DNA from: Deferrivibrio essentukiensis
Lineage (GTDB): Bacteria > Chrysiogenota > Deferribacteres > Deferribacterales > Deferrivibrionaceae
NCBI RefSeq assembly: GCF_020480685.1
Contig: NZ_JAJAFU010000004.1
Span: 62,001-126,000 of the forward strand
Length of the DNA: 64,000 nucleotides
Reading direction: 5' to 3'
The translations under genes and the position numbers were made by a program. Positions 1-64,000 of this stretch are shown here, piece after piece. Each line of letters begins with the position of its first letter. The stretch's first letter is position 1. A model generated the notes under the pieces. The model was given only the letters and a program-made list of their open reading frames with translations. It ran no database searches and was not told the DNA's origin.

Positions 1-798
1 CTTCATAATGAAAGTTTAAGAAAAAATGAAAAATTTATTGATATAAATTGCTCCAGTATGCCTGAACACCTTCTTGAAACAGAGCTTTTCGGCTATGAAA
101 AGGGTGCTTTTACAGATGCTAAAAATAGAAAACCGGGTCTTATAGAGCTTGCTGACAAAGGTACACTTTTTCTTGATGAAATAGGTGATATGCCTCTTCA
201 ATTACAACCCAAGTTGCTAAGATTTTTAGAAAACAAAACATTTCGCAGAATTGGCGGAAAAGAAGAGATAAAGGTAGATGTAAGAATAGTAGCTGCTACC
301 AATAGAGACTTAAAACAACTGGTTGAAGAGGGAAAATTCAGAAGCGATTTTTATTATCGACTAAATATAATCCCTATTGAAGTCCCCCCTTTGCGTGAAA
401 GGATTTCTGACATCCCTTTGCTTGCTGACTACTTTTTAAAAAATTACTCAAAAAAATTTGGTAAAAATTTGGCTTTTGATGATGGAGTAGTGGAGATTTT
501 CAAACATTATTCTTGGCCAGGTAATGTAAGGGAGCTAAAAAACATAATTGAAAGACTTGCACTGCTTGCTACTGAGAATTTTATAAGCTTAGATATGCTC
601 CCTTCAGAAATGAAAGAGATTAAGGGGGAAACTTTAAACAATTTGGAATATAAGCTACTGCTTTATGAAAAGCAACTTATCGAGGGAGCTCTTGTGGAAG
701 CAGATGGTGTCAAGCAAAAAGCCGCTGAAATATTAGGGATAAGCAGACATTCTCTTAAAAGAAGGTTAGCGAAAATCAATGAAATACTCGGCAATTAG
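1..798 (+). CDS. Sigma-54-dependent transcriptional activator (5' end outside window)
   Basis: Partial gene open from base 1; the AAA+ domain is entered in the segment FIDINCSS, so the N-terminal sensory part and Walker A lie outside the window. Visible parts are the sigma-54 contact loop as GAFTDA (canonical GAFTGA), Walker B LFLDEIGDM, the R-finger region FRSDFYYRLN, the sensor II motif WPGNVRELKN, and a C-terminal Fis-type helix-turn-helix (AAEILGISRHSLKRR). Such proteins use ATP to open sigma-54 RNA polymerase complexes. The last 20 bases overlap a periplasmic binding-protein gene. A PAS histidine kinase lies convergent just downstream and could be a partner, but that is inference. The family assignment is secure; the regulated genes are unknown. 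Confidence 0.95.
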   Translation, partial: LHNESLRKNEKFIDINCSSMPEHLLETELFGYEKGAFTDAKNRKPGLIELADKGTLFLDEIGDMPLQLQPKLLRFLENKTFRRIGGKEEIKVDVRIVAATNRDLKQLVEEGKFRSDFYYRLNIIPIEVPPLRERISDIPLLADYFLKNYSKKFGKNLAFDDGVVEIFKHYSWPGNVRELKNIIERLALLATENFISLDMLPSEMKEIKGETLNNLEYKLLLYEKQLIEGALVEADGVKQKAAEILGISRHSLKRRLAKINEILGN

Positions 799-1687
799 TC
801 TTTTATTTTACATACTTTTTGCCACTTCAGCATTTTGTCAAAATATAGTGATAATATCCTACAATATGGATGGTCTAATAGAAAAAGGTGTGAGGGATGA
901 AATATTAGGCAGGTATCCAGATGCACGCTTTTACACATTTGCCTGTACTAAAAATATTGAAATATTAAGAAGCTATTATCCTTTTATACAAAAAATCAAC
1001 CCGGATATGATTTTTGTCAACGGGAAAGAAGCCGTTAAGGATATTTATAATTCACATCTTTTTCATAAAGAAATAGTTTTTCATATAAAAGGTGACCCTG
1101 TAAGAGAGAATATTGTTGCAAGCAATGTTTTACCTGTAGCTCATTTAACTGGAGTTACTACTGAAATCTCCATCTTGGAGCATATTAAGGTATTATTGCA
1201 GATGAAAAAATTTAAAACTCTTGGTGTTTTAAAACAAAGTGTAGACAACGAATATCTCAGTAGTGTCACCGAAATAAAAAGGTTAAGCAAGTTTTTCAAC
1301 TTTAATGTAAAAGAAGTTTCAGTAAAAGATATAACAAAAGGGAAGAATATTTTAAACGATGTTGACATAATTTATATACCTTACAGTCAAATACCCGGGA
1401 TAGAAATAATCGATTATATTAACAAAAAAAAGATTCCTACGCTGTCGGAGAATGATTATTTTGTTCTCAAACACGGAGCATTGATGGCACTTGTAGTAGA
1501 TGAATATAGGGCCGGGAGATTTGCAGGGCAAAAAGCTGTAAAAGTGTTAAGCGGTGCAAAAGCTTCAAATATACCAATAACTAAGATTGAACATTTTATG
1601 GTTGTTGTAAACCTTGATACTGCAAAAAAGATTAATTATCAAATACCTACTAAATTTTTAATAATTGCAGATAAGATTGTCAGATAA
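779..1687 (+). CDS. Periplasmic ABC-type substrate-binding protein (ABC_sub_bind family)
   Basis: A 302-residue protein with an N-terminal signal peptide (hydrophobic stretch ending near SAFCQ). The remainder looks like the two-lobed periplasmic binding fold of the TrpX/DUF534 type: a first lobe with NIVIISYNMDG and FVNGKEAV, a hinge region with LTGVTTEIS, and a second lobe ending KIEHFMVVVN. No ABC permease or ATPase gene follows. The start overlaps the activator gene by 20 bases, so the two are translationally coupled, which suggests the binding protein feeds a sensory pathway rather than transport. The ligand cannot be told from the sequence. Cys20 lies close to the cleavage site, so a lipoprotein is possible but the lipobox is poor. 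Confidence 0.75.
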   Translation: MKYSAISLLFYILFATSAFCQNIVIISYNMDGLIEKGVRDEILGRYPDARFYTFACTKNIEILRSYYPFIQKINPDMIFVNGKEAVKDIYNSHLFHKEIVFHIKGDPVRENIVASNVLPVAHLTGVTTEISILEHIKVLLQMKKFKTLGVLKQSVDNEYLSSVTEIKRLSKFFNFNVKEVSVKDITKGKNILNDVDIIYIPYSQIPGIEIIDYINKKKIPTLSENDYFVLKHGALMALVVDEYRAGRFAGQKAVKVLSGAKASNIPITKIEHFMVVVNLDTAKKINYQIPTKFLIIADKIVR

Positions 1688-1695
1688 TTTTTATC

Positions 1696-3111
1696 CTATT
1701 TCACGCAAGGCAAATACAATGCAAATTCCGCGCCTTCGTTAGGCTGAGATTTAACCTTTATAGTTCCGCCATGATGTTTTAAAATGGAATATGCTGACGT
1801 CAGTCCAAGACCTCGTTTTTGAGCAAGATTTGTTGTAAAAAACGGCTCAAATATTTTGTCTATTATACCTGGGTTGATACCTTTTCCATAATCCTTGATA
1901 ACAATCTTAACATATCTCTTTTTTGGCAAGATATTTTTTACTTCAGTATAATCGGCATAATCAACCTTTACATCTATTTTGGCTTTACTATCCGATGATG
2001 CTTCAACTGCATTAAGTATTATCTCTTCGATTGCATTTCTTATCTGATTATCGTCAAATTCCAGCTCACATAAATTTTGCTGCATCACGTAACTAACATC
2101 AATGTTATATTTTCCCCTAAATTCTTGGAATATTTTTAATAAAAATATATCAAGATTATTAGTTTTTAAAAATGGAGATCCACCTTCAGAAAATGTAATC
2201 AGCTTAGAGGTTATAGACTTAGACTTATCAAGCACCTTCCATAACTTGTCTATATAATCTTTCACAACTTTATCCGTAGATAGAGCTTCAATAGCATCAA
2301 GATATCCATAAATAACAGTAAATACGTTATTAAAATTATGAGCAATTCCAGCTGCAAGTGTCCCTACTGTATTCAGCTTTTGCTCTGCCTGAATTATTTC
2401 TAAAAGTTTTGCTCTTTCAGACACATCATGAATTATAGAAAAAAGCAACGATCTATCGCCCAATGTTATAGGTGAACTGTACACCTCTACATCCTTTACC
2501 TTTCCATTTTTCAATCTATGCTTAAAGTTAAAGTAATTCCTTGCTTCGCTTTTAGCCCTTTGCATCTCACACTTAACCTGCTCATAAGATAAAATATTTA
2601 TGTCCTGAATCTTCATACATTTTAATTCGTTTAGATTAAAACCATAAAACTGCTGCGCAGATTCGTTTGCATCTATTATCTCGCCTGTTTCAGGGTCTAT
2701 TAACAGCATAATAGCCTTATGTAACCGAAACATATTCTCAAACTTCTCTTTCTCCCTATAAAGCTCGCTCTCATCAAAAATAGTTGCCAAAAAAACACCT
2801 TTATTATTGTATCTACCTTTAGTGAGACTAACCATTACAGGATATGTAGTGCCATCTTTTCTTCGTTGTAACGTATTGAAAATAACCCTTTCTTTTTCAC
2901 CTTTTTTTAACGGGGCCATAATTAAGTCAAATTTTTCCTTGGTAAATTCGGGCTTAATATCTATTGGTGTTAGATTGAGAATTTCATTTTCTGAATACCC
3001 TATATTTTTAAGTGCTGCTTTATTCAGGTATAAAAACTTATACGTATCCTCTTCAAATACATATATTTCGTTAAGTGAATTCTCTAATATGACTGATACT
3101 AATTGTTCCAT
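1696..3111 (-). CDS. PAS-domain sensor histidine kinase
   Basis: 471 residues, no transmembrane segment, so probably cytoplasmic. Two PAS domains (about residues 5-120 and 125-235) are followed by a HisKA region whose phospho-acceptor is His258 in the H-box GIAHNFNN, and a HATPase_c domain with N-box (NAIEEIILNAVEASS), G1 (KDYGKGI) and G2 (RGLGLTSA) motifs. The H-box has HNFNN, as in kinases of the NtrB/hybrid class. The gene starts 4 bases after the selD stop and is probably co-transcribed with yedF-selD, an unusual context for a kinase. No receiver gene is adjacent in the operon; the sigma-54 activator that converges from the other side is a candidate partner only by proximity. Confidence 0.9.
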   Translation of the reverse strand: MEQLVSVILENSLNEIYVFEEDTYKFLYLNKAALKNIGYSENEILNLTPIDIKPEFTKEKFDLIMAPLKKGEKERVIFNTLQRRKDGTTYPVMVSLTKGRYNNKGVFLATIFDESELYREKEKFENMFRLHKAIMLLIDPETGEIIDANESAQQFYGFNLNELKCMKIQDINILSYEQVKCEMQRAKSEARNYFNFKHRLKNGKVKDVEVYSSPITLGDRSLLFSIIHDVSERAKLLEIIQAEQKLNTVGTLAAGIAHNFNNVFTVIYGYLDAIEALSTDKVVKDYIDKLWKVLDKSKSITSKLITFSEGGSPFLKTNNLDIFLLKIFQEFRGKYNIDVSYVMQQNLCELEFDDNQIRNAIEEIILNAVEASSDSKAKIDVKVDYADYTEVKNILPKKRYVKIVIKDYGKGINPGIIDKIFEPFFTTNLAQKRGLGLTSAYSILKHHGGTIKVKSQPNEGAEFALYLPCVK

Positions 3112-3115
3112 CTTC

Positions 3116-4144
3116 CTACTTAAAAAATATATATTTTTCAGCCCTATCTAAAACGAGGCCTGCAATAATCGATTCCTCATAACCAATTTCTTGTAACTCT
3201 TCAAGCATCTTTTTGGCATCATTAAAGCTTACACCTATTAAAAGTCCGCCCGAAGTTTGCGGGTCAAAAAACATTATCTCCCTATTTTCTTTATATAAGT
3301 ATTCATATTCGTTAGCGATAAATTGTTTATTAAAATATGCCCCCGCAGGTATTATCCCCATTTCTGCAAATGATAAAGCTGAATCTAAAAATTTAAAATT
3401 TTCTGTATAGATTTCCACTGATTTATCAGAGCCTTTTGCCATTTCGTAAAGGTGTCCCGCAAATCCAAAACCGGTGACGTCCGTTACAGCTGAAACATCG
3501 TATTTATTTAATATTTCACATGCTTTCTGGTTTGACAAAAGCATAGTATCTGTCACTTGTATAATATCGTTATCCGAAGCAAGCTCACCTTTTATCGCTG
3601 TAGTCAAAATACCTATTCCAAGAGGCTTTGTATATATAAGAAGGTCACCCTCCCTCAATGAGCAATTTTTATAATACTTATTGTTTTCAGCATAACCCGT
3701 TACAGCAAATCCAAGCTTTATCTCACTGTCATCTACGGTATGTCCGCCTAAAAGGGTGCATTTTGCCTTATTCAGCTCTTCAACCGCCCCCTCCATCATC
3801 TCTGAAATTACCACTTCATCTATATCACAATTGTACATCAGTACTGAAAGGGCAGTGACCGGTTTACCGCCCATCGCATAAATATCGCTCAATGAGTTTA
3901 TTGCTGCAATTCGGCCAAAAGTATATGGGTCATCAACCACAGGGGTAATAAAATCTACCGTTTGCACAAGGTAAAGGTCTTCCCTGATTTTGTACACACC
4001 GGCATCATCACTGGTCTCAAAGCCAACCAGTAAATTCTCATCCTTTTCAATCTTTAAATTCCCAAGCGCTTTAGTTAGGTCCTCCGGACCTATTTTAGCA
4101 GCTCAGCCGGCAGCTTTTACAAACTGTGTCAGCCTTCTTTTCAT
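3116..4144 (-). CDS. selD: Selenide, water dikinase, selenocysteine form (in-frame TGA at 4103-4105)
   Basis: SelD makes selenophosphate from selenide and ATP, the selenium donor for selenocysteine and selenouridine synthesis. Conventional reading gives only the part from codon 50 (a GTG at 3997). Reading back in frame reaches ATG at 4144 through a single TGA at codon 14, in the context KAAG-U-AAKIGPEDL. This is where SelD enzymes carry their catalytic Cys or Sec, followed by the conserved Lys17. The full product is 342 residues, the usual family length, with later motifs TSDDAGVY, TLLGGHTVDDSEI and DPQTSGGLL. The ATG overlaps the yedF stop as ATGA, so translation is coupled. A perfect hairpin follows the TGA. 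Gene callers are likely to truncate this protein. Family certain; Sec reading very likely. Confidence 0.93.
4076..4092 (-). promoter_or_regulatory. Candidate bacterial SECIS hairpin in selD
   Basis: In the mRNA sense, eleven bases after the recoded TGA, a perfect 7-bp stem UAGGUCC/GGACCUA closes a GGA triloop. A shorter lower helix GCU/AGC (just after the TGA and about 8 bases 3' of the upper stem) could extend it. Position and G-containing apical loop fit bacterial SECIS elements read by SelB. The element is inside the coding sequence. That it binds SelB is inference. Confidence 0.75.
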
Positions 4145-4722
4145 AATCTAATAACCTTGTCCGCCTCAAAAAGTCTTTTCATAACATTATAGCCATCTGT
4201 TATTTCACCAACTTGCAGCTTTTGAACAAGCTCAAAATGCTCAAGACAAGTCCCACAGCTTAATATCTCTACCCCTTCAAGCTTTTTCAATTCATCAATG
4301 GTATTTGCATTAAGTGTAGTCAAGTAAACACCTGAATTTACAAATATTATACTTGTAGGCAATACATCCATGTTCTTTATATTGGAAATGAAGCCGTCCA
4401 TCAGCTTTTCGCCGAGATAACAATCTCCATTACCGATTGCATTACTTCCAACATATAAAACAATATTCTGTGACACTTTTTTTTCGGTATTATTGCTTGT
4501 CAACTCACAAGTATAACCCTTGGCAATAGTTATTTCAAAAATACCATCTTTCTCCAGCACTTCAGATGTCAAGCCTTGGCTTGCAGCAAATTTCAACACA
4601 TTCTCTTTAGAAGTGAAACTATCCACAAGTACAGTGACAATACCTTCAGAAATTGACTCCAAAGCTTTTTTGGTCATAATAACCGGGGTAGGACAAGGTT
4701 TCCCTTTTGCATCTACAATCAT
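4141..4722 (-). CDS. yedF: Selenium metabolism protein YedF (TusA-like plus DsrE-like domains)
   Basis: 193 residues. The N-terminal SirA/TusA-like domain has the signature GKPCPTPV with the conserved Cys at residue 10; the C-terminal half is DsrE/peroxiredoxin-like (LYVGSNAIGNGDCYLGEKLM) and ends with a second Cys pair, SCGTC. This two-domain architecture is the YedF protein that accompanies selD in many selenium-using bacteria, proposed to handle reactive selenium or sulfur; the exact reaction is not established. Its stop codon is a TGA overlapping the selD ATG. That TGA must terminate while the selD TGA 39 bases further along the same mRNA is read as Sec, which argues that the local RNA fold decides. 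Confidence 0.92.
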   Translation of the reverse strand: MIVDAKGKPCPTPVIMTKKALESISEGIVTVLVDSFTSKENVLKFAASQGLTSEVLEKDGIFEITIAKGYTCELTSNNTEKKVSQNIVLYVGSNAIGNGDCYLGEKLMDGFISNIKNMDVLPTSIIFVNSGVYLTTLNANTIDELKKLEGVEILSCGTCLEHFELVQKLQVGEITDGYNVMKRLFEADKVIRL

Positions 4723-4736
4723 GTTAAACCCTCTTT

Positions 4737-4761
4737 AAAAAAAAGGGGGGAATCCCCCTTT
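4737..4761 (-). terminator. Rho-independent terminator after the aminotransferase gene
   Basis: On the minus strand, AAAGGGGG, an ATT loop and CCCCC are followed by eight T residues. It ends 14 bases before the yedF start codon, so it separates the aminotransferase from the selenium operon and also occupies the place where the yedF promoter would be expected. Confidence 0.9.
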
Positions 4762-4768
4762 ATAAAAA

Positions 4769-6073
4769 CTATGCTAAGTCTTTACAACCTTTATAAATTA
4801 TATCAAAAAGCTCTTGCACCTGTTCGACCTCTATACAAGAAAATGCTATTCTCAAGTCGGTCTTATTCACAGAAATAGTACCTACTCCATACTTATCGAG
4901 CAGATGCACCCTTAACTTTTCAGCGTCTACATTTTTCAGTTTTAAACACATAAAGTAGCCAGAGTTAAAAGGGTAGTAGGTAAACTCATCCGAATAATCG
5001 GTATTGTTTAAAACCTCTTTTACCTTCAAACCTCTTGCCTTCATTATTTCATACTTTTTCAGCTTGTCAGCATAAAAGTTAGGATGCTCCAAAGCCTTTA
5101 ATACAAATGTTTGAGATGGATGAGGACAGTTTGAAATAGTCCCTCTGATAAGGCCTGCAACCTTTTTCTCAAGAGCAGACAAAAGATTTGCCTGTGGAGT
5201 GTTATTTGTAGAACCAAAAGTGATAAATCCTACTCTAAATCCCCATACATATTCTTCCTTGGTAGCACCGTCAAGCTTGACAGCGAGCAGATTATCACTT
5301 TGTCCTGCAAGATAACCGAAAATTGATTCTGTCATACTGTCTTCATAAAAAAGCCCAAAATAAGCATCATCAGTCACAACTACAAGCTTTGTCCCTGCAT
5401 TTGCTATATCAATTAACCCTTTAGCAATCTTTTCCCCTTCATCTAATGTAGGCATATAGCCTGCTGGGTTATTTGGAAAGTTCAATATAATAACAATTTT
5501 ATCTTTCAATGTGCTGCACTCCTTGACTTTTGCAAGCATTGCATCCACATCAAATTTTCCATCTTCAGTAAAAGTATTAAAAGTGCTTATTTCTGCCCCT
5601 CTTCTAACGGAAAATGTCAACCTGTAGTTCCCCCAAAACATATCAGGCATAACCACGTAATCTCCGCTGTCCAAAAATAAATCTGCAACAATACTAAGTC
5701 CGTGAGTTAATGCATTTGTTACTATTGGCGTGCTTATATATTTACCCTGCATAGAGGGGTTTTCTTTTAACATTTTCTCCTTCCACTTTGCTCGAAGCTC
5801 AGGCTTTCCCGTAGCCGGTGCATATGGAAAAAGATCTTTAGGATCGTATGTCTTAAGTCCTTCATAAATACAATCAAGATACATCGGTTTTCCGTTTTCT
5901 GTAGCAGTACCTATTGTGGCATTAAACTTATGGGCTTTCTCTTTAGCCTCTGCAGACTGAGTCAAAATCCCTTTTGGCATAAATAAATTCTTACCAAGCT
6001 CGGAAAGCATTTCATATACTTTTGGATTTTCCTTTTTAATAAGCTCATTGAGCTCCAAAGCGATTGGGTTCAT
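4769..6073 (-). CDS. Class I/II PLP-dependent aminotransferase
   Basis: 434 residues, longer than the usual 380-400 of AspB-type enzymes. Fold-type I features are visible: NFPNNPAG (Asn/Pro binding of the substrate carboxylate and ring), TDDAYFGLFYED (Asp and Tyr contacting PLP), KLDGATKEEYVWGFRVG containing the candidate Schiff-base Lys and the Arg after it. Amino-donor specificity cannot be assigned; the long N-terminus and GTATENGKPMYL region suggest a subgroup distinct from the second aminotransferase at 8785-9915. Single-gene unit, with an intergenic gap upstream and a strong terminator behind it. A Shine-Dalgarno AGGAGG lies upstream of the ATG at 6073. Confidence 0.85.
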   Translation of the reverse strand: MNPIALELNELIKKENPKVYEMLSELGKNLFMPKGILTQSAEAKEKAHKFNATIGTATENGKPMYLDCIYEGLKTYDPKDLFPYAPATGKPELRAKWKEKMLKENPSMQGKYISTPIVTNALTHGLSIVADLFLDSGDYVVMPDMFWGNYRLTFSVRRGAEISTFNTFTEDGKFDVDAMLAKVKECSTLKDKIVIILNFPNNPAGYMPTLDEGEKIAKGLIDIANAGTKLVVVTDDAYFGLFYEDSMTESIFGYLAGQSDNLLAVKLDGATKEEYVWGFRVGFITFGSTNNTPQANLLSALEKKVAGLIRGTISNCPHPSQTFVLKALEHPNFYADKLKKYEIMKARGLKVKEVLNNTDYSDEFTYYPFNSGYFMCLKLKNVDAEKLRVHLLDKYGVGTISVNKTDLRIAFSCIEVEQVQELFDIIYKGCKDLA

Positions 6074-6138
6074 AACAACCTCCTAAAGTGTTAAGTTCTC
6101 ATTTATTTAGTTTATTAACAATTTTATTTCAATATGTA

Positions 6139-6177
6139 TTGTAAATTTCTAAAAAAAAGTTATAATTGATAACAATT
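6139..6177 (+). promoter_or_regulatory. Promoter with overlapping inverted repeat for the ferritin-like gene
   Basis: TTGTAA at 6139-6144 and TATAAT at 6161-6166, 16 bases apart, form a plausible sigma-70 promoter. An inverted repeat AATTG-ATAA-CAATT (6164-6177) covers the -10 box and the start region, as an operator would. It resembles Fur/PerR-type sites only loosely. Confidence 0.5.
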
Positions 6178-6195
6178 CAAAATAAGGGGGATACT

Positions 6196-6705
6196 ATGGC
6201 TGAAAGATTACTGGAAGCATTAAAACTTGCTTATGAAGCAGAAAAAGAAGGATTAAGGAGCTATTTAAAATACGCTAAGCAGACCAAAGTAGGCGTTGGA
6301 AAGGATATGTTTATTCAGCTGGCGGCTGATGAAATTGATCACATGGAACTTATCGAAAATTTTAAAGATAAAATTTTAGCCGGACAGCCGATTGAATCAG
6401 TTGAAGTCCCTAAGGGGAGACTTTCCAAATTTATGCCTAATGTCAACGATGCAAGCTTACAGCCTGTAGACAAAGGTGAGTTAGGTGATGAAGAAGCTTT
6501 GAAGATTGCCCTTGAGCATGAGAAAAAAGCTATGGAATTTTACAAGAAGGAATCAGCAAATACGACAGATCCTAAAGTAAAAGAATTTTTTGAAAAATTG
6601 GCAGATGTCGAATCCAAACACTATAATATCATTGAAGCAGAATTAAACTTTATAAAAAAAGACGGATTCTGGTTTGATACAAAGGAATTTTCATTAGAAA
6701 TGTAA
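6196..6705 (+). CDS. Rubrerythrin-like ferritin-fold di-iron protein
   Basis: 169 residues from the ATG at 6196, chosen over an in-frame ATG at 6166 because AAGGGGG lies just upstream and residues before it are not family-like. The four-helix bundle ligands are in place: EAEKEGLRSY, DEIDHMEL (E/DxxH), EHEKKAMEFY and VESKHYNI (ExxH). The C-terminal rubredoxin domain of classical rubrerythrin is missing, so it belongs to the short rubrerythrin/VIT-like group, probably acting in peroxide detoxification or iron handling in an anaerobe. It ends with aromatic residues (DGFWFDTKEF). Monocistronic between a promoter with an inverted repeat and a terminator. Confidence 0.88.
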   Translation: MAERLLEALKLAYEAEKEGLRSYLKYAKQTKVGVGKDMFIQLAADEIDHMELIENFKDKILAGQPIESVEVPKGRLSKFMPNVNDASLQPVDKGELGDEEALKIALEHEKKAMEFYKKESANTTDPKVKEFFEKLADVESKHYNIIEAELNFIKKDGFWFDTKEFSLEM

Positions 6706-6711
6706 AACAAG

Positions 6712-6736
6712 GCGGCCATCAGGGCCGCTTTTTTTT
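6712..6736 (+). terminator. Rho-independent terminator of the ferritin-like gene
   Basis: GCGGCC, a five-base loop and GGCCGC followed by eight T residues. The stop codon of the convergent lpxK gene (6719-6721) lies in the loop, so the two genes share this hairpin. Confidence 0.92.
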
Positions 6737-7633
6737 ATATGTATTTTCAATAGCCTCAAAAAATTTCTTTTTATCGTTTAACACAATCTCTATCTTAGCA
6801 TAGTAAAACTGTTCTTTTAAATTATCCGGTATTTTTACATAATCTTTTTCGGTAGTAATAATATATTTTACATCTTTTTCTTTTGCGCTTTCAAGTATGC
6901 TAAGCAATTCTTTTTCTGTGTAAACATGATGGTCTCGAAAAGAGAATGTATTTTCTATATCTGCACCTACACTTTTTAGCATATGAAAGAAGTGCTTGTT
7001 TTTTGCAATACCACTAAATGTCAATACCTTCTCACCATTTATATGTTTTAGAGGTATTTCTTCACTTTTACTGACGATAGAAGTAAATCTGTAGTCAGAG
7101 AAAAATATCGGTTTCCCCTTAACATACCCCTTGACCTTTTCAGGAATCGTTTTGCCACCATTTGTTTTAGTAAAAACAATTATGTCTGCCCTTTTGATAG
7201 AAGATGGAAACTCCCTCAAATATCCAAAAGGGAATATAAGCCCCGTTGAGACAGAATTTTGATAGTCTAAAAGTAAAATGTCTACATCCCTTTGCATTTT
7301 TCTATGCTGATAACCGTCATCAAGGATAAATGTATTGCAAGCAAACTTTTCTTTAGCCAGAATATACCCTTTATTCCTGTCTTTCCCCGTTATAATCACA
7401 GCATTTTTTAGATTTTTAGCAATGAGATATGGCTCGTCAGCTGCCATTGGAGGGGTAAAATAAAACCTATTGCCGTCTGAAATAATATTTGTATCATATT
7501 TAAGCTTACCTTTATAACCTCTTGATAATACACAAACCCGTTCCCCTTTCTCAAGAAAATATTTTCCAATCAAGATTACAAAAGGGGTTTTCCCTGTGCC
7601 TCCAAGTGATATATTCCCGATTGAAATTATCAT
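6719..7633 (-). CDS. lpxK: Tetraacyldisaccharide 4'-kinase, short N-terminus
   Basis: LpxK phosphorylates the 4' position of the lipid A disaccharide at the inner face of the cytoplasmic membrane. The P-loop GNISLGGTGKTP stands at residues 6-17, followed by VCVLSRGYKG, FILDDGYQHRKMQRD and FSGIAKNKHFF, all family motifs. Usual LpxK proteins have about 40-50 residues before the P-loop, including a membrane-anchoring helix. Here the in-frame TGA two codons upstream of the ATG rules out a longer protein. The ATG overlaps the stop of the MFS gene (ATGA), so translation is coupled. The missing anchor may be replaced by a peripheral or partner-mediated association; that is inference. Confidence 0.92.
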   Translation of the reverse strand: MIISIGNISLGGTGKTPFVILIGKYFLEKGERVCVLSRGYKGKLKYDTNIISDGNRFYFTPPMAADEPYLIAKNLKNAVIITGKDRNKGYILAKEKFACNTFILDDGYQHRKMQRDVDILLLDYQNSVSTGLIFPFGYLREFPSSIKRADIIVFTKTNGGKTIPEKVKGYVKGKPIFFSDYRFTSIVSKSEEIPLKHINGEKVLTFSGIAKNKHFFHMLKSVGADIENTFSFRDHHVYTEKELLSILESAKEKDVKYIITTEKDYVKIPDNLKEQFYYAKIEIVLNDKKKFFEAIENTYKKKRP

Positions 7634-8766
7634 AAATTTTCATACCTCTTGATAAATTGGACAGCAAGTAGGGATGTAAAACTTAAAAATGCCCCTGCTA
7701 TAAAAGGTATTTTATAATTAATAAGCCAAAGCATTCCGCCTAACACAGGTAAAACTACTGCTGCAATATGATTAATAGTGAAGCCGACCGCCATACTTGA
7801 TGCAATGTCTTTTTCTTCGGCTATTTTCTGAAAAAACGTTTTTATAGCCATAGAAAAGTTAAAAAATACGTGATCAAGTATATACACAAAGGCAGCTACA
7901 TATTTATTTGGAGTGAATGCATAAGTCAAAAATATGAATATAAGACTGAAATATTCAAGGGAAAGGACTTTCCTCTCTCCAAACGTGTTAACCGCTTTGC
8001 CTATTAAAGGGCTTATGAGAAAGTTAATAAAGTTATTAACAAAAAATAGTAACGCTACGCTCTGTATTGAAAACTCAAATTTTTTTACCAACAAAAAAAC
8101 CGAAAATGCTGTAAATATCTGTCTTCTCGCACCGGCCAAAAATGTCAGCAAGTAAAAGAGCCAATACTTTTTTCTTAAAATCATTTTCTTTGTTTGGACA
8201 GGTTTACTCTTATCCGTGGGGTCCATAAAAAATGTAACAAATGCAATAAACATGACAAAGCTGCCTAAAATCATATAAGATGTTTTATAATCAAAATATT
8301 TTGTCAAAAAATACACCACAATACCTGTCAATATACTTGTAACGGCAGCTATCGACCTTAATCGACCAAAGACAAGAGGTGATTTAGATTTTTCAAAATA
8401 CTGCAATGTCAAAGATTGATTAACCGTTTCATAATAGTGAAAACCAAATGACATAATAAGGGTTGTAAAAACAATCCCCAAAAAACTCGGGAAGAAACCT
8501 GTTAAGAAGATGCCTACTCCTAATGTAAAAATTGATAAAACGGCAAGCCTATCCTCCCTTATTAAAATTAAAATATAAACTACCAAAAGGGCTAAAAAAC
8601 CAGGTATCTCCCTAATAGATTGGGTAAAGCCCATATTGAAGCCATCAAAGTTTGCCTTTTCCACTGCAAAATTATTAAAAAGCGTCATCCACCCCTGCAA
8701 ACCGGTAAATGATGCAATAGTCAACAGCATAAGCATTATAAACATTTTTTTTTCAGAAGTGCTCAA
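7630..8766 (-). CDS. Major facilitator superfamily transporter
   Basis: 378 residues with about eleven to twelve hydrophobic helices in two halves separated by a charged loop (DPTDKSKPVQTKKMILRKK). The segment LVFGRLRSIAAV resembles an MFS loop motif. The start is close to the N-terminal helix (KKMFIMLMLLTIASF). It lies between an aminotransferase and lpxK with a 4-base overlap to lpxK. The substrate is unknown; export of an amino acid derivative or an envelope-related function are both possible from context only. Confidence 0.82.
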   Translation of the reverse strand: MSTSEKKMFIMLMLLTIASFTGLQGWMTLFNNFAVEKANFDGFNMGFTQSIREIPGFLALLVVYILILIREDRLAVLSIFTLGVGIFLTGFFPSFLGIVFTTLIMSFGFHYYETVNQSLTLQYFEKSKSPLVFGRLRSIAAVTSILTGIVVYFLTKYFDYKTSYMILGSFVMFIAFVTFFMDPTDKSKPVQTKKMILRKKYWLFYLLTFLAGARRQIFTAFSVFLLVKKFEFSIQSVALLFFVNNFINFLISPLIGKAVNTFGERKVLSLEYFSLIFIFLTYAFTPNKYVAAFVYILDHVFFNFSMAIKTFFQKIAEEKDIASSMAVGFTINHIAAVVLPVLGGMLWLINYKIPFIAGAFLSFTSLLAVQFIKRYENL

Positions 8767-8784
8767 TTTAAAATTCCTTATAAT

Positions 8785-9915
8785 TTATTTTTTGCTTTTC
8801 AAATAACTCTTAATTCTTTCAATACCTTCTTTCATATGATCTATATTCCTTGTATAAGCAAATCTTAAATATTTATGAGTATTATATTTCCCGAAATCTA
8901 CCCCTGGAGTAACGGCTACCTGAATATTTTCAAGCAGCTCCTTTGCAAACTCAAATGAATTATCCGTGTATTTAGAAACATCCACCCAAATATAAAATGC
9001 ACCTTCCGGGACAACATCAACCTTAAAAATCTCCGATAACTCTTTGTATAAAAAATCTCTCCTTTCTTTGAACATGTCGCGACATCTTTCTAAGTGTTCG
9101 TAATCAAACGCATAGAGCCCTATTTGCTGACTCACACTACTTGCGGATATAAACAGATTTTGCATCAATATTTCAGCCTTTCTGACCAAATTATCGGGCA
9201 TAATCATCCACCCAAGCCTAATACCCGGCATACAAAAATATTTTGAGAAACCATTAATCACAATGACATTATCTGAAAATTCAAGGGCAGAAGAAACCCT
9301 TTCGCCAGTATAAGTAAGCCCATGATAAATTTCATCGGAAATAAAATTAATCCCCTTGTTGTCACAATATTCCACAAGCTCTTTTAATGCCTGGTTTCCA
9401 TAAATATTTCCGATAGGGTTTGAAGGGGAAGATATCTGCACTGTTTTTATATCTTTAAGCTCTTTGATATGCTCTACCCTCATCTCATAGTTGGTTGAGG
9501 AATCTACCGGTATAAACTCAGGCACTATATCTAACATGTATGAAAAGTTTTTGTAACATGGGTATGACGGGTCACTGAGTGCAATCTTTTCACCGCTATT
9601 CAAAGTAATGGCATAAGCTATCAAAAACGCCCCTGAAGTCCCTGGAGTAACTAAAATCCTATTTATTGGAATATCAAGATTGTAATACTTCTTGTAAAAT
9701 TCTGCTATCTTTTCTCTTAAAGGAGCAATACCAAGACTCTCCGTGTAAGGGAAAGAAAGAGAGTTTGATATTTCCATTAGAGCGCTCTTCACTTTTTCTG
9801 TTGGCGGCAAGTCAGGTTGGCCTACTTCAAAATGAATTACGTTTTCAAGCTCTGTTGTCCTTTTTATAATATCCATAACAATAAATGGGGACACATTTGA
9901 TAATCTGTCATTCAT
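8785..9915 (-). CDS. Class I aminotransferase (AspB/AlaA type)
   Basis: 376 residues, normal length for fold-type I aminotransferases. Visible motifs: HFEVGQPDLPP near the N-terminus, SSPSNPIGNIYG (substrate-binding Asn), SDEIYHGLTY (PLP Asp and Tyr), and NGFSKYFCMPGIRLGW with the Schiff-base Lys. A C-terminal Arg, in KYLRFAYTRN, would bind the alpha-carboxylate. It heads a three-gene minus-strand unit with an MFS transporter 18 bases downstream and lpxK. GAGAGG precedes the ATG. Substrate unassigned; aspartate, alanine or aromatic specificity are all possible. Confidence 0.88.
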   Translation of the reverse strand: MNDRLSNVSPFIVMDIIKRTTELENVIHFEVGQPDLPPTEKVKSALMEISNSLSFPYTESLGIAPLREKIAEFYKKYYNLDIPINRILVTPGTSGAFLIAYAITLNSGEKIALSDPSYPCYKNFSYMLDIVPEFIPVDSSTNYEMRVEHIKELKDIKTVQISSPSNPIGNIYGNQALKELVEYCDNKGINFISDEIYHGLTYTGERVSSALEFSDNVIVINGFSKYFCMPGIRLGWMIMPDNLVRKAEILMQNLFISASSVSQQIGLYAFDYEHLERCRDMFKERRDFLYKELSEIFKVDVVPEGAFYIWVDVSKYTDNSFEFAKELLENIQVAVTPGVDFGKYNTHKYLRFAYTRNIDHMKEGIERIKSYLKSKK

Positions 9916-10047
9916 GATAACCTCTCAGAATTTGTTATTCGTAGATTATTTATATTTTCAAATAATTCAATCATAAAAAAACAGTTGATTACCTGAAATT
10001 TTTTGTTATTCTAAATTTTCTTCCATATAAACTACTAGAGGATAAAA

Positions 10048-11247
10048 TTGAAAGAAGAAATCAAAAATGCAAAAAAACTTATAGCAAAATATATAAAACA
10101 GCTGCCTCTTTACTATTCAAACTATTTTTCTGAAATATTTGAAGGTGATATTTATTTTAAACTTGAAAATCTTCAAAGAACAGGCTCTTTTAAAATTAGA
10201 GGTGCATTAAGCTCAATAATTAACAATATGGATAAATGCAAAAACGGTGTTGTTGCCGCATCAGCGGGTAATCATGCTCAAGGCGTTGCATTTGGCTCAA
10301 GCCTTTTTGGAATTAAAGCTACTATTGTTATGCCAAAGCAAACCCCTCTTGTGAAAGTGGAAAATACAAAAAGTTATGGCGCAGAAGTCATATTACACGG
10401 AAACAATTATGACGAAGCTTATTCTTATGCTCTAAATTTATCAAAACAAAAACATTTTTACTTTATCCACCCTTTTAATGATATGGATGTTATAGCAGGC
10501 CAAGGGACAATAGGTCTTGAAATATTGGATGAAGATATTGATATAGATCAAATTATTATACCTATCGGAGGCGGTGGATTAATTGCCGGTATAGCTTCTT
10601 ATGTAAAAGAGGTAAGGCCTGACATAAAGATAATTGGTGTTCAATCTGAAAATGCAGCAGGGATGTATTACTCTTTTTTAAGGAAGAGCTTGGTTACCCT
10701 TTCAAGCTCAGCAACTATTGCTGAGGGGATTGCTGTAAAAAAAGTAGGCGATTTGACATATGGAATTTGCAGTAAGTATGTGGATGAAATAGTTACTGTT
10801 AGTGAGAATGAAATAGCCTTTGCTATTTTGCAATATATAGAAAAATCAAAACTTGTTGTGGAAGGCGCAGGTGCGGTACCGCTTGCTGCTGTCCTTGCCA
10901 ACAAAATTGATGTAAAAGGGAAAACGAGTGCACTTGTTGTATCAGGTGGAAACATTGACGTTAATCTAATCTCAAGGGTTATTAACAAAGGGCTTGTCAC
11001 AACTGGGCGTTTTGCACAAATATCAATAATATTAAAGGACACTCCAGGCTCATTGTCTGCAGCAACAGATATTATTGCAAAATGTGGCGCAAATGTGTTA
11101 GACATTAAACATTACAGATTTGATATAAATCTGCCTGTTAATTTTACCAAGGTTGTCTTTGATATTGAAACGAAGGGAAGAGAACATATTCAGGAAATCC
11201 TCAATGAACTTTATAGGCATGGTTATGAGGCGATGGTAAATGGCTGA
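10048..11247 (+). CDS. ilvA: Threonine ammonia-lyase with C-terminal ACT domain
   Basis: Converts threonine to 2-oxobutanoate and ammonia, entering isoleucine synthesis or threonine breakdown. 399 residues. PLP-binding Lys in TGSFKIRGA, SAGNHAQGVA, the phosphate-cradle glycine loop PIGGGGLIAG, and an ACT domain (QISIILKDTPGSLSAATDII) at the C-terminus, which gives it the length of the short biosynthetic/TdcB-like type rather than the two-ACT E. coli IlvA. The start is TTG with AGAGGA about 6 bases upstream; no ATG fits. The last 8 bases overlap the dnaA start, so dnaA has no private intergenic region here. Confidence 0.92.
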   Translation: MKEEIKNAKKLIAKYIKQLPLYYSNYFSEIFEGDIYFKLENLQRTGSFKIRGALSSIINNMDKCKNGVVAASAGNHAQGVAFGSSLFGIKATIVMPKQTPLVKVENTKSYGAEVILHGNNYDEAYSYALNLSKQKHFYFIHPFNDMDVIAGQGTIGLEILDEDIDIDQIIIPIGGGGLIAGIASYVKEVRPDIKIIGVQSENAAGMYYSFLRKSLVTLSSSATIAEGIAVKKVGDLTYGICSKYVDEIVTVSENEIAFAILQYIEKSKLVVEGAGAVPLAAVLANKIDVKGKTSALVVSGGNIDVNLISRVINKGLVTTGRFAQISIILKDTPGSLSAATDIIAKCGANVLDIKHYRFDINLPVNFTKVVFDIETKGREHIQEILNELYRHGYEAMVNG

Positions 11248-12574
11248 AAATAGAATTTGGGAAGAAGTATTAAAATATGCCGGTAAACATTTAAGTGACC
11301 AAATTGTTGAAACATGGCTTAAACCATTATCAATAAAAGAATTAAGGGGTGATCTTGTAACAATAATTGCTCCTAACAAATTCTATAAAAATTGGGTTGA
11401 GGACAAATATCTTAACGTCTTAAAAAAAATTTTTACCGAAGAGTTAACAATAGATGCGGATATTGCTATAGAAATATCCGACCATAAAGTTGAAAATGTT
11501 GAAAAAAACGTCCCTGTATATGTAAATAAAGATATCAATATACCAAAATTTACTACCAATCTAAACAAACAATATAATTTTGAAAACTTTGTAGTTGGCA
11601 GTTCAAATCAGTTTGCATTCTCAGCTGCGTCTGCAGTGGCTGAAGGGTATTTTCATACGTACAATCCCCTTTTTATATATGGTGGTGTAGGGCTTGGAAA
11701 GACACACATAATGCACGCAATAGGAAATAAGCTGATCAAGTCATTTCCAAAACTTAAGATACTTTACATTAGTAGCGAGAGTTTCACCAACGAAATGATA
11801 TATTCATTAAAGTCTAAATCTATGGACAGCTTTAGGGAAAAGTATCGAAATATCGATGTATTACTGTTTGACGATGTCCAATTTTTAGCAGGTAAAACAA
11901 GAAGCACGGAAGAATTTTTTTACACTTTCAATACACTTTATGATGAACAAAAACAGATAGTCATCACAAGTGACAAGACTCCTGATGAAATACCTGAAAT
12001 GGAAGAAAGACTCACCAGCAGATTTGCATGGGGTTTGATTGCTGATATTCAGCCCCCAAATGTTGAAGAAAAAACTGCTATTTTATTAAAGCGTGCTGAG
12101 ATAATGGGTATAAATTTATCCGATGAAATTGCGTTATTTTTAGCAGAAAATCTAAAAGGGGATAATGTAAGAGAGCTGATAGGTGCTTTAATAAGGCTTA
12201 GTGCTTATGCTTCCTTTAACAGCGAACCTCTTAGTATAGATTTTGCTAAAAAATGTTTAGACAGATTTTTAATTAAAAAGGATAAGCCTGTAAATCCTGA
12301 ATCGGTTCTTGATGCTGTATGTAGCTATTTTAATGTTAAGATTTCCGAATTAAAGTCCAAAAAGAGAACAAAAAGTATTTCACTACCAAGACAAATTGCA
12401 ATGTACATCTTAAGAGATAAGTTAAATATCTCATTGCAAGAGGTTGGTGAGCTTCTTGGTGGCAGAGATCATTCTACTGTTCTTCATTCAATATCACAAA
12501 TCGAATCAAAAATGAAAAAAGATCAAGAACTAAAAACAATTATAACAAATATCAACAAACTTATTTATAAATAA
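11240..12574 (+). CDS. dnaA: Chromosomal replication initiator protein DnaA
   Basis: 444 residues. Domain I (residues 1-80, WEEVLKYAGKHLSDQIVETW), a short linker, the AAA+ domain with Walker A GGVGLGKTH and Walker B LLFDDVQF, sensor motifs, and domain IV with the DNA-binding signature GGRDHSTVLHSI. DnaA binds origin boxes and melts the origin. It overlaps the 3' end of the threonine ammonia-lyase gene by 8 bases, so transcription must come from upstream or from within that gene. A 250-base AT-rich gap with DnaA-box-like repeats follows. Confidence 0.98.
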   Translation: MAENRIWEEVLKYAGKHLSDQIVETWLKPLSIKELRGDLVTIIAPNKFYKNWVEDKYLNVLKKIFTEELTIDADIAIEISDHKVENVEKNVPVYVNKDINIPKFTTNLNKQYNFENFVVGSSNQFAFSAASAVAEGYFHTYNPLFIYGGVGLGKTHIMHAIGNKLIKSFPKLKILYISSESFTNEMIYSLKSKSMDSFREKYRNIDVLLFDDVQFLAGKTRSTEEFFYTFNTLYDEQKQIVITSDKTPDEIPEMEERLTSRFAWGLIADIQPPNVEEKTAILLKRAEIMGINLSDEIALFLAENLKGDNVRELIGALIRLSAYASFNSEPLSIDFAKKCLDRFLIKKDKPVNPESVLDAVCSYFNVKISELKSKKRTKSISLPRQIAMYILRDKLNISLQEVGELLGGRDHSTVLHSISQIESKMKKDQELKTIITNINKLIYK

Positions 12575-12828
12575 TTTTTAACCAATAATATCAATAATTT
12601 ATTTTTCAGACTTTTGTTTGTAAAATGTTGATTATTTAAAGTATAATTTTTTCTCCCTTATTTTGTTATAAAATGTTGTTAAAAAAAACAAGTTTTACAC
12701 ATAGATATTTATTTGAAACTCATTATAAAATATTGAAAAATTCACTTGTCAACATTATAAACATACTCTATTATTACTACTGTTATCTTTTTATAAAAGA
12801 ATACTAATAATCTCCAACGGAGGAAATG
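12575..12828 (+). other. Candidate oriC: AT-rich dnaA-dnaN spacer with DnaA-box-like repeats
   Basis: No coding potential. Three 9-mers differ by one base from TTATCAACA, a DnaA-box variant: complement of 12626-12634, complement of 12674-12682, and 12746-12754. A weaker TTTTACACA is at 12693-12701. Two of them sit in a longer shared motif, T(G/A)TAAAATGTTG (from 12619 and 12667), with a third degenerate copy at 12724. The stretch is extremely AT-rich, fitting an unwinding element. The dnaN Shine-Dalgarno GGAGG is at its end. Origin function is inferred from position and repeats. Confidence 0.6.
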
Positions 12829-13934
12829 ATGAAACTTAAAATTGTAAAAGACGAACTTCAAAATGTACTCAACCATGCAATAAACTTTACAAGTACTAAA
12901 AACATAAATTCTATTTTACAAAATATTCTTCTAGAAGCAGAAGGTGACAAACTAACTATAAAAGCATCTAACATTCATACAGCCTACACAGCAGAAATAG
13001 ATGCTGTTATAGAAAACACAGGTATAACAACGGTCCCTTGCAAAAAGCTGCTTGATATAGTTAAGGAGTTACCAAACTCTGCAGTCATAGATATCAGTTT
13101 TGATGGACATAAACTTAAAATCAAAAGTGGTAAATCCTCATTTAATTTATCAACGTTAAATCCAGAATTATTTCCAACTATAGGTGAAATTGTTCCTGAA
13201 TATTTTATTGAAATACCAAGCGAAAAATTACAGGCAATATTAAAAAAAGTATATTTTTGTATATCTAATGATACTTCAAAAATAGAATACAGTGGTTGCC
13301 ACTTCAAAGCGTATGGCAATAAATTAGAAGCTGCAGCTGCAGATTATCAGAGAATAGCAATAGCACATACAGAATTTGAAGAAGAATTCTCCGACGAATT
13401 TTTAATAAATATACCAAAAAGGACAATAATTGAAGTAATTAAAATTATCGATGGTAATGAAACTGTTACAATAGAAACAGATAAGAAACAGATAGTTTTT
13501 AAAATTGGGAAAACACAAATTTATTCTAAGTTGATAGAAAAATATATTAAAAGTATTGCTTCACTTTTTAATGCCGAATATCCTACAACAGCTAAGCTTC
13601 CAAAAAATGAATTTATAGACGTTCTAAAGAGAGTCTCCTCAATTACAAGTGAAATAACTCATGGTGTAGTTTTATCTTTCAGTAATGGTAAATTGTCAGT
13701 ATACAGCCTTGAAACAGAATACGGTTTAGGTCATGATTTTATTGAAAATCTTGAATTTTCAGGTGAAGATTTAGACATCATCTTCAACTCAAAGCAATTA
13801 ATAGAAATTTTAAGTGCTGTAGATACAGATTTTGTCGAACTAAAAATGAATGGCAGAAAAAGTCCTGCACTTATTGTACCACAAGATAATTGGTATAAGT
13901 ATTTAGTAGTACCTCTTACGATTGAACAATTTTA

Positions 13935-13935
<1 letters not shown>
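12829..13935 (+). CDS. dnaN: DNA polymerase III beta subunit (sliding clamp)
   Basis: 368 residues, the standard length of three clamp domains. N-terminal MKLKIVKDELQNVLNHAINF and C-terminal ALIVPQDNWYKYLVVPL (the usual Met-Pro-Met/Arg-Leu tail is replaced by VVPLTIEQF) fit the family. Two in-frame ATGs are adjacent; 12829 is preferred because GGAGG ends 5 bases before it, against 2 bases for 12826. The stop codon shares one base with the recF start. Forms the ring that tethers the replicase to DNA. Confidence 0.96.
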
Positions 13936-17320
<3,385 letters not shown>

Positions 17321-17331
17321 TAGAGGTATAA

Positions 17332-19746
17332 ATGGAAAAGAATAAGGGTATTATTGATATAAGTGTAGAAGATTCTATAAAGGGAAGTTATCTCGATTAT
17401 GCTATGAGCGTAATCGTTGGTAGAGCTTTGCCTGATGTTAGGGACGGGCTAAAGCCTGTCCATAGAAGAGTGTTGTATGCAATGCATGAAATGGGGGTGG
17501 CTCATAATAAACCATTTAAAAAGTCTGCAAGAATTGTTGGGGATGTAATAGGTAAATTTCACCCTCATGGTGATGCTGCTGTTTACGATACAGTTGTAAG
17601 ATTGGCTCAAGACTTTTCTATGAGATACCAATTAATCGATGGTCAGGGTAATTTTGGTTCTGTGGACGGTGACTCAGCGGCGGCAATGAGATATACAGAA
17701 ATAAGAATGTCTAAAATCGCCGAAGAGATGCTTGCTGATATTGATAAAGAAACAGTAGATTTTATTCCCAACTATGATAATTCAATGGTTGAGCCTGTAG
17801 TCTTACCTACAAAAATTCCTAACCTTATAATTAACGGGACAAGTGGTATTGCTGTTGGGATGGCAACAAATATCCCACCACATAATTTACGTGAAATAAT
17901 TGATGCTCTTGTTTATATTATTGATAATCCAGATTATTCTCATGAAGATATTTTTAAGATAGTTAAAGGTCCTGACTTTCCTACCGCCGGTATTATTATG
18001 GGGATTAGTGACATTAGAAATGCATATCTTACGGGCAGAGGAAGTATCAAGGTAAGGGCTAAAGCTGAAATAGAAGAATTTAAAAACGGCAAACAGCAAA
18101 TTATTATTACTCAAATTCCATATCTTGTAAATAAAGCTACGCTGATTGAGAAAATTGCCGAGTTGGTTAGAGATAAAAAGATAGTGGGTATTACTGACTT
18201 GCGTGATGAGTCTGACAGAGATGGAATAAGGGTAGTTATTGAGGTTAGGCGGGGTGAATTACCCGATGTTATTTTAAATCAGCTGTATAAGTTTACTCAG
18301 CTTGAAACATCATTTGGCTTTAATATGGTTGCCCTTGTGGATGGTAAACCACAGACCCTTTCACTCTTTAAAATTCTTGAGGAATTTTTAAATCATAGAG
18401 TTGTTGTAGTTACAAGAAGGACGCAGTACTTATTAAAAAAGGCAGAAGAAAGACTCCATATATTAGAAGGTTTGAAGATTGCAGTTGAGAATATAGATGA
18501 AGTTATTAAAATAATAAAATCTTCCAATGATACTGCCAGCGCTAAATTGAATTTGATGAACAGATTTAGTTTTAGTGATGTGCAGGCTCAGGCTATCCTT
18601 GAAATGAGATTGCAAAAATTAACAGGGCTTGAGATAGATAAGTTATTGGAAGAGTACAAAAATACTCTAAAAAATATTGAATACTACAAAAGTATCTTAT
18701 CAAGTAATAAAGTATTGATGGGAATTATTAGAGAGGAATTGATTGAAATAAAAGATAAATATGGTGATGAAAGAAGGACTGTCATTGAAGCTGACACTGA
18801 AGAGCTACTTATTGAAGACCTTATCCCTGACAGTGAAACTGTTGTTACAATCACACATAATGGCTATATAAAGAGAACACTCCTATCTTCGTTTACTTCT
18901 CAAAGAAGGGGTGGCAAAGGTAAAAGTGCGACCCTTAGCAAAGGGGATGATTTTGTCCAAAAGCTCATTTTAAGTACAAACCATTCTAAATTATTGTTTT
19001 TTACTAACAAAGGTAGAATTCATTTTTTAAAAACTTATGAGCTACCTGAATCTGCTCCGGGGACAAGGGGTAGGCATATTGCTAACCTTCTAAGTTTAGA
19101 GTCTGATGAGTATATTGCTTCGGCAATATCTGTTAATGAAAGCACAAAAGATAAATGTATATTCATGTGTACAAAATATGGAACAGTTAAAAAGGTTGAT
19201 ATTGAGCAGTTTAAAAGCGGTCGCAGCGGCATGATTGCTATTAAATTGAAAGAAGGTGATGAAATTATCGGTTCAGAGTTAACTTCTGATGAAGATAATA
19301 TTATTCTTGCGACAAAGAAGGGTAAAACACTCCAATTTTCATCTAAAGATGTTAGACCTATGGGAAGAAATGCTGTAGGAGTAAAAGGGATTAGTCTGTC
19401 AAGAGATGATAGAGTTGTATCTATGGAAGTTATTTCGGGTCATCCTTTTATACTTACAGTTACTTCTAATGGTTTTGGTAAATGTTCTCTTGTGACAGAT
19501 TATAGAATTCAAAATAGAGGCGGTAAAGGTCTCAAACTTGCGAAAATTACCGAGAAAACAGGTCCTGTTGTAGGGGCAAGACAGGTAAAGATGGAAGATG
19601 ATATAATGCTCATTGTAAAAAGTGGTAAAATTATTAGAATAAGTGTATCTGAGATACCTGTTTTAGGAAGAGATACTCAAGGTGTGAAGCTTATGAATAC
19701 AGGGGAAGATAAAATTATCTCTATAGCTGTTGTAAAGGAGGATTAG
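17332..19746 (+). CDS. gyrA: DNA gyrase subunit A
   Basis: 804 residues. Breakage-reunion domain with [16 protein letters not shown], the quinolone-region context [10 protein letters not shown], and the catalytic Tyr in [11 protein letters not shown]. The C-terminal beta-pinwheel carries the GyrA box SQRRGGKGK, which separates it from topoisomerase IV ParC and supports DNA wrapping and negative supercoiling. The residue pattern at the QRDR is GDAAV, the common susceptible form (Ala in place of the first Ser). folD begins immediately after the stop codon. Confidence 0.98.
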
Positions 19747-20601
19747 ATGACTACCATTATTGATGGCAAGGCATTAGGTCTTAAAATAAGAGGTAAGATA
19801 GCTGAAGAAGTGGCTGAAGTAAGTAGAAAAGTTGGTAGAAAACCTGGCCTTGCAGTAGTTTTGGTTGGTGAAGATCCCGCAAGCCAAGTTTATGTTAATA
19901 TGAAGGAAAAAGCTTGCCTTGAGGCTGGGTTTAATTCATCTGTGTATAGATTGAGTCAAAGCACAACTACTGATGAGTTATTGAATCTTATTGATGAATT
20001 AAATAAAAATGATGGTATTGACGGTATTCTTGTTCAGCTTCCTTTGCCTGAACAGATTGATGAGAAGGAAGTTCTTTATTCGATAGACCCAAAAAAGGAT
20101 GTAGATGGTTTCCATCCTTTTAATGTTGGTTTGCTAAATATTGGAGAAGACACTCTCTTTCCGTGTACTCCGTATGGTGTTATGAAAATATTTGAGGAAT
20201 ATGGTATTGAATTGTCCGGTAAAAACGCAGTAGTTATAGGAAGGAGTAATATTGTAGGAAAACCGATGGCTTCCCTTTTACTAAGGGGGAATGCCACTGT
20301 AACTATTTGTCACTCAAGGACAAAAGATATTGCCTCAATATGTAAGAATGCTGATATTATAGTTGCTGCAGTAGGTATTCCTCAGTTTGTAACGGCAGAT
20401 TTTGTCAAGGATGGTGCTGTTGTAATTGATGTTGGAATTAACAGAGTGGATGGTAAGTTGGTTGGTGATGTTAACTATTCTGATGTTTTTGACAAGTGCA
20501 GCTATATTACCCCTGTACCCGGTGGTGTTGGCCCTATGACAATAGCTATGTTGATGTTTAACACATTAAAATCATTTAAGACAAGAACTCATCAATATTA
20601 A
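19747..20601 (+). CDS. folD: Methylenetetrahydrofolate dehydrogenase/cyclohydrolase
   Basis: Bifunctional folate enzyme interconverting 5,10-methylene-, methenyl- and 10-formyl-THF. 284 residues. Catalytic YVNMKEKAC (YxxxK), VQLPLPEQID, the dinucleotide-binding VIGRSNIVGKPMASLL, and TPVPGGVGPMT near the C-terminus. It starts directly behind gyrA and ends directly before mnmE, with no intergenic bases, so it is part of the same transcript. The folate link with the tRNA-modifying MnmE/MnmG system, which uses methylene-THF, makes this placement sensible. Confidence 0.97.
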   Translation: MTTIIDGKALGLKIRGKIAEEVAEVSRKVGRKPGLAVVLVGEDPASQVYVNMKEKACLEAGFNSSVYRLSQSTTTDELLNLIDELNKNDGIDGILVQLPLPEQIDEKEVLYSIDPKKDVDGFHPFNVGLLNIGEDTLFPCTPYGVMKIFEEYGIELSGKNAVVIGRSNIVGKPMASLLLRGNATVTICHSRTKDIASICKNADIIVAAVGIPQFVTADFVKDGAVVIDVGINRVDGKLVGDVNYSDVFDKCSYITPVPGGVGPMTIAMLMFNTLKSFKTRTHQY

Positions 20602-21939
20602 ATGGACACGATATTTGCGCCGATTACTCCGGTTGTAAACAGTGCAGTAATTGTAGTAAGAGTATCAGGGCCTACTGCCACTGATGTATATACTTTGCTT
20701 AGAAAAAAGTCCGGAGAATGTTTCAAGGATTTTGAGCACAGAAAAGTCTATCATTTGGATTTTTTATACAATAATAATCCTATAGATGATGTTTTGGTTT
20801 ATTATTTTAAAGCACCAAATTCTTATACAGGTGAAGATGTAATAGAGATATCTTTCCATGGCAATCCTAAGATAGTTTCTATGGCTTTCTCCGAATTTAA
20901 AAAACTTGGCTTTAGGTTTGCAGAGCCGGGAGAATTTACAAAGAGAGCTTTTTTAAATGGAAAGATTGATTTATCCCAGGCTGAAGCAGTCAATGAGTTG
21001 ATATCCTCTAAAAGTGAGTTTGCGGTAATGCGGTCATTTGAGCAGCTTAAGGGTAACTTAAGGGAAGATTTAATTGGTTTTAAAGATAATCTCCTTGATA
21101 TTCTCTCAGTTGTTGAGGTTTTTGTGGATTTTCCTGACGAGGATATCGATGAAGAGCAGATATTATTTTGTAAAGAGAAGCTTAGTTCTATTTTGGATAA
21201 CTTACTTGTATTATTAGATAATTTCAATAAAGTCAAGTATCTTAAGTCAGGTATTTCAGTCTCAATTATAGGGAAGCCGAATGTTGGAAAATCATCTCTA
21301 TTGAATGTATTGCTTAATGAAAATAGAGCAATAGTATCTGATATCCCGGGCACTACACGCGATTATATAGAAGGGATGATAATGATAGGTGATCTGCCTG
21401 TGAAATTTATTGATACTGCAGGTATTAGGACTGCTGATTCAAGTATTGAAGCTTTTGGTATTGAAAAAAGTTTTGAGCGGGTTAAGGATGCGGATATTGT
21501 TTTGCTGGTCTTTGACGTTTCTTCAAAACTTTCTGACGAAGATTATAGATTGCTTGAACTTGTAAATGATAAAAAAATTATTGTAGTAGGTAATAAGTCG
21601 GACAAAGATAAAGTATTGGATTATAATTGTGATGTATATGTTTCTTCTAAAACTAAAGAAGGTATTAAGGCTTTACAGGATATTATTTATAAGAGTGCTT
21701 TGGGCGTGGATTTTGATAAAATTAATCAAACCTTTTTAATTACAGAGCGTCATTTCAGCACTTTTCAAGAGGTTTACGATATTCTTTTTGCCCTGTCTAG
21801 TAATTTTGATATTGAAAGATTGGACTTAATTTCTATAGATTTGCATTATTGTCTTGATAAAATAACTGAAATCACTGGTCAAAAATATACAGATGAGTTG
21901 TTAGATAATATTTTTTCCAAATTTTGTATTGGGAAGTAA
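20602..21939 (+). CDS. mnmE: tRNA-modification GTPase MnmE
   Basis: With MnmG it installs the cmnm5 group on wobble uridine. 445 residues. N-terminal folate-binding domain (MDTIFAPITP, PGEFTKRAFLNGKIDL), G domain with GKPNVGKSSLLN, DIPGTTRD, DTAGIR and NKSD, and the C-terminal Cys motif FCIGK. Start codon is an ATG immediately after the folD stop with no recognisable Shine-Dalgarno other than in folD. The stop codon abuts a parS site, and mnmG follows. Confidence 0.97.
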   Translation: MDTIFAPITPVVNSAVIVVRVSGPTATDVYTLLRKKSGECFKDFEHRKVYHLDFLYNNNPIDDVLVYYFKAPNSYTGEDVIEISFHGNPKIVSMAFSEFKKLGFRFAEPGEFTKRAFLNGKIDLSQAEAVNELISSKSEFAVMRSFEQLKGNLREDLIGFKDNLLDILSVVEVFVDFPDEDIDEEQILFCKEKLSSILDNLLVLLDNFNKVKYLKSGISVSIIGKPNVGKSSLLNVLLNENRAIVSDIPGTTRDYIEGMIMIGDLPVKFIDTAGIRTADSSIEAFGIEKSFERVKDADIVLLVFDVSSKLSDEDYRLLELVNDKKIIVVGNKSDKDKVLDYNCDVYVSSKTKEGIKALQDIIYKSALGVDFDKINQTFLITERHFSTFQEVYDILFALSSNFDIERLDLISIDLHYCLDKITEITGQKYTDELLDNIFSKFCIGK

Positions 21940-21955
21940 TGTTTCACGTGAAACA
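21940..21955 (+). promoter_or_regulatory. parS centromere site (perfect 16-mer)
   Basis: TGTTTCACGTGAAACA is an exact match to the conserved bacterial ParB-binding parS palindrome. It fills the gap between mnmE and mnmG, about 9 kb from the candidate oriC, the usual place for parS. It marks chromosome segregation by ParABS even though parA and parB are not in the window. Confidence 0.95.
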
Positions 21956-21966
21956 CGAGGTTAGAT

Positions 21967-23835
21967 ATGTATGAATATAATAAAAAATACGATGTAATTG
22001 TCATAGGGGCTGGACATGCCGGGTGTGAAGCCGCATTAGCTTCTGCCAGAATGGGAGCCAAAACGTTATTGTTGACAATTTATATTGAAACAGTTGGGCA
22101 GATGAGCTGTAATCCTGCAATCGGAGGGCTTGCAAAAGGGAATTTGGTAAAGGACTTGGATGCTCTTGGTGGAGAGATGGGCAAAAATATAGATGAAACT
22201 GGGATTCAGTTTAGAATACTAAATAGTAAAAAGGGACCTGCTGTTAGAAGTTCGAGAGCACAAGCGGATAAGAAGCTATACAGAGATAGAATGCTTTCAG
22301 TCTTAATGAGTCAGTTTTCCCTTGATGTTAAACAAGGTGTTGTGACTGATATAATTGTTGAGAATAATGAAATAAAAGGGGTTGAGGTAGATTTTGGCTC
22401 AATCTTTTTAAGTAAAAGGGTAATATTGTGCTCCGGTACATTTTTGAATGGATTAATACATATAGGAGAAAAAAGTTATAAGGCAGGAAGAATGAATGAA
22501 TTTCCGTCAGTTGATTTGGCAGAAAATTTAAAAAAGTTGGGATTTGATCTTGAGAGGCTCAAGACAGGCACACCGGCAAGACTACACGCTGATACAATTG
22601 ATTTTTCAAAATTAGAAATTCAATATGGTGATGACGAGCCGAGACCTTTCTCTTTTGAGAATGAAAGAGTTAAGCTCCCTCAACTTCCTTGCCATATAGC
22701 TTATACTAATGAAAAAACACATGAAATAATTCGAGAAAATTTGCACCGCTCCCCACTGTATGCAGGTGTGATAAAAGGGATTGGGCCGAGATATTGTCCT
22801 TCAATCGAAGATAAGGTAAAAAAGTTTCCGGATAAGAACAGGCATCAAATATTTCTTGAGCCCGAAGGGCTTGACTGTAAGGAATATTACTCAAATGGTT
22901 TCTCATCTTCTTTACCTATTGATGTTCAATATAAGATGTATCGCTCCCTTGAAGGGCTAGAGAATGTTGAATTTGTAAGGCCTGCCTATGCAATAGAATA
23001 TGATTTTGTCCAACCGACAAACTTGTATCCGACTCTTGAAACAAAAAAGATAAAAGGACTTTATTTTGCAGGACAAATAAATGGTACTACCGGGTATGAA
23101 GAGGCTGCAGTTCAAGGTTTTGTCGCTGCAGTAAATGCTGTACTGTCTTTAGACAATAAAGAGCCTTTTATTTTGAGAAGGGATGAAAGTTATATAGGTG
23201 TTATGATAGATGACTTAGTAACTAAGGGAGTAGATGAGCCGTATCGTGTTTTTCATTCAAGAGGTGAATATCGTCTGCTACTAAGAGAGGATAACGCAGA
23301 GCATAGGCTAATTGAGTATGGCAGAAAATTTGGCCTTATTAGCGAAGAGAGATATAGACGGTATTTGAATGAAAAGAATGATTTGAATAAGCTGATTAAT
23401 CTTCTTACTTCTACAAAGGTAAAGCTTAATAGTGAGAATCAAGTGTATTTAAGTTCCATGGGTGTTGCACTTAATGAAGGCACAAGCTGTTTTGACCTGC
23501 TAAGGCGCCCTGAAATAGATATATATAAATTGTCGAGATATATTAATTTAAATAATTTTCATAAACGAGTGGTAGAGCAAGCAGAAATAAGTGTTAAATA
23601 TGAAGGCTACATAAAAAAACAGTATTCAGAAGCAAAAAAACTGTCATCGTTGGAAAATGTTAAGATTCCAGATGATATATTATTTGAAAAAATTCCGGGG
23701 CTAAGAAGAGAATATATTGAAAAGCTTAATGCAATTAAGCCTAAGACTTTAGGTCAAGCTTCGAGAATACAAGGGATGACACCGGCAGCTATTTCACTGC
23801 TTCACATTTATATTGAGCGAGTGAGAGGTAAATGA
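21967..23835 (+). CDS. mnmG: tRNA uridine-5-carboxymethylaminomethyl modification enzyme MnmG
   Basis: FAD-dependent partner of MnmE. 622 residues. N-terminal dinucleotide fold VIGAGHAGCEAALASARMG, family motifs MSCNPAIGGLAKG and QADKKLYRDRM, GQINGTTGYEEAAVQG, and a C-terminal helical domain (YEGYIKKQ, KTLGQASRIQGMTPAAISLL). Length is standard. It starts 12 bases after the parS site and its last 4 bases overlap rsmG (ATGA). Confidence 0.98.
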   Translation: MYEYNKKYDVIVIGAGHAGCEAALASARMGAKTLLLTIYIETVGQMSCNPAIGGLAKGNLVKDLDALGGEMGKNIDETGIQFRILNSKKGPAVRSSRAQADKKLYRDRMLSVLMSQFSLDVKQGVVTDIIVENNEIKGVEVDFGSIFLSKRVILCSGTFLNGLIHIGEKSYKAGRMNEFPSVDLAENLKKLGFDLERLKTGTPARLHADTIDFSKLEIQYGDDEPRPFSFENERVKLPQLPCHIAYTNEKTHEIIRENLHRSPLYAGVIKGIGPRYCPSIEDKVKKFPDKNRHQIFLEPEGLDCKEYYSNGFSSSLPIDVQYKMYRSLEGLENVEFVRPAYAIEYDFVQPTNLYPTLETKKIKGLYFAGQINGTTGYEEAAVQGFVAAVNAVLSLDNKEPFILRRDESYIGVMIDDLVTKGVDEPYRVFHSRGEYRLLLREDNAEHRLIEYGRKFGLISEERYRRYLNEKNDLNKLINLLTSTKVKLNSENQVYLSSMGVALNEGTSCFDLLRRPEIDIYKLSRYINLNNFHKRVVEQAEISVKYEGYIKKQYSEAKKLSSLENVKIPDDILFEKIPGLRREYIEKLNAIKPKTLGQASRIQGMTPAAISLLHIYIERVRGK

Positions 23836-24458
23836 TAAGTAAATACTATGATTTTACCGAGAATCAGCTTAAGAAATTTCAAGAACTTTACAACCTTCAT
23901 ATAAATGTCCCCATTAATCTGACTAGGATTAAAGAAAAAGAAGACTTCTTTTTAAAGCATATTCTTGACAGCATATACTTTGCCAAGTTCTTAAATGTAG
24001 ATTTTGAGATAGGGATAGATGTTGGTACAGGCGGTGGCTTTCCAGGTGTTATACTTGCATTGATGTACCCTGACAAAATGTTTTACCTGATTGATAGTAT
24101 AAAGAAAAAGTGTGAGCATGTCTCGCATTTTATTGATGAATTAGAAATTACTAATGCAAAAGTAATAAACGATAGGGTTGAAAATGTCAAAAATTTAAAG
24201 GCCGATATAATATTTTCAAGAGGGGTTGGAAAAGTCGTAGATATTATAAAGTGGACAAATAACGTTTCACATGAAACAACAGCCTATCTGTTTTACAAAG
24301 GGGAAGATATAGAAACTGAAATAAAACAGGCTAAAAATATTATTTCCAAAAGGGGACTAAGTTATGGGAATCTCAGGATTCAAGAACCTATTCAGAGGAG
24401 TTATCTCTATTTTAATAATTTCAGCTTTTGTAGGGTGCGCCCAAAAACAGATATATAA
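23832..24458 (+). CDS. rsmG: 16S rRNA (guanine527-N7)-methyltransferase RsmG
   Basis: 208 residues. SAM-binding motif DVGTGGGFPGVILAL and NLTRIKEKEDFFLKHILDS match RsmG; the product methylates G527 of 16S rRNA. The C-terminus (about residue 178 onward) is less conserved and shares 95 bases with the start of the next gene in another frame. A degenerate parS site lies within the gene at 24263-24278. In many bacteria parA/parB follow here; in this genome a lipoprotein gene follows instead. Confidence 0.93.
   Translation: MISKYYDFTENQLKKFQELYNLHINVPINLTRIKEKEDFFLKHILDSIYFAKFLNVDFEIGIDVGTGGGFPGVILALMYPDKMFYLIDSIKKKCEHVSHFIDELEITNAKVINDRVENVKNLKADIIFSRGVGKVVDIIKWTNNVSHETTAYLFYKGEDIETEIKQAKNIISKRGLSYGNLRIQEPIQRSYLYFNNFSFCRVRPKTDI
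24263..24278 (+). promoter_or_regulatory. Second, degenerate parS-like site inside rsmG
   Basis: CGTTTCACATGAAACA matches 14 of 16 positions of parS; the core halves GTTTCAC and TGAAAC are intact. It lies 2.3 kb from the perfect site. ParB often has several sites in this region, so this could be a weaker one; binding is unproven. Confidence 0.6.
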
Positions 24459-25782
24459 CTACAACCAGGTAGATGTTTCTACAAAATTTTATGCAGTTAA
24501 AAAACCAAACCAAAGAGATTTAAAAATTCTTAAAGATTTGATAAATACCCAAGATAACAAAGAAAAATACGGCGTACTCATAGGTGGTTATTATTTCAAG
24601 ATAAAAGAATATGAAAATGCAAAAGAATATTTGGAAAAATATTACAATATAGAAAGTAAAGATGTAGGTATAAATATACTAAAAAATTACTGGCTGGGAA
24701 GTATTTATTCAAAAAAAGATAAAAATAAATCTGAAATGTATCTAAACAAGGCCGACAGTTATAGAGAGACAAGCGATTATAGATATTTTTTAGATTATTT
24801 CTGTGGGAAAAAAAGTGCACGATTTTTAGACTGTAATAAAAGTGTACAGATTGATAGTAAAACAGAAAATGATAATATGACAAATGATGCTGAGATAAAA
24901 GATTTGGCTCAGACAGGAAGTGAGAATGTAATTTTAAATGAAGAGATATCTATTAATTTAAAATCTCCAGAGATAATTAACGGTCTTTTATATGCAATTG
25001 AAAAAAATAGATATAAAATAAATATAACTCAATCCGATGTAGACAATAGCTATAGTATTACTGATAACACATTACTAATAAAAGATAATCTGACAATTAA
25101 TTTTGGGATAGACTATAAAGATATGTTGGATGAAGCATCTATCGACGACTGGACTATTCAATCAAAGTACGTGTTTATAGTTATAAACGACAGATATATT
25201 GACGCAGGCAATTATATGAAAAGTAACCTTGATTTGTTTGGGATTGAAAACAAACTTATAAACTTTGAGTCAGGTAATCTGAAGTACGAATATGATAGTA
25301 TTGTGACAATACCTGAAATTGATAATGTTACTTTACAACCTATTATTAATAATAAAGAATTAACTTATCCTGATAATATAACTTTTGTGGCAGTAGGTGG
25401 GTATGAGATCATTAAAAAAATGATACCGTATGTAAGATATATATCTGCTAACCCAGATAATGTTAAAATAGTCTTAATTACAGATATGATTGATTCAAGC
25501 ATATTAGATGACGACTACTATCCCTATTTCAAAGGAATTAAAATATATACAGTAACCGATGCAATTAATAATGAGTCCGCTGTAATGTTTAAAAGCGGTT
25601 ATGCCAAATATTATGGTAGTGAGCCGGATATTACACAATATATAGGGTATGACATAGTGCAGTTTTTAATGAGACAAGATAATTACTTAACTTCCATAGT
25701 AGAGGTTAATAGTAATAAAGTTTACAGAAAACCAATTTGTGTAATAGTAGACAAAAGATACACAACAGAATGTGACTATTAA
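24364..25782 (+). CDS. Lipoprotein with periplasmic-binding-like C-terminus, possible LpoA-type
   Basis: 472 residues. Lipoprotein signal peptide with lipobox AFVGC (Cys25). The N-terminal third is helical with tandem short repeats (GVLIGGYYFKIKEYENAKEYLEKYYNI) resembling TPR; the C-terminal half alternates strand/helix patterns like a periplasmic type I binding fold (YVFIVINDRYIDAGNYM, ITFVAVGGYEIIKKMIPYV, YIGYDIVQFLMR). This resembles the general plan of LpoA-like penicillin-binding-protein activators, but the similarity is weak and the function is unproven. The start at 24364 has AGGGGA 6 bases upstream, giving a 95-base overlap with rsmG. Lys/Asn-rich composition. Confidence 0.65.
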   Translation: MGISGFKNLFRGVISILIISAFVGCAQKQIYNYNQVDVSTKFYAVKKPNQRDLKILKDLINTQDNKEKYGVLIGGYYFKIKEYENAKEYLEKYYNIESKDVGINILKNYWLGSIYSKKDKNKSEMYLNKADSYRETSDYRYFLDYFCGKKSARFLDCNKSVQIDSKTENDNMTNDAEIKDLAQTGSENVILNEEISINLKSPEIINGLLYAIEKNRYKINITQSDVDNSYSITDNTLLIKDNLTINFGIDYKDMLDEASIDDWTIQSKYVFIVINDRYIDAGNYMKSNLDLFGIENKLINFESGNLKYEYDSIVTIPEIDNVTLQPIINNKELTYPDNITFVAVGGYEIIKKMIPYVRYISANPDNVKIVLITDMIDSSILDDDYYPYFKGIKIYTVTDAINNESAVMFKSGYAKYYGSEPDITQYIGYDIVQFLMRQDNYLTSIVEVNSNKVYRKPICVIVDKRYTTECDY

Positions 25783-25803
25783 AAAAGGGGGCAGAAAGCC
25801 CCC
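25781..25803 (-). terminator. Rho-independent terminator of the C4-dicarboxylate transporter gene
   Basis: Minus strand: GGGGGC, TTTCT loop, GCCCCC, then six T residues. It begins 5 bases after the transporter stop and also separates the convergent lipoprotein gene, whose side lacks a T tract. Confidence 0.9.
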
Positions 25804-25808
25804 ACTTA

Positions 25809-27134
25809 CTATAATATTACGGAAATAAAGTAACCAACAAGACAAGCAGTTATAACTCCAACTAAACCCGGCATCATAAAGCTGTGGTTAAAGTAAAATT
25901 TACCAATTTTGGTTGTACCTGAAATGTCAAATGTAACAGTAGCAATATCAGAAGGATAGTTAGGTATAAAGAAGTAACCATAGCATGAAGGCATAATTCC
26001 TATGAGAAGGGCAGGATTGAGACCTAATCCGAGTCCTACAGGTAGCATCATCTTACAAGTAGCAGCCTGTGAGTTAATTACGACAGATACGACAAACATT
26101 GCAAGAGCAAAAGTCCAAGGATAAGCCTGAACAGTAGCAGTGATAGTATCTTTAAAATGAGGCATAGCAAATTTAAAATATGTATCACTCATCCATGCAA
26201 TACCGTAAATAGCAAGAGCAGCCACCATGCCTGATTTGAATACAACCCCCTCCGGCACTTTGTTGACCTTAGTCTTTGTAACAAGCAATATAATACCGCC
26301 AAAAGCAAGCATCATCATTTGAATTATAACAGACATACTCAAAGGTTTTGCGCCTTGACCGATAGTTCTAATCTGTGGAAATAGAGCAACAATTACAATT
26401 GCTACAATTGCAAGTAAGAAAATTAAAACTGATTGAGAAGCAGCCTTAGGAAGCTTTTCGCCTAGAGTGGTTTGTGTAGTATTGAGTATTCTCTCTCTCC
26501 AAATAGGGTCATTAAGCCTTTTTTGAAATTCGGGATCTTCATCCAATTCTTTACCCCTTTTTAAACTGTATAAAGAAATAGCAAGAACACCAATAAAAGT
26601 GGCAGGGATAGTAACGAAAAGAATACTAAACAAAGTAATATTTGAGCTTACTTTTGAAAGCTCGGAAAGGTAATAAACTACAGCAGCAGAAAGGGGGCTA
26701 GCAGTAATGCCAAGTTGAGATGCGATAGATGCGGCTGCCATTGGTCTTTCAGGTCTGATTTTATTTTTGAGAGCAACATCACCTATTATCGGCATTATAG
26801 AGTAAACAGCGTGGCCTGTTCCAAGAAGAAAAGTAAGTAAATATGTTGTAATTGGACCTAAGAAAACAACATATTTAGGGTTAGATCTGATTATTCTTTC
26901 AGCAATCTGAAGCATATATTTAAGACCTCCGGCAGCTTCAAGAATAGATGCGCATGTGACAACAGCCATTATGATAAGCATAACTGTAATTGGTGGAGAA
27001 GAAGGTGGCATCTGAAATATAAATACCTCAATCAAAAGACCTATACCTGAAATAACGCTTAAGCCAATTCCGCCAAACCTACTACCGATATATAGCATCA
27101 GCAGTAAAAATAAAAATTGCATAAATAGTATCAT
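25809..27134 (-). CDS. dcuB: Anaerobic C4-dicarboxylate transporter (DcuA/DcuB family)
   Basis: 441 residues with about eleven hydrophobic helices. Family features: GSRFGGIGLSVISGIGLL, GTGHAVYSIMPII, IRPERPMAAASIASQLGITASPLSAA, and the C-terminal SCYGYFFIPNYPSDIATV with HSFMMPGL. Dcu carriers exchange fumarate, malate or aspartate for succinate during anaerobic fumarate respiration. The gene is downstream of a CitA/DcuS-like two-component system, which supports dicarboxylate-responsive expression. DcuA versus DcuB is not decided by sequence alone; the regulatory neighbourhood favours DcuB. Confidence 0.92.
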   Translation of the reverse strand: MILFMQFLFLLLMLYIGSRFGGIGLSVISGIGLLIEVFIFQMPPSSPPITVMLIIMAVVTCASILEAAGGLKYMLQIAERIIRSNPKYVVFLGPITTYLLTFLLGTGHAVYSIMPIIGDVALKNKIRPERPMAAASIASQLGITASPLSAAVVYYLSELSKVSSNITLFSILFVTIPATFIGVLAISLYSLKRGKELDEDPEFQKRLNDPIWRERILNTTQTTLGEKLPKAASQSVLIFLLAIVAIVIVALFPQIRTIGQGAKPLSMSVIIQMMMLAFGGIILLVTKTKVNKVPEGVVFKSGMVAALAIYGIAWMSDTYFKFAMPHFKDTITATVQAYPWTFALAMFVVSVVINSQAATCKMMLPVGLGLGLNPALLIGIMPSCYGYFFIPNYPSDIATVTFDISGTTKIGKFYFNHSFMMPGLVGVITACLVGYFISVIL

Positions 27135-27220
27135 AACTACCTCCTAACATTTTATGGTAGTCATGATATTAAGTTATTGATAAATGTAAATAATATGGAA
27201 TTAAATAACTTAAAGATTAT

Positions 27221-27919
27221 TTAGGTATTTTTGAACTTTTTGCACACGAGAATATATTTTTTTTCAGGGCGCCCTATTGTACCATAGTCAATATTAACAT
27301 CGATTATTCCAATTTCACGCAAGTATTCAAGGTAACGCCTTGCAGTATTTCGACTTACCCCAATCATATCTTTTAGCTCCGATGCAGTAATCTCTTCATC
27401 TTGTCCATTTAAAATGTCTATAATTTTAGTGAGAGTCAGCTTGTCAATCCCTTTCGGTGTATCGTGGTTAGTAGTTGAAGAAAGGGCAACATCCGGTTTG
27501 AATATTCTGTCAATAGACTCTTGATCGAAGTAATCATTTTTTTCAAGCTCACTATGGTATTTTTTATAATTTTCAAGAGTGGCAATAAATCTGTCAAGTA
27601 TGACAGGCTTTATGATATAATCAAAAGCACCGCCAAGTTTTCCTTCTCTTAGAGTATCAGCATCTTTTGCAGCAGTAATAATGATTACATCAGTATTGAG
27701 ATGTTTTTTCCTAATTTCCCAAAGCAAATCGATACCGGACTTTTCAGGAAAATATATATCTAAAAGTATAAGGTCAGGTTTTAAAATATCAAGCATCTCT
27801 CTGGCAGTTTCGATATCATTCGCGATTCCAACTACCTCATATCCATCCACCTTCATAGTAAAGCGTTCATGCAATTTGGCGATATCAATATTGTCTTCTA
27901 TTATTAATATCTTAATCAT
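27221..27919 (-). CDS. dcuR: Response regulator, CitB/DcuR type
   Basis: 232 residues. Receiver domain with acidic pocket EDN, phospho-acceptor Asp in LLDIYFPEKSG and Lys in YIIKPV; the output domain is the winged-helix of CitB/DcuR-type regulators (ASELKDMIGVSRNTARRYLEYL). It starts one base after the kinase stop codon and the transporter gene starts 86 bases further on, with its own gap. Presumably it activates the dcu gene in response to dicarboxylates. Confidence 0.9.
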   Translation of the reverse strand: MIKILIIEDNIDIAKLHERFTMKVDGYEVVGIANDIETAREMLDILKPDLILLDIYFPEKSGIDLLWEIRKKHLNTDVIIITAAKDADTLREGKLGGAFDYIIKPVILDRFIATLENYKKYHSELEKNDYFDQESIDRIFKPDVALSSTTNHDTPKGIDKLTLTKIIDILNGQDEEITASELKDMIGVSRNTARRYLEYLREIGIIDVNIDYGTIGRPEKKYILVCKKFKNT

Positions 27920-27920
27920 A

Positions 27921-29495
27921 TTACTTTTTCCCTGATGGAATATTTATAGATACCTTAGCCCCATTATACTTAATGGACGTAGAAATATCAATATCAGCAT
28001 TAAATCTGTCTAAAATGGATTTTGCAATGGCTACGCCGTACCCTCTGTTTTTCCCTTTTGTTGAAAATCCTTTTTCAAAAATAGCTACCCCATCAGGTAT
28101 TCCCGGTCCATTATCTTCAACAATAAATTCAATATACCTCTCAGTTTGATTAATTGTAATTTCAACTATACCATTAAATTTATTATTCATGCAGGCAGCT
28201 TCAATGGCATTATCGACAATGTTACCAAGGGCTGTAACCAGCACATCACTATTATCTATAGAGGATTGTAACCCTATGCTTTCCTCATTTAGTATCAAAT
28301 TACAGTTATTTTCGCCTGCCTTACTCTGCTTACTGATTAAGAGTGCAGCTATATACTTGTCTTTAATCTTAGCTTCAATAAAACCAAGAAAAGAATGAAA
28401 AAGTTTAGATTCTTTTATAATCAGGTTGGCAGCCTCTTCATACTCATTTAATTGAATAAGACCGCCTATAATGTGAAGTTTATTGGAATACTCATGACTT
28501 TGTATTCTCAAAATTTCAGAAAGTTTTTTCAAATCAAGTAACTCTTTCTTTAAAGTATCAAGCTCATCTTTTTTTCTAAAAGATATAACAAAACCGGTAT
28601 TTATTCCATTATATTCAAGTTTACTAATATTAAAAAGAAATATACCGTCTGAGACAGAATATTCAGTATCTTTTATAAAATCACCTATCAATTTATCTTC
28701 GATAAAATATTTTTTAGCAACATTATCAACAAATTCTTGAGCAGAGAAAGATAAATCATTTAATACCTTTTTGGCAGCCTGATTTAAAAAAGAGATATTC
28801 AAATTATTATCTACAGCAATTATACCTTCCCTCAGGGAATCAAAAACAATTTCTCTTTCAAGGTATAAATTGGCGATATCCCTAGGCTCAAGATCTAATG
28901 TAATTTTTTTAATATGATTAGAAATCAAGACAACAGCAACAAGCCCCGCAAAAAACATCATACATACAAAAAAAAGACCTATCAAAAGATAATTAATAAT
29001 AATATTGAAGATAGTTTCCTTTAAGTAACCGACAGATACAAAGCCGATTATATTTTTATCGTCATAGATTGGTGCAAAGGCACGTATAGAAGGGCCTAAT
29101 GTCCCGACTGAAGATGAAACATAACTTTCACCTTTTTCCACAGCCCTGTAATAATCGCCACCTACAAATTTTTGACCTATCATTTCTGTATTGGGGTGGG
29201 TAAGTCTTATACCATCTTTATTTGCTATAACTATAAATGCAGCATCTGTTTTAACTCTGATATTCTCAATAACATTTTGTATGTCACTATTTGAATTTTT
29301 TACAGAAGAAATAACATCACCCACTTTAGATAAGCTTACAGCAAGATTTAAAGCTTTTTGACCTGAATTTAGCTCGACAAATTGAGTAAGAAATATATAA
29401 AATGTAGCAAAAGATACCAAAAGCTGAAAAAGAACAAGAAAAGAAATAAAAAAAACAAGCTTGCCCCTGATTGTATTTAAAAAATTTAATTTCAT
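27921..29495 (-). CDS. dcuS: Sensor histidine kinase, CitA/DcuS type
   Basis: 524 residues from the ATG at 29495, preceded by GGTGGAGAT; an earlier in-frame ATG at 29573 lacks a ribosome site and gives an unlikely N-terminus. Membrane helix 1 (about 12-35), periplasmic PDC/Cache domain with the ligand-loop pattern IRLTHPNTEMIGQKFVGGDY, helix 2 (about 170-195), a PAS domain, the DHp H-box HEYSNKLHIIGGL typical of this family, and HATPase motifs (NIVDNAIEA, DNGPGIP, GYGVA). Likely senses C4-dicarboxylates or citrate outside the cell and controls the adjacent regulator. Confidence 0.92.
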   Translation of the reverse strand: MKLNFLNTIRGKLVFFISFLVLFQLLVSFATFYIFLTQFVELNSGQKALNLAVSLSKVGDVISSVKNSNSDIQNVIENIRVKTDAAFIVIANKDGIRLTHPNTEMIGQKFVGGDYYRAVEKGESYVSSSVGTLGPSIRAFAPIYDDKNIIGFVSVGYLKETIFNIIINYLLIGLFFVCMMFFAGLVAVVLISNHIKKITLDLEPRDIANLYLEREIVFDSLREGIIAVDNNLNISFLNQAAKKVLNDLSFSAQEFVDNVAKKYFIEDKLIGDFIKDTEYSVSDGIFLFNISKLEYNGINTGFVISFRKKDELDTLKKELLDLKKLSEILRIQSHEYSNKLHIIGGLIQLNEYEEAANLIIKESKLFHSFLGFIEAKIKDKYIAALLISKQSKAGENNCNLILNEESIGLQSSIDNSDVLVTALGNIVDNAIEAACMNNKFNGIVEITINQTERYIEFIVEDNGPGIPDGVAIFEKGFSTKGKNRGYGVAIAKSILDRFNADIDISTSIKYNGAKVSINIPSGKK

Positions 29496-29652
29496 AATCT
29501 CCACCGGAAAATAAATGTTTGTTATTTTTGCCAGAAAAAGAAAATAAAAGCAATAATGTATTGTTAACAGCATTGACGAGTAAAATATATTGAAAATCTC
29601 TAAGGTTTAGGTAAAATTTGAAAGTTAGTATCTGCAAAAATTGGGAGAGTAT

Positions 29653-29922
29653 ATGTTTGATGACAAAATCAAGAAAGATGTGCAAACAAGATTAGCAAAG
29701 ATAGAGGGGCAGATAAGAGGTATATCAAATATGGTAGCAGATGAAAAATACTGTATTGATATAATAAATCAAATTACTGCTACGAGAAGAGCACTCGATA
29801 AGGTTGCTATGATTATACTTAAAAAACACATCAATTCATGTGTGGCAAAGGCAATAAAGTCGGATAATAGTGAAGATATTGTAAATGAATTGATAAGTGT
29901 TATAGACAAGTACATAAAATAG
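29653..29922 (+). CDS. CsoR/RcnR-family metal-sensing repressor
   Basis: 89 residues. All-helical DUF156 protein starting FDDKIKKDVQTRLAKIEGQIRG. It shows the Cys in KYCIDIIN, the His in KKHINSCV and the Cys of the same motif, i.e. the C-H-C set of copper-sensing CsoR rather than the H-C-H-H set of RcnR/FrmR. Released from DNA when Cu(I) binds, if it is a true CsoR. ATG at 29653 is chosen over an upstream TTG because GGGAGAG precedes it. No copper efflux gene is next to it in the window, so its target lies elsewhere. Confidence 0.82.
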   Translation: MFDDKIKKDVQTRLAKIEGQIRGISNMVADEKYCIDIINQITATRRALDKVAMIILKKHINSCVAKAIKSDNSEDIVNELISVIDKYIK

Positions 29923-29960
29923 ACAATTATCTAAAACTAAAGAGATTTTGGAAAAAAAAC

Positions 29961-29989
29961 TTGACAAGAAATCAATTTTCCATTAGAAA
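29961..29989 (+). promoter_or_regulatory. Promoter of the tRNA-Phe gene
   Basis: Perfect -35 TTGACA at 29961-29966 and -10-like TAGAAA at 29984-29989, 17 bases apart, 23 bases before the tRNA. Confidence 0.65.
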
Positions 29990-30012
29990 CATCAAACGCT
30001 TTTTAAGAGTGT

Positions 30013-30085
30013 GCCCAGGTAGCTCAGTCGGCAGAGCAGAGGACTGAAAATCCTCGTGTCGGTGGTTCGATTCCGCCCCTGGGCA
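30013..30085 (+). tRNA. tRNA-Phe (GAA)
   Basis: 73-base cloverleaf. Acceptor stem GCCCAGG pairs with CCTGGGC, D arm AGCTCAGTCGGCAGAGC, anticodon stem GAGGA/TCCTC with loop CTGAAAA (anticodon GAA), T arm with GGTTCGATTCC. The discriminator is A and CCA is not encoded. A T-rich run follows immediately and ends transcription. Confidence 0.97.
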
Positions 30086-30279
30086 TTTTTTTTATTGCCC
30101 ATAATCTGACTACACTATAAATCAGTACATTTTAAAAACTTCAACTTATATGTTACTGTTATGATATCACTCCCCCATTATTGCATAAAAATTTAGTATT
30201 TTTGTGCTGAAGATAGAAAAGATAATTTACCATGAAAGTACAAGGATGGGCGGAAAAAAGATATTCAAATATAAAAATA

Positions 30280-30313
30280 ATGGGTACCCCTGATTTACCC
30301 GGGAGGTACCCAT
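30280..30313 (-). terminator. Hairpin behind the AhpD-like gene, probable terminator
   Basis: A perfect 9-bp inverted repeat ATGGGTACC/GGTACCCAT separated by 16 bases, with a weak T-rich tail on the minus side (TTATTTTT). It lies between the convergent tRNA-Phe and the AhpD-like gene. The rest of 30086-30279 shows no gene I can support. Confidence 0.65.
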
Positions 30314-30334
30314 ATTAAAAGAAAATATTATAAA

Positions 30335-30853
30335 TTACAGTTTTAAAGCCTTTAAGACGGTGCCCATCTTAAGCATAGTGGTAGCATGATCAATTGCATC
30401 TAAAATATCAGAGTCAGTCCACCCTAATGCTCTTAATTGCTTAATGTCATCCTCACTAAAATCGTCAGGATTAAGGGTAGCTTTAGCAGCAGCTTTGACA
30501 AGCTCTTTTTCGTTTTGTTTAAGAGGAGCATTATCAAGATTATCCTTGAAAGCCTCGATAGCATTGCCCTCTAATCCAAATTTTTGCATCATTTGGGAGT
30601 TAAATATAACGCAGAAGTTGAATCCCAATTTGTTAGATATGAAAAGCCTCAAAACAGGGAAAAAAAGCTGTGAAATGTTAGGGTGAGTCATAATGTCTTG
30701 ATTTCTGGAAACGAGGTTTAGCAACATTTTTGGACTATTTGCTATGAGTTTCATATTGGGTGGCACAGCGCCAATCATTTTTTCGGTAGATTCGTATACT
30801 TCAGATAGTGTTACGTCAATCTCATTTTTTTCAAGTAATTTTAATAGTGGCAT
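30335..30853 (-). CDS. Carboxymuconolactone decarboxylase/AhpD-fold protein with degenerate redox motif
   Basis: 172 residues from the ATG at 30853, preceded by AGGAGG; an in-frame ATG 13 codons earlier has no ribosome site. The helical pattern of the AhpD/CMD family is present (FFPVLRLFISNKLGFNFCVIFNSQMM, GLEGNAIEAF, GWTDSDILDAIDHATTM). AhpD-type peroxidases carry CxxC at the start of the core helix; here the motif is FCVIFNS, so the second Cys is missing and peroxidase chemistry is doubtful. Monocistronic. Substrate unknown. Confidence 0.8.
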   Translation of the reverse strand: MPLLKLLEKNEIDVTLSEVYESTEKMIGAVPPNMKLIANSPKMLLNLVSRNQDIMTHPNISQLFFPVLRLFISNKLGFNFCVIFNSQMMQKFGLEGNAIEAFKDNLDNAPLKQNEKELVKAAAKATLNPDDFSEDDIKQLRALGWTDSDILDAIDHATTMLKMGTVLKALKL

Positions 30854-30924
30854 ATAATCCTCCTGCGAATTATTATTGTATTTATTTTTCATGTTACTAA
30901 AATATGATGCTATGTTAGTTATTT

Positions 30925-31110
30925 AGTTGGGACAAAAGACTTCAAATTTCCTAAGCTCTAAAGTTCAAAAGAAGTCTGTCCTTCGTCACTAAAGCCCCTA
31001 TTGGCTGATGTGGCTATCAAGCCACAGTCAAACGGGAGGTAGGACTTCCTAAATCCTGTCAGTATCAGCAATTGCACTTAAAGTCAATAAGCAGGCTTCC
31101 TTAACAATGT
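30925..31110 (+). other. Structured non-coding element of unknown identity
   Basis: In the 0.7 kb gap between the AhpD-like gene and the hydrogenase operon. Helix 1 is formed by GGACA+GACTTC (30930-30943, AAA bulge) and GAAGTC+TGTCC (30971-30981). Helix 2 is a perfect TGTGGCT-ATCA-AGCCACA hairpin (31009-31026), followed by an AAACGGGAGGTAGGACTTCCT segment. The frame 30967-31041 reads as a short peptide tail ending KPQSNGR and a stop. The look resembles the 3' end of an IS200/IS605 tnpB gene with its guide RNA, but that is a weak resemblance. The rest of the gap (31110-31577) is AT-rich and holds no supported gene. Confidence 0.4.
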
Positions 31111-31363
31111 ATTTTGAATTAGCACATCGATATAAACAATAAGCAGTTTTATTATTTTATAATTTATTCATGATTGTTACAAAATATCAAATATTGAAAA
31201 AAACTATAAAGTGAGCCTTTTTCAAGAAATACAGCCACATAGTCCTTTGTGAATATAATGCCATATAGTTGACTCAAAGTAAATTTGAAATGTTATATCA
31301 AGAGGTTACGGGATATATATGTAAAATAAAAGATAAAACAACGTATTAATGGAGGTTAACAAT

Positions 31364-31402
31364 ATGTTTTACTTATTATTTACAGAATATATAAAGTGTT
31401 AA
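31364..31402 (+). other. Twelve-codon reading frame with strong ribosome site, possible leader peptide
   Basis: GGAGG at 31351-31355 stands 8 bases before an ATG that opens a 12-codon frame (MFYLLFTEYIKC) ending at a TAA. It is about 175 bases upstream of the hydrogenase small-subunit start. It could be a leader peptide, a truncated gene start or chance; the ribosome site is the only evidence. Confidence 0.3.
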
Positions 31403-31577
31403 AGTCCAAAAAATTAAACAATCTGAAAAAAGTAAAACAAACTATATTATAGAACATTATGTTATTTTATAAACAAATAATAAATATAGTTTTTTTCTAT
31501 AATTTAAGTCTTGTCTTTTTTTGAAAATATTATTAATAAATTTTCCTTATAATTTTAATTGGTTTTGTGGAGGTGAT

Positions 31578-32663
31578 ATGAAGAGTATTGCAATCAATAG
31601 GCGAGACTTCATGAAGATATGTCTTCAAACGACCGCGTTGATGGGACTTCCTTACGGTTTTCATACCAAAGTGGCTGAAGCAGTGGAGAAAGAGAAGAAA
31701 CCAACCGTTGTTTGGTTGCACTATCAGGAATGTACCGGTTGCTCGGAGTCTTTGCTACGTTCAAATCATCCGGGAATTTCAGAATTGATATTAGACACAA
31801 TCTCTTTGGACTATCATGAGACACTTATGATAGGATCAGGACATCAGGCTGAAGAGTCACTTCATCATTCGGTATCCGAGAATAAAGGTAACTATATTTT
31901 GGTTGTAGAAGGGGCTATCCCTACTAAAGAATCCGGAATTTATTGCAAAGTTGGTGGTAAGACAGCAATGGAATCACTTGCTGAAATTAGTAAAAATGCA
32001 GCGGCAATAATATCAATTGGCACTTGTGCATCCTACGGTGGAATACAGGCTGTAGACCCTAATCCAACCGGTGCAGTTGGTGTAGGAGAATTAGTTAAAG
32101 ATAAACCGATTATTAATGTTCCGGGTTGTCCGCCCAATCCTTATAATTTTTTATCTGTTATATTTTATTATTTAACCTTCAAGAAATTTCCAAAACTTGA
32201 TGAACTGAATAGACCACAATTTGCATACGGCAGAAAAATTCATGAGCATTGTGAGAGAAGACCTCATTTCGATGCAGGCAGATTCGCTGAAGAGTATGGA
32301 GATGAAAACCACAAGGCAGGTTACTGTCTTTATAAGTTAGGATGCAAAGGTCCTGCAACATTTGCAAATTGTTCAGTATTGAGATTCAATGATGTTGGGG
32401 TGTGGCCAGTTTCAGTAGGTCATCCTTGTATAGGCTGTACCGAGCCATCAATCCTTTTTAATAAGCCTATTGCTGAGAAGGTCCAAATACATGATCCAAC
32501 CCCACCGGATACATATCCGACTACAGAAACAAAAGAGCGTGGCAAAGGTGCTGATCCCCTGACTACAGCAGCAGTCGGTGTAGTAGCAGGCGCTGCACTT
32601 GGTGCAGGTGCAGTATTATCAAAGAAGCTTCCTAAGGGGGAGGATAGTGAAAAAGAGGACTAG
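31578..32663 (+). CDS. hybO: NiFe hydrogenase small subunit (Hyb type, Tat-exported)
   Basis: 361 residues from the ATG at 31578, which has GGAGGTGAT in front of it. Tat signal NRRDFMKIC, then the proximal cluster ligands in QECTGCSESLL, GTCASYGG, VPGCPPNP, and the distal cluster region CLYKLGCKGP and HPCIGCTEP. The C-terminal hydrophobic segment TTAAVGVVAGAALGAGAVL is the membrane anchor. It carries three Fe-S clusters from the NiFe site toward the electron-transfer partner. First gene of an operon in the order of E. coli hybOABCD, so a membrane-bound group 1 uptake enzyme oriented to the periplasm. Confidence 0.96.
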   Translation: MKSIAINRRDFMKICLQTTALMGLPYGFHTKVAEAVEKEKKPTVVWLHYQECTGCSESLLRSNHPGISELILDTISLDYHETLMIGSGHQAEESLHHSVSENKGNYILVVEGAIPTKESGIYCKVGGKTAMESLAEISKNAAAIISIGTCASYGGIQAVDPNPTGAVGVGELVKDKPIINVPGCPPNPYNFLSVIFYYLTFKKFPKLDELNRPQFAYGRKIHEHCERRPHFDAGRFAEEYGDENHKAGYCLYKLGCKGPATFANCSVLRFNDVGVWPVSVGHPCIGCTEPSILFNKPIAEKVQIHDPTPPDTYPTTETKERGKGADPLTTAAVGVVAGAALGAGAVLSKKLPKGEDSEKED

Positions 32664-33549
32664 AAGAGAATTTTTAAAGACAACGGCAGGACTTATTGCC
32701 GGCACTACAGTCGCAAGTGTTGTAAATGTGGAGGCCAGCGATAAAAATTATACCAAGGATGATTCATATTCAATGCTTTATGATTCAACATTGTGTGTAG
32801 GTTGTAAAGCTTGTGTATCTGCATGCAAAAAGACCAACGGAATGCCACCGGTTAAAGGGGATTTTGACATTGAAGGTTTGTGGGATGCCCCTAAAGATTT
32901 GGATAGTAAAACCCGCACAATAATAAAGTTATATAAGGAAAATGAGGATAATTGGACGTATGTAAAGCAGCAATGTATGCACTGCGCAAAACCTTCTTGC
33001 GTTTCAGCTTGTCCAGTAAAAGCAATGAAACAAGATGAAAATGGTGTAACTTATTACAACCCTGAAGTTTGTATTGGTTGTCGCTATTGCCAGGTGGCTT
33101 GCCCTTTCAATATACCAAAATTTGAATGGGAGAAAACATTTCCAAAGATTGTTAAGTGCGATATGTGCAAATATACAAGTTTAAAAAGTAAAGGTGAGCC
33201 TGCTTGCACAGATGTATGCCCTGCTAAGGCGGTGATATTTGGGAAAAGAAAAGAGCTACTTGCTATTGCGAAAAGACGTTTGAAGGAAAATCCTGATAAG
33301 TATGTTAACCATATTTACGGCGAGCAAGAGGCAGGTGGCACTAATGTCTTGTATCTTGCATCTGCACAATTTGAAAAATTAGGTTTCCCAAAATTGGACA
33401 ATGCGTCTCCGGCTACATTTACAGAAAACATTCAACATACTGTCTACAAAGGCTTTGTCGCTCCCGTAGCACTTTATGCAACTTTATTTTTTGTTGCAGT
33501 CAAAAACAGAGAAAAGAGAGAAAAAGATAATGAAAGGGGGGATAAGTAA
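32647..33549 (+). CDS. hybA: Hydrogenase-associated 4Fe-4S ferredoxin, HybA-like
   Basis: 300 residues starting at GTG 32647, which overlaps the small-subunit gene by 17 bases and has GGGGGAGGATA before it. Tat signal RTRREFLKTTAGLIAG. Four ferredoxin cysteine groups: CVGCKACVSACKK, CMHCAKPSCVSACP, CIGCRYCQVACP and CDMCKY...CTDVCP, i.e. four 4Fe-4S clusters. A C-terminal hydrophobic stretch (VYKGFVAPVALYATLFFVAV) should anchor it in the membrane. It passes electrons from HybO to the HybB quinone module. Confidence 0.95.
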   Translation: MKKRTRREFLKTTAGLIAGTTVASVVNVEASDKNYTKDDSYSMLYDSTLCVGCKACVSACKKTNGMPPVKGDFDIEGLWDAPKDLDSKTRTIIKLYKENEDNWTYVKQQCMHCAKPSCVSACPVKAMKQDENGVTYYNPEVCIGCRYCQVACPFNIPKFEWEKTFPKIVKCDMCKYTSLKSKGEPACTDVCPAKAVIFGKRKELLAIAKRRLKENPDKYVNHIYGEQEAGGTNVLYLASAQFEKLGFPKLDNASPATFTENIQHTVYKGFVAPVALYATLFFVAVKNREKREKDNERGDK

Positions 33550-34793
33550 TGGCACATGAAAATGAATTTGTAACTATAGATAGAAAGATTATAACAAGAC
33601 CATTTTTGTTTTTATTGTCCATTGTTATTGTTGGATTTGTTTTTATTGTTATTCGTTATGTTAAAGGTATAGGAGCAGTATCAAATTTAAGTGACGGTTA
33701 TCCCTGGGGGATATGGATTGCATACGATGTAGCCACAGGTACAGCAATAGCCTGCGGTGGTTATGCAATGGCAATTTTAACTTATATAACAAACAAATGG
33801 AAATACCATAGTCTAATAAGGTCAGCATTGTTAACCAGCCTTTTTGGTTATGGATTGGCCGGCCTGTCAGTGACAATAGACTTAGGAAGATATTGGAATA
33901 TGTATAATTTGTTTATCCCTTCAAGATGGCAGTTTAATTCCGTAATGTTTGAAGTGGCTATGTGTGTAATGGCGTATACTTTAGTTTTATTTATTGAGTT
34001 TTTACCTGCAATCTTAGAAAAGATGAAAAGCAGAGATAATCGCTTGTCAAAATTAGCCGCATATATTTATCCGAAATTAAACAACATATTGATATTTTTC
34101 ATAGTGTTAGGAATAACTCTTCCTACTATGCACCAATCTTCATTAGGCTCAATGATGACAATAGCAACCCATAAATTACACCCTATATGGCATACAGGAT
34201 TTTTACCATTACTGTTTTTGATTAACTGTATTTACCTCGGATTTGCTGCGGTAATATTTGAATCTATATTGTCCTCATTTGGTTTTAATAGGAAATATGA
34301 AGTCAATGAGCTGTCGGGGGTAGCTAACATTATCCCTTGGCTGACTGTTGTTTGGGTATCAATAAGGATAGGAGACCTTATTTATAGGAAAGAGATTTCT
34401 GACGCTTTTAGCGGTGATTTTTATTCGGTAATGTTTTTGATAGAGTTTCTATTGATATTTATAGGCTCGATAATGCTGTTAAATGAAAAGATAAGAAAAT
34501 CTCCAAGATGGTTATTTATAACAGCGTGTTTGATACTATTTGGCGGTGGGTTATACCGAATGAATGTCTATATAATAGGTTTTAACCCAGGATACGGATG
34601 GAGATATTTCCCTTCATTCTCAGAATTTATGATAACTTTGGGGATAGTAGCCTTTGAAGTATTATTATATCTGATTTTTGTAAAAATGTTTCCGGTATTA
34701 CCTTCAGGGCACAATACCGAGGTAATTGTTACAGAAGAAGTTCTTGAAAAAAGTGAAAAAATGGCTGGGAGGCTTGAATGGCAAGAAAGATAA
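33549..34793 (+). CDS. hybB: Hydrogenase integral membrane subunit, HybB/NrfD-like
   Basis: 414 residues with about ten transmembrane helices, the NrfD/PsrC membrane family. Conserved features: SDGYPWGIWIAYDVATGTAIACGGYAMA near the N-terminus, TLPTMHQSSLGSMM and a C-terminal NVYIIGFNPGYGWRYFPSFSEF. It contacts the quinone pool without haem. Shares one base with the end of hybA and 16 bases with hybC, so the operon is tightly packed. Confidence 0.95.
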   Translation: MAHENEFVTIDRKIITRPFLFLLSIVIVGFVFIVIRYVKGIGAVSNLSDGYPWGIWIAYDVATGTAIACGGYAMAILTYITNKWKYHSLIRSALLTSLFGYGLAGLSVTIDLGRYWNMYNLFIPSRWQFNSVMFEVAMCVMAYTLVLFIEFLPAILEKMKSRDNRLSKLAAYIYPKLNNILIFFIVLGITLPTMHQSSLGSMMTIATHKLHPIWHTGFLPLLFLINCIYLGFAAVIFESILSSFGFNRKYEVNELSGVANIIPWLTVVWVSIRIGDLIYRKEISDAFSGDFYSVMFLIEFLLIFIGSIMLLNEKIRKSPRWLFITACLILFGGGLYRMNVYIIGFNPGYGWRYFPSFSEFMITLGIVAFEVLLYLIFVKMFPVLPSGHNTEVIVTEEVLEKSEKMAGRLEWQER

Positions 34794-36460
34794 CTATAGA
34801 CCCAATTACAAGGATAGAGGGGCACTTAAGAATCGATGTTGAGGTAAATGACGGCAAAGTGACTAATGCATGGTCTTCGGCACAGATGTGGAGAGGGATA
34901 GAAGTAATTCTAAAGGGGAAAGACCCAAGAGATGCTTGGGCATTTGCTCAGAGATTTTGCGGTGTATGTACTACGGTACACGCAATTGCGTCCATTAGAT
35001 CGGTTGAGAATGCTCTTAAGGTGGAAGTACCTCTTAATGCTCAATACATAAGAAATATACTTATCGCTCAACATTCTGTTCAAGATCATATAGTACATTT
35101 TTATCATTTATCGGCACTTGATTGGGTAGATATTGTGTCCGCATTGCAAGCGGATTGCAAAAAGGCTGCATATTTGGCTCAAAGTTTTTCGGATTGGCCT
35201 GGAAACAGTCAACAAGAGTTTGAAGCTGTTAAGGCAAAATTGAATGCCTTTGTACAAAATGGAAGACTTGGGATATTTGCCTCAGGATATTGGGGGCATA
35301 AAGCAATGAGACTTTCTCCTGAGCTTAATCTCATTTTGGCTACTCACTATTTAAAGGCATTGGACTATCAGCGAAAGGCAGCTCAAGCTGTTGCCATTCT
35401 CGGTGGTAAAAATCCCCATATACAAAATCTTTGCGTTGGCGGTGTAGCAACAGCGGTTAACGTAGATAACTTGGCGACACTAAATATGGAAAGACTGCTG
35501 TATCTGAAATCTTTGATGAAAGAAACGGCGGAATTTGTGGAAAAAGTTTATTTCCCTGATTTGGCAATTTTGGCAAATCATTACAGAGACTGGTTTAAAT
35601 ATGGGAATGGAGTGGATAATTATTTGGCAGTGCCCGAGTTTCCTCTTGATTCAAAGAGTGAGAAGTTTGAGCTTCCAGGCGGTGTTTTTTATGATGGCAA
35701 TATTAAACCATTTAGAATTATAAAAGACCATATGGATGAATATCTGATAAACTCTATAACCGAATCAATTGCACACTCATGGTATGTAGGTGAAGATAAA
35801 TTACATCCTTGGGATGGCGTGACTGAGCCAAACTATACAGATTTTCAGGCTGAAGGAAAATATTCCTGGTCAAAAGCCCCGCGTTTTAATGAAAAGCCTA
35901 TGGAAGTGGGCCCTGTTGCACAGCTTTTTGCCATTTATGCTTCGGACAATGAAGAGGCAAAGCAGATTATAAACGATAGTCTTTTAAGAATAGGGATTAA
36001 AATTAATGACTTACAATCAACTATGGGAAGACTCGTAGCAAGGGGTATTAGAGCCAAAATTATGTCAAAAATGTCATTAAAGTTTGTAGATAAGCTTATT
36101 GATAATTTGGCAAAAGGGGATAGTGAATATGCAAATCATACTAATATTCCTGAAGGTGAATTTAGGGGTGTTGGTTTTCATGAAGCTCCCCGCGGGACAC
36201 TATCACATTGGATAATTATAGAAGATAAAAAGATAAAAAACTATCAAGCTGTCGTACCATCAACATGGAATGCTTCACCGAGAGATGAAAAAGGGCTACT
36301 TGGGCCATACGAAGCATCACTTTTGGATAATCCTGTACATGACCCGGAAAAGCCACTTGAAGTATTAAGGACTATTCACTCTTTTGACCCTTGTATTGCT
36401 TGTGCTGTCCATACAATAGACCCGGAAGGGAAAGAGATTGTTAGAGTGAGAGTTTTATAG
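34778..36460 (+). CDS. hybC: NiFe hydrogenase large subunit
   Basis: 560 residues. Ni-binding motifs: L1 RFCGVCTTVHAI (two Cys) and L2 DPCIACAVH at the C-terminus, where the first Cys is an ordinary TGT, so this is a NiFe and not a NiFeSe enzyme. Maturation should remove the last 15 residues after the His of L2. N-terminal RITIDPITRIEGH is family-typical. It catalyses hydrogen oxidation in the periplasm together with HybO. Confidence 0.98.
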   Translation: MARKITIDPITRIEGHLRIDVEVNDGKVTNAWSSAQMWRGIEVILKGKDPRDAWAFAQRFCGVCTTVHAIASIRSVENALKVEVPLNAQYIRNILIAQHSVQDHIVHFYHLSALDWVDIVSALQADCKKAAYLAQSFSDWPGNSQQEFEAVKAKLNAFVQNGRLGIFASGYWGHKAMRLSPELNLILATHYLKALDYQRKAAQAVAILGGKNPHIQNLCVGGVATAVNVDNLATLNMERLLYLKSLMKETAEFVEKVYFPDLAILANHYRDWFKYGNGVDNYLAVPEFPLDSKSEKFELPGGVFYDGNIKPFRIIKDHMDEYLINSITESIAHSWYVGEDKLHPWDGVTEPNYTDFQAEGKYSWSKAPRFNEKPMEVGPVAQLFAIYASDNEEAKQIINDSLLRIGIKINDLQSTMGRLVARGIRAKIMSKMSLKFVDKLIDNLAKGDSEYANHTNIPEGEFRGVGFHEAPRGTLSHWIIIEDKKIKNYQAVVPSTWNASPRDEKGLLGPYEASLLDNPVHDPEKPLEVLRTIHSFDPCIACAVHTIDPEGKEIVRVRVL

Positions 36461-36461
36461 C

Positions 36462-36487
36462 GGGGAGTTTTTCTCCCCCCATTTTTT
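36462..36487 (+). terminator. Terminator-like hairpin between hybC and hybD
   Basis: GGGGAG, five T, CTCCCC, then CCA and a run of six T residues. It sits before the protease gene and could lower its transcription relative to the structural genes. Confidence 0.75.
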
Positions 36488-36504
36488 AATATAAGGGGTG
36501 ATAA

Positions 36505-36972
36505 TTGAGTAATATAGTTGTTTTCGGAGCTGGAAATATACTTTTGTCAGATGAAGGATTTGGAGTCCATTTTGCAAAATATTTTGAGGATAAATATAGT
36601 TTGCCTGAAAATGTCAGTATTTTTGATGCAGGGACTCTTGGAATTATGGCAATGCATATCATTGAAGAAGCAGATTATCTTTACATAGTTGATGTGATTA
36701 GTGTCAAAGGGAATCCGGGAGACATATTCATATATGACAAAGAAGATATTATGCTAAACAGGATTCCGACCAAAATGTCTCCTCATCAGATAGGTGTGCA
36801 GGAGGTCATGCTATTAAGTGACATAAGGGGTAAATTGCCAAAAGTTGTTAAATTGTTTGGGATAATACCTGAAAGTTTTGAGCCTGGCACATCTTTATCT
36901 AAAAACTTGGAAGAAAAACTACCAAAGCTCGCAGATATGATTTTGTCAGAAATTAAGAGTATAAGTTATTAA
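36505..36972 (+). CDS. hybD: Hydrogenase maturation protease
   Basis: 155 residues. HybD-type endopeptidase that removes the C-terminal tail of the large subunit after nickel insertion. Family motifs FGAGNILLSDEGFGVH (with the metal-binding Glu16), DAGTLG (Asp) and SPHQIGVQE (His) are present. Start is TTG with AAGGGG upstream; no ATG fits. Last gene of the operon, separated from hybC by a terminator-like hairpin. The accessory hyp genes needed for the Ni site are not in the window. Confidence 0.93.
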   Translation: MSNIVVFGAGNILLSDEGFGVHFAKYFEDKYSLPENVSIFDAGTLGIMAMHIIEEADYLYIVDVISVKGNPGDIFIYDKEDIMLNRIPTKMSPHQIGVQEVMLLSDIRGKLPKVVKLFGIIPESFEPGTSLSKNLEEKLPKLADMILSEIKSISY

Positions 36973-37047
36973 AGATAAATCTCAAATTGCTTAACAAGAA
37001 AGATTAGTCTTTATCATTTTTGGTATTCCGATCGTACTTTGCAGCAA

Positions 37048-37134
37048 TTAATTGTGCACCGGTGGGGGAGTCATTTTTTTTATTTTTTCAACATCTACAA
37101 ATTCAAAACAATCATTGCACCAATAAATTCTCAT
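37048..37134 (-). CDS. Possible small Cys-containing peptide
   Basis: 28-codon frame downstream of the AEC transporter gene, reading MRIYWCNDCFEFVDVEKIKK and ending PPPVHN. The CxxC start and acidic tail look like a zinc ribbon fragment. A TTG in frame 24 bases upstream would overlap the transporter stop and extend it to 36 residues. No Shine-Dalgarno is obvious, and the frame may be a decayed gene. The remaining part of the 36973-37147 gap is empty of supported features. Confidence 0.35.
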   Translation of the reverse strand: MRIYWCNDCFEFVDVEKIKKMTPPPVHN

Positions 37135-37147
37135 AGCAGGATTACCT

Positions 37148-38053
37148 TTAGGCAATTAGCTTGATTAAAAGTGTTAGAGTTATTCCTGAAAAGATTGTAG
37201 TAAAAAATATTATTGCAGCAATCAGATCCGGACTACGATTAAACTTAATTGCATACATCAAGGGCAAAATTGCCGATGGTCCTGAAGTCTGAATAAGTGC
37301 TACTTTTGCCTCAAGGTCGGTTATAGTAATGGCTTTGAGTGCAAAGAAGCTAATTAGTGGTGATAATGCAAGTCTGCAGAATACTGCAATAAGTATTATT
37401 GAGAAATAGCTTGCTTGAAATTTAATATTAGCAAGCTGTAACCCAAGTATAAAAATAAGCAGAGGGATCGCGGCTTGTGATAAAAGGGTAAGCCCTTTAT
37501 TGATACTTCCCGGTAGAGTTATTCCAAAATAAGAAAAAATCATTCCTATTATAAAAGCATGAAACAGCGGTATTGAAAATACATCTTTTAATATGTCTAC
37601 TATTCTGGACTTTCCGCTACTTAGGTAAATAGCAACGGTACTTAGCGAAATATTAAAGGTTATGAAATAGATAACCGAGTATGTTACTGCTTCTGGGCCA
37701 AAAGTAAAATATATTAATGGTAGCCCAAAGTTTCCTACATTTATCATTGAGATTGATAGCGCAAAGGGGGTCTTTGTGTTATCAGGGAATTTAAATATTT
37801 TTGCAATAATGTATCCCAACAAAATTAGGGATGCAGTTAACATACTCATAAAAATAAACGGCTTTGCAAGCTGGTCAAAAGTGATGTTGTGTTTTATTAG
37901 AGATTCAAAAACAAATATGGGGGCAAAAATTGTCAATGTCATATCTGTTATCTGTTTTATGTTTGGATTAAAGTTTTTGTTATAGAAGAATGCTATCCCT
38001 ATAATTAGAAAAAGAGGTAGCAGAGATTCGTTAAATATTATAAAAAATTCCAT
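37148..38053 (-). CDS. Auxin-efflux-carrier (AEC) family transporter
   Basis: 301 residues with about ten hydrophobic helices, the MleP/YfdV-like AEC group. Typical elements are MINVGNFGLPLIYFTFG in the fourth helix region, LSQAAIPLLIFILGLQL and TSGPSAILPLMYAI. Bacterial members export or take up organic acids such as malate or malonate; the substrate is not predictable. It begins one base after the xerC stop and closes a nine-gene minus-strand operon. Confidence 0.85.
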   Translation of the reverse strand: MEFFIIFNESLLPLFLIIGIAFFYNKNFNPNIKQITDMTLTIFAPIFVFESLIKHNITFDQLAKPFIFMSMLTASLILLGYIIAKIFKFPDNTKTPFALSISMINVGNFGLPLIYFTFGPEAVTYSVIYFITFNISLSTVAIYLSSGKSRIVDILKDVFSIPLFHAFIIGMIFSYFGITLPGSINKGLTLLSQAAIPLLIFILGLQLANIKFQASYFSIILIAVFCRLALSPLISFFALKAITITDLEAKVALIQTSGPSAILPLMYAIKFNRSPDLIAAIIFFTTIFSGITLTLLIKLIA

Positions 38054-38054
38054 T

Positions 38055-38954
38055 TTATCCTCTTTTTGAATAGGGATGAGCTACATCATATATTTTTAAT
38101 ATCTCAGATAGGTTTAAATGTGTGTATTTCTGTGTAGTGGAAAGGGATGAATGCCCCAAAAGGTGCTGAATAGTTCGAAGGTCAGCCCCATTTTCCAAAA
38201 GGTGGGTGGCAAATGTGTGCCTAAAATCATGAGGGCTATAGTCACAGGGAAGGCCTGCCATTTTAAGATATTTTTCAACAATACGTCGTACGCTTCTGTC
38301 AGTAAGCCTGGTGCCTAATTTATTAATAAATAAAGCTTCTGGGTTTTTTACCCCTTTTTTTGCCATCAAAATCCTCTTTTGCAAGTAATCCTGAATCATT
38401 TCAATATGGAAATAATCTAAAGGGAGGACTCTCTCCTTTTTCCCCTTCCCTTTAACCCGAATTCTAAGTCCATTAAAATCCACATCGTTGATATCTGTAA
38501 GTACGAGCTCCGAAACTCGCATTCCGGTGCCATAGAGCATTTCAAGAATAAGCGCATCACGCAAGCCGTCTGGGGTACTTCTGTCAGGTGTCTCAAGAAG
38601 ATTTAATATATCATCTATATTGAATACCTTAAATAGCTTTTGCTCTTTTTTAGGAAATCTTAAAAGTCTTGAAGGGTTATCTTGAATAAATCCCCTTTTT
38701 ACAAGAAAGTTGAAAAAAGACTTTAAGCAGGCAATCTTTCTTTCTATGGTAGATTTGCTTAACCCTTTTTCGTAAAGACTGTTTATAAACCCACGAAGGG
38801 TAAAATATGAAATTTCTGTTATTTCTTTGTTATCTTTAAGAAAAAGCATCAAATCATTAATATCGTTCAGATATGATTTAAGTGTATGCTGACTGTAACC
38901 TTTTTCAACTTGCAAAAAGACTGTAAATTTTGATATAGCCTCTTCCGCTTTCAT
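38055..38954 (-). CDS. xerC: Tyrosine recombinase XerC/XerD-like
   Basis: 299 residues, standard length for Xer recombinases that resolve chromosome dimers at dif. N-terminal SAM-like DNA-binding domain; catalytic residues Arg in GTGMRVSEL, His-x-x-Arg in HDFRHTFATHLL, His in LLGHSSLSTTQKYTH with the nucleophilic Tyr in QKYTH. Its start overlaps the trmFO stop (ATGA). Whether it is XerC or XerD cannot be settled, but the neighbour order trmFO-xer is typical for XerC-like genes. Confidence 0.93.
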   Translation of the reverse strand: MKAEEAISKFTVFLQVEKGYSQHTLKSYLNDINDLMLFLKDNKEITEISYFTLRGFINSLYEKGLSKSTIERKIACLKSFFNFLVKRGFIQDNPSRLLRFPKKEQKLFKVFNIDDILNLLETPDRSTPDGLRDALILEMLYGTGMRVSELVLTDINDVDFNGLRIRVKGKGKKERVLPLDYFHIEMIQDYLQKRILMAKKGVKNPEALFINKLGTRLTDRSVRRIVEKYLKMAGLPCDYSPHDFRHTFATHLLENGADLRTIQHLLGHSSLSTTQKYTHLNLSEILKIYDVAHPYSKRG

Positions 38955-40273
38955 AAGCCTATAGATTTAACATAATTGTCTAAATCTTCAAGAGCTCTGT
39001 TGCTCATTAAGGTTTTTTTAAGTTTTTTATCTTTTATCTTTTTGTCAAGTGGTGGGAGCATTCCAAAATGAAAGTTACTTGGCGAAAAGCCCCCTTTTGG
39101 CTCAGTGCTGACATATTCACCTAATGCTCTTAGCGCTGAAGTTATTGGAAAGTCTAACTCTTTTTGACGGGTAAGATATAAAAATAGGTCTAAGGCAGCA
39201 GTAAGTCCACTGGCAATAGATTCTACATAGCCTTCAACTCCACTCAACTGGCCGGCTATATACAAATATTTAGATTCTTTGAATTTAAAATTGCGGTTAA
39301 GTTTTCCGGGGCTTTTGACATAAGTATTTCTGTGTATTGAGCCAAATCTTAAAAATTCCGCACTCTCAAGGCCTGGAATTAATCTAAAAACCCTCTTTTG
39401 CTCACCGATTTTCATTTTTGTTTGAAATCCTACTATATTGTAGGCTGTCCCTTCATTATTTTCTTTTCTTAGCTGGACAACAGCATAATATTCTTCATTT
39501 GTTTCAGGATGTCTTAATCCCACAGGGCGCATAGGTCCAAAGGTCAAGGTTTTCTCACCCCTTGATGCCATCTCTTCAATAGGCATACATCTTTCAAAAA
39601 CAGCTCCTTTTTCAAAGTCTTTAAATTCAACCTTATCAGCGTTTATTAGTTCATTATAAAAAATCTGAAACTCTTCTTTGGTCATAGGGCAATTAAGATA
39701 ATCAGCCTCCCCTTTATCGTAGCGGCTTTTAAAGAAACATTTGTCATAATTAATACTCCCAGCATCTATAATAGGTGAGATTGCGTCATAAAAAAATAGC
39801 CCATTTCCAAATAATTTGGCCAAGAAATTTGCCATTTTTGAAGAGGTCAAAGGCCCTGTGGCAATAATTGTAGGTAGATTAAAATCAATTTCACAGAGTT
39901 CTTCCCTTATCAGCTCTATATTTTTATTATTCATGATTGCCTCAGTAACAGACCTGGCAAAGAGATTTCTGTCAACGGATAATGCCCCCCCGGATGGAAC
40001 TCTGGTGTTAAGAGCAATATTTATAAGTGGACTGTTAAGCTTTAAAAGTTCCGCCTTCAAAAGTCCGTTAGCGGTGTCGAGGGATTCAGATTTTAAAGAA
40101 TTAGAGCATACCAATTCGCCTAAGAGGTCTGTTTCATGTGCTTCTGTATTTTTTAGAGGCCTCATTTCGTAAAGTCTTACTCTTAATGATTTAGACGCGA
40201 GAAAGAGTGCAGCCTCGCTCCCGGCGAGACCTCCTCCCACTATAACAACATCAGGATTTTGGAATGATTTCAT
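38951..40273 (-). CDS. trmFO: tRNA (uracil-54-C5)-methyltransferase, folate-dependent
   Basis: 440 residues from the ATG at 40273. It makes ribothymidine in the T loop using methylene-THF and FADH2. FAD fold VVIVGGGLAGSEAALFLA, PLKNTEAHETDLLGELVCSNS, GPMRPVGLRHPET and AGQLSGVEGYVESIASG are diagnostic. The reading frame continues upstream for 24 codons, but those overlap topA and lack family resemblance; even with this start it shares 23 bases with topA. FolD and MnmE/MnmG elsewhere in the window use the same folate pool. Confidence 0.95.
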   Translation of the reverse strand: MKSFQNPDVVIVGGGLAGSEAALFLASKSLRVRLYEMRPLKNTEAHETDLLGELVCSNSLKSESLDTANGLLKAELLKLNSPLINIALNTRVPSGGALSVDRNLFARSVTEAIMNNKNIELIREELCEIDFNLPTIIATGPLTSSKMANFLAKLFGNGLFFYDAISPIIDAGSINYDKCFFKSRYDKGEADYLNCPMTKEEFQIFYNELINADKVEFKDFEKGAVFERCMPIEEMASRGEKTLTFGPMRPVGLRHPETNEEYYAVVQLRKENNEGTAYNIVGFQTKMKIGEQKRVFRLIPGLESAEFLRFGSIHRNTYVKSPGKLNRNFKFKESKYLYIAGQLSGVEGYVESIASGLTAALDLFLYLTRQKELDFPITSALRALGEYVSTEPKGGFSPSNFHFGMLPPLDKKIKDKKLKKTLMSNRALEDLDNYVKSIGL

Positions 40274-42596
40274 TGTCATCAGTTTTAATGGCAGACTTTG
40301 TATTTTTACAGTCGGGATATTTGTTGCACGCAAAAAACATTCCACGCCTGCTTTTTTTCAAAACCATCTCTGAACCACACTTTTCACAGTTAAACTTAGC
40401 AACTTTTATGATTTGAACTTTCAACTTACCGTCATTGTCCACCGAGATGCTTGAGGTAAATTTACATTCAGGGTAATTTGAGCAACCCGCAAACATGCCG
40501 TTTCTTCCAGACTTCACCACAAGATTATTCCCGCATTCTGGACACTTGTCCTCTAATTTATCGTCTTTGTTCAAAAGGATAAATCCACCATCAGGTTTTC
40601 TTATAAAGCTTTTGATATTTTTGCATTCGGGATATCCAGAGCAAGCCAAAATTTCTCCAAATCTACTCTTTTTAAACACGAGTGGCTTACCACATTTTTC
40701 ACATTTAAGTCCTGAATCTTCATGCGGTGCGGCCTCTACAAGCTCAATTTTACCGTTTTCAAGCCTTTTGTAATTTGAAGTAAAGTCGCAGTCAGGATAT
40801 TTCTGGCAGGCGACAAATGGTCCGTTTTTTCCATATTTTATGACAAGCTCAGATGCACATTTAGGACACTTAATATCCTTTAAAATTAGGTTCATTTTCA
40901 AATGCTTTGTAGCATCTTCAAGCTCAGGAGCAAACTTATTGTAAAACTCTTTTAGAGCATCTTTCCAATCAAGCTTCCCTTCCTCTATTTCGTCAAGCTC
41001 ATTTTCCATTTTAGCGGTAAAGTTGACTTCAAAAATATCATTGAAGTTGCTGACCAAAAGGTTATTTACTATTCTACCAAGCTCTGTGGGGTATAATTTT
41101 TTTTGCTCATTTATTACATAATCTCGTTCAAGTAGAGTGGATATGATAGAAGCATAAGTACTTGGTCTGCCAATACCCTTTTGTTCAAGAGTTTTAACGA
41201 GAGACGCTTCCGAATATCTGGGGGGCGGACTGGTAAATTGTTGTTTGGTTTCGTATTTATTTGTGGTAAGTTTGTCATCTTCGTTGATATCGTAGAAAAG
41301 GTTTTCCTCTTCGTTGCCGTTTTCTTCAGCAGACTCTGTGTATACCTTTGTGTAACCGGCAAATTTCAAAATTTTCCCTGATGCCTTAAACTCATAATCA
41401 CCTACTTTTATAAATATACTTGTTGAGTAAAATTCGGCATCAGCCATCTGGCTGGCTATAAATCTTTGCCAGATAAGGTTATACAGCTTGTATTGGTCGG
41501 CATTTAGATACTTCTTTAATTCTTCTGGATTTCTTAAAGGGTCAGTTGGCCTTATGGCTTCATGGGCATCCTGGATTTTTGTTTTAGATTGGGAAGCTTT
41601 TTTAGGCTTTCCGACAAATTCTTTGCCAAAGTTTTGTTCGATATATTTATGGGCTGCATCTACCGACTCTTGTGATACCCTTGTAGAGTCAGTACGCATA
41701 TAAGTAATAAGCCCTACCGGCCCTTCTTTTGGGATATCGATACCTTCATAAAGCTGCTGAGCAACCATCATTGTCTTTTTCGCTGAAAATCCAAGCTTCC
41801 TAATTGCCTCTTGCTGCAGTTTAGAAGTTATAAATGGAAGAGGTGCAGCAGATTTTACAACCTTTTTATCAATTTTGTCTATCTGTGGCTCTGATTTGTT
41901 TAAATCGGTAAGAACGTTGTCACATTCAGTTTTATTTTTTATTTCAAAAGATTTACCGTTTTTTTTCTCAAGTCTTGCCTTTATTTCCGTTTTATTAGAA
42001 TTGAAAAAACCTGTAACAATCCAATATTCTTTTGGTACAAACTTTTCAATTTCTTCTTCCCTTTCACATATAAGTCTCAGAGCAACGGACTGAACCCTTC
42101 CTGCAGAAAGTCCGTATTTGAGGGGTTTCCATAGAAGGGGGCTAACCATATAGCCCACCAATCTGTCAAGGATTCTCCTTGATTGCTGAGCATTTACTCT
42201 GTTTATGTTTATTTGGCTTGGATTTGCTATGCCTTCTGTTATACCTTTTTTTGTAATTTCGTTAAATTGTATACGATATATCTCTTTAGCTTTTTTCTTT
42301 ATCTCTTCACTAATATGCCATGCAATGGCCTCCCCTTCTCTGTCTGGGTCGGGAGCAAGATAAACTTTTTCGGCATTCTCTGCCTCTTTTTTCAACTGAT
42401 CGATGACCTTCTTTTTCCCTTTTATAACTTTATATTGAGGAGTAAAGTTTTTTTCTATATCTACACCTAACTCTTTGTCAGGCAAATCTTTTACATGCCC
42501 GACGCTGGCAAGGACTTTATAGTTTTTGCCAAGATATTTTTCTATGGTGCGAGCCTTTGCAGGCGATTCAACAATTACTAAGTTGTATTTAGACAT
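40251..42596 (-). CDS. topA: DNA topoisomerase I with four C-terminal zinc ribbons
   Basis: 781 residues. TOPRIM start YNLVIVESPAKARTIEKYLG and DPDREGEAIAWHI; the catalytic Tyr is in GLITYMRTDS. The C-terminus carries four Cys4 zinc ribbons (CPKC...CQKYPDC, CEKC...CSGYPEC, CPEC...CSNYPEC, CEKC...CNKYPDC). Relaxes negative supercoils. It follows dprA and smg, a common gene order, and overlaps trmFO. Confidence 0.97.
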   Translation of the reverse strand: MSKYNLVIVESPAKARTIEKYLGKNYKVLASVGHVKDLPDKELGVDIEKNFTPQYKVIKGKKKVIDQLKKEAENAEKVYLAPDPDREGEAIAWHISEEIKKKAKEIYRIQFNEITKKGITEGIANPSQININRVNAQQSRRILDRLVGYMVSPLLWKPLKYGLSAGRVQSVALRLICEREEEIEKFVPKEYWIVTGFFNSNKTEIKARLEKKNGKSFEIKNKTECDNVLTDLNKSEPQIDKIDKKVVKSAAPLPFITSKLQQEAIRKLGFSAKKTMMVAQQLYEGIDIPKEGPVGLITYMRTDSTRVSQESVDAAHKYIEQNFGKEFVGKPKKASQSKTKIQDAHEAIRPTDPLRNPEELKKYLNADQYKLYNLIWQRFIASQMADAEFYSTSIFIKVGDYEFKASGKILKFAGYTKVYTESAEENGNEEENLFYDINEDDKLTTNKYETKQQFTSPPPRYSEASLVKTLEQKGIGRPSTYASIISTLLERDYVINEQKKLYPTELGRIVNNLLVSNFNDIFEVNFTAKMENELDEIEEGKLDWKDALKEFYNKFAPELEDATKHLKMNLILKDIKCPKCASELVIKYGKNGPFVACQKYPDCDFTSNYKRLENGKIELVEAAPHEDSGLKCEKCGKPLVFKKSRFGEILACSGYPECKNIKSFIRKPDGGFILLNKDDKLEDKCPECGNNLVVKSGRNGMFAGCSNYPECKFTSSISVDNDGKLKVQIIKVAKFNCEKCGSEMVLKKSRRGMFFACNKYPDCKNTKSAIKTDDNEIIPKS

Positions 42597-42613
42597 TGAA
42601 AAACCTCAGATAG

Positions 42614-43030
42614 TTAATTGGTAAGATCCTTTTCCTCTTTTAGCTCTTGTCTTAACAAGGATTTTTTTTCAAGAAGTGTGTATAAAATTATCTGTTTTAT
42701 ATTTTCTGCATCTATTTTTGATGCATCTGCATCCATTGCCTTCTCTATAACCTCTTCCATAGAAATGAAATCTAAAAAACCTGTAAGCATAAGCTTTTGA
42801 AGGTAAAGCATTGCATCTTGGGTAAGTTTGTTTCTTTCGGAAACACAAAAATGCCTTATAATGGGCATCCCTTCAAATGAATTAAAATCTAACATAGATA
42901 ATGTTTGTCTTATCTCGTAGTCGTCAAACCCTGTATTATAGAGGAAATCGGCGATATCCTGCTCATTTACAAATGTATTTGAATCGATAAAATCCATTAT
43001 CAAATTTAAAGCTATAACTATTTTGTCCAT
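42614..43030 (-). CDS. smg: DUF494 / Smg family protein
   Basis: 138 residues. The pattern MDKIVIALNLIMDFIDSNTFVNEQDIADFLYNTGFDDYEI matches the Smg (DUF494) family, a small protein of unknown role usually encoded between dprA (smf) and topA or a related zinc-ribbon gene. Here it lies exactly there: 27 bases after dprA and 17 bases before topA in the operon direction. No catalytic motif visible. Confidence 0.85.
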   Translation of the reverse strand: MDKIVIALNLIMDFIDSNTFVNEQDIADFLYNTGFDDYEIRQTLSMLDFNSFEGMPIIRHFCVSERNKLTQDAMLYLQKLMLTGFLDFISMEEVIEKAMDADASKIDAENIKQIILYTLLEKKSLLRQELKEEKDLTN

Positions 43031-43057
43031 CTTATCTCCAATTATATTATAAGAGAA

Positions 43058-44167
43058 TTAGTATATATAATATTTCCCGTCAAGCCCTCTTTTAATTAGA
43101 TTGTTCAACTCAAGCTCCGTTAAACAAGTCATCAACTCCATAAAATCCATGTTTACTTTCAATATCAGTTCATTAGAGGATAAAGGCTGCTGTGATATCA
43201 AATCGTATACGGGCTTGCTTTTATCAGTCAGCTCTATAATATTGCCTTGCTCTTTTTTGTCAATTACTTTTAGATTTATTAGCAGTTGCGGAGTATTTTC
43301 TATTATATCCAGATAATTTTCCACAAGTATAGCCCCATTTTTAATAAGAAAATTAGTGGCCACGTTTATGGAATCAGGAAATGTAGGTATTGCATAAAGC
43401 TCACGGTTTTGTTCCAGGGCAAGCTTGGCAGTGATGAGTGAGCCGCTTTTCTTAGATGCTTCAACCACAAGTGTCCCCAGAGATAGACCGCTTATAATTC
43501 TGTTTCTTTGGGGGAAGTTGTACCAATTTGGTGGCTCATTTAGCCAATATTCAGAAATTATCATACCATTTTCGAGTATTTTTTTCAGATATCTTTTATT
43601 TGCGGCAGGATAAACTGTCAATAGTCCGCAGCCAAATACGGCGGTCGTACTCCCTTTTTCTGCTGCTCCGATATGTGCATTTATATCAACTCCAGCTGCA
43701 AACCCACTTACTATATTTATCCCTGCTTCAGCTAAGTCGCTTGCTATTTTTGCAGCAATCTTCTTTGCTCTTTCCGATGATTTTCTGGCACCTACAATGG
43801 CTATTTTTGGTTTTTTAAGACACTCGAGGTTACCGTATGCGAAAAGTACCGGTGGCGGGTCATAAATATTTCTTAATTCTAACGGATAATTTTCGTCTTC
43901 CAGAACGAGCACTGTGATATTATGTTTTTTAATAAGTTTAACCTGCTCATCTACAAAATCATCTTTTAATTGATTAATATTTATAATTTCTTTTGCAATG
44001 GTTTCTTTTATGCCAATGTTTATAAGTTCTTCAATTTTAAGTTTAAATATATTTTCGATACTACCAAAGTTGTCTACAATTAAAGAGATGTTTCTTGGTG
44101 TTACCCCTTTTATGCTCTTAAGTTTTAAATAAACGTTTATAAGTTGAGAATCTATGTTACACCTCAA
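43058..44167 (-). CDS. dprA: DNA processing protein DprA
   Basis: 369 residues. Rossmann-like core with GARKSSERAKKIAA, GINIVSGFAAGVDINAHIGA, and AVFGCGLLTVYPAANK; an N-terminal SAM-type helical region and a C-terminal winged-helix. Loads RecA onto incoming single-stranded DNA during transformation. Starts 2 bases after the M20 peptidase stop. Its presence does not by itself prove natural competence. Confidence 0.95.
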   Translation of the reverse strand: MRCNIDSQLINVYLKLKSIKGVTPRNISLIVDNFGSIENIFKLKIEELINIGIKETIAKEIININQLKDDFVDEQVKLIKKHNITVLVLEDENYPLELRNIYDPPPVLFAYGNLECLKKPKIAIVGARKSSERAKKIAAKIASDLAEAGINIVSGFAAGVDINAHIGAAEKGSTTAVFGCGLLTVYPAANKRYLKKILENGMIISEYWLNEPPNWYNFPQRNRIISGLSLGTLVVEASKKSGSLITAKLALEQNRELYAIPTFPDSINVATNFLIKNGAILVENYLDIIENTPQLLINLKVIDKKEQGNIIELTDKSKPVYDLISQQPLSSNELILKVNMDFMELMTCLTELELNNLIKRGLDGKYYIY

Positions 44168-44169
44168 AG

Positions 44170-45288
44170 CTAATGAGTAAGAATCTTAATCCACATATAT
44201 ATGGCATCAAATAAAGGCTCAGCGGATACTTTAAACTCTTTATTATGAATTGGGATAATTTTGTCATTTGTCCTTGTCCCAAATTTGATAAATAGTGATG
44301 GGGCAAGTTTGCCGTAAAAGCAGAAATCTTCTCCACCCATAGACAAATGGGGAGATGTTATAAATTTAAATTTATCCCTTTGTAAAATTGATTTAATCTT
44401 ATGGGAGAGCGAATCATCGTTACAAACAGGATAAGTGCCTTTATCAATCTCAATGTTGCTGACGGTGCCAAAAGATTTATCGATGCTACTTAAAATATTT
44501 TTAAGTTTTGTTTCAATAAGCATACTGTTTTCATCATCAAGAAATCTGAAAGTCCCTTTGATAGTAACAGATTCAGGAATAATATTATGAGCACTTCCAC
44601 CATTAATGGAGCCGAAAGTTAAAACAGCACTTTTCAAAGGGTCTACCATTCTGGATACAATAGCTTGGGCAGTTTGGATAAAGTTTGCTGATGCTACTAT
44701 CGGGTCTGTTCCTAAGTGCGGATAAGCAGCATGTGTGCTTTTACCTGACATGGTGATGCTAAAATGCCTTGCCCCCGCCATGACAGGCCCTTTCTCTGCA
44801 TATATTTCACCGATAAAGAGCTCAGGGTCTACATGGAGTCCATAAATTTCTGTAACATTTTCCATCCCGCCATTTTTTATAATAAATTCTGCACCACTTA
44901 CCCTCTCTTCTGCCGGCTGAAATATAAATCTAAGGTTTGAATTAAGTTTTAATTTTTCTTTTACAATAATTTTTATAGTTTCAAGAAGGGCGGTTGAATG
45001 AAAATGGTGACCGCAGAGGTGTCGGTAAACAGTTTTTTCATCATTGTAAGGTAGTGCATCGATATCTGCTCTGATGGCTAAAGTGGTATCTTTGTTAAAA
45101 TTAAGTGTTCCAAAGCAGCCTGTATTAAGATTTGTAATACTTTTGATGCCTGCTTTGCTCAGTTCATCGATGATAAACTGTGTGGTTTTATACTCTTGAA
45201 AAGATGGCTCGGCAAGTCCTTCAAGAGTCGTAAAAGATTTCATTATTTCCGATTTGTATTTTTCTATAATTTTATAACTATTTGTCAT
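44170..45288 (-). CDS. M20-family amidohydrolase
   Basis: 372 residues. Metal-dependent peptidase/aminoacylase fold of the hippurate-hydrolase type: AIRADIDALPY, HLCGHHFHS, FQPAEERVSGAEFII, a lid domain (GTFRFLDDENSMLIE) and SMGGEDFCFYGKLAPSLFIKFGTR near the C-terminus. Cleaves an N-acyl or peptide bond; substrate unknown. Coupled to the M24 peptidase gene by a 4-base overlap, so both may degrade small peptides or act on related substrates. Confidence 0.9.
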   Translation of the reverse strand: MTNSYKIIEKYKSEIMKSFTTLEGLAEPSFQEYKTTQFIIDELSKAGIKSITNLNTGCFGTLNFNKDTTLAIRADIDALPYNDEKTVYRHLCGHHFHSTALLETIKIIVKEKLKLNSNLRFIFQPAEERVSGAEFIIKNGGMENVTEIYGLHVDPELFIGEIYAEKGPVMAGARHFSITMSGKSTHAAYPHLGTDPIVASANFIQTAQAIVSRMVDPLKSAVLTFGSINGGSAHNIIPESVTIKGTFRFLDDENSMLIETKLKNILSSIDKSFGTVSNIEIDKGTYPVCNDDSLSHKIKSILQRDKFKFITSPHLSMGGEDFCFYGKLAPSLFIKFGTRTNDKIIPIHNKEFKVSAEPLFDAIYMWIKILTH

Positions 45289-46469
45289 ACTTGTATAATA
45301 TCAAAATAATTTCCAGTAAGTGACACTCCTCCATTTTTAGTAACTACAAAAGTATTTTCAGTGCCAACCATACCAACATTTTCAATCCCTTTTTTAGGCT
45401 CTATGGCCATAACAATATTTTCCACAAGGGGCTCCTTAAAACCTTTGGCAATAACCGGATATTCATCAACAACAAGCCCAATTCCGTGCCCTAAAAATTT
45501 TACTTTATTTGGCCCAAATCCCATAAAATTTACGTCAAAATCTTTATCTATTTTATTCATGACTTCAAAGTAGATTTCCTCAGGTATATTTCCAGGTTTA
45601 AGCCTTTCTGCAACCATATTTTGGATTTCCACACATTTTTGGTGGTAGTCATAGGCTTTTTGGGGGATTTTTCCAAATGCGTAAATTGCCGTTTTGTCTG
45701 TGTGGTATCCTTCAAAGTCGCATGCTATATCTAACAAGACTACCGAGTCTTTTTTCAATTTTTTTTCAAAGCTTCCAAAAAGTGGCACAGCTGCTCCTAA
45801 GCCTTTTATACCGGCAGGGCCGTCAAAAGAATTATAATAGTTACCGCTATCATCAAAACAGATGTTGCCAAGATACAACTCAGCGTTGAAGGAGCCCATT
45901 CTTGTAAGTCCAAAGCTACCAAGTGCGATAGATGCTTGGAGAATTTTGCTGCCAAGCTCGGCTTCGGATATCCCTTCTTTGAGCAAAGTAGGGACTATTT
46001 CATCTTGAGTTTTTCTGTGAATTTCTCCCGCTCTTTTCATTAATGATAATTCAAAATCGGTTTTAACAGCTCTGCTTTTTGCAACAGCCATATCCAAGGA
46101 TTTAAAATTTTTTATACCAAAATATTTGTTGAATCTCTCGATAAATGCTACAGGCACTACCTCTTTTTCAATGTGTACGGTTTCAAAGTTATTTCCAATA
46201 TCTTCAGCGATATCTCTAAAACTATTTATCTTAACTATCTTACCTATTTTTGACTCAATGAGAGCTCTTTCATAGCTTTTTCTTACATATAATACCGGGC
46301 TTGCATCTCTCGGAATAAAAAATGCTCCATTTTGCATTGTTCCAGTGAAGTAATACATATTTATTTTGCCAAAGATAAAGCAAGCTTCCCAATTTTCATC
46401 AAGCTCAGCCATATATTTTTTGAATTGATTTAGTCTAAGTTGTAAGTCATTTTCAGGTACCACAATCAT
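45285..46469 (-). CDS. M24-family metallopeptidase (Xaa-Pro aminopeptidase-like)
   Basis: 394 residues. Creatinase-type N-terminal domain followed by a pita-bread catalytic domain with metal ligands in [37 protein letters not shown] and [25 protein letters not shown]. Contains the two Asp, one His and two Glu expected. Overlaps rpoS by 4 bases and the M20 gene by 4. Confidence 0.9.
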
Positions 46470-47407
46470 ATTAACTCCTCTGCCTTTAACTGTTTTGTTT
46501 TTATAAAATTTTTTAATTTCCCTAAAACCCTTTTTTCAATCTGTCTCACCCTTTCACGTGTGATTCCAAGGTCTTCCCCTATTGCTTCCAAGGTCTCCTG
46601 TTCACCACTAAAAAGACCGTATCTTCTTGCAATAATCTCTTTTTCTGTATCAGTTAAAAACTCCATCCATTTGAGAATTAATTCTCTCAAACTTTGAGAT
46701 TCGGCAATTTTATATGGGTCAATGCTTAAATTTTCATCAGGAATTATTTCATGCAATGTAGCATTTTCCCCCTCACCTATTACCTTATCAAGTGAGGTAT
46801 CCTGTTGAATTGCATCAAAAACCTTTTTCAGTGTAGATAATGGCATTTTACAGGCAGTTGATAATTCAAGCATAGTAGGTTCTCTCCCTTTTTTTTGCTG
46901 GAATTCTGCTTGAACACGCATTACCCTGTTTATATTTTCGGTCATATGTACCGGGATTCTAACAGTTCTGCATTGGTTGGTTATAGCCCTTTCAATAGCC
47001 TGCCTTATCCACCATGTGGCATAAGTGCTAAACTTAAAACCCTTTTTATAGTCAAACTTTTCAACTGCTTTTAAAAGCCCGATATTCCCTTCATTGACTA
47101 AATCTTCAAGGGGTAGTCCTCTGTTCATATATTTTTTTGCTATTGAGATTACAAGTCTTAAGTTTGCTTCTACCATCTTTTCCTTGGCGATGAGGCAACC
47201 ATTTTGTATCTCTTTAGAAAGCTTAATCTCTTCATCTTTAGTCAGCAACGGTATGTTTGCGATTTCATTTAGATAAATTTTAAATATTTCAAGATCATCA
47301 GCGGCACTACATTCGATATTTTCAGATTCTAATATTTCAAATGAATCACTGTCAGAATCCTCTTGAGGCTCGTCAGGAATTAAGTCGTCTTTGAATTCCT
47401 CATTCAT
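46466..47407 (-). CDS. rpoS: Sigma-70 family sigma factor, RpoS-like
   Basis: 313 residues from the ATG at 47407, which follows GGGGGAT; a TTG four codons earlier is a less likely start. It lacks region 1.1 of the primary sigma factor. Region 1.2 ([22 protein letters not shown]), 2 ([45 protein letters not shown]), 3 and 4 ([19 protein letters not shown]) are intact. The short acidic N-terminus and the neighbouring pcm gene, as in enteric surE-pcm-nlpD-rpoS, favour a stationary-phase sigma factor. The M24 and M20 peptidase genes follow in the same transcript. Confidence 0.85.
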
Positions 47408-47533
47408 TCTATCCCCCAAATAATTAGAGCAAAAAAAAGACTAAAAGGCAATATTAAAATTGAATATATCGATATTTTTGTGAAAAAAAGTTAAACACTA
47501 TATTGTGTCAAACATTTTTGCACCTAATGTTCG

Positions 47534-47567
47534 TTCAACATTCACTGTTCACTTTTCACTACTCACA
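47534..47567. repeat. Heptad tandem repeat in the pcm-rpoS spacer
   Basis: Consecutive 7-base units TTCAACA, TTCACTG, TTCACTT, TTCACTA, CTCACAG run from 47534 to the pcm stop. Purpose unknown; the middle units are exact in six of seven positions. Confidence 0.75.
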
Positions 47568-47569
47568 GG

Positions 47570-49092
<1,523 letters not shown>

Positions 49093-49199
49093 TTAGTTAT
49101 TTTTGTATAAAACTTCAATAAGATATTTTTTATTTGCATAAGTGAAACATAACTGGACTGTTCAATATGTGTTGATTTGATGTTGTTATTGTTGTAAAA

Positions 49200-50948
49200 A
49201 TGGGTATGGATAAACTAGTTAAAGATATAATTCTAACCCTAAATTTAAGCATTGTCAGTGAAGTTGATGAGAATGAAATTATTGAGTGTTATAATTTTTA
49301 CTTTGATAATTTTGGTTATCATTTTGTTAAATATAAAGAAAATAGTATCTTACTATTAAAAGGGATTTATAAGGATTTTGTAAGAGTCATAAAAGGGGAA
49401 AAGTTTTTAAAAGACAGTGAGTTTACAAAACTTTCAGAGCTTTTGTCTGACATTGAGAAAAATATAGGCCAAACATTTAGCGCAAAAGTCGTTAAAGGTA
49501 CAAAAGACCTGGTTGATATTACCTTAGTAGATAGTTATGAAAAATTGTTATTGAAAGACAAAATATTAATAAATAGGCCTCTTTCAGGTGTAGAATATAG
49601 TATTTGCAGAAATGACAGCGCTGACTATGATAATCTTTATTTTTTCTCTATTTTCAAGGATATTTTCCCTTTTACAGTTACACCTCTGACAGCTTCAATA
49701 TTAAGCAGTATTCCTGAAGTTTTGTCAGTAATTTTTGCTCATGCAAGCTTCAGAGTCTATTCCCCTTCTGTTAAGCTTTTGTGGGGTAAAGTTTATGGTA
49801 GCTTGAGTACTTACCATATGGCTTTTGAATCTTTAAATGCAGGGGAGTCACTGCTAAAGTTAAATTACTCACAATTTCGCTTTCTTAAAGATAAAAAGAA
49901 AAAGTTGAAAAATCCAAAAATATCTATGCTTGAGATTTCTGAGAATGAGATTAAGGAATTTATAAAAGAGGCTGATGAAAAGGCGGATCGTATTGATGAA
50001 ACGTACATATTTGAACCTGAGTTTTTAGAACATATTTCTCTTCTATTTCTTGCGGCTCAGATGATTTTTTTGAATTTTATTAGCCAGTTTATGAAAATAT
50101 ATGATGAACTCGAAAATTTAGATGATACTTTAAGACTTATTTACAAGACAAGAGCAAAAAGCCCGTTTTTTTCAAATAATGAGATTGTAGTCCCTGAGTC
50201 GTTTGATTTGAGCTCGGGTTTTCTGAAAATGTGTGTATATAGTGGACGGAAGCCATTATCACCTAAAGAGGAGACTAAAAAATATTCAAAGCTTAATGTT
50301 TTTAAAAGAAAGAGGTTGGAAAGCTCGGTTGCAGAGATTCACAAAACTCTTGATTTGAGGGATGAGCTTTCTTTTACTTCTGTGAGGGTTTTTACAAAGA
50401 TAAAGAGTGTATTAAATAAATTGACAGAAAAACTTCTGGGCGAATCTAAAATAAAACATAAAGATACTATTTATTATATTGAATATAATGACTTAAAAAA
50501 TATTTTGGATGATAATTACTACGGTAATATACAGTTTACTTATTTCTTTAAAAAATGGCAAACCGAGCGGTATAAGCTGCAGATAGTGCCATATGAGATA
50601 TTTGAAAAAGATATACCGGATGTGGAGAAAATAGCAAAAGGGATTATTGGTAAGTTGTTGAGTCAGAAAGAGTTTGATATTTTATCATTCTTTCACAAAG
50701 ATGATTTCAATGGTAACTTAAATGATGTTCGTATATATGAAAATTTAGCTTTTATGAAAGACAACTCCAAAAAGCCTATTATTACCGATAATATATCTTT
50801 GCTTTCATATGCCATGGAGTATGCAACAATAAATGAAATACCTGTGTATTCAGGTATCAGATTTCCTGAACTTGTTCTCAAAGGTGGAAACTTTTTTGTG
50901 AGCAAAAGTAAGCTAAAGGTAAAGCTCGGAGACGATTTTGACAGATAG
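49200..50948 (+). CDS. PEP-utilising-enzyme-like protein lacking the catalytic His
   Basis: 582 residues, no standard assignment. The middle contains DIFPFTVTPLTASIL, which resembles the VTPLT segment of PEP synthase/rifampin phosphotransferase-like proteins, a GKVYGSL segment like their RLYxN region, and RDELSFTSVRVFTKIKS...KHKDTIYYIEYNDLKNIL like their dDvFyLtxdEl region. The C-terminus reads KPIITDNISLLSYAMEYATINEIPVYSG, equivalent to the swivelling phosphohistidine domain (vTdxGgxlSHaAIvAREyGIPaVvG), with Tyr537 where the catalytic His belongs. There is no ATP-grasp domain. So it is probably a pseudoenzyme, forming a pair with the ADP-ribosylglycohydrolase that overlaps its end. No strong Shine-Dalgarno; ATG at 49206 is an alternative start. 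Confidence 0.6.
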   Translation: MGMDKLVKDIILTLNLSIVSEVDENEIIECYNFYFDNFGYHFVKYKENSILLLKGIYKDFVRVIKGEKFLKDSEFTKLSELLSDIEKNIGQTFSAKVVKGTKDLVDITLVDSYEKLLLKDKILINRPLSGVEYSICRNDSADYDNLYFFSIFKDIFPFTVTPLTASILSSIPEVLSVIFAHASFRVYSPSVKLLWGKVYGSLSTYHMAFESLNAGESLLKLNYSQFRFLKDKKKKLKNPKISMLEISENEIKEFIKEADEKADRIDETYIFEPEFLEHISLLFLAAQMIFLNFISQFMKIYDELENLDDTLRLIYKTRAKSPFFSNNEIVVPESFDLSSGFLKMCVYSGRKPLSPKEETKKYSKLNVFKRKRLESSVAEIHKTLDLRDELSFTSVRVFTKIKSVLNKLTEKLLGESKIKHKDTIYYIEYNDLKNILDDNYYGNIQFTYFFKKWQTERYKLQIVPYEIFEKDIPDVEKIAKGIIGKLLSQKEFDILSFFHKDDFNGNLNDVRIYENLAFMKDNSKKPIITDNISLLSYAMEYATINEIPVYSGIRFPELVLKGGNFFVSKSKLKVKLGDDFDR

Positions 50949-51900
50949 GTGCAATGAAAATTTTGATAAAATATCTGACTGCCTGCACTCAAAAGAGGTC
51001 TTGTCAGTGCTTAATGAAACTGATGTCGAAATTGTAGACAGGGTCAGGGGGATGATTGCCGGGAATATCCTTGGAGATATGCTTGGGCTACCTTTAGAAG
51101 GTACAAAGGGGAATATTCAACCGTATCCGCCTTTAAAACTAAATGAAAAATGTGTTACGGAAATAAAAAAGATAATCTGGAGTGATGATACTTCGATGTT
51201 GATAGCTTTAGCATTTTCCTTATATGAGTCGGACGGCAAAGTAAACACGGAAAATGAAAGAAAGCATTATTTAAGATGGTTTTACGAAGGTAGGTACACC
51301 CCTGATGGCAGATCTTTTGGGTATGGTAATACAACTAAGGAGGCTTTGATTTCTGAAAGGGCGGGCACTGACAGAAGCTCAAATGGAAATGGTGCACTTA
51401 TGCGCTCTTCAGTTATAGTCCCTTATTATTTGAAAAAAACTGACAGAGAGCTTGATGAGGCAAGCGCTAATTCATGCGCTGTTACCCATGGGCATCCGGT
51501 GAGTATTTTTACAAATATGATCTACACTTATATTTTGAAAAAACTAATCTATGGATATTCTTTTGCCGAGAGCTTAAGACTGGCAAAGATAAGATATTAT
51601 GATATGATAAGTGATATTAATGAGATTTTTGAAAATCCCGTTTTCTATACTACGACTGCCTACTGTGTGACTACACTGCAAACATCCTTGCATGTTAACC
51701 TCGAATCAAACAGTTTTGAGGAGGCTTTGGTAAAAGCAGTTAATCTCGGTGGTGATGCTGATACAATAGGCGCGGTAACAGGTGCATTGGCAGGAGCAAA
51801 ATATGGATTTGACAATTTAAGTGAAGGTTATAAAAGTGCAGCTTTAAGTGTTATAAAAACTTATCCTGCACTACAAAAATTTTTTAAAGGGATTCTTTAA
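50938..51900 (+). CDS. ADP-ribosylglycohydrolase family protein (DraG-like)
   Basis: 320 residues. Removes ADP-ribose from a protein or small molecule if active. The helical fold's metal ligands are present: IAGNILGDMLG, WSDDTSM (Asp83, Asp84, Thr85), GNGALMR, and NLGGDADTIGAVTGALAGA (Asp273, Asp275, Thr276), so a Mg-dependent active site is likely. Start codon is TTG at 50938, with GGAG 6 bases upstream, overlapping the pseudoenzyme gene by 11 bases. The phoH gene follows after 11 bases. No ADP-ribosyltransferase is visible in the window. A 35-residue N-terminal extension precedes the first conserved helix. Confidence 0.9.
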   Translation: MTDRCNENFDKISDCLHSKEVLSVLNETDVEIVDRVRGMIAGNILGDMLGLPLEGTKGNIQPYPPLKLNEKCVTEIKKIIWSDDTSMLIALAFSLYESDGKVNTENERKHYLRWFYEGRYTPDGRSFGYGNTTKEALISERAGTDRSSNGNGALMRSSVIVPYYLKKTDRELDEASANSCAVTHGHPVSIFTNMIYTYILKKLIYGYSFAESLRLAKIRYYDMISDINEIFENPVFYTTTAYCVTTLQTSLHVNLESNSFEEALVKAVNLGGDADTIGAVTGALAGAKYGFDNLSEGYKSAALSVIKTYPALQKFFKGIL

Positions 51901-51911
51901 AGGGGTGGAAA

Positions 51912-53210
51912 ATGACTAATTATGTGCTTGATACTAATGTGTTGCTCTATGATCCGAATGCGGTTTATGGCTTTAATGGGGACACACTCAATATTCCCAT
52001 TACGGTAATCGAAGAGATAGACTATTTCAAAAAAAATATGGATCAGACCGGCTATAATGCAAGGTATATTGCAAGATTTCTTGACGAGCTTAGAAAAGAG
52101 GGTGATTTGAGGGAAGGGGTCAAGCTTGAAAACGGGACAACTGTTCGGGTCAATGTGTGCAATGATCATCTTGCATCTAAAATTTCAAGTGATTTGATAA
52201 AAGACAAAGCAGATAATCTTATACTTTCAGTAGCGCTATGGTTGCAGGAGCATGAGAAAAAAGAGGTCATATTCGTTACAAAAGATGCAAATCTCAGAAT
52301 CAAGTCCGATGTTTTAGGGATTAAATCTATCGATTATGAGAAAGATAGAGTTGAGACAGATAGATTTTTTGAGGGTACAAAAGTAATTGCTATTAAAGAT
52401 GAGCTTGTCGACAAACTATACAACAATGAGGTTGTTAAGTTAGAAAAAGAATTTTTACCAAATGAATATTTGAGGGTAGAGTCTGAATTGAATCCCAAGA
52501 AGAGTGTGTTGGTAAGATTTGATAAAATAAGTAATGGTTTGGTTAAGATTAAAGAGTATAAGGATGGACTTTGGGGGATAATTGCCAGAAATTCCGAGCA
52601 AAGATTTCTCTACGATGCTTTGACCAATGATTCTATAAAGCTTGTCTGTATTGCAGGTATTGCAGGGACAGGTAAGACCCTTTTGGCTATTGCAGCGGGG
52701 CTTGCAAAGACTATAGATGAGAAGAAGTATCGTAAGCTTTTGGTATCAAGACCAATTTTCCCGATGGGGAAAGATTTGGGTTTTCTCCCAGGTGAAATAA
52801 AAGATAAGCTTGCCCCTTGGATGCAGCCTGTTTACGATAATTTAAGCTTTATCCTTGAAAACACAAATGAACAGTCTACGTATAAAGAGCTTTTTGAGCA
52901 GAACCTTGTAGAGATAGAGGCATTAACATATATCAGAGGTAGAAGTATCCCCAATCAATACTTTATAGTGGATGAAGCTCAAAATCTGACCCCACATGAA
53001 ATTAAAACAATACTTACAAGAGCAGGTGAAGGGACAAAAATTGTGTTGACAGGTGACCCTAATCAAATTGATAACCCTTATATTGACTACTACACAAACG
53101 GGCTTACTTATGTTATGGATAGATTTAAAGATGATGAGATAGCTGCCGCGGTGACACTCCTTAAAGGGGAAAGATCAATTTTGGCGACGAAAGCGGCTCA
53201 AAAACTTTAA
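51912..53210 (+). CDS. PIN domain plus PhoH-like ATPase
   Basis: 432 residues. The N-terminal PIN nuclease domain (YVLDTNVLLYDPNAV, VIEEIDYF, VTKDANLRIKSD) is fused to the PhoH ATPase domain with Walker A GIAGTGKTLLAIAAGLA, RPIFPMGKDLGFLPGEIKDKL and Walker B FIVDEAQNLTP. This is the YlaK/PhoH2 type, linked to RNA unwinding and cleavage. AAAGGGGTGG upstream of the ATG. Within the 49200-59777 operon. Confidence 0.93.
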   Translation: MTNYVLDTNVLLYDPNAVYGFNGDTLNIPITVIEEIDYFKKNMDQTGYNARYIARFLDELRKEGDLREGVKLENGTTVRVNVCNDHLASKISSDLIKDKADNLILSVALWLQEHEKKEVIFVTKDANLRIKSDVLGIKSIDYEKDRVETDRFFEGTKVIAIKDELVDKLYNNEVVKLEKEFLPNEYLRVESELNPKKSVLVRFDKISNGLVKIKEYKDGLWGIIARNSEQRFLYDALTNDSIKLVCIAGIAGTGKTLLAIAAGLAKTIDEKKYRKLLVSRPIFPMGKDLGFLPGEIKDKLAPWMQPVYDNLSFILENTNEQSTYKELFEQNLVEIEALTYIRGRSIPNQYFIVDEAQNLTPHEIKTILTRAGEGTKIVLTGDPNQIDNPYIDYYTNGLTYVMDRFKDDEIAAAVTLLKGERSILATKAAQKL

Positions 53211-53230
53211 TATTATCATTTGGAGGCGTG

Positions 53231-53827
53231 ATGGAAAAGTTTATCACTGATATATTTGAAGAGATTCAGGAGACTCAGAATAAATTTTTTGCTGAAAGTA
53301 TCCCTGTGCTGTCATCTATTGCGGTAGAGATAGCCAAAACTTTTGTAAGTGGTGGGAAATTGTTTATTTTTGGCAACGGGGGGTCTGCTGCTGATGCACA
53401 GCATATTGCTGCTGAGTTTGTAAACAGATTTAAAATGGAAAGGCCACCTTTGCCGGCGATAGCTCTTACAACAGATACCTCAGTTTTGACTTCGATAGGT
53501 AATGACTATACTTTTGATGATATATTTTTGAAGCAGGTGCAAGCTCTTGTAAATGATAACGATATAGCATTGGGAATTTCAACGAGCGGTAATTCTGAAA
53601 ATGTATTGAGAGCATTAAAATATCTTGCAAAAAATAACATAAAAACGATAGGCTTTTCAGGAAAAGATGGTGGTAAAATGAACGGTCTGTGCGACATACT
53701 TTTTAATGTGGACTGTAAAACTACAGCAAGAATCCAGGAAGTTCACATCCAGGCTGCTCATATAATATGTGAATTGGTAGATGAATTGATGTTTGGGCAG
53801 TTTTCCGATTTAATAGTAAGATTGTAA
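53231..53827 (+). CDS. gmhA: Sedoheptulose-7-phosphate isomerase
   Basis: 198 residues. First step of ADP-heptose synthesis for the LPS inner core: SIS domain with LFIFGNGGSAADAQHIAAEFVNRF, STSGNSENVLRAL and a C-terminal metal-binding EVHIQAAHIICELVD. The ATG at 53231 has GGAGG 4 bases upstream; the preceding GTG would be too close. rfaE2 follows, which keeps the heptose pathway together. Confidence 0.95.
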   Translation: MEKFITDIFEEIQETQNKFFAESIPVLSSIAVEIAKTFVSGGKLFIFGNGGSAADAQHIAAEFVNRFKMERPPLPAIALTTDTSVLTSIGNDYTFDDIFLKQVQALVNDNDIALGISTSGNSENVLRALKYLAKNNIKTIGFSGKDGGKMNGLCDILFNVDCKTTARIQEVHIQAAHIICELVDELMFGQFSDLIVRL

Positions 53828-53836
53828 GGGGTAAAA

Positions 53837-54316
53837 GTGCTTGCAAGAGAGAGGGTTTTATCTCCCGATAGATTAAAAGACAGATTAAATGATATTAATG
53901 GCAAGGTAGTATTTACGAATGGTTGTTTTGATATTTTACATATCGGCCACTTAAGGTATCTTGAAGAAGCTAAAAAGCTTGGAGATATACTTGTTGTCGG
54001 TGTTAACAGTGATGACTCAGTCAAAAGATTGAAAGGGGAAAAACGCCCCATTAATAAGTTGAATGAGCGTATGGAGATGCTTGCCGGGCTTAAGCCTGTT
54101 GACTATGTAACGTATTTTGAAGAGGACACTCCATACAATTTAATAAAACTTCTTGTCCCTGATATACTTGTAAAAGGGGGGGATTGGAAGGTGGATGAAA
54201 TTGTTGGCTCCGATATAGTGCTTGATAACGGTGGGGAAGTTTTTTCTTTAAATTTTGAAGAAAATTTTGCCACAACCAACATCATAGAGGAAGTTATCCG
54301 AAAATATTGCAAATGA
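53837..54316 (+). CDS. rfaE2: D-glycero-beta-D-manno-heptose 1-phosphate adenylyltransferase
   Basis: 159 residues, the adenylyltransferase half of HldE as a separate gene. Nucleotidyltransferase motifs [36 protein letters not shown] and VKGGDW are present. GTG start at 53837 with AAGGGG in front. The kinase half (HldE N-terminus, rfaE1) and other heptose genes are not in the window. Overlaps mfd by 4 bases. Confidence 0.93.
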
Positions 54317-57300
54317 ATACAATTTCTAATCTTTGGGGGGCATCCCTTTCATATCATTTAAAAAAAATAAGAGATAAGGGTAAAAACACTTTTGTTGTCG
54401 TCAAAGATACACAGCAGCTTGAAAAATTGTCAGGCGATTTTTCATTTTTCTTTGGTGAGGACAGCTACTTAAGGTTTCCGGAATATACCATCCAACCTTT
54501 TGAAATGGTAAGGATAATGCCTGACGTTATCAGCGAAAGGGTAAAGACTCTTTACAGGCTTTCAAAAACATCAGGGAATATCATACTGGTCACACTCTAC
54601 AGTTTATTAAAACTTTTGCCAACCAAAGATGTTTTTAAGGAGTCAATTCTTGAGTTTAAAATTTCTGATGAGTTGTCCAGAGATGAAATAATATACTATC
54701 TTGATATACTTGGTTATGTTAACGTTGAAGTGGTTACGGATAAAGGTGAATTTGCCTTTAGAGGGGATATATTTGATGTCTACCCTGTTACGTCAGATTT
54801 GCCTGTGAGAGTTGAGTTTTTTGATGAAGAGATAGAGTCTATATATACGTATGATATTGATAATTTCAAGCCTGTGGAATCTCTTGAAAAATTTACACTT
54901 CTACCTGCTACAGACTTGATATATGAATCTGCTGAGATTTCAAAAAAGATTCCCAATATTCAAATAAAGGAAAAGTTTGAAAACTTTGGAAAATTTGGGG
55001 GCTATTTTTGGTATGCACCTTATGTGTATCAAAAGATGGATACCATATTTGACTATTGTGCCGGTGAAAAAGAGATTATCTTTGCCTTTGATGATATTCA
55101 AGAATCACTTGATAATTTTTATTATAACCTTGAAGAAAGGCTTAAAGATGTGGACGACTATCTGATTAATAATTTTTTGAGAAAAAAAGATTTTGGCAGG
55201 CTCATTGAAAATAATGTTACGGTAATGGTGGATTATTCTGGCAGTCCGACTGTAGTGGAAAACTACAAAAATATGGCATTAAAGCTTAGTTATGAAAAGA
55301 ACAATATCTATCACTCTATTGAAAGTTTTATTGATATATTGAAAGGTTATAAAGAATTCAAAATTATTGTGGCAATTGATAACAAAAAGTTTGAAGAGGT
55401 TTTAAAGACTTTTTTAAATGACCATCATATTTATGTCAATGAGATAAAATCGTATGAAGATAGCTTGAAAAGTGGTGTGTACCTTTTAAAAAAGAGGCTT
55501 TCCGGCGGATTTATTGACGAAGAAGATAAAATCTTTCTTGCCTGCGATTTTGAAATATTTGGTTTTGCAAAAAAGAGAAAAAAAACTATATCCAAAAAAG
55601 ATGCATTCAAAACCAATATTACCGATTTGCAGGCGGGGGATTATGTAGTCCATATCGATTATGGTATAGGACTTTATAAAGGCCTTGCTCATAAGGAGAT
55701 TGGTGGTGTTGAGGGGGACTTTTTAGAGCTTGAATACAGCGGTGGCGAGATACTATATGTCCCCATTGACAGTATTTCACAAATTCAAAAGTATTTCGCC
55801 TCAGGTCATACGGAGCCAAAGTTAAATAGCCTTAAAAGTGCAAAGTGGGCAAATCTGAAGCAACAGGCAAAAAAGAGTGCCAAGAAAATTGCCATGGACC
55901 TTCTTAAGCTTTATGCAGAGAGAAAAGCAACAAGAGGGAAAGCCTTCTATGGAGAAGACAATACTTATCTAAATATGTTGGAAGATAGCTTTGAATATGA
56001 AGAAACAGAGGATCAATTGGCGGCAATTTACGATGTGTATTCGGATATGCAATCGGACAGACCGATGGACAGACTAATTTGTGGTGATGTCGGTTTTGGT
56101 AAGACTGAGGTGGCTATCAGAGCTGCATGCAAAGCTGCATCCAGTGGCAAACAAGTGGCGGTAATATGTCCGACGACAATTTTGGCTAAGCAGCACTATG
56201 ACACATTTTCCTCAAGAATGAAAAATCTTCCGTTTACAATAGATTATGTATCACGATTTAGAACAAATAAGGATATTAAAAAAATTTTAGCTGAGCTTGC
56301 TGAAGGTAAGATAGATATTATCATAGGTACCCACAGGCTGTTGTCAAAAGACGTAATCTTCAAGGACTTAGGGCTTTTGATAGTTGATGAAGAGCAGAGG
56401 TTTGGAGTATCGCATAAAGAAAAAATAACAAATATGAAATCAAATATCGATGTTCTTTCAATGAGTGCTACCCCTATCCCGAGGACATTGCAAATGTCTT
56501 TGTCAGGCGTAAGGGATATAAGTGTCATAGAAACACCGCCTGTTGACAGACTCCCAATAGTGACAAAGCTTGTCAGCCATGATGAAGAGGTTAAGGGGGC
56601 AATTGAATATGAATTAAAAAGAGGTGGGCAGGTATATTTTCTTGAAAATAATGTTGCCAGAATAAATGAAACTGCAGCATGGATAAAAGCGCTTATCCCT
56701 TTTGCAAGGATAGATGTGGCACATGGACAGATGAGCTCAAATTTGGTGGAGAAATCTCTTGAAAAATTTTACGATGGTGATACCGATATACTCGTTTGTT
56801 CTACGATTATTGAGAATGGGATAGATGTTCCAAATGCCAACAGTATCATTATTAAAAACGCTGAAAATTTTGGACTTGCTCAGCTTTATCAGTTAAAAGG
56901 GCGTGTGGGCAGGTCTACCAGAAGAGGTTACTGCTATCTTTACATAAAAAACTTTAACGGCTTATCACAGCTTGCCAAAAAAAGGATTCAGATTGTGGAG
57001 CAATTAAGTGATTTGGGGAGTGGTTTTAAGATATCGTCTTACGATTTGCAACTTAGGGGAGCCGGAGATTTATTTGGTGCAGAGCAGTCGGGATTTGTAG
57101 TAAATATAGGGTATGAGCTTTATTTGCAACTTATTGAAGAAGCTGTAAATGAACTAAAAGGGGTTAAAAGAAATATTGTAAAGACAGAGATTCAGTCTTC
57201 ATACCCTTATTTCATACCTGCTGAGTATATCAGAGATCCGAAAGTCAGAATCAATTACTACAATAGAATTGCAGAAATAACAAATATAGAGGATTATAAT

Positions 57301-57642
57301 TATCTTTATGATGAAATACGCTCAATTTACGGAAGTCTTCCTGAGCCGGTAGAAAATTTACTGTGGATTATGTTAATAAGAAATCTTGCGTCAATGCTTA
57401 ATGTTGTTAAAATTATAATTCTTTCTGGAAAAGTAAAACTTCAATTTCATGAAAAAACAGCATTCTTAGACCCGAATATGTTTTTGGAAGCTATGAAGAA
57501 ACTGAATATTACGGGGCTTTTTACGGGTAGCTTTGAATTTACGGTGAGAGGAGCGGAATCTGTAATATTATTTGAGAATACATTTAAAATGCTTGATTAT
57601 TTAAATGAAATACTGAAAAATAGTGAATTATTAGCTAAATAA
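54313..57642 (+). CDS. mfd: Transcription-repair coupling factor
   Basis: 1109 residues from ATG 54313 (ATGA with rfaE2). UvrB-homology N-terminus ([20 protein letters not shown]), RNA polymerase interaction domain beginning [17 protein letters not shown], helicase with [54 protein letters not shown], and the TRG motif [16 protein letters not shown]. It removes stalled polymerases and recruits UvrA. Confidence 0.97.
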
Positions 57643-57683
57643 AATATCTATCTGAAGTTAGGTTTAAGGGTGGTAAAATATAC

Positions 57684-58658
57684 ATGAAAAAACTTTTTCT
57701 TTTACTCTTTTTGATATTATTTATCGGGTGTTCGGATAAAAGTGATGAAGCAAAAAACGAGAAAGATATAGAGTTAAATACTAAAAAACCTGTACTAATT
57801 ATTGATAATAAACCATATTACAATGAAGATATTATAAATTATGCATATTATCTCCTGCAAGAGATGGACGAAAAAGAGGTGGAAAATACTGAAATCAAAG
57901 ACAAAATATTAAATGACTTTATAAATCATATTTTACTTTTACGAGAAGCAAAAAAAGCGGGGATAAATATAGATAGACAAAGGATTAAAAAGGTGGTTGA
58001 AAAGTTTAATAAAGGGGCGGAAGAGGATAGCTTATCCATTTTTACAGGTAAGATACAGCCTGACATTGCTCAGATAGAAAAAATAATATATGAGAATATG
58101 GTGGTGCAAGCCTATTTAAATAAGCTTGTAGAAGAAAAGGTTAAAGTAACGGAAGAAGATTTGAAAGCGTATTATGACAATATGAGTAAGACGGAGGTTA
58201 ATAAGACGCTTTATAATGTGTGGCACATATTTACAACCGATGAGAAAAAGGCGGATAAAGCAAGGGAGCTTCTTAGACAGAGAAATTCTTTTAAAAAAAT
58301 AGCTGAAAGTTACTCTGAAGACCCATATGCTGAAAAAGGTGGTGATATGGGTTATATTGATTTGGATGTTATGCCGGAAGTCTTTCAATATGTGAAGAAA
58401 ATGAGGATAAGACAAGTCAGCCCTGTTCTTAAATCTGACTACGGTTATCATATTTTTTCACTGAGGGATATCGCTAAAAGCACTGTAAGTGGTACATTTG
58501 AAGAGGCATCAGGGGAGATTTACTCTAAAGTTTATGAGTCAAAACAGAATGATTTAATAGAAAATTTAATAAAGGAGTTAAGAAAAAATGCTGAGATTAA
58601 AATTATTGGTGGTGTTAATTTTACTTTTGAGTCTGACAATTCAAGCAAAAACAATTGA
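57684..58658 (+). CDS. Parvulin-type peptidylprolyl isomerase lipoprotein
   Basis: 324 residues. Signal peptide with lipobox LFIGC (Cys16), a charged linker, a SurA-like helical N-terminal domain, and one parvulin PPIase domain (YNVWHIFTTDEKKADKARELL, SEDPYAEKGGDMGYIDLDVM, SPVLKSDYGYHIFSLRD). Likely an outer-membrane or periplasmic folding factor of the PrsA/SurA group. The next gene starts 71 bases before its stop. Confidence 0.9.
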   Translation: MKKLFLLLFLILFIGCSDKSDEAKNEKDIELNTKKPVLIIDNKPYYNEDIINYAYYLLQEMDEKEVENTEIKDKILNDFINHILLLREAKKAGINIDRQRIKKVVEKFNKGAEEDSLSIFTGKIQPDIAQIEKIIYENMVVQAYLNKLVEEKVKVTEEDLKAYYDNMSKTEVNKTLYNVWHIFTTDEKKADKARELLRQRNSFKKIAESYSEDPYAEKGGDMGYIDLDVMPEVFQYVKKMRIRQVSPVLKSDYGYHIFSLRDIAKSTVSGTFEEASGEIYSKVYESKQNDLIENLIKELRKNAEIKIIGGVNFTFESDNSSKNN

Positions 58659-59499
58659 CAAAATACTAGTTATCGTTGGAGATAAGATAATTACCCAATA
58701 TGAAGTTGAGTCGTTTAACCCTAAAAAGGTTAAAGAGATTTATTCTGTGGAAGATGAGCAAAAAAGAAATGATTTGTTGAAAAAATATTACCAAAGTGTT
58801 TTAGAGTTTTTGGTAAATCAATACACTATTGAAATTGCTGCTGAAAGGGAAGGGATAAAAATAGGTGAAGATGAAGTTGATATGGCAATAAATCAGATAC
58901 TTGAAAAAAATAATATTACCAAAGAGCAGCTCGAGCAGCTTTTAGAGAAGGAAGACTTGACTTTTCAAAAATATAAGTGGCAGATAAAAATGGACATAAT
59001 TAATGCGAGACTTAACTCAAGAGTTATCTTACCAAGGTTAGTTGTGGCAGAAGAGGATATAAAAAAGTACATTGATGAAAATAACTCAATTTTGGATTTA
59101 GATGATAGTTTTGAGCTTCGAATGATAGTTATAGAAAAAGATAAAGAAGATGATTTGAAAAAAGAGTTAGGGAAGACCTCATTTGCTGATTTGGCAATAA
59201 AATATTCCACTGACAAGTCAGCTAAATCTGGCGGCTATATTGGAAACATTAAGTTGGGTTTTTTACCCGATAATTTAAAGGAAAAATTTAAAGATGTTAA
59301 AAAGGGGGATATTGTAAGGATAGAAGATGGCGATGTTGTTAAATATTTCTTTGTGGAAAACTTTAAGTCTAAATACGATATAGATGAGAAGTTAAAAAGT
59401 GAAATAGTTGACAAACTTAAAAAAGCTCAATATCAAAAAGTTTATGACAATTGGCTTGAAGAGCATAAAAAAACTATATTTGTAAAATACATGAACTAA
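58588..59499 (+). CDS. SurA-like periplasmic chaperone with divergent PPIase domain
   Basis: 303 residues. Sec signal peptide MLRLKLLVVLILLLSLTIQA, then SurA N-terminal domain (IDKILVIVGDKIITQYEVE), helical body and a parvulin-like domain (FADLAIKYSTDKSAKSGGYIGNIKLGFLP). It resembles the SurA family that delivers outer-membrane proteins. Starts inside the preceding gene with GGAG 10 bases upstream. The two consecutive PPIase genes probably arose by tandem recruitment. Confidence 0.85.
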   Translation: MLRLKLLVVLILLLSLTIQAKTIDKILVIVGDKIITQYEVESFNPKKVKEIYSVEDEQKRNDLLKKYYQSVLEFLVNQYTIEIAAEREGIKIGEDEVDMAINQILEKNNITKEQLEQLLEKEDLTFQKYKWQIKMDIINARLNSRVILPRLVVAEEDIKKYIDENNSILDLDDSFELRMIVIEKDKEDDLKKELGKTSFADLAIKYSTDKSAKSGGYIGNIKLGFLPDNLKEKFKDVKKGDIVRIEDGDVVKYFFVENFKSKYDIDEKLKSEIVDKLKKAQYQKVYDNWLEEHKKTIFVKYMN

Positions 59500-59777
59500 T
59501 GAGAATAGATAAGTTTCTTAAAGTATCATTTTTGTTGAAAAGAAGAACAGTTGCAAATGAGGCGGCTGACGAAGGTTTTATTTATGTTAATGGAAAAAAG
59601 GTTAAACCTTCCTATAAAGTTTCTCCAGGCGATATTATTGAACTTGATATGTGGAATTTTTATAAAAAGGTAAAAGTTTTAAATATCCCTGAAAAGGGGA
59701 ATATCCCAAAAAAAGATATTGAAAATTTTATCGAGATTTTAGAGTATAAACCAAAAGAGACAGATGATATTCTATAA
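59499..59777 (+). CDS. S4-domain RNA-binding protein (RqcP/HslR-like)
   Basis: 92 residues. The S4 fold is seen in MRIDKFLKVSFLLKRRTVANEAADEGFIYVNGKKVKPSYKVSPGDIIEL. It resembles RqcP/YabO and HslR, proteins that bind peptidyl-tRNA on obstructed 50S subunits. It shares a single base with the preceding stop and ends the nine-gene operon at a strong terminator. RqcH is not in the window, so the name is by fold only. Confidence 0.85.
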   Translation: MRIDKFLKVSFLLKRRTVANEAADEGFIYVNGKKVKPSYKVSPGDIIELDMWNFYKKVKVLNIPEKGNIPKKDIENFIEILEYKPKETDDIL

Positions 59778-59804
59778 AAAAAGCCCGCTAAAGCGGGCTT
59801 TTTT
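59776..59804. terminator. Bidirectional rho-independent terminator
   Basis: GCCCGC-TAAA-GCGGGC with T runs on both sides, between convergent genes: the S4-protein operon on the plus strand and the cytochrome gene on the minus strand. Confidence 0.95.
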
Positions 59805-59822
59805 AAATTCCTATTTTAGATT

Positions 59823-60866
59823 TTAGTGAATTTTCTTAGCGTATTTTGAAGCATCCTTTTTACTCATGCTTGCATGGCATCCGGATAATTTACAAGTATA
59901 TTCAAGGCTAAGTTCATTTTTAGCTAATTTGCCATCTTCAGTGAACATATAGTAGTCAGCAGATGTATTGATTTTGAATATATGAGATCTTACATCGCCA
60001 GCATAGTCATCTGTTTTCAAAGCTGATTTAGCAGCTTTTGGCATATGGCAGCTTTTACAGTCAATTTTGCTCTTACCATGAATTGTTTTTTCATACTTAG
60101 CAGCTATTTCGCTGTGGCAGCTTGAGCAATCAGTTTTGATACTTACTGCAGTTTTTGCATGAGGATCATGACATTCTACACAATTTAAATCTTTGTGACC
60201 ACCTGCTAACAGTTCATTATACTGTTCATGGTGCTTGATAAATCCACCTGAAGCAGGGATTTTATCAGCAGAGCTTCTAATGTGGCATTTACCGCATGCT
60301 TTTGAGCTTGTGTCAACAATTGGCTTAACTGCTTTAGGATCGGCTGCATGCGCGGAAGAAGGTCCGTGACATTCTTCACACTGAATACCGTCAAATGACC
60401 ATGTACCTATCATACCGGGTCTTCCATCTTGATGACCTTCAGGAGAGTAATTGGTCATATGGCAAGGACCACATTTGTAAGGGGTAATTTGACCTGCATG
60501 ATAATTGACCCAAGAACCGTCAGCCAAGTTATACTGAGTAGGCATTTTATTCCCTTCTTTATCGGTAGTAATAATGTAACCGTCAAGTCCGATATATCTT
60601 GCCTTTTTAGTTTTTCCACCGATTACATAAGAGATATCGTCCCATGTGTAACCTTTTGGCACAGGCAAGCCTGCTTTTTTAGCAAGTTCTGCTTTTCTAA
60701 GCTTGTAAGGGTGTCCTGATTCTACAAATAAGTTGTAAATATCCGCGTGGCAGCTTTTACAAGCTTCTGAACCAACGTAACCATTTTCTTTGCTTTTTTC
60801 CGCAGCAAATACTGATGCAGAAATAACAAAAGCAAACACTACGCAAAGCATCAAAACTTTTTTCAT
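59823..60866 (-). CDS. Periplasmic octaheme cytochrome c with one CX4CH site
   Basis: 347 residues with a Sec signal peptide (cut near VFAAEK). Seven CxxCH motifs (CKSCH, CGPCH, CEECH, CGKCH, CVECH, CSSCH, CKSCH) plus an eighth CKLSGCH (CX4CH) near the C-terminus. Resembles cytochrome c-554-like multiheme electron-transfer proteins; no catalytic signature such as that of nitrite reductase is recognisable. GGAGGTTTAT precedes the ATG at 60866. The two-component genes upstream are divided from it by a symmetrical operator, so expression is probably regulated. Confidence 0.92.
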   Translation of the reverse strand: MKKVLMLCVVFAFVISASVFAAEKSKENGYVGSEACKSCHADIYNLFVESGHPYKLRKAELAKKAGLPVPKGYTWDDISYVIGGKTKKARYIGLDGYIITTDKEGNKMPTQYNLADGSWVNYHAGQITPYKCGPCHMTNYSPEGHQDGRPGMIGTWSFDGIQCEECHGPSSAHAADPKAVKPIVDTSSKACGKCHIRSSADKIPASGGFIKHHEQYNELLAGGHKDLNCVECHDPHAKTAVSIKTDCSSCHSEIAAKYEKTIHGKSKIDCKSCHMPKAAKSALKTDDYAGDVRSHIFKINTSADYYMFTEDGKLAKNELSLEYTCKLSGCHASMSKKDASKYAKKIH

Positions 60867-60949
60867 ATAAACCTCCGTCTAATTAATTAAAAAAGTTTCC
60901 CGTAACCTACATTAGTATTGTATGGATATTAATTCCAGATAAAAGAAAA

Positions 60950-60985
60950 TCACAATTAGTGCTGTGATGTGAAATATATTTCACA
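60950..60985. promoter_or_regulatory. Symmetrical TGTGA/TCACA operator upstream of the cytochrome gene
   Basis: TCACA-8-TGTGA is followed directly by TGTGA-8-TCACA; the second part, 60968-60985, is an 18-bp perfect palindrome (TGTGAAATATATTTCACA). It lies 84-119 bases upstream of the cytochrome ATG, next to the response-regulator stop. The half-site is the one of CRP/FNR-family regulators, but with an 8-base rather than the canonical 6-base spacer (for CRP). Confidence 0.7.
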
Positions 60986-60992
60986 ATAATAG

Positions 60993-61631
60993 TTAAATAA
61001 GTTTGTTAATGCACTGAAGGGCGTTAATACCGTAGTCGGTAATTTTGTAACTATGCTCCGTATGTTTTACGAGTCCACTCTTAATAAGGTTTTTGATATG
61101 AAAATTTAGCTTTGTGTGGTCTTCCAAGTTAAGCTCTCTGACTATATCCATAAAACGCATTTCTTCACTTTTCATCAGCATAACAAGAATATCTCTACGA
61201 ATTTTATTTGAGAGACAGGAAAGAATATCGTCTATTTGGTTTTTTTCACAACACTTAATCATAAATCTAAGCTCTTCCAATGATTTATTAATTTTTATTA
61301 TCAAATCGTCCTTTTTAAAAGGTTTTGAAATAAAGTCATTAGCACCCTTTTTTATCGCCTCTACTGCAAGCTCAACAGTCGAGAATGCCGTTATTAATAT
61401 GATGCGTATAAATTTATTGGTTTCCCTTACCTTTTTAAGAAAAGATATACCATCAATTTCTGGCATCAAATAGTCAAGCAGCAAAACGTTTGGATTCTCA
61501 AGCTCAATTACTTCAAAGGCTTGCGTTTGAGTTGATGCAGTGTAAACTTCGAAAGTATTATTCTCAAGTAATTCCTTTAAGTTTTCTAATACTTCCCTAT
61601 CGTCATCAAAAATTAAAATTGACTTTCTAAT
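60993..61631 (-). CDS. Response regulator with ArsR-like winged-helix output, ATT start
   Basis: 212 residues if started at the ATT at 61631. The receiver needs DDD (residues 9-11), phospho-acceptor Asp53 in LLDYLMP, and Lys103 in SKPF, all present, so the start must lie upstream of residue 9. The only in-frame codons before the stop upstream are AAT to ATT; GAGGT stands 6 bases before ATT 61631, and this codon overlaps the kinase stop TAG as ATTAG. The output domain (KIRRDILVMLMKSEEMRFMDIVRELNL, HIKNLIKSGLVKHTEH) resembles an ArsR-type or archaeal winged helix, not the usual OmpR or NarL type. Probably controls the adjacent cytochrome. Confidence 0.85.
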   Translation of the reverse strand: MRKSILIFDDDREVLENLKELLENNTFEVYTASTQTQAFEVIELENPNVLLLDYLMPEIDGISFLKKVRETNKFIRIILITAFSTVELAVEAIKKGANDFISKPFKKDDLIIKINKSLEELRFMIKCCEKNQIDDILSCLSNKIRRDILVMLMKSEEMRFMDIVRELNLEDHTKLNFHIKNLIKSGLVKHTEHSYKITDYGINALQCINKLI

Positions 61632-63060
61632 CTTGATACCTCGGTAATTTTATTGCAAAAGTTGTTTTGCCATCTTCCCTTTGCTCAAGGGATATTATCC
61701 CTTTGTGAATTTTGACAATATTATAACATAAATATAGTCCAAGTCCAGTCCCTTCGTTAGGTTTTTTAGTTGTAAAGAAAGGGTCAAAAATTTTATTTTT
61801 AATAGAATCATCTATCCCTATTCCGTTATCTTGTACATACAAATGAACGTATCTATCAGTACTGTCAGCAGATATTACGATTTCGGGATTTTCCGGAGTA
61901 GCATCAAAAGCATTTAGAATCAAATTGACAAGAAGCTCTTCAATTTTGTGTGGTATGCATTCAAATCCAAAGTCGGAATTTATATCAAATCTGACATATT
62001 TAAATTTCGGATGATTTTTAATAAAAAACTTTATGCCTTCAATAATTTCAGAAATATTGACTATTTCAAATAACTCAATTTTATCATTTTTTGAGAAGAG
62101 TAACAATTCCTTAGCTATTTTGGCAGCCCTGTCTATATTTTTTTCAAGAGAATTTAATTTTTCCATAACTTTTGGATTATTAGATTCAAGTTTACTTTTA
62201 AGGATTTCTATCACCATAGTAGCATTAGTTAGTGGGGTATTTATTTCGTGAGCAATTCCCATAGCAAGTTTACCTATTGAAGAGAACCTGTCATTGAGGG
62301 CAGATTTATTTAGATTATCTTCTAATATTTGAATAAATTCATCGTCGAATACCTTCAAAAATCTGAACAAGAAAATAAAAATAAAAATTGCCAATAATCC
62401 TCTTATAGAAATTACGGCAAGTTTATCAATTAAATAATCCGATGTTATTAATCCGCTGAAAATACCGTACCCAATAAAAAGATATCCACATTTAAGAAGA
62501 TTTTTGTAACTTGAAATATTTTTTTTGGCATATCTGTGCGATAGTATTATAAAAACAAGGCCTGACAAGGTAGCTGAAGAGAATCCGAAGATATATCTTA
62601 TAAGGCTGTCATTACTTATTTGAAAAGAGTAAATATAAGTTGGCAACGCAATCAGTGCCATAACAGATACCAAAAATGTCTTAATTGATTTGTTAATATT
62701 TATAGAAGACACAATCAAAAGTGACTTAAATCCAAAGTAAAACAAAAATAAAAAGGAAATTAAGAGTAAGGCAAACTTATACTTGTGCCATATTAAGAAT
62801 ATTTCATTGCTCATATAAATTTTGCTAGTCAATAAATAAAGATCTAACCATTCGTGAATTCCGTGCAGTATGGCAAAAAAAGCTAAATGCCTAAGAGTAT
62901 TCGCAATTTCAAGGCGACTAAACCTTTTATCTTTAAGGAGTATTGCAAAACCCATTATAAAGAAAGAAAGCCCGTAGAATAAATAAATTATAAATTCTAA
63001 TAGCATAAAATATCTTATAACTATTTTTACTTTTGTCAAAGGGGTTATGTTAGTCGTCAC
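61627..63060 (-). CDS. Membrane-bound sensor histidine kinase
   Basis: 477 residues. Seven or eight N-terminal hydrophobic helices with little periplasmic loop, then a DHp domain with H-box MGIAHEINTPLTNATMV and HATPase motifs (NLILNAFDAT, QDNGIGID, FFTTKKPNEGTGLGL). The sensory part may be in the membrane. Start is GTG 63060 with a weak ribosome site; an ATG 18 codons later is an alternative. The stop overlaps the response-regulator start. Confidence 0.88.
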   Translation of the reverse strand: MTTNITPLTKVKIVIRYFMLLEFIIYLFYGLSFFIMGFAILLKDKRFSRLEIANTLRHLAFFAILHGIHEWLDLYLLTSKIYMSNEIFLIWHKYKFALLLISFLFLFYFGFKSLLIVSSININKSIKTFLVSVMALIALPTYIYSFQISNDSLIRYIFGFSSATLSGLVFIILSHRYAKKNISSYKNLLKCGYLFIGYGIFSGLITSDYLIDKLAVISIRGLLAIFIFIFLFRFLKVFDDEFIQILEDNLNKSALNDRFSSIGKLAMGIAHEINTPLTNATMVIEILKSKLESNNPKVMEKLNSLEKNIDRAAKIAKELLLFSKNDKIELFEIVNISEIIEGIKFFIKNHPKFKYVRFDINSDFGFECIPHKIEELLVNLILNAFDATPENPEIVISADSTDRYVHLYVQDNGIGIDDSIKNKIFDPFFTTKKPNEGTGLGLYLCYNIVKIHKGIISLEQREDGKTTFAIKLPRYQD

Positions 63061-63099
63061 TCCATTTTTTGCATCTTTAAGAGAAAATTTGACTTTTGT

Positions 63100-63222
63100 T
63101 TAGCCTGGTTTTTTACCTTGAAGGGCAAATAGTCTTTGTTTAAGCTTTTTAAAATTTGGATATTTTTCCCCTGCCCCTCCGTATGCTCTGTGGTAAATTA
63201 TCTTTTCTAACCACTGTGGGTG
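63100..63222 (-). pseudogene. Gene remnant of unknown family
   Basis: 40 codons reading HPQWLEKIIYHRAYGGAGEKY and on to FALQGKKPG and a stop. The composition is protein-like, but an in-frame TAA directly precedes it and no start codon fits, so it looks like the 3' end of a decayed gene. The remainder of the 63061-63398 gap is AT-rich and contains no other feature I can support. Confidence 0.4.
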
Positions 63223-63404
63223 TTATGTTAAATTCTTATATAAAATGAGGCAAGGTTGAAATGACTGTATATTTTATTTAATAAAGAGTGTAAATATTCT
63301 CTGAACCTTTTGACAAATATTGCTTTTTAATTAAACTACTTGATTTTTTTTGTATTTTTAAACATATTATCTCGCTGAAAATATAAAAAAGCGGAGGTGT
63401 GAAG

Positions 63405-63683
63405 ATGCCACTTTATGAGTACAGATGTTCTAAGTGCAATAACCTCTTTCAGTTAATGGAGAAAATATCGGCCTTAAATGAGAGCAGAAAATGCCCTAAG
63501 TGTGGCGGCGATTCTAAAAAGATTATATCTTTGTCAAGTTTCCATTTAAAGGGTGGCGGTTGGTATGTAACCGACTATAAAGGAAAATCGAATGGCAACA
63601 GTGCCAACAAGGAATCAGCATGTAGTGCTGCTTCTTCCGAGTCACCAAAGTGTGCCAGCTGTCCTGCTTCGGAAACAAAATAA
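63405..63683 (+). CDS. FmdB-family zinc ribbon protein
   Basis: 92 residues. The N-terminal MPLYEYRCSKCNNLF and CPKCGGDSKKI give the Cys4 zinc ribbon of the FmdB/CxxC_CxxC_SSSS family, proposed regulatory proteins. A flexible Ser/Ala-rich tail has three more Cys (ESACSAAS, PKCASCPA). GGAGG ends 7 bases before the ATG at 63405; the preceding in-frame GTG is too close to it. Confidence 0.88.
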   Translation: MPLYEYRCSKCNNLFQLMEKISALNESRKCPKCGGDSKKIISLSSFHLKGGGWYVTDYKGKSNGNSANKESACSAASSESPKCASCPASETK

Positions 63684-63691
63684 ATAATTTA

Positions 63692-63714
63692 AAAAGGGGG
63701 AATCTCCCCCTTTT
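63692..63714. terminator. Bidirectional terminator between FmdB and exonuclease genes
   Basis: AAAAGGGGGA-ATC-TCCCCCTTTT. It overlaps the stop codon of the convergent exonuclease gene. Confidence 0.85.
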
Positions 63715-64000
63715 ATTTTCTTCTATCCAAAAACTCAATCAGCTCAAAAAGTGAAAAACATTGGTTTTTAAAGAGCTTTTTGACGCCAAATCTGAAAAAA
63801 AGTGCAGTAACTTCCGCATCGTAAAGTGCTCTGTGCCTTTTAAACCCTGATTTACCCCTTAAACTGTATCTTTCAATTATTGCATCAAGGCTGTGGCCGG
63901 AGGCTAAGGGTGCTATTTTTTTGGATAGTGAAAGGGTATCAATAACGATATCGAATGGATTTTCTACAAAATAATCTTTAAGGGAATGTTTTAAAAATGC
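63713..64000 (-). CDS. DnaQ-like 3'-5' exonuclease (partial, runs off the window)
   Basis: 95 residues visible, open at the right edge; only the C-terminal part is present. FDIVIDTLSLSKK, SGHSLDAIIERY and HRALYDAEVTALFF show the ExoIII motif (HxAxxDA) of the DEDDh exonuclease family, as in the DNA polymerase III epsilon subunit and related proofreading or RNA-trimming enzymes. Which type cannot be told without the N-terminus. Confidence 0.8.
   Translation of the reverse strand, partial: AFLKHSLKDYFVENPFDIVIDTLSLSKKIAPLASGHSLDAIIERYSLRGKSGFKRHRALYDAEVTALFFRFGVKKLFKNQCFSLFELIEFLDRRK

Follow-up and report, generated by a model that had tools for sequence, protein, structure and literature searches.

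Gene layout of the locus

The locus described here raises two questions: what a relative of the phosphotransferases does without its catalytic histidine, and what ties its gene to that of an ADP-ribose hydrolase. The first gene, which we name PEUT, lies at 49200..50948 on the forward strand of the window (the whole stretch of 64,000 nucleotides analysed), has an ATG start and encodes a 582-aa pseudo-phosphotransferase of the rifampin phosphotransferase (RPH) type, as identified by family alignment, fold and profile match. The second (50938..51900, same strand) encodes a 320-aa ADP-ribosylglycohydrolase (PF03747) and has a TTG start with GGAG just 5' of it. The two open reading frames share 11 bases (50938-50948), as the original prediction had stated. 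No alternative in-frame ATG, GTG or TTG is found in the hydrolase frame 5' of its conserved N-terminal motif, and the TTG start and the overlap are therefore credible. Upstream of PEUT lies argB, on the opposite strand, and phoH starts 11 bases past the hydrolase end. Promoter and terminator scans flanking the pair were uninformative, and none of the PADLOC models of known anti-phage defence systems matched at the pair.

Homology and fold of PEUT

Searched as a single sequence, PEUT had no match in Pfam or the PDB and matched PEP-synthase-like models of NCBIfam weakly (PRK06241, E 0.0028). The similarity is thus sub-threshold from one sequence and becomes firm once the family alignment is used: 30 of 38 PEUT orthologues match PRK06241.1-3 in NCBIfam (best E 2e-7), and hhalign aligns the PEUT family to 12 RPH-like proteins with a probability of 99.0 and E 5.9e-18, collinear across residues 67-578, with Tyr rather than His at the catalytic site. 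HMMER likewise aligns the family to RPH-like proteins as collinear pieces. The similarity to PEP-utilising enzymes that had been noticed from the sequence is borne out by this profile comparison.

The AlphaFold (AF2) model of PEUT has a pLDDT of 89 and a pTM of 0.87, and a Foldseek search with it returned six RPH-Lm entries (E 9e-11 to 9e-10), with no other entry reaching E <0.001; the next matches, at E of at least 0.1, are mostly ATP-grasp enzymes across about 115 columns. The modest whole-chain TM-scores (0.33-0.48) are in keeping with a multi-domain architecture whose domains are mobile. A viral origin was also checked by fold search, with no significant viral match. PEUT is a homologue of RPH rather than of PEP synthase proper, so that of the layout first proposed, PEP synthase/rifampin phosphotransferase, only the second half stands.

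PEP synthase and pyruvate phosphate dikinase resemble PEUT in their swivelling domain and ATP-grasp ancestry, but PEUT lacks their PEP-binding TIM barrel (PF02896), which was not found by Pfam and is not among the significant fold matches, all of them to RPH, and it carries the swivelling domain at the C-terminus, as RPH does. RPH-type proteins are without this barrel and are known as active phosphate-transferring enzymes. Because PEUT has no such barrel, the suggestion that it senses PEP is without a structural basis.

Three regions can be delimited along the chain, all on the forward strand. A remnant of the ATP-grasp C-lobe (aa ~27-110, 49278..49529) is recognized by partial Foldseek matches (5hv6 and other ATP-grasp entries), HMMER and hhalign. 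It is followed by a central domain similar to the RIF-binding domain (aa ~130-460, 49587..50579), in which E132, P189, S190, D336, D388 and R457 are invariant and Arg387-Asp388 (50358..50363) align with Arg666-Glu667 of RPH-Lm, and by a homologue of the swivelling domain (aa ~471-582, 50610..50945), in which the His has become Tyr537 (codon 50808-50810). RPH-Lm (PDB 5FBS/5FBT/5FBU, 5HV1-3; PMC4844700) has the same domain order, a RIF-binding centre, a C-terminal swivel and the Arg-acid dyad; PEUT differs from it in having no ATP-grasp N-lobe, in the lost C-lobe residues, in the replacement of His825 and in a shorter central domain.

Loss and retention of functional residues in PEUT

The claim that PEUT has no ATP-grasp domain holds for the N-lobe, which is absent, and for the catalytic columns, which are degenerate; the C-lobe itself is still present. 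Where RPH-like C-lobes have an invariant E, Q and R, PEUT (columns 96, 108 and 110) varies without pattern. The sensing of nucleotide status that had been considered is unlikely to take place through the ATP-grasp site, which has no N-lobe and whose C-lobe catalytic columns vary freely.

Tyr537 indeed takes the place of the phospho-His. Among 41 PEUT orthologues this column holds Y in 23, L in 5, F in 5, H in 4, P in 3 and A in 1, and a column so little conserved is not maintained for phosphotransfer; the serine preceding it is kept in 38 of the 41. The four orthologues with His (L037, L050, L056 and L066) have the rest of the donor machinery degenerate, and the residue is probably there by chance.

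PEUT might instead be half of a split dikinase, served in trans by a separate ATP-grasp protein. In HpeHI, CreHI and PpsAB, the acceptor and swivelling domains share a chain of about 70 kDa and the full ATP-grasp domain is on a separate one; HpeH (71 kDa) has the same central and swivel layout as PEUT and a similar mass (PMC12167813). These systems need a conserved His and a cognate ATP-grasp subunit (PMC12167813), whereas PEUT has His in only 4 of 41 orthologues and no stand-alone ATP-grasp gene as a conserved neighbour. A search of the genome for PF01326 turned up only pyruvate phosphate dikinase and a protein of 858 aa, each encoded at another locus, and we regard a split dikinase as very improbable. 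The 858-aa protein (G000:C6:29199-30299; L172:2112-4685) has its PPDK_N ATP-grasp domain in mid-protein, and Pfam detects no swivelling or PEP-binding domain in it.

The acceptor side is differently preserved. Asp388 is found in 41 of 41 PEUT sequences and Arg387 in 34 of 41, the Glu of RPH being replaced by Asp throughout. In the product complex of RPH-Lm, Glu667 is hydrogen-bonded to His825 and Arg666 contacts an oxygen of the phosphate (PMC4844700). Nine residues are invariant in PEUT (E132, P189, S190, D336, L384, D388, R457, D471 and G552), and no counterpart is kept of Lys670 and Gln336/337, the RIF contacts of RPH-Lm. On the evidence of the alignments, PEUT has lost the donor half of the enzyme and retains a conserved acceptor-type pocket, which may bind a ligand. 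The occurrence of such a donor-less form with a conserved acceptor pocket throughout an order points to a use of the pocket other than phosphotransfer.

Distribution and selection

Full-length PEUT orthologues were found in 42 of 46 Deferribacterales genomes searched, the source genome included; five genomes sampled elsewhere in the class and phylum had none. In a profile search of 385 genomes, those beyond Deferribacterales gave partial matches only (E 8e-6 to 7e-3), nearly all of them within ORFs of ~780-1020 aa. Identity between orthologues is 21-33% outside the genus.

For the pair of this genome, dN/dS is 0.10 for PEUT and 0.11 for the hydrolase, and other pairs give 0.06-0.15; values of about 0.1 indicate that both genes are constrained, less strongly than phoH (0.02) and argB (0.01). 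The loss of catalytic residues might by itself suggest a decaying RPH pseudogene, an explanation to which we give practically no credence: PEUT has dN/dS of 0.07-0.15 in four pairs, is full length in 42 genomes and keeps its nine invariant residues, and selection and conservation together refute it. PEUT is derived from RPH, vertically inherited in Deferribacterales and under purifying selection.

In one family (f7; L043, L054, L056, L058-L069), PEUT has purC on one side and, on the other, a gene for a beta-barrel-like secreted protein, beyond which come dnaA and dnaN; PEUT often overlaps the beta-barrel-like protein gene by 8-17 bases, at the position where other families have the hydrolase.

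The paired hydrolase

The hydrolase matches PF03747 with E 4e-50 (171.5 bits against a cut-off of 26.2), and its closest solved relatives in a PDB search are Lmo0067, 2CWC and 6DRE. The first metal motif, Asp83-Asp84-Thr85 (WSDDTS, 51184..51192), is invariant in 13 orthologues, as are D273, D275 and T276 of the second, Asp273-x-Asp275-Thr276 (GGDADTIG, 51754..51765), so that the metal ligands are all retained, as first noticed. From these motifs the protein is an ADP-ribosylglycohydrolase with intact metal ligands, predicted to hydrolyse ADP-ribosyl bonds.

At the N-terminus, all 13 paired hydrolases are extended by ~27 residues around a central SDCLHS, which reads SDCMQK or ADCMQK in family f8. 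Its conserved stretch, NENFDKISDCLHS...E27 (50956..51018, forward strand), is predicted to be disordered and includes the invariant D14 and C15. The SDCLHS tail is absent from hydrolase relatives outside Deferribacterales. The PF03747 fold and both metal motifs are shared with DraG, ARH3, 6DRE and Lmo0067/8ZA7; the paired hydrolase differs from these in its SDCLHS tail, in its constant coupling to PEUT and in having no transferase or toxin gene adjacent.

Inheritance of the pair

Close hydrolase orthologues (E <1e-89) occur in 13 genomes, counting the source genome, and in all 13 the gene lies directly downstream of PEUT, with a gap of -11 to +14 nt when measured from the longest hydrolase start (in L046, -8 from the true PEUT stop). 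None is found apart from PEUT. The predicted link between a dead relative of the phospho-carriers, now seen to be of RPH type, and an ADP-ribose hydrolase is thus a recurrent one, and it is not obligatory for PEUT, which is without the hydrolase in 29 of its 42 genomes. Among the best 80 matches to the hydrolase, 76 come from outside Deferribacterales, and no PEUT homologue was found near these in the stretches examined.

Mapped on the PEUT tree, the pairing takes 3 changes, compared with 11.2 on average after shuffling, and could be explained by a single gain followed by two losses. The trees of the 13 PEUT and 13 hydrolase sequences agree in topology apart from a single trio, which the hydrolase tree leaves unresolved. 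Loss of the hydrolase can be seen directly in one genome (L045, G034), in which an ATG overlapping the PEUT stop opens MNENAEKVADCICSPKTRKILEDMKEE, the hydrolase N-terminus, and the remainder of the hydrolase is missing; this stub (MNENAEKVADCICSPKT...) may be a relic of the former pair, or the tail may have been kept as a peptide. A second stub sought in two f3 genomes (L038 and L039) was not convincing.

The flanking genes vary by family: in the genus of Deferrivibrio the pair is preceded by argB/pcm and followed by phoH, and it is flanked differently in f2, f6 and f8. Neighbourhood comparison found no conserved pathway gene beside PEUT other than the hydrolase. These results support the conclusion that PEUT and the hydrolase are inherited as a unit in several Deferribacterales families, and that the linkage is real and selected. 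No description of a similar pair was found in the open-licence literature, in line with the original prediction; both folds are known, and the donor-less, order-wide form and its combination with the hydrolase are undescribed as far as that literature shows.

A possible interface was modelled by AlphaFold on a fused chain, the natural read-through frame of L044, in which both genes form one frame if the intervening TGA is read (code 4). The model (pTM 0.66) showed no confident interface, and its tail was disordered (residues 590-608, pLDDT <50). Because nearly all of the alignment behind the model was unpaired and only 3 residues tether the two parts, this null result is a lack of support for an interface, not evidence against one. 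It is compatible with the two genes being merely co-located through vertical inheritance and translational overlap and functionally unlinked, as is the survival of PEUT without the hydrolase. Nevertheless, the pair stays intact while the flanking genes differ by family, the hydrolase orthologue is never apart from PEUT (13 of 13) and a new conserved tail arose on the paired hydrolase, and mere co-location seems to us unlikely.

Another explanation is that PEUT has remained an enzyme but with changed chemistry. Its acceptor pocket (Arg387-Asp388, Lys/Arg185, Ser190, Arg318, Asp336, His381, Arg457 and Asp471) would then catalyse a reaction free of phospho-His, for example by hydrolysing a small molecule that bears a phosphate or ADP-ribosyl group, and the hydrolase would perform a neighbouring step of the same pathway. 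More charged residues are invariant or nearly so, at 21-33% identity outside the genus, than a bare scaffold would need, and orthologues persist alone in 29 genomes. On the other hand, the hydrolase is the only conserved pathway gene adjoining PEUT, and we know of no enzyme of the RPH fold that works without ATP-grasp and phospho-His. We consider changed chemistry a real, if somewhat doubtful, possibility.

Proposed role of PEUT

The reading we prefer, at a probability of roughly 0.4, is that PEUT is a pseudo-phosphotransferase that binds a ligand and, in genomes with both genes, acts as a partner or regulator of the hydrolase. PEUT has lost the donor half of its ancestor (the ATP-grasp N-lobe, the ATP-grasp catalytic residues and the phospho-His), and purifying selection has preserved its acceptor-type pocket, including the Arg-(Glu/Asp) dyad and near-invariant charged residues. 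In one lineage a hydrolase was gained immediately 3' of PEUT, often overlapping it; its metal ligands are intact and its conserved tail is new. The two genes then descended together, with later loss of the hydrolase in two branches. PEUT may serve as a small-molecule-binding subunit without phosphotransfer, its ligand possibly phosphate- or nucleotide-like. In paired lineages it may bind the hydrolase, perhaps through the SDCLHS tail, and gate or target ADP-ribose hydrolysis, and in unpaired lineages it may act alone or serve another client. Regulation of the hydrolase cannot be its sole role, because the hydrolase is absent from 29 of the 42 PEUT-bearing genomes.

The coupling to an ADP-ribosylhydrolase in part of the order suggests that bacterial ADP-ribosylation may have a further, new point of control. 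The more specific proposal, that this RPH-family pseudo-phosphotransferase is the ligand-sensing regulatory subunit of an ADP-ribosylhydrolase and couples a small molecule to reversal of ADP-ribosylation, is speculative and in our judgement rather improbable; if true, such a subunit would be a kind of ADP-ribosylation control not described before.

ADP-ribosylation genes elsewhere in the genome

The search for a cognate ADP-ribosyltransferase that had been proposed gave no DarT-type protein (PF14487) in the genome, and hence no DarTG system; DraT (PF07357) had no match in this genome, nor in any control genome. The genome encodes one sirtuin and one macrodomain protein, at loci distant from the pair. 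A second ADP-ribosylglycohydrolase, with 33% identity to the paired hydrolase, is encoded on another contig (G000:C21:22459-23328, L001).
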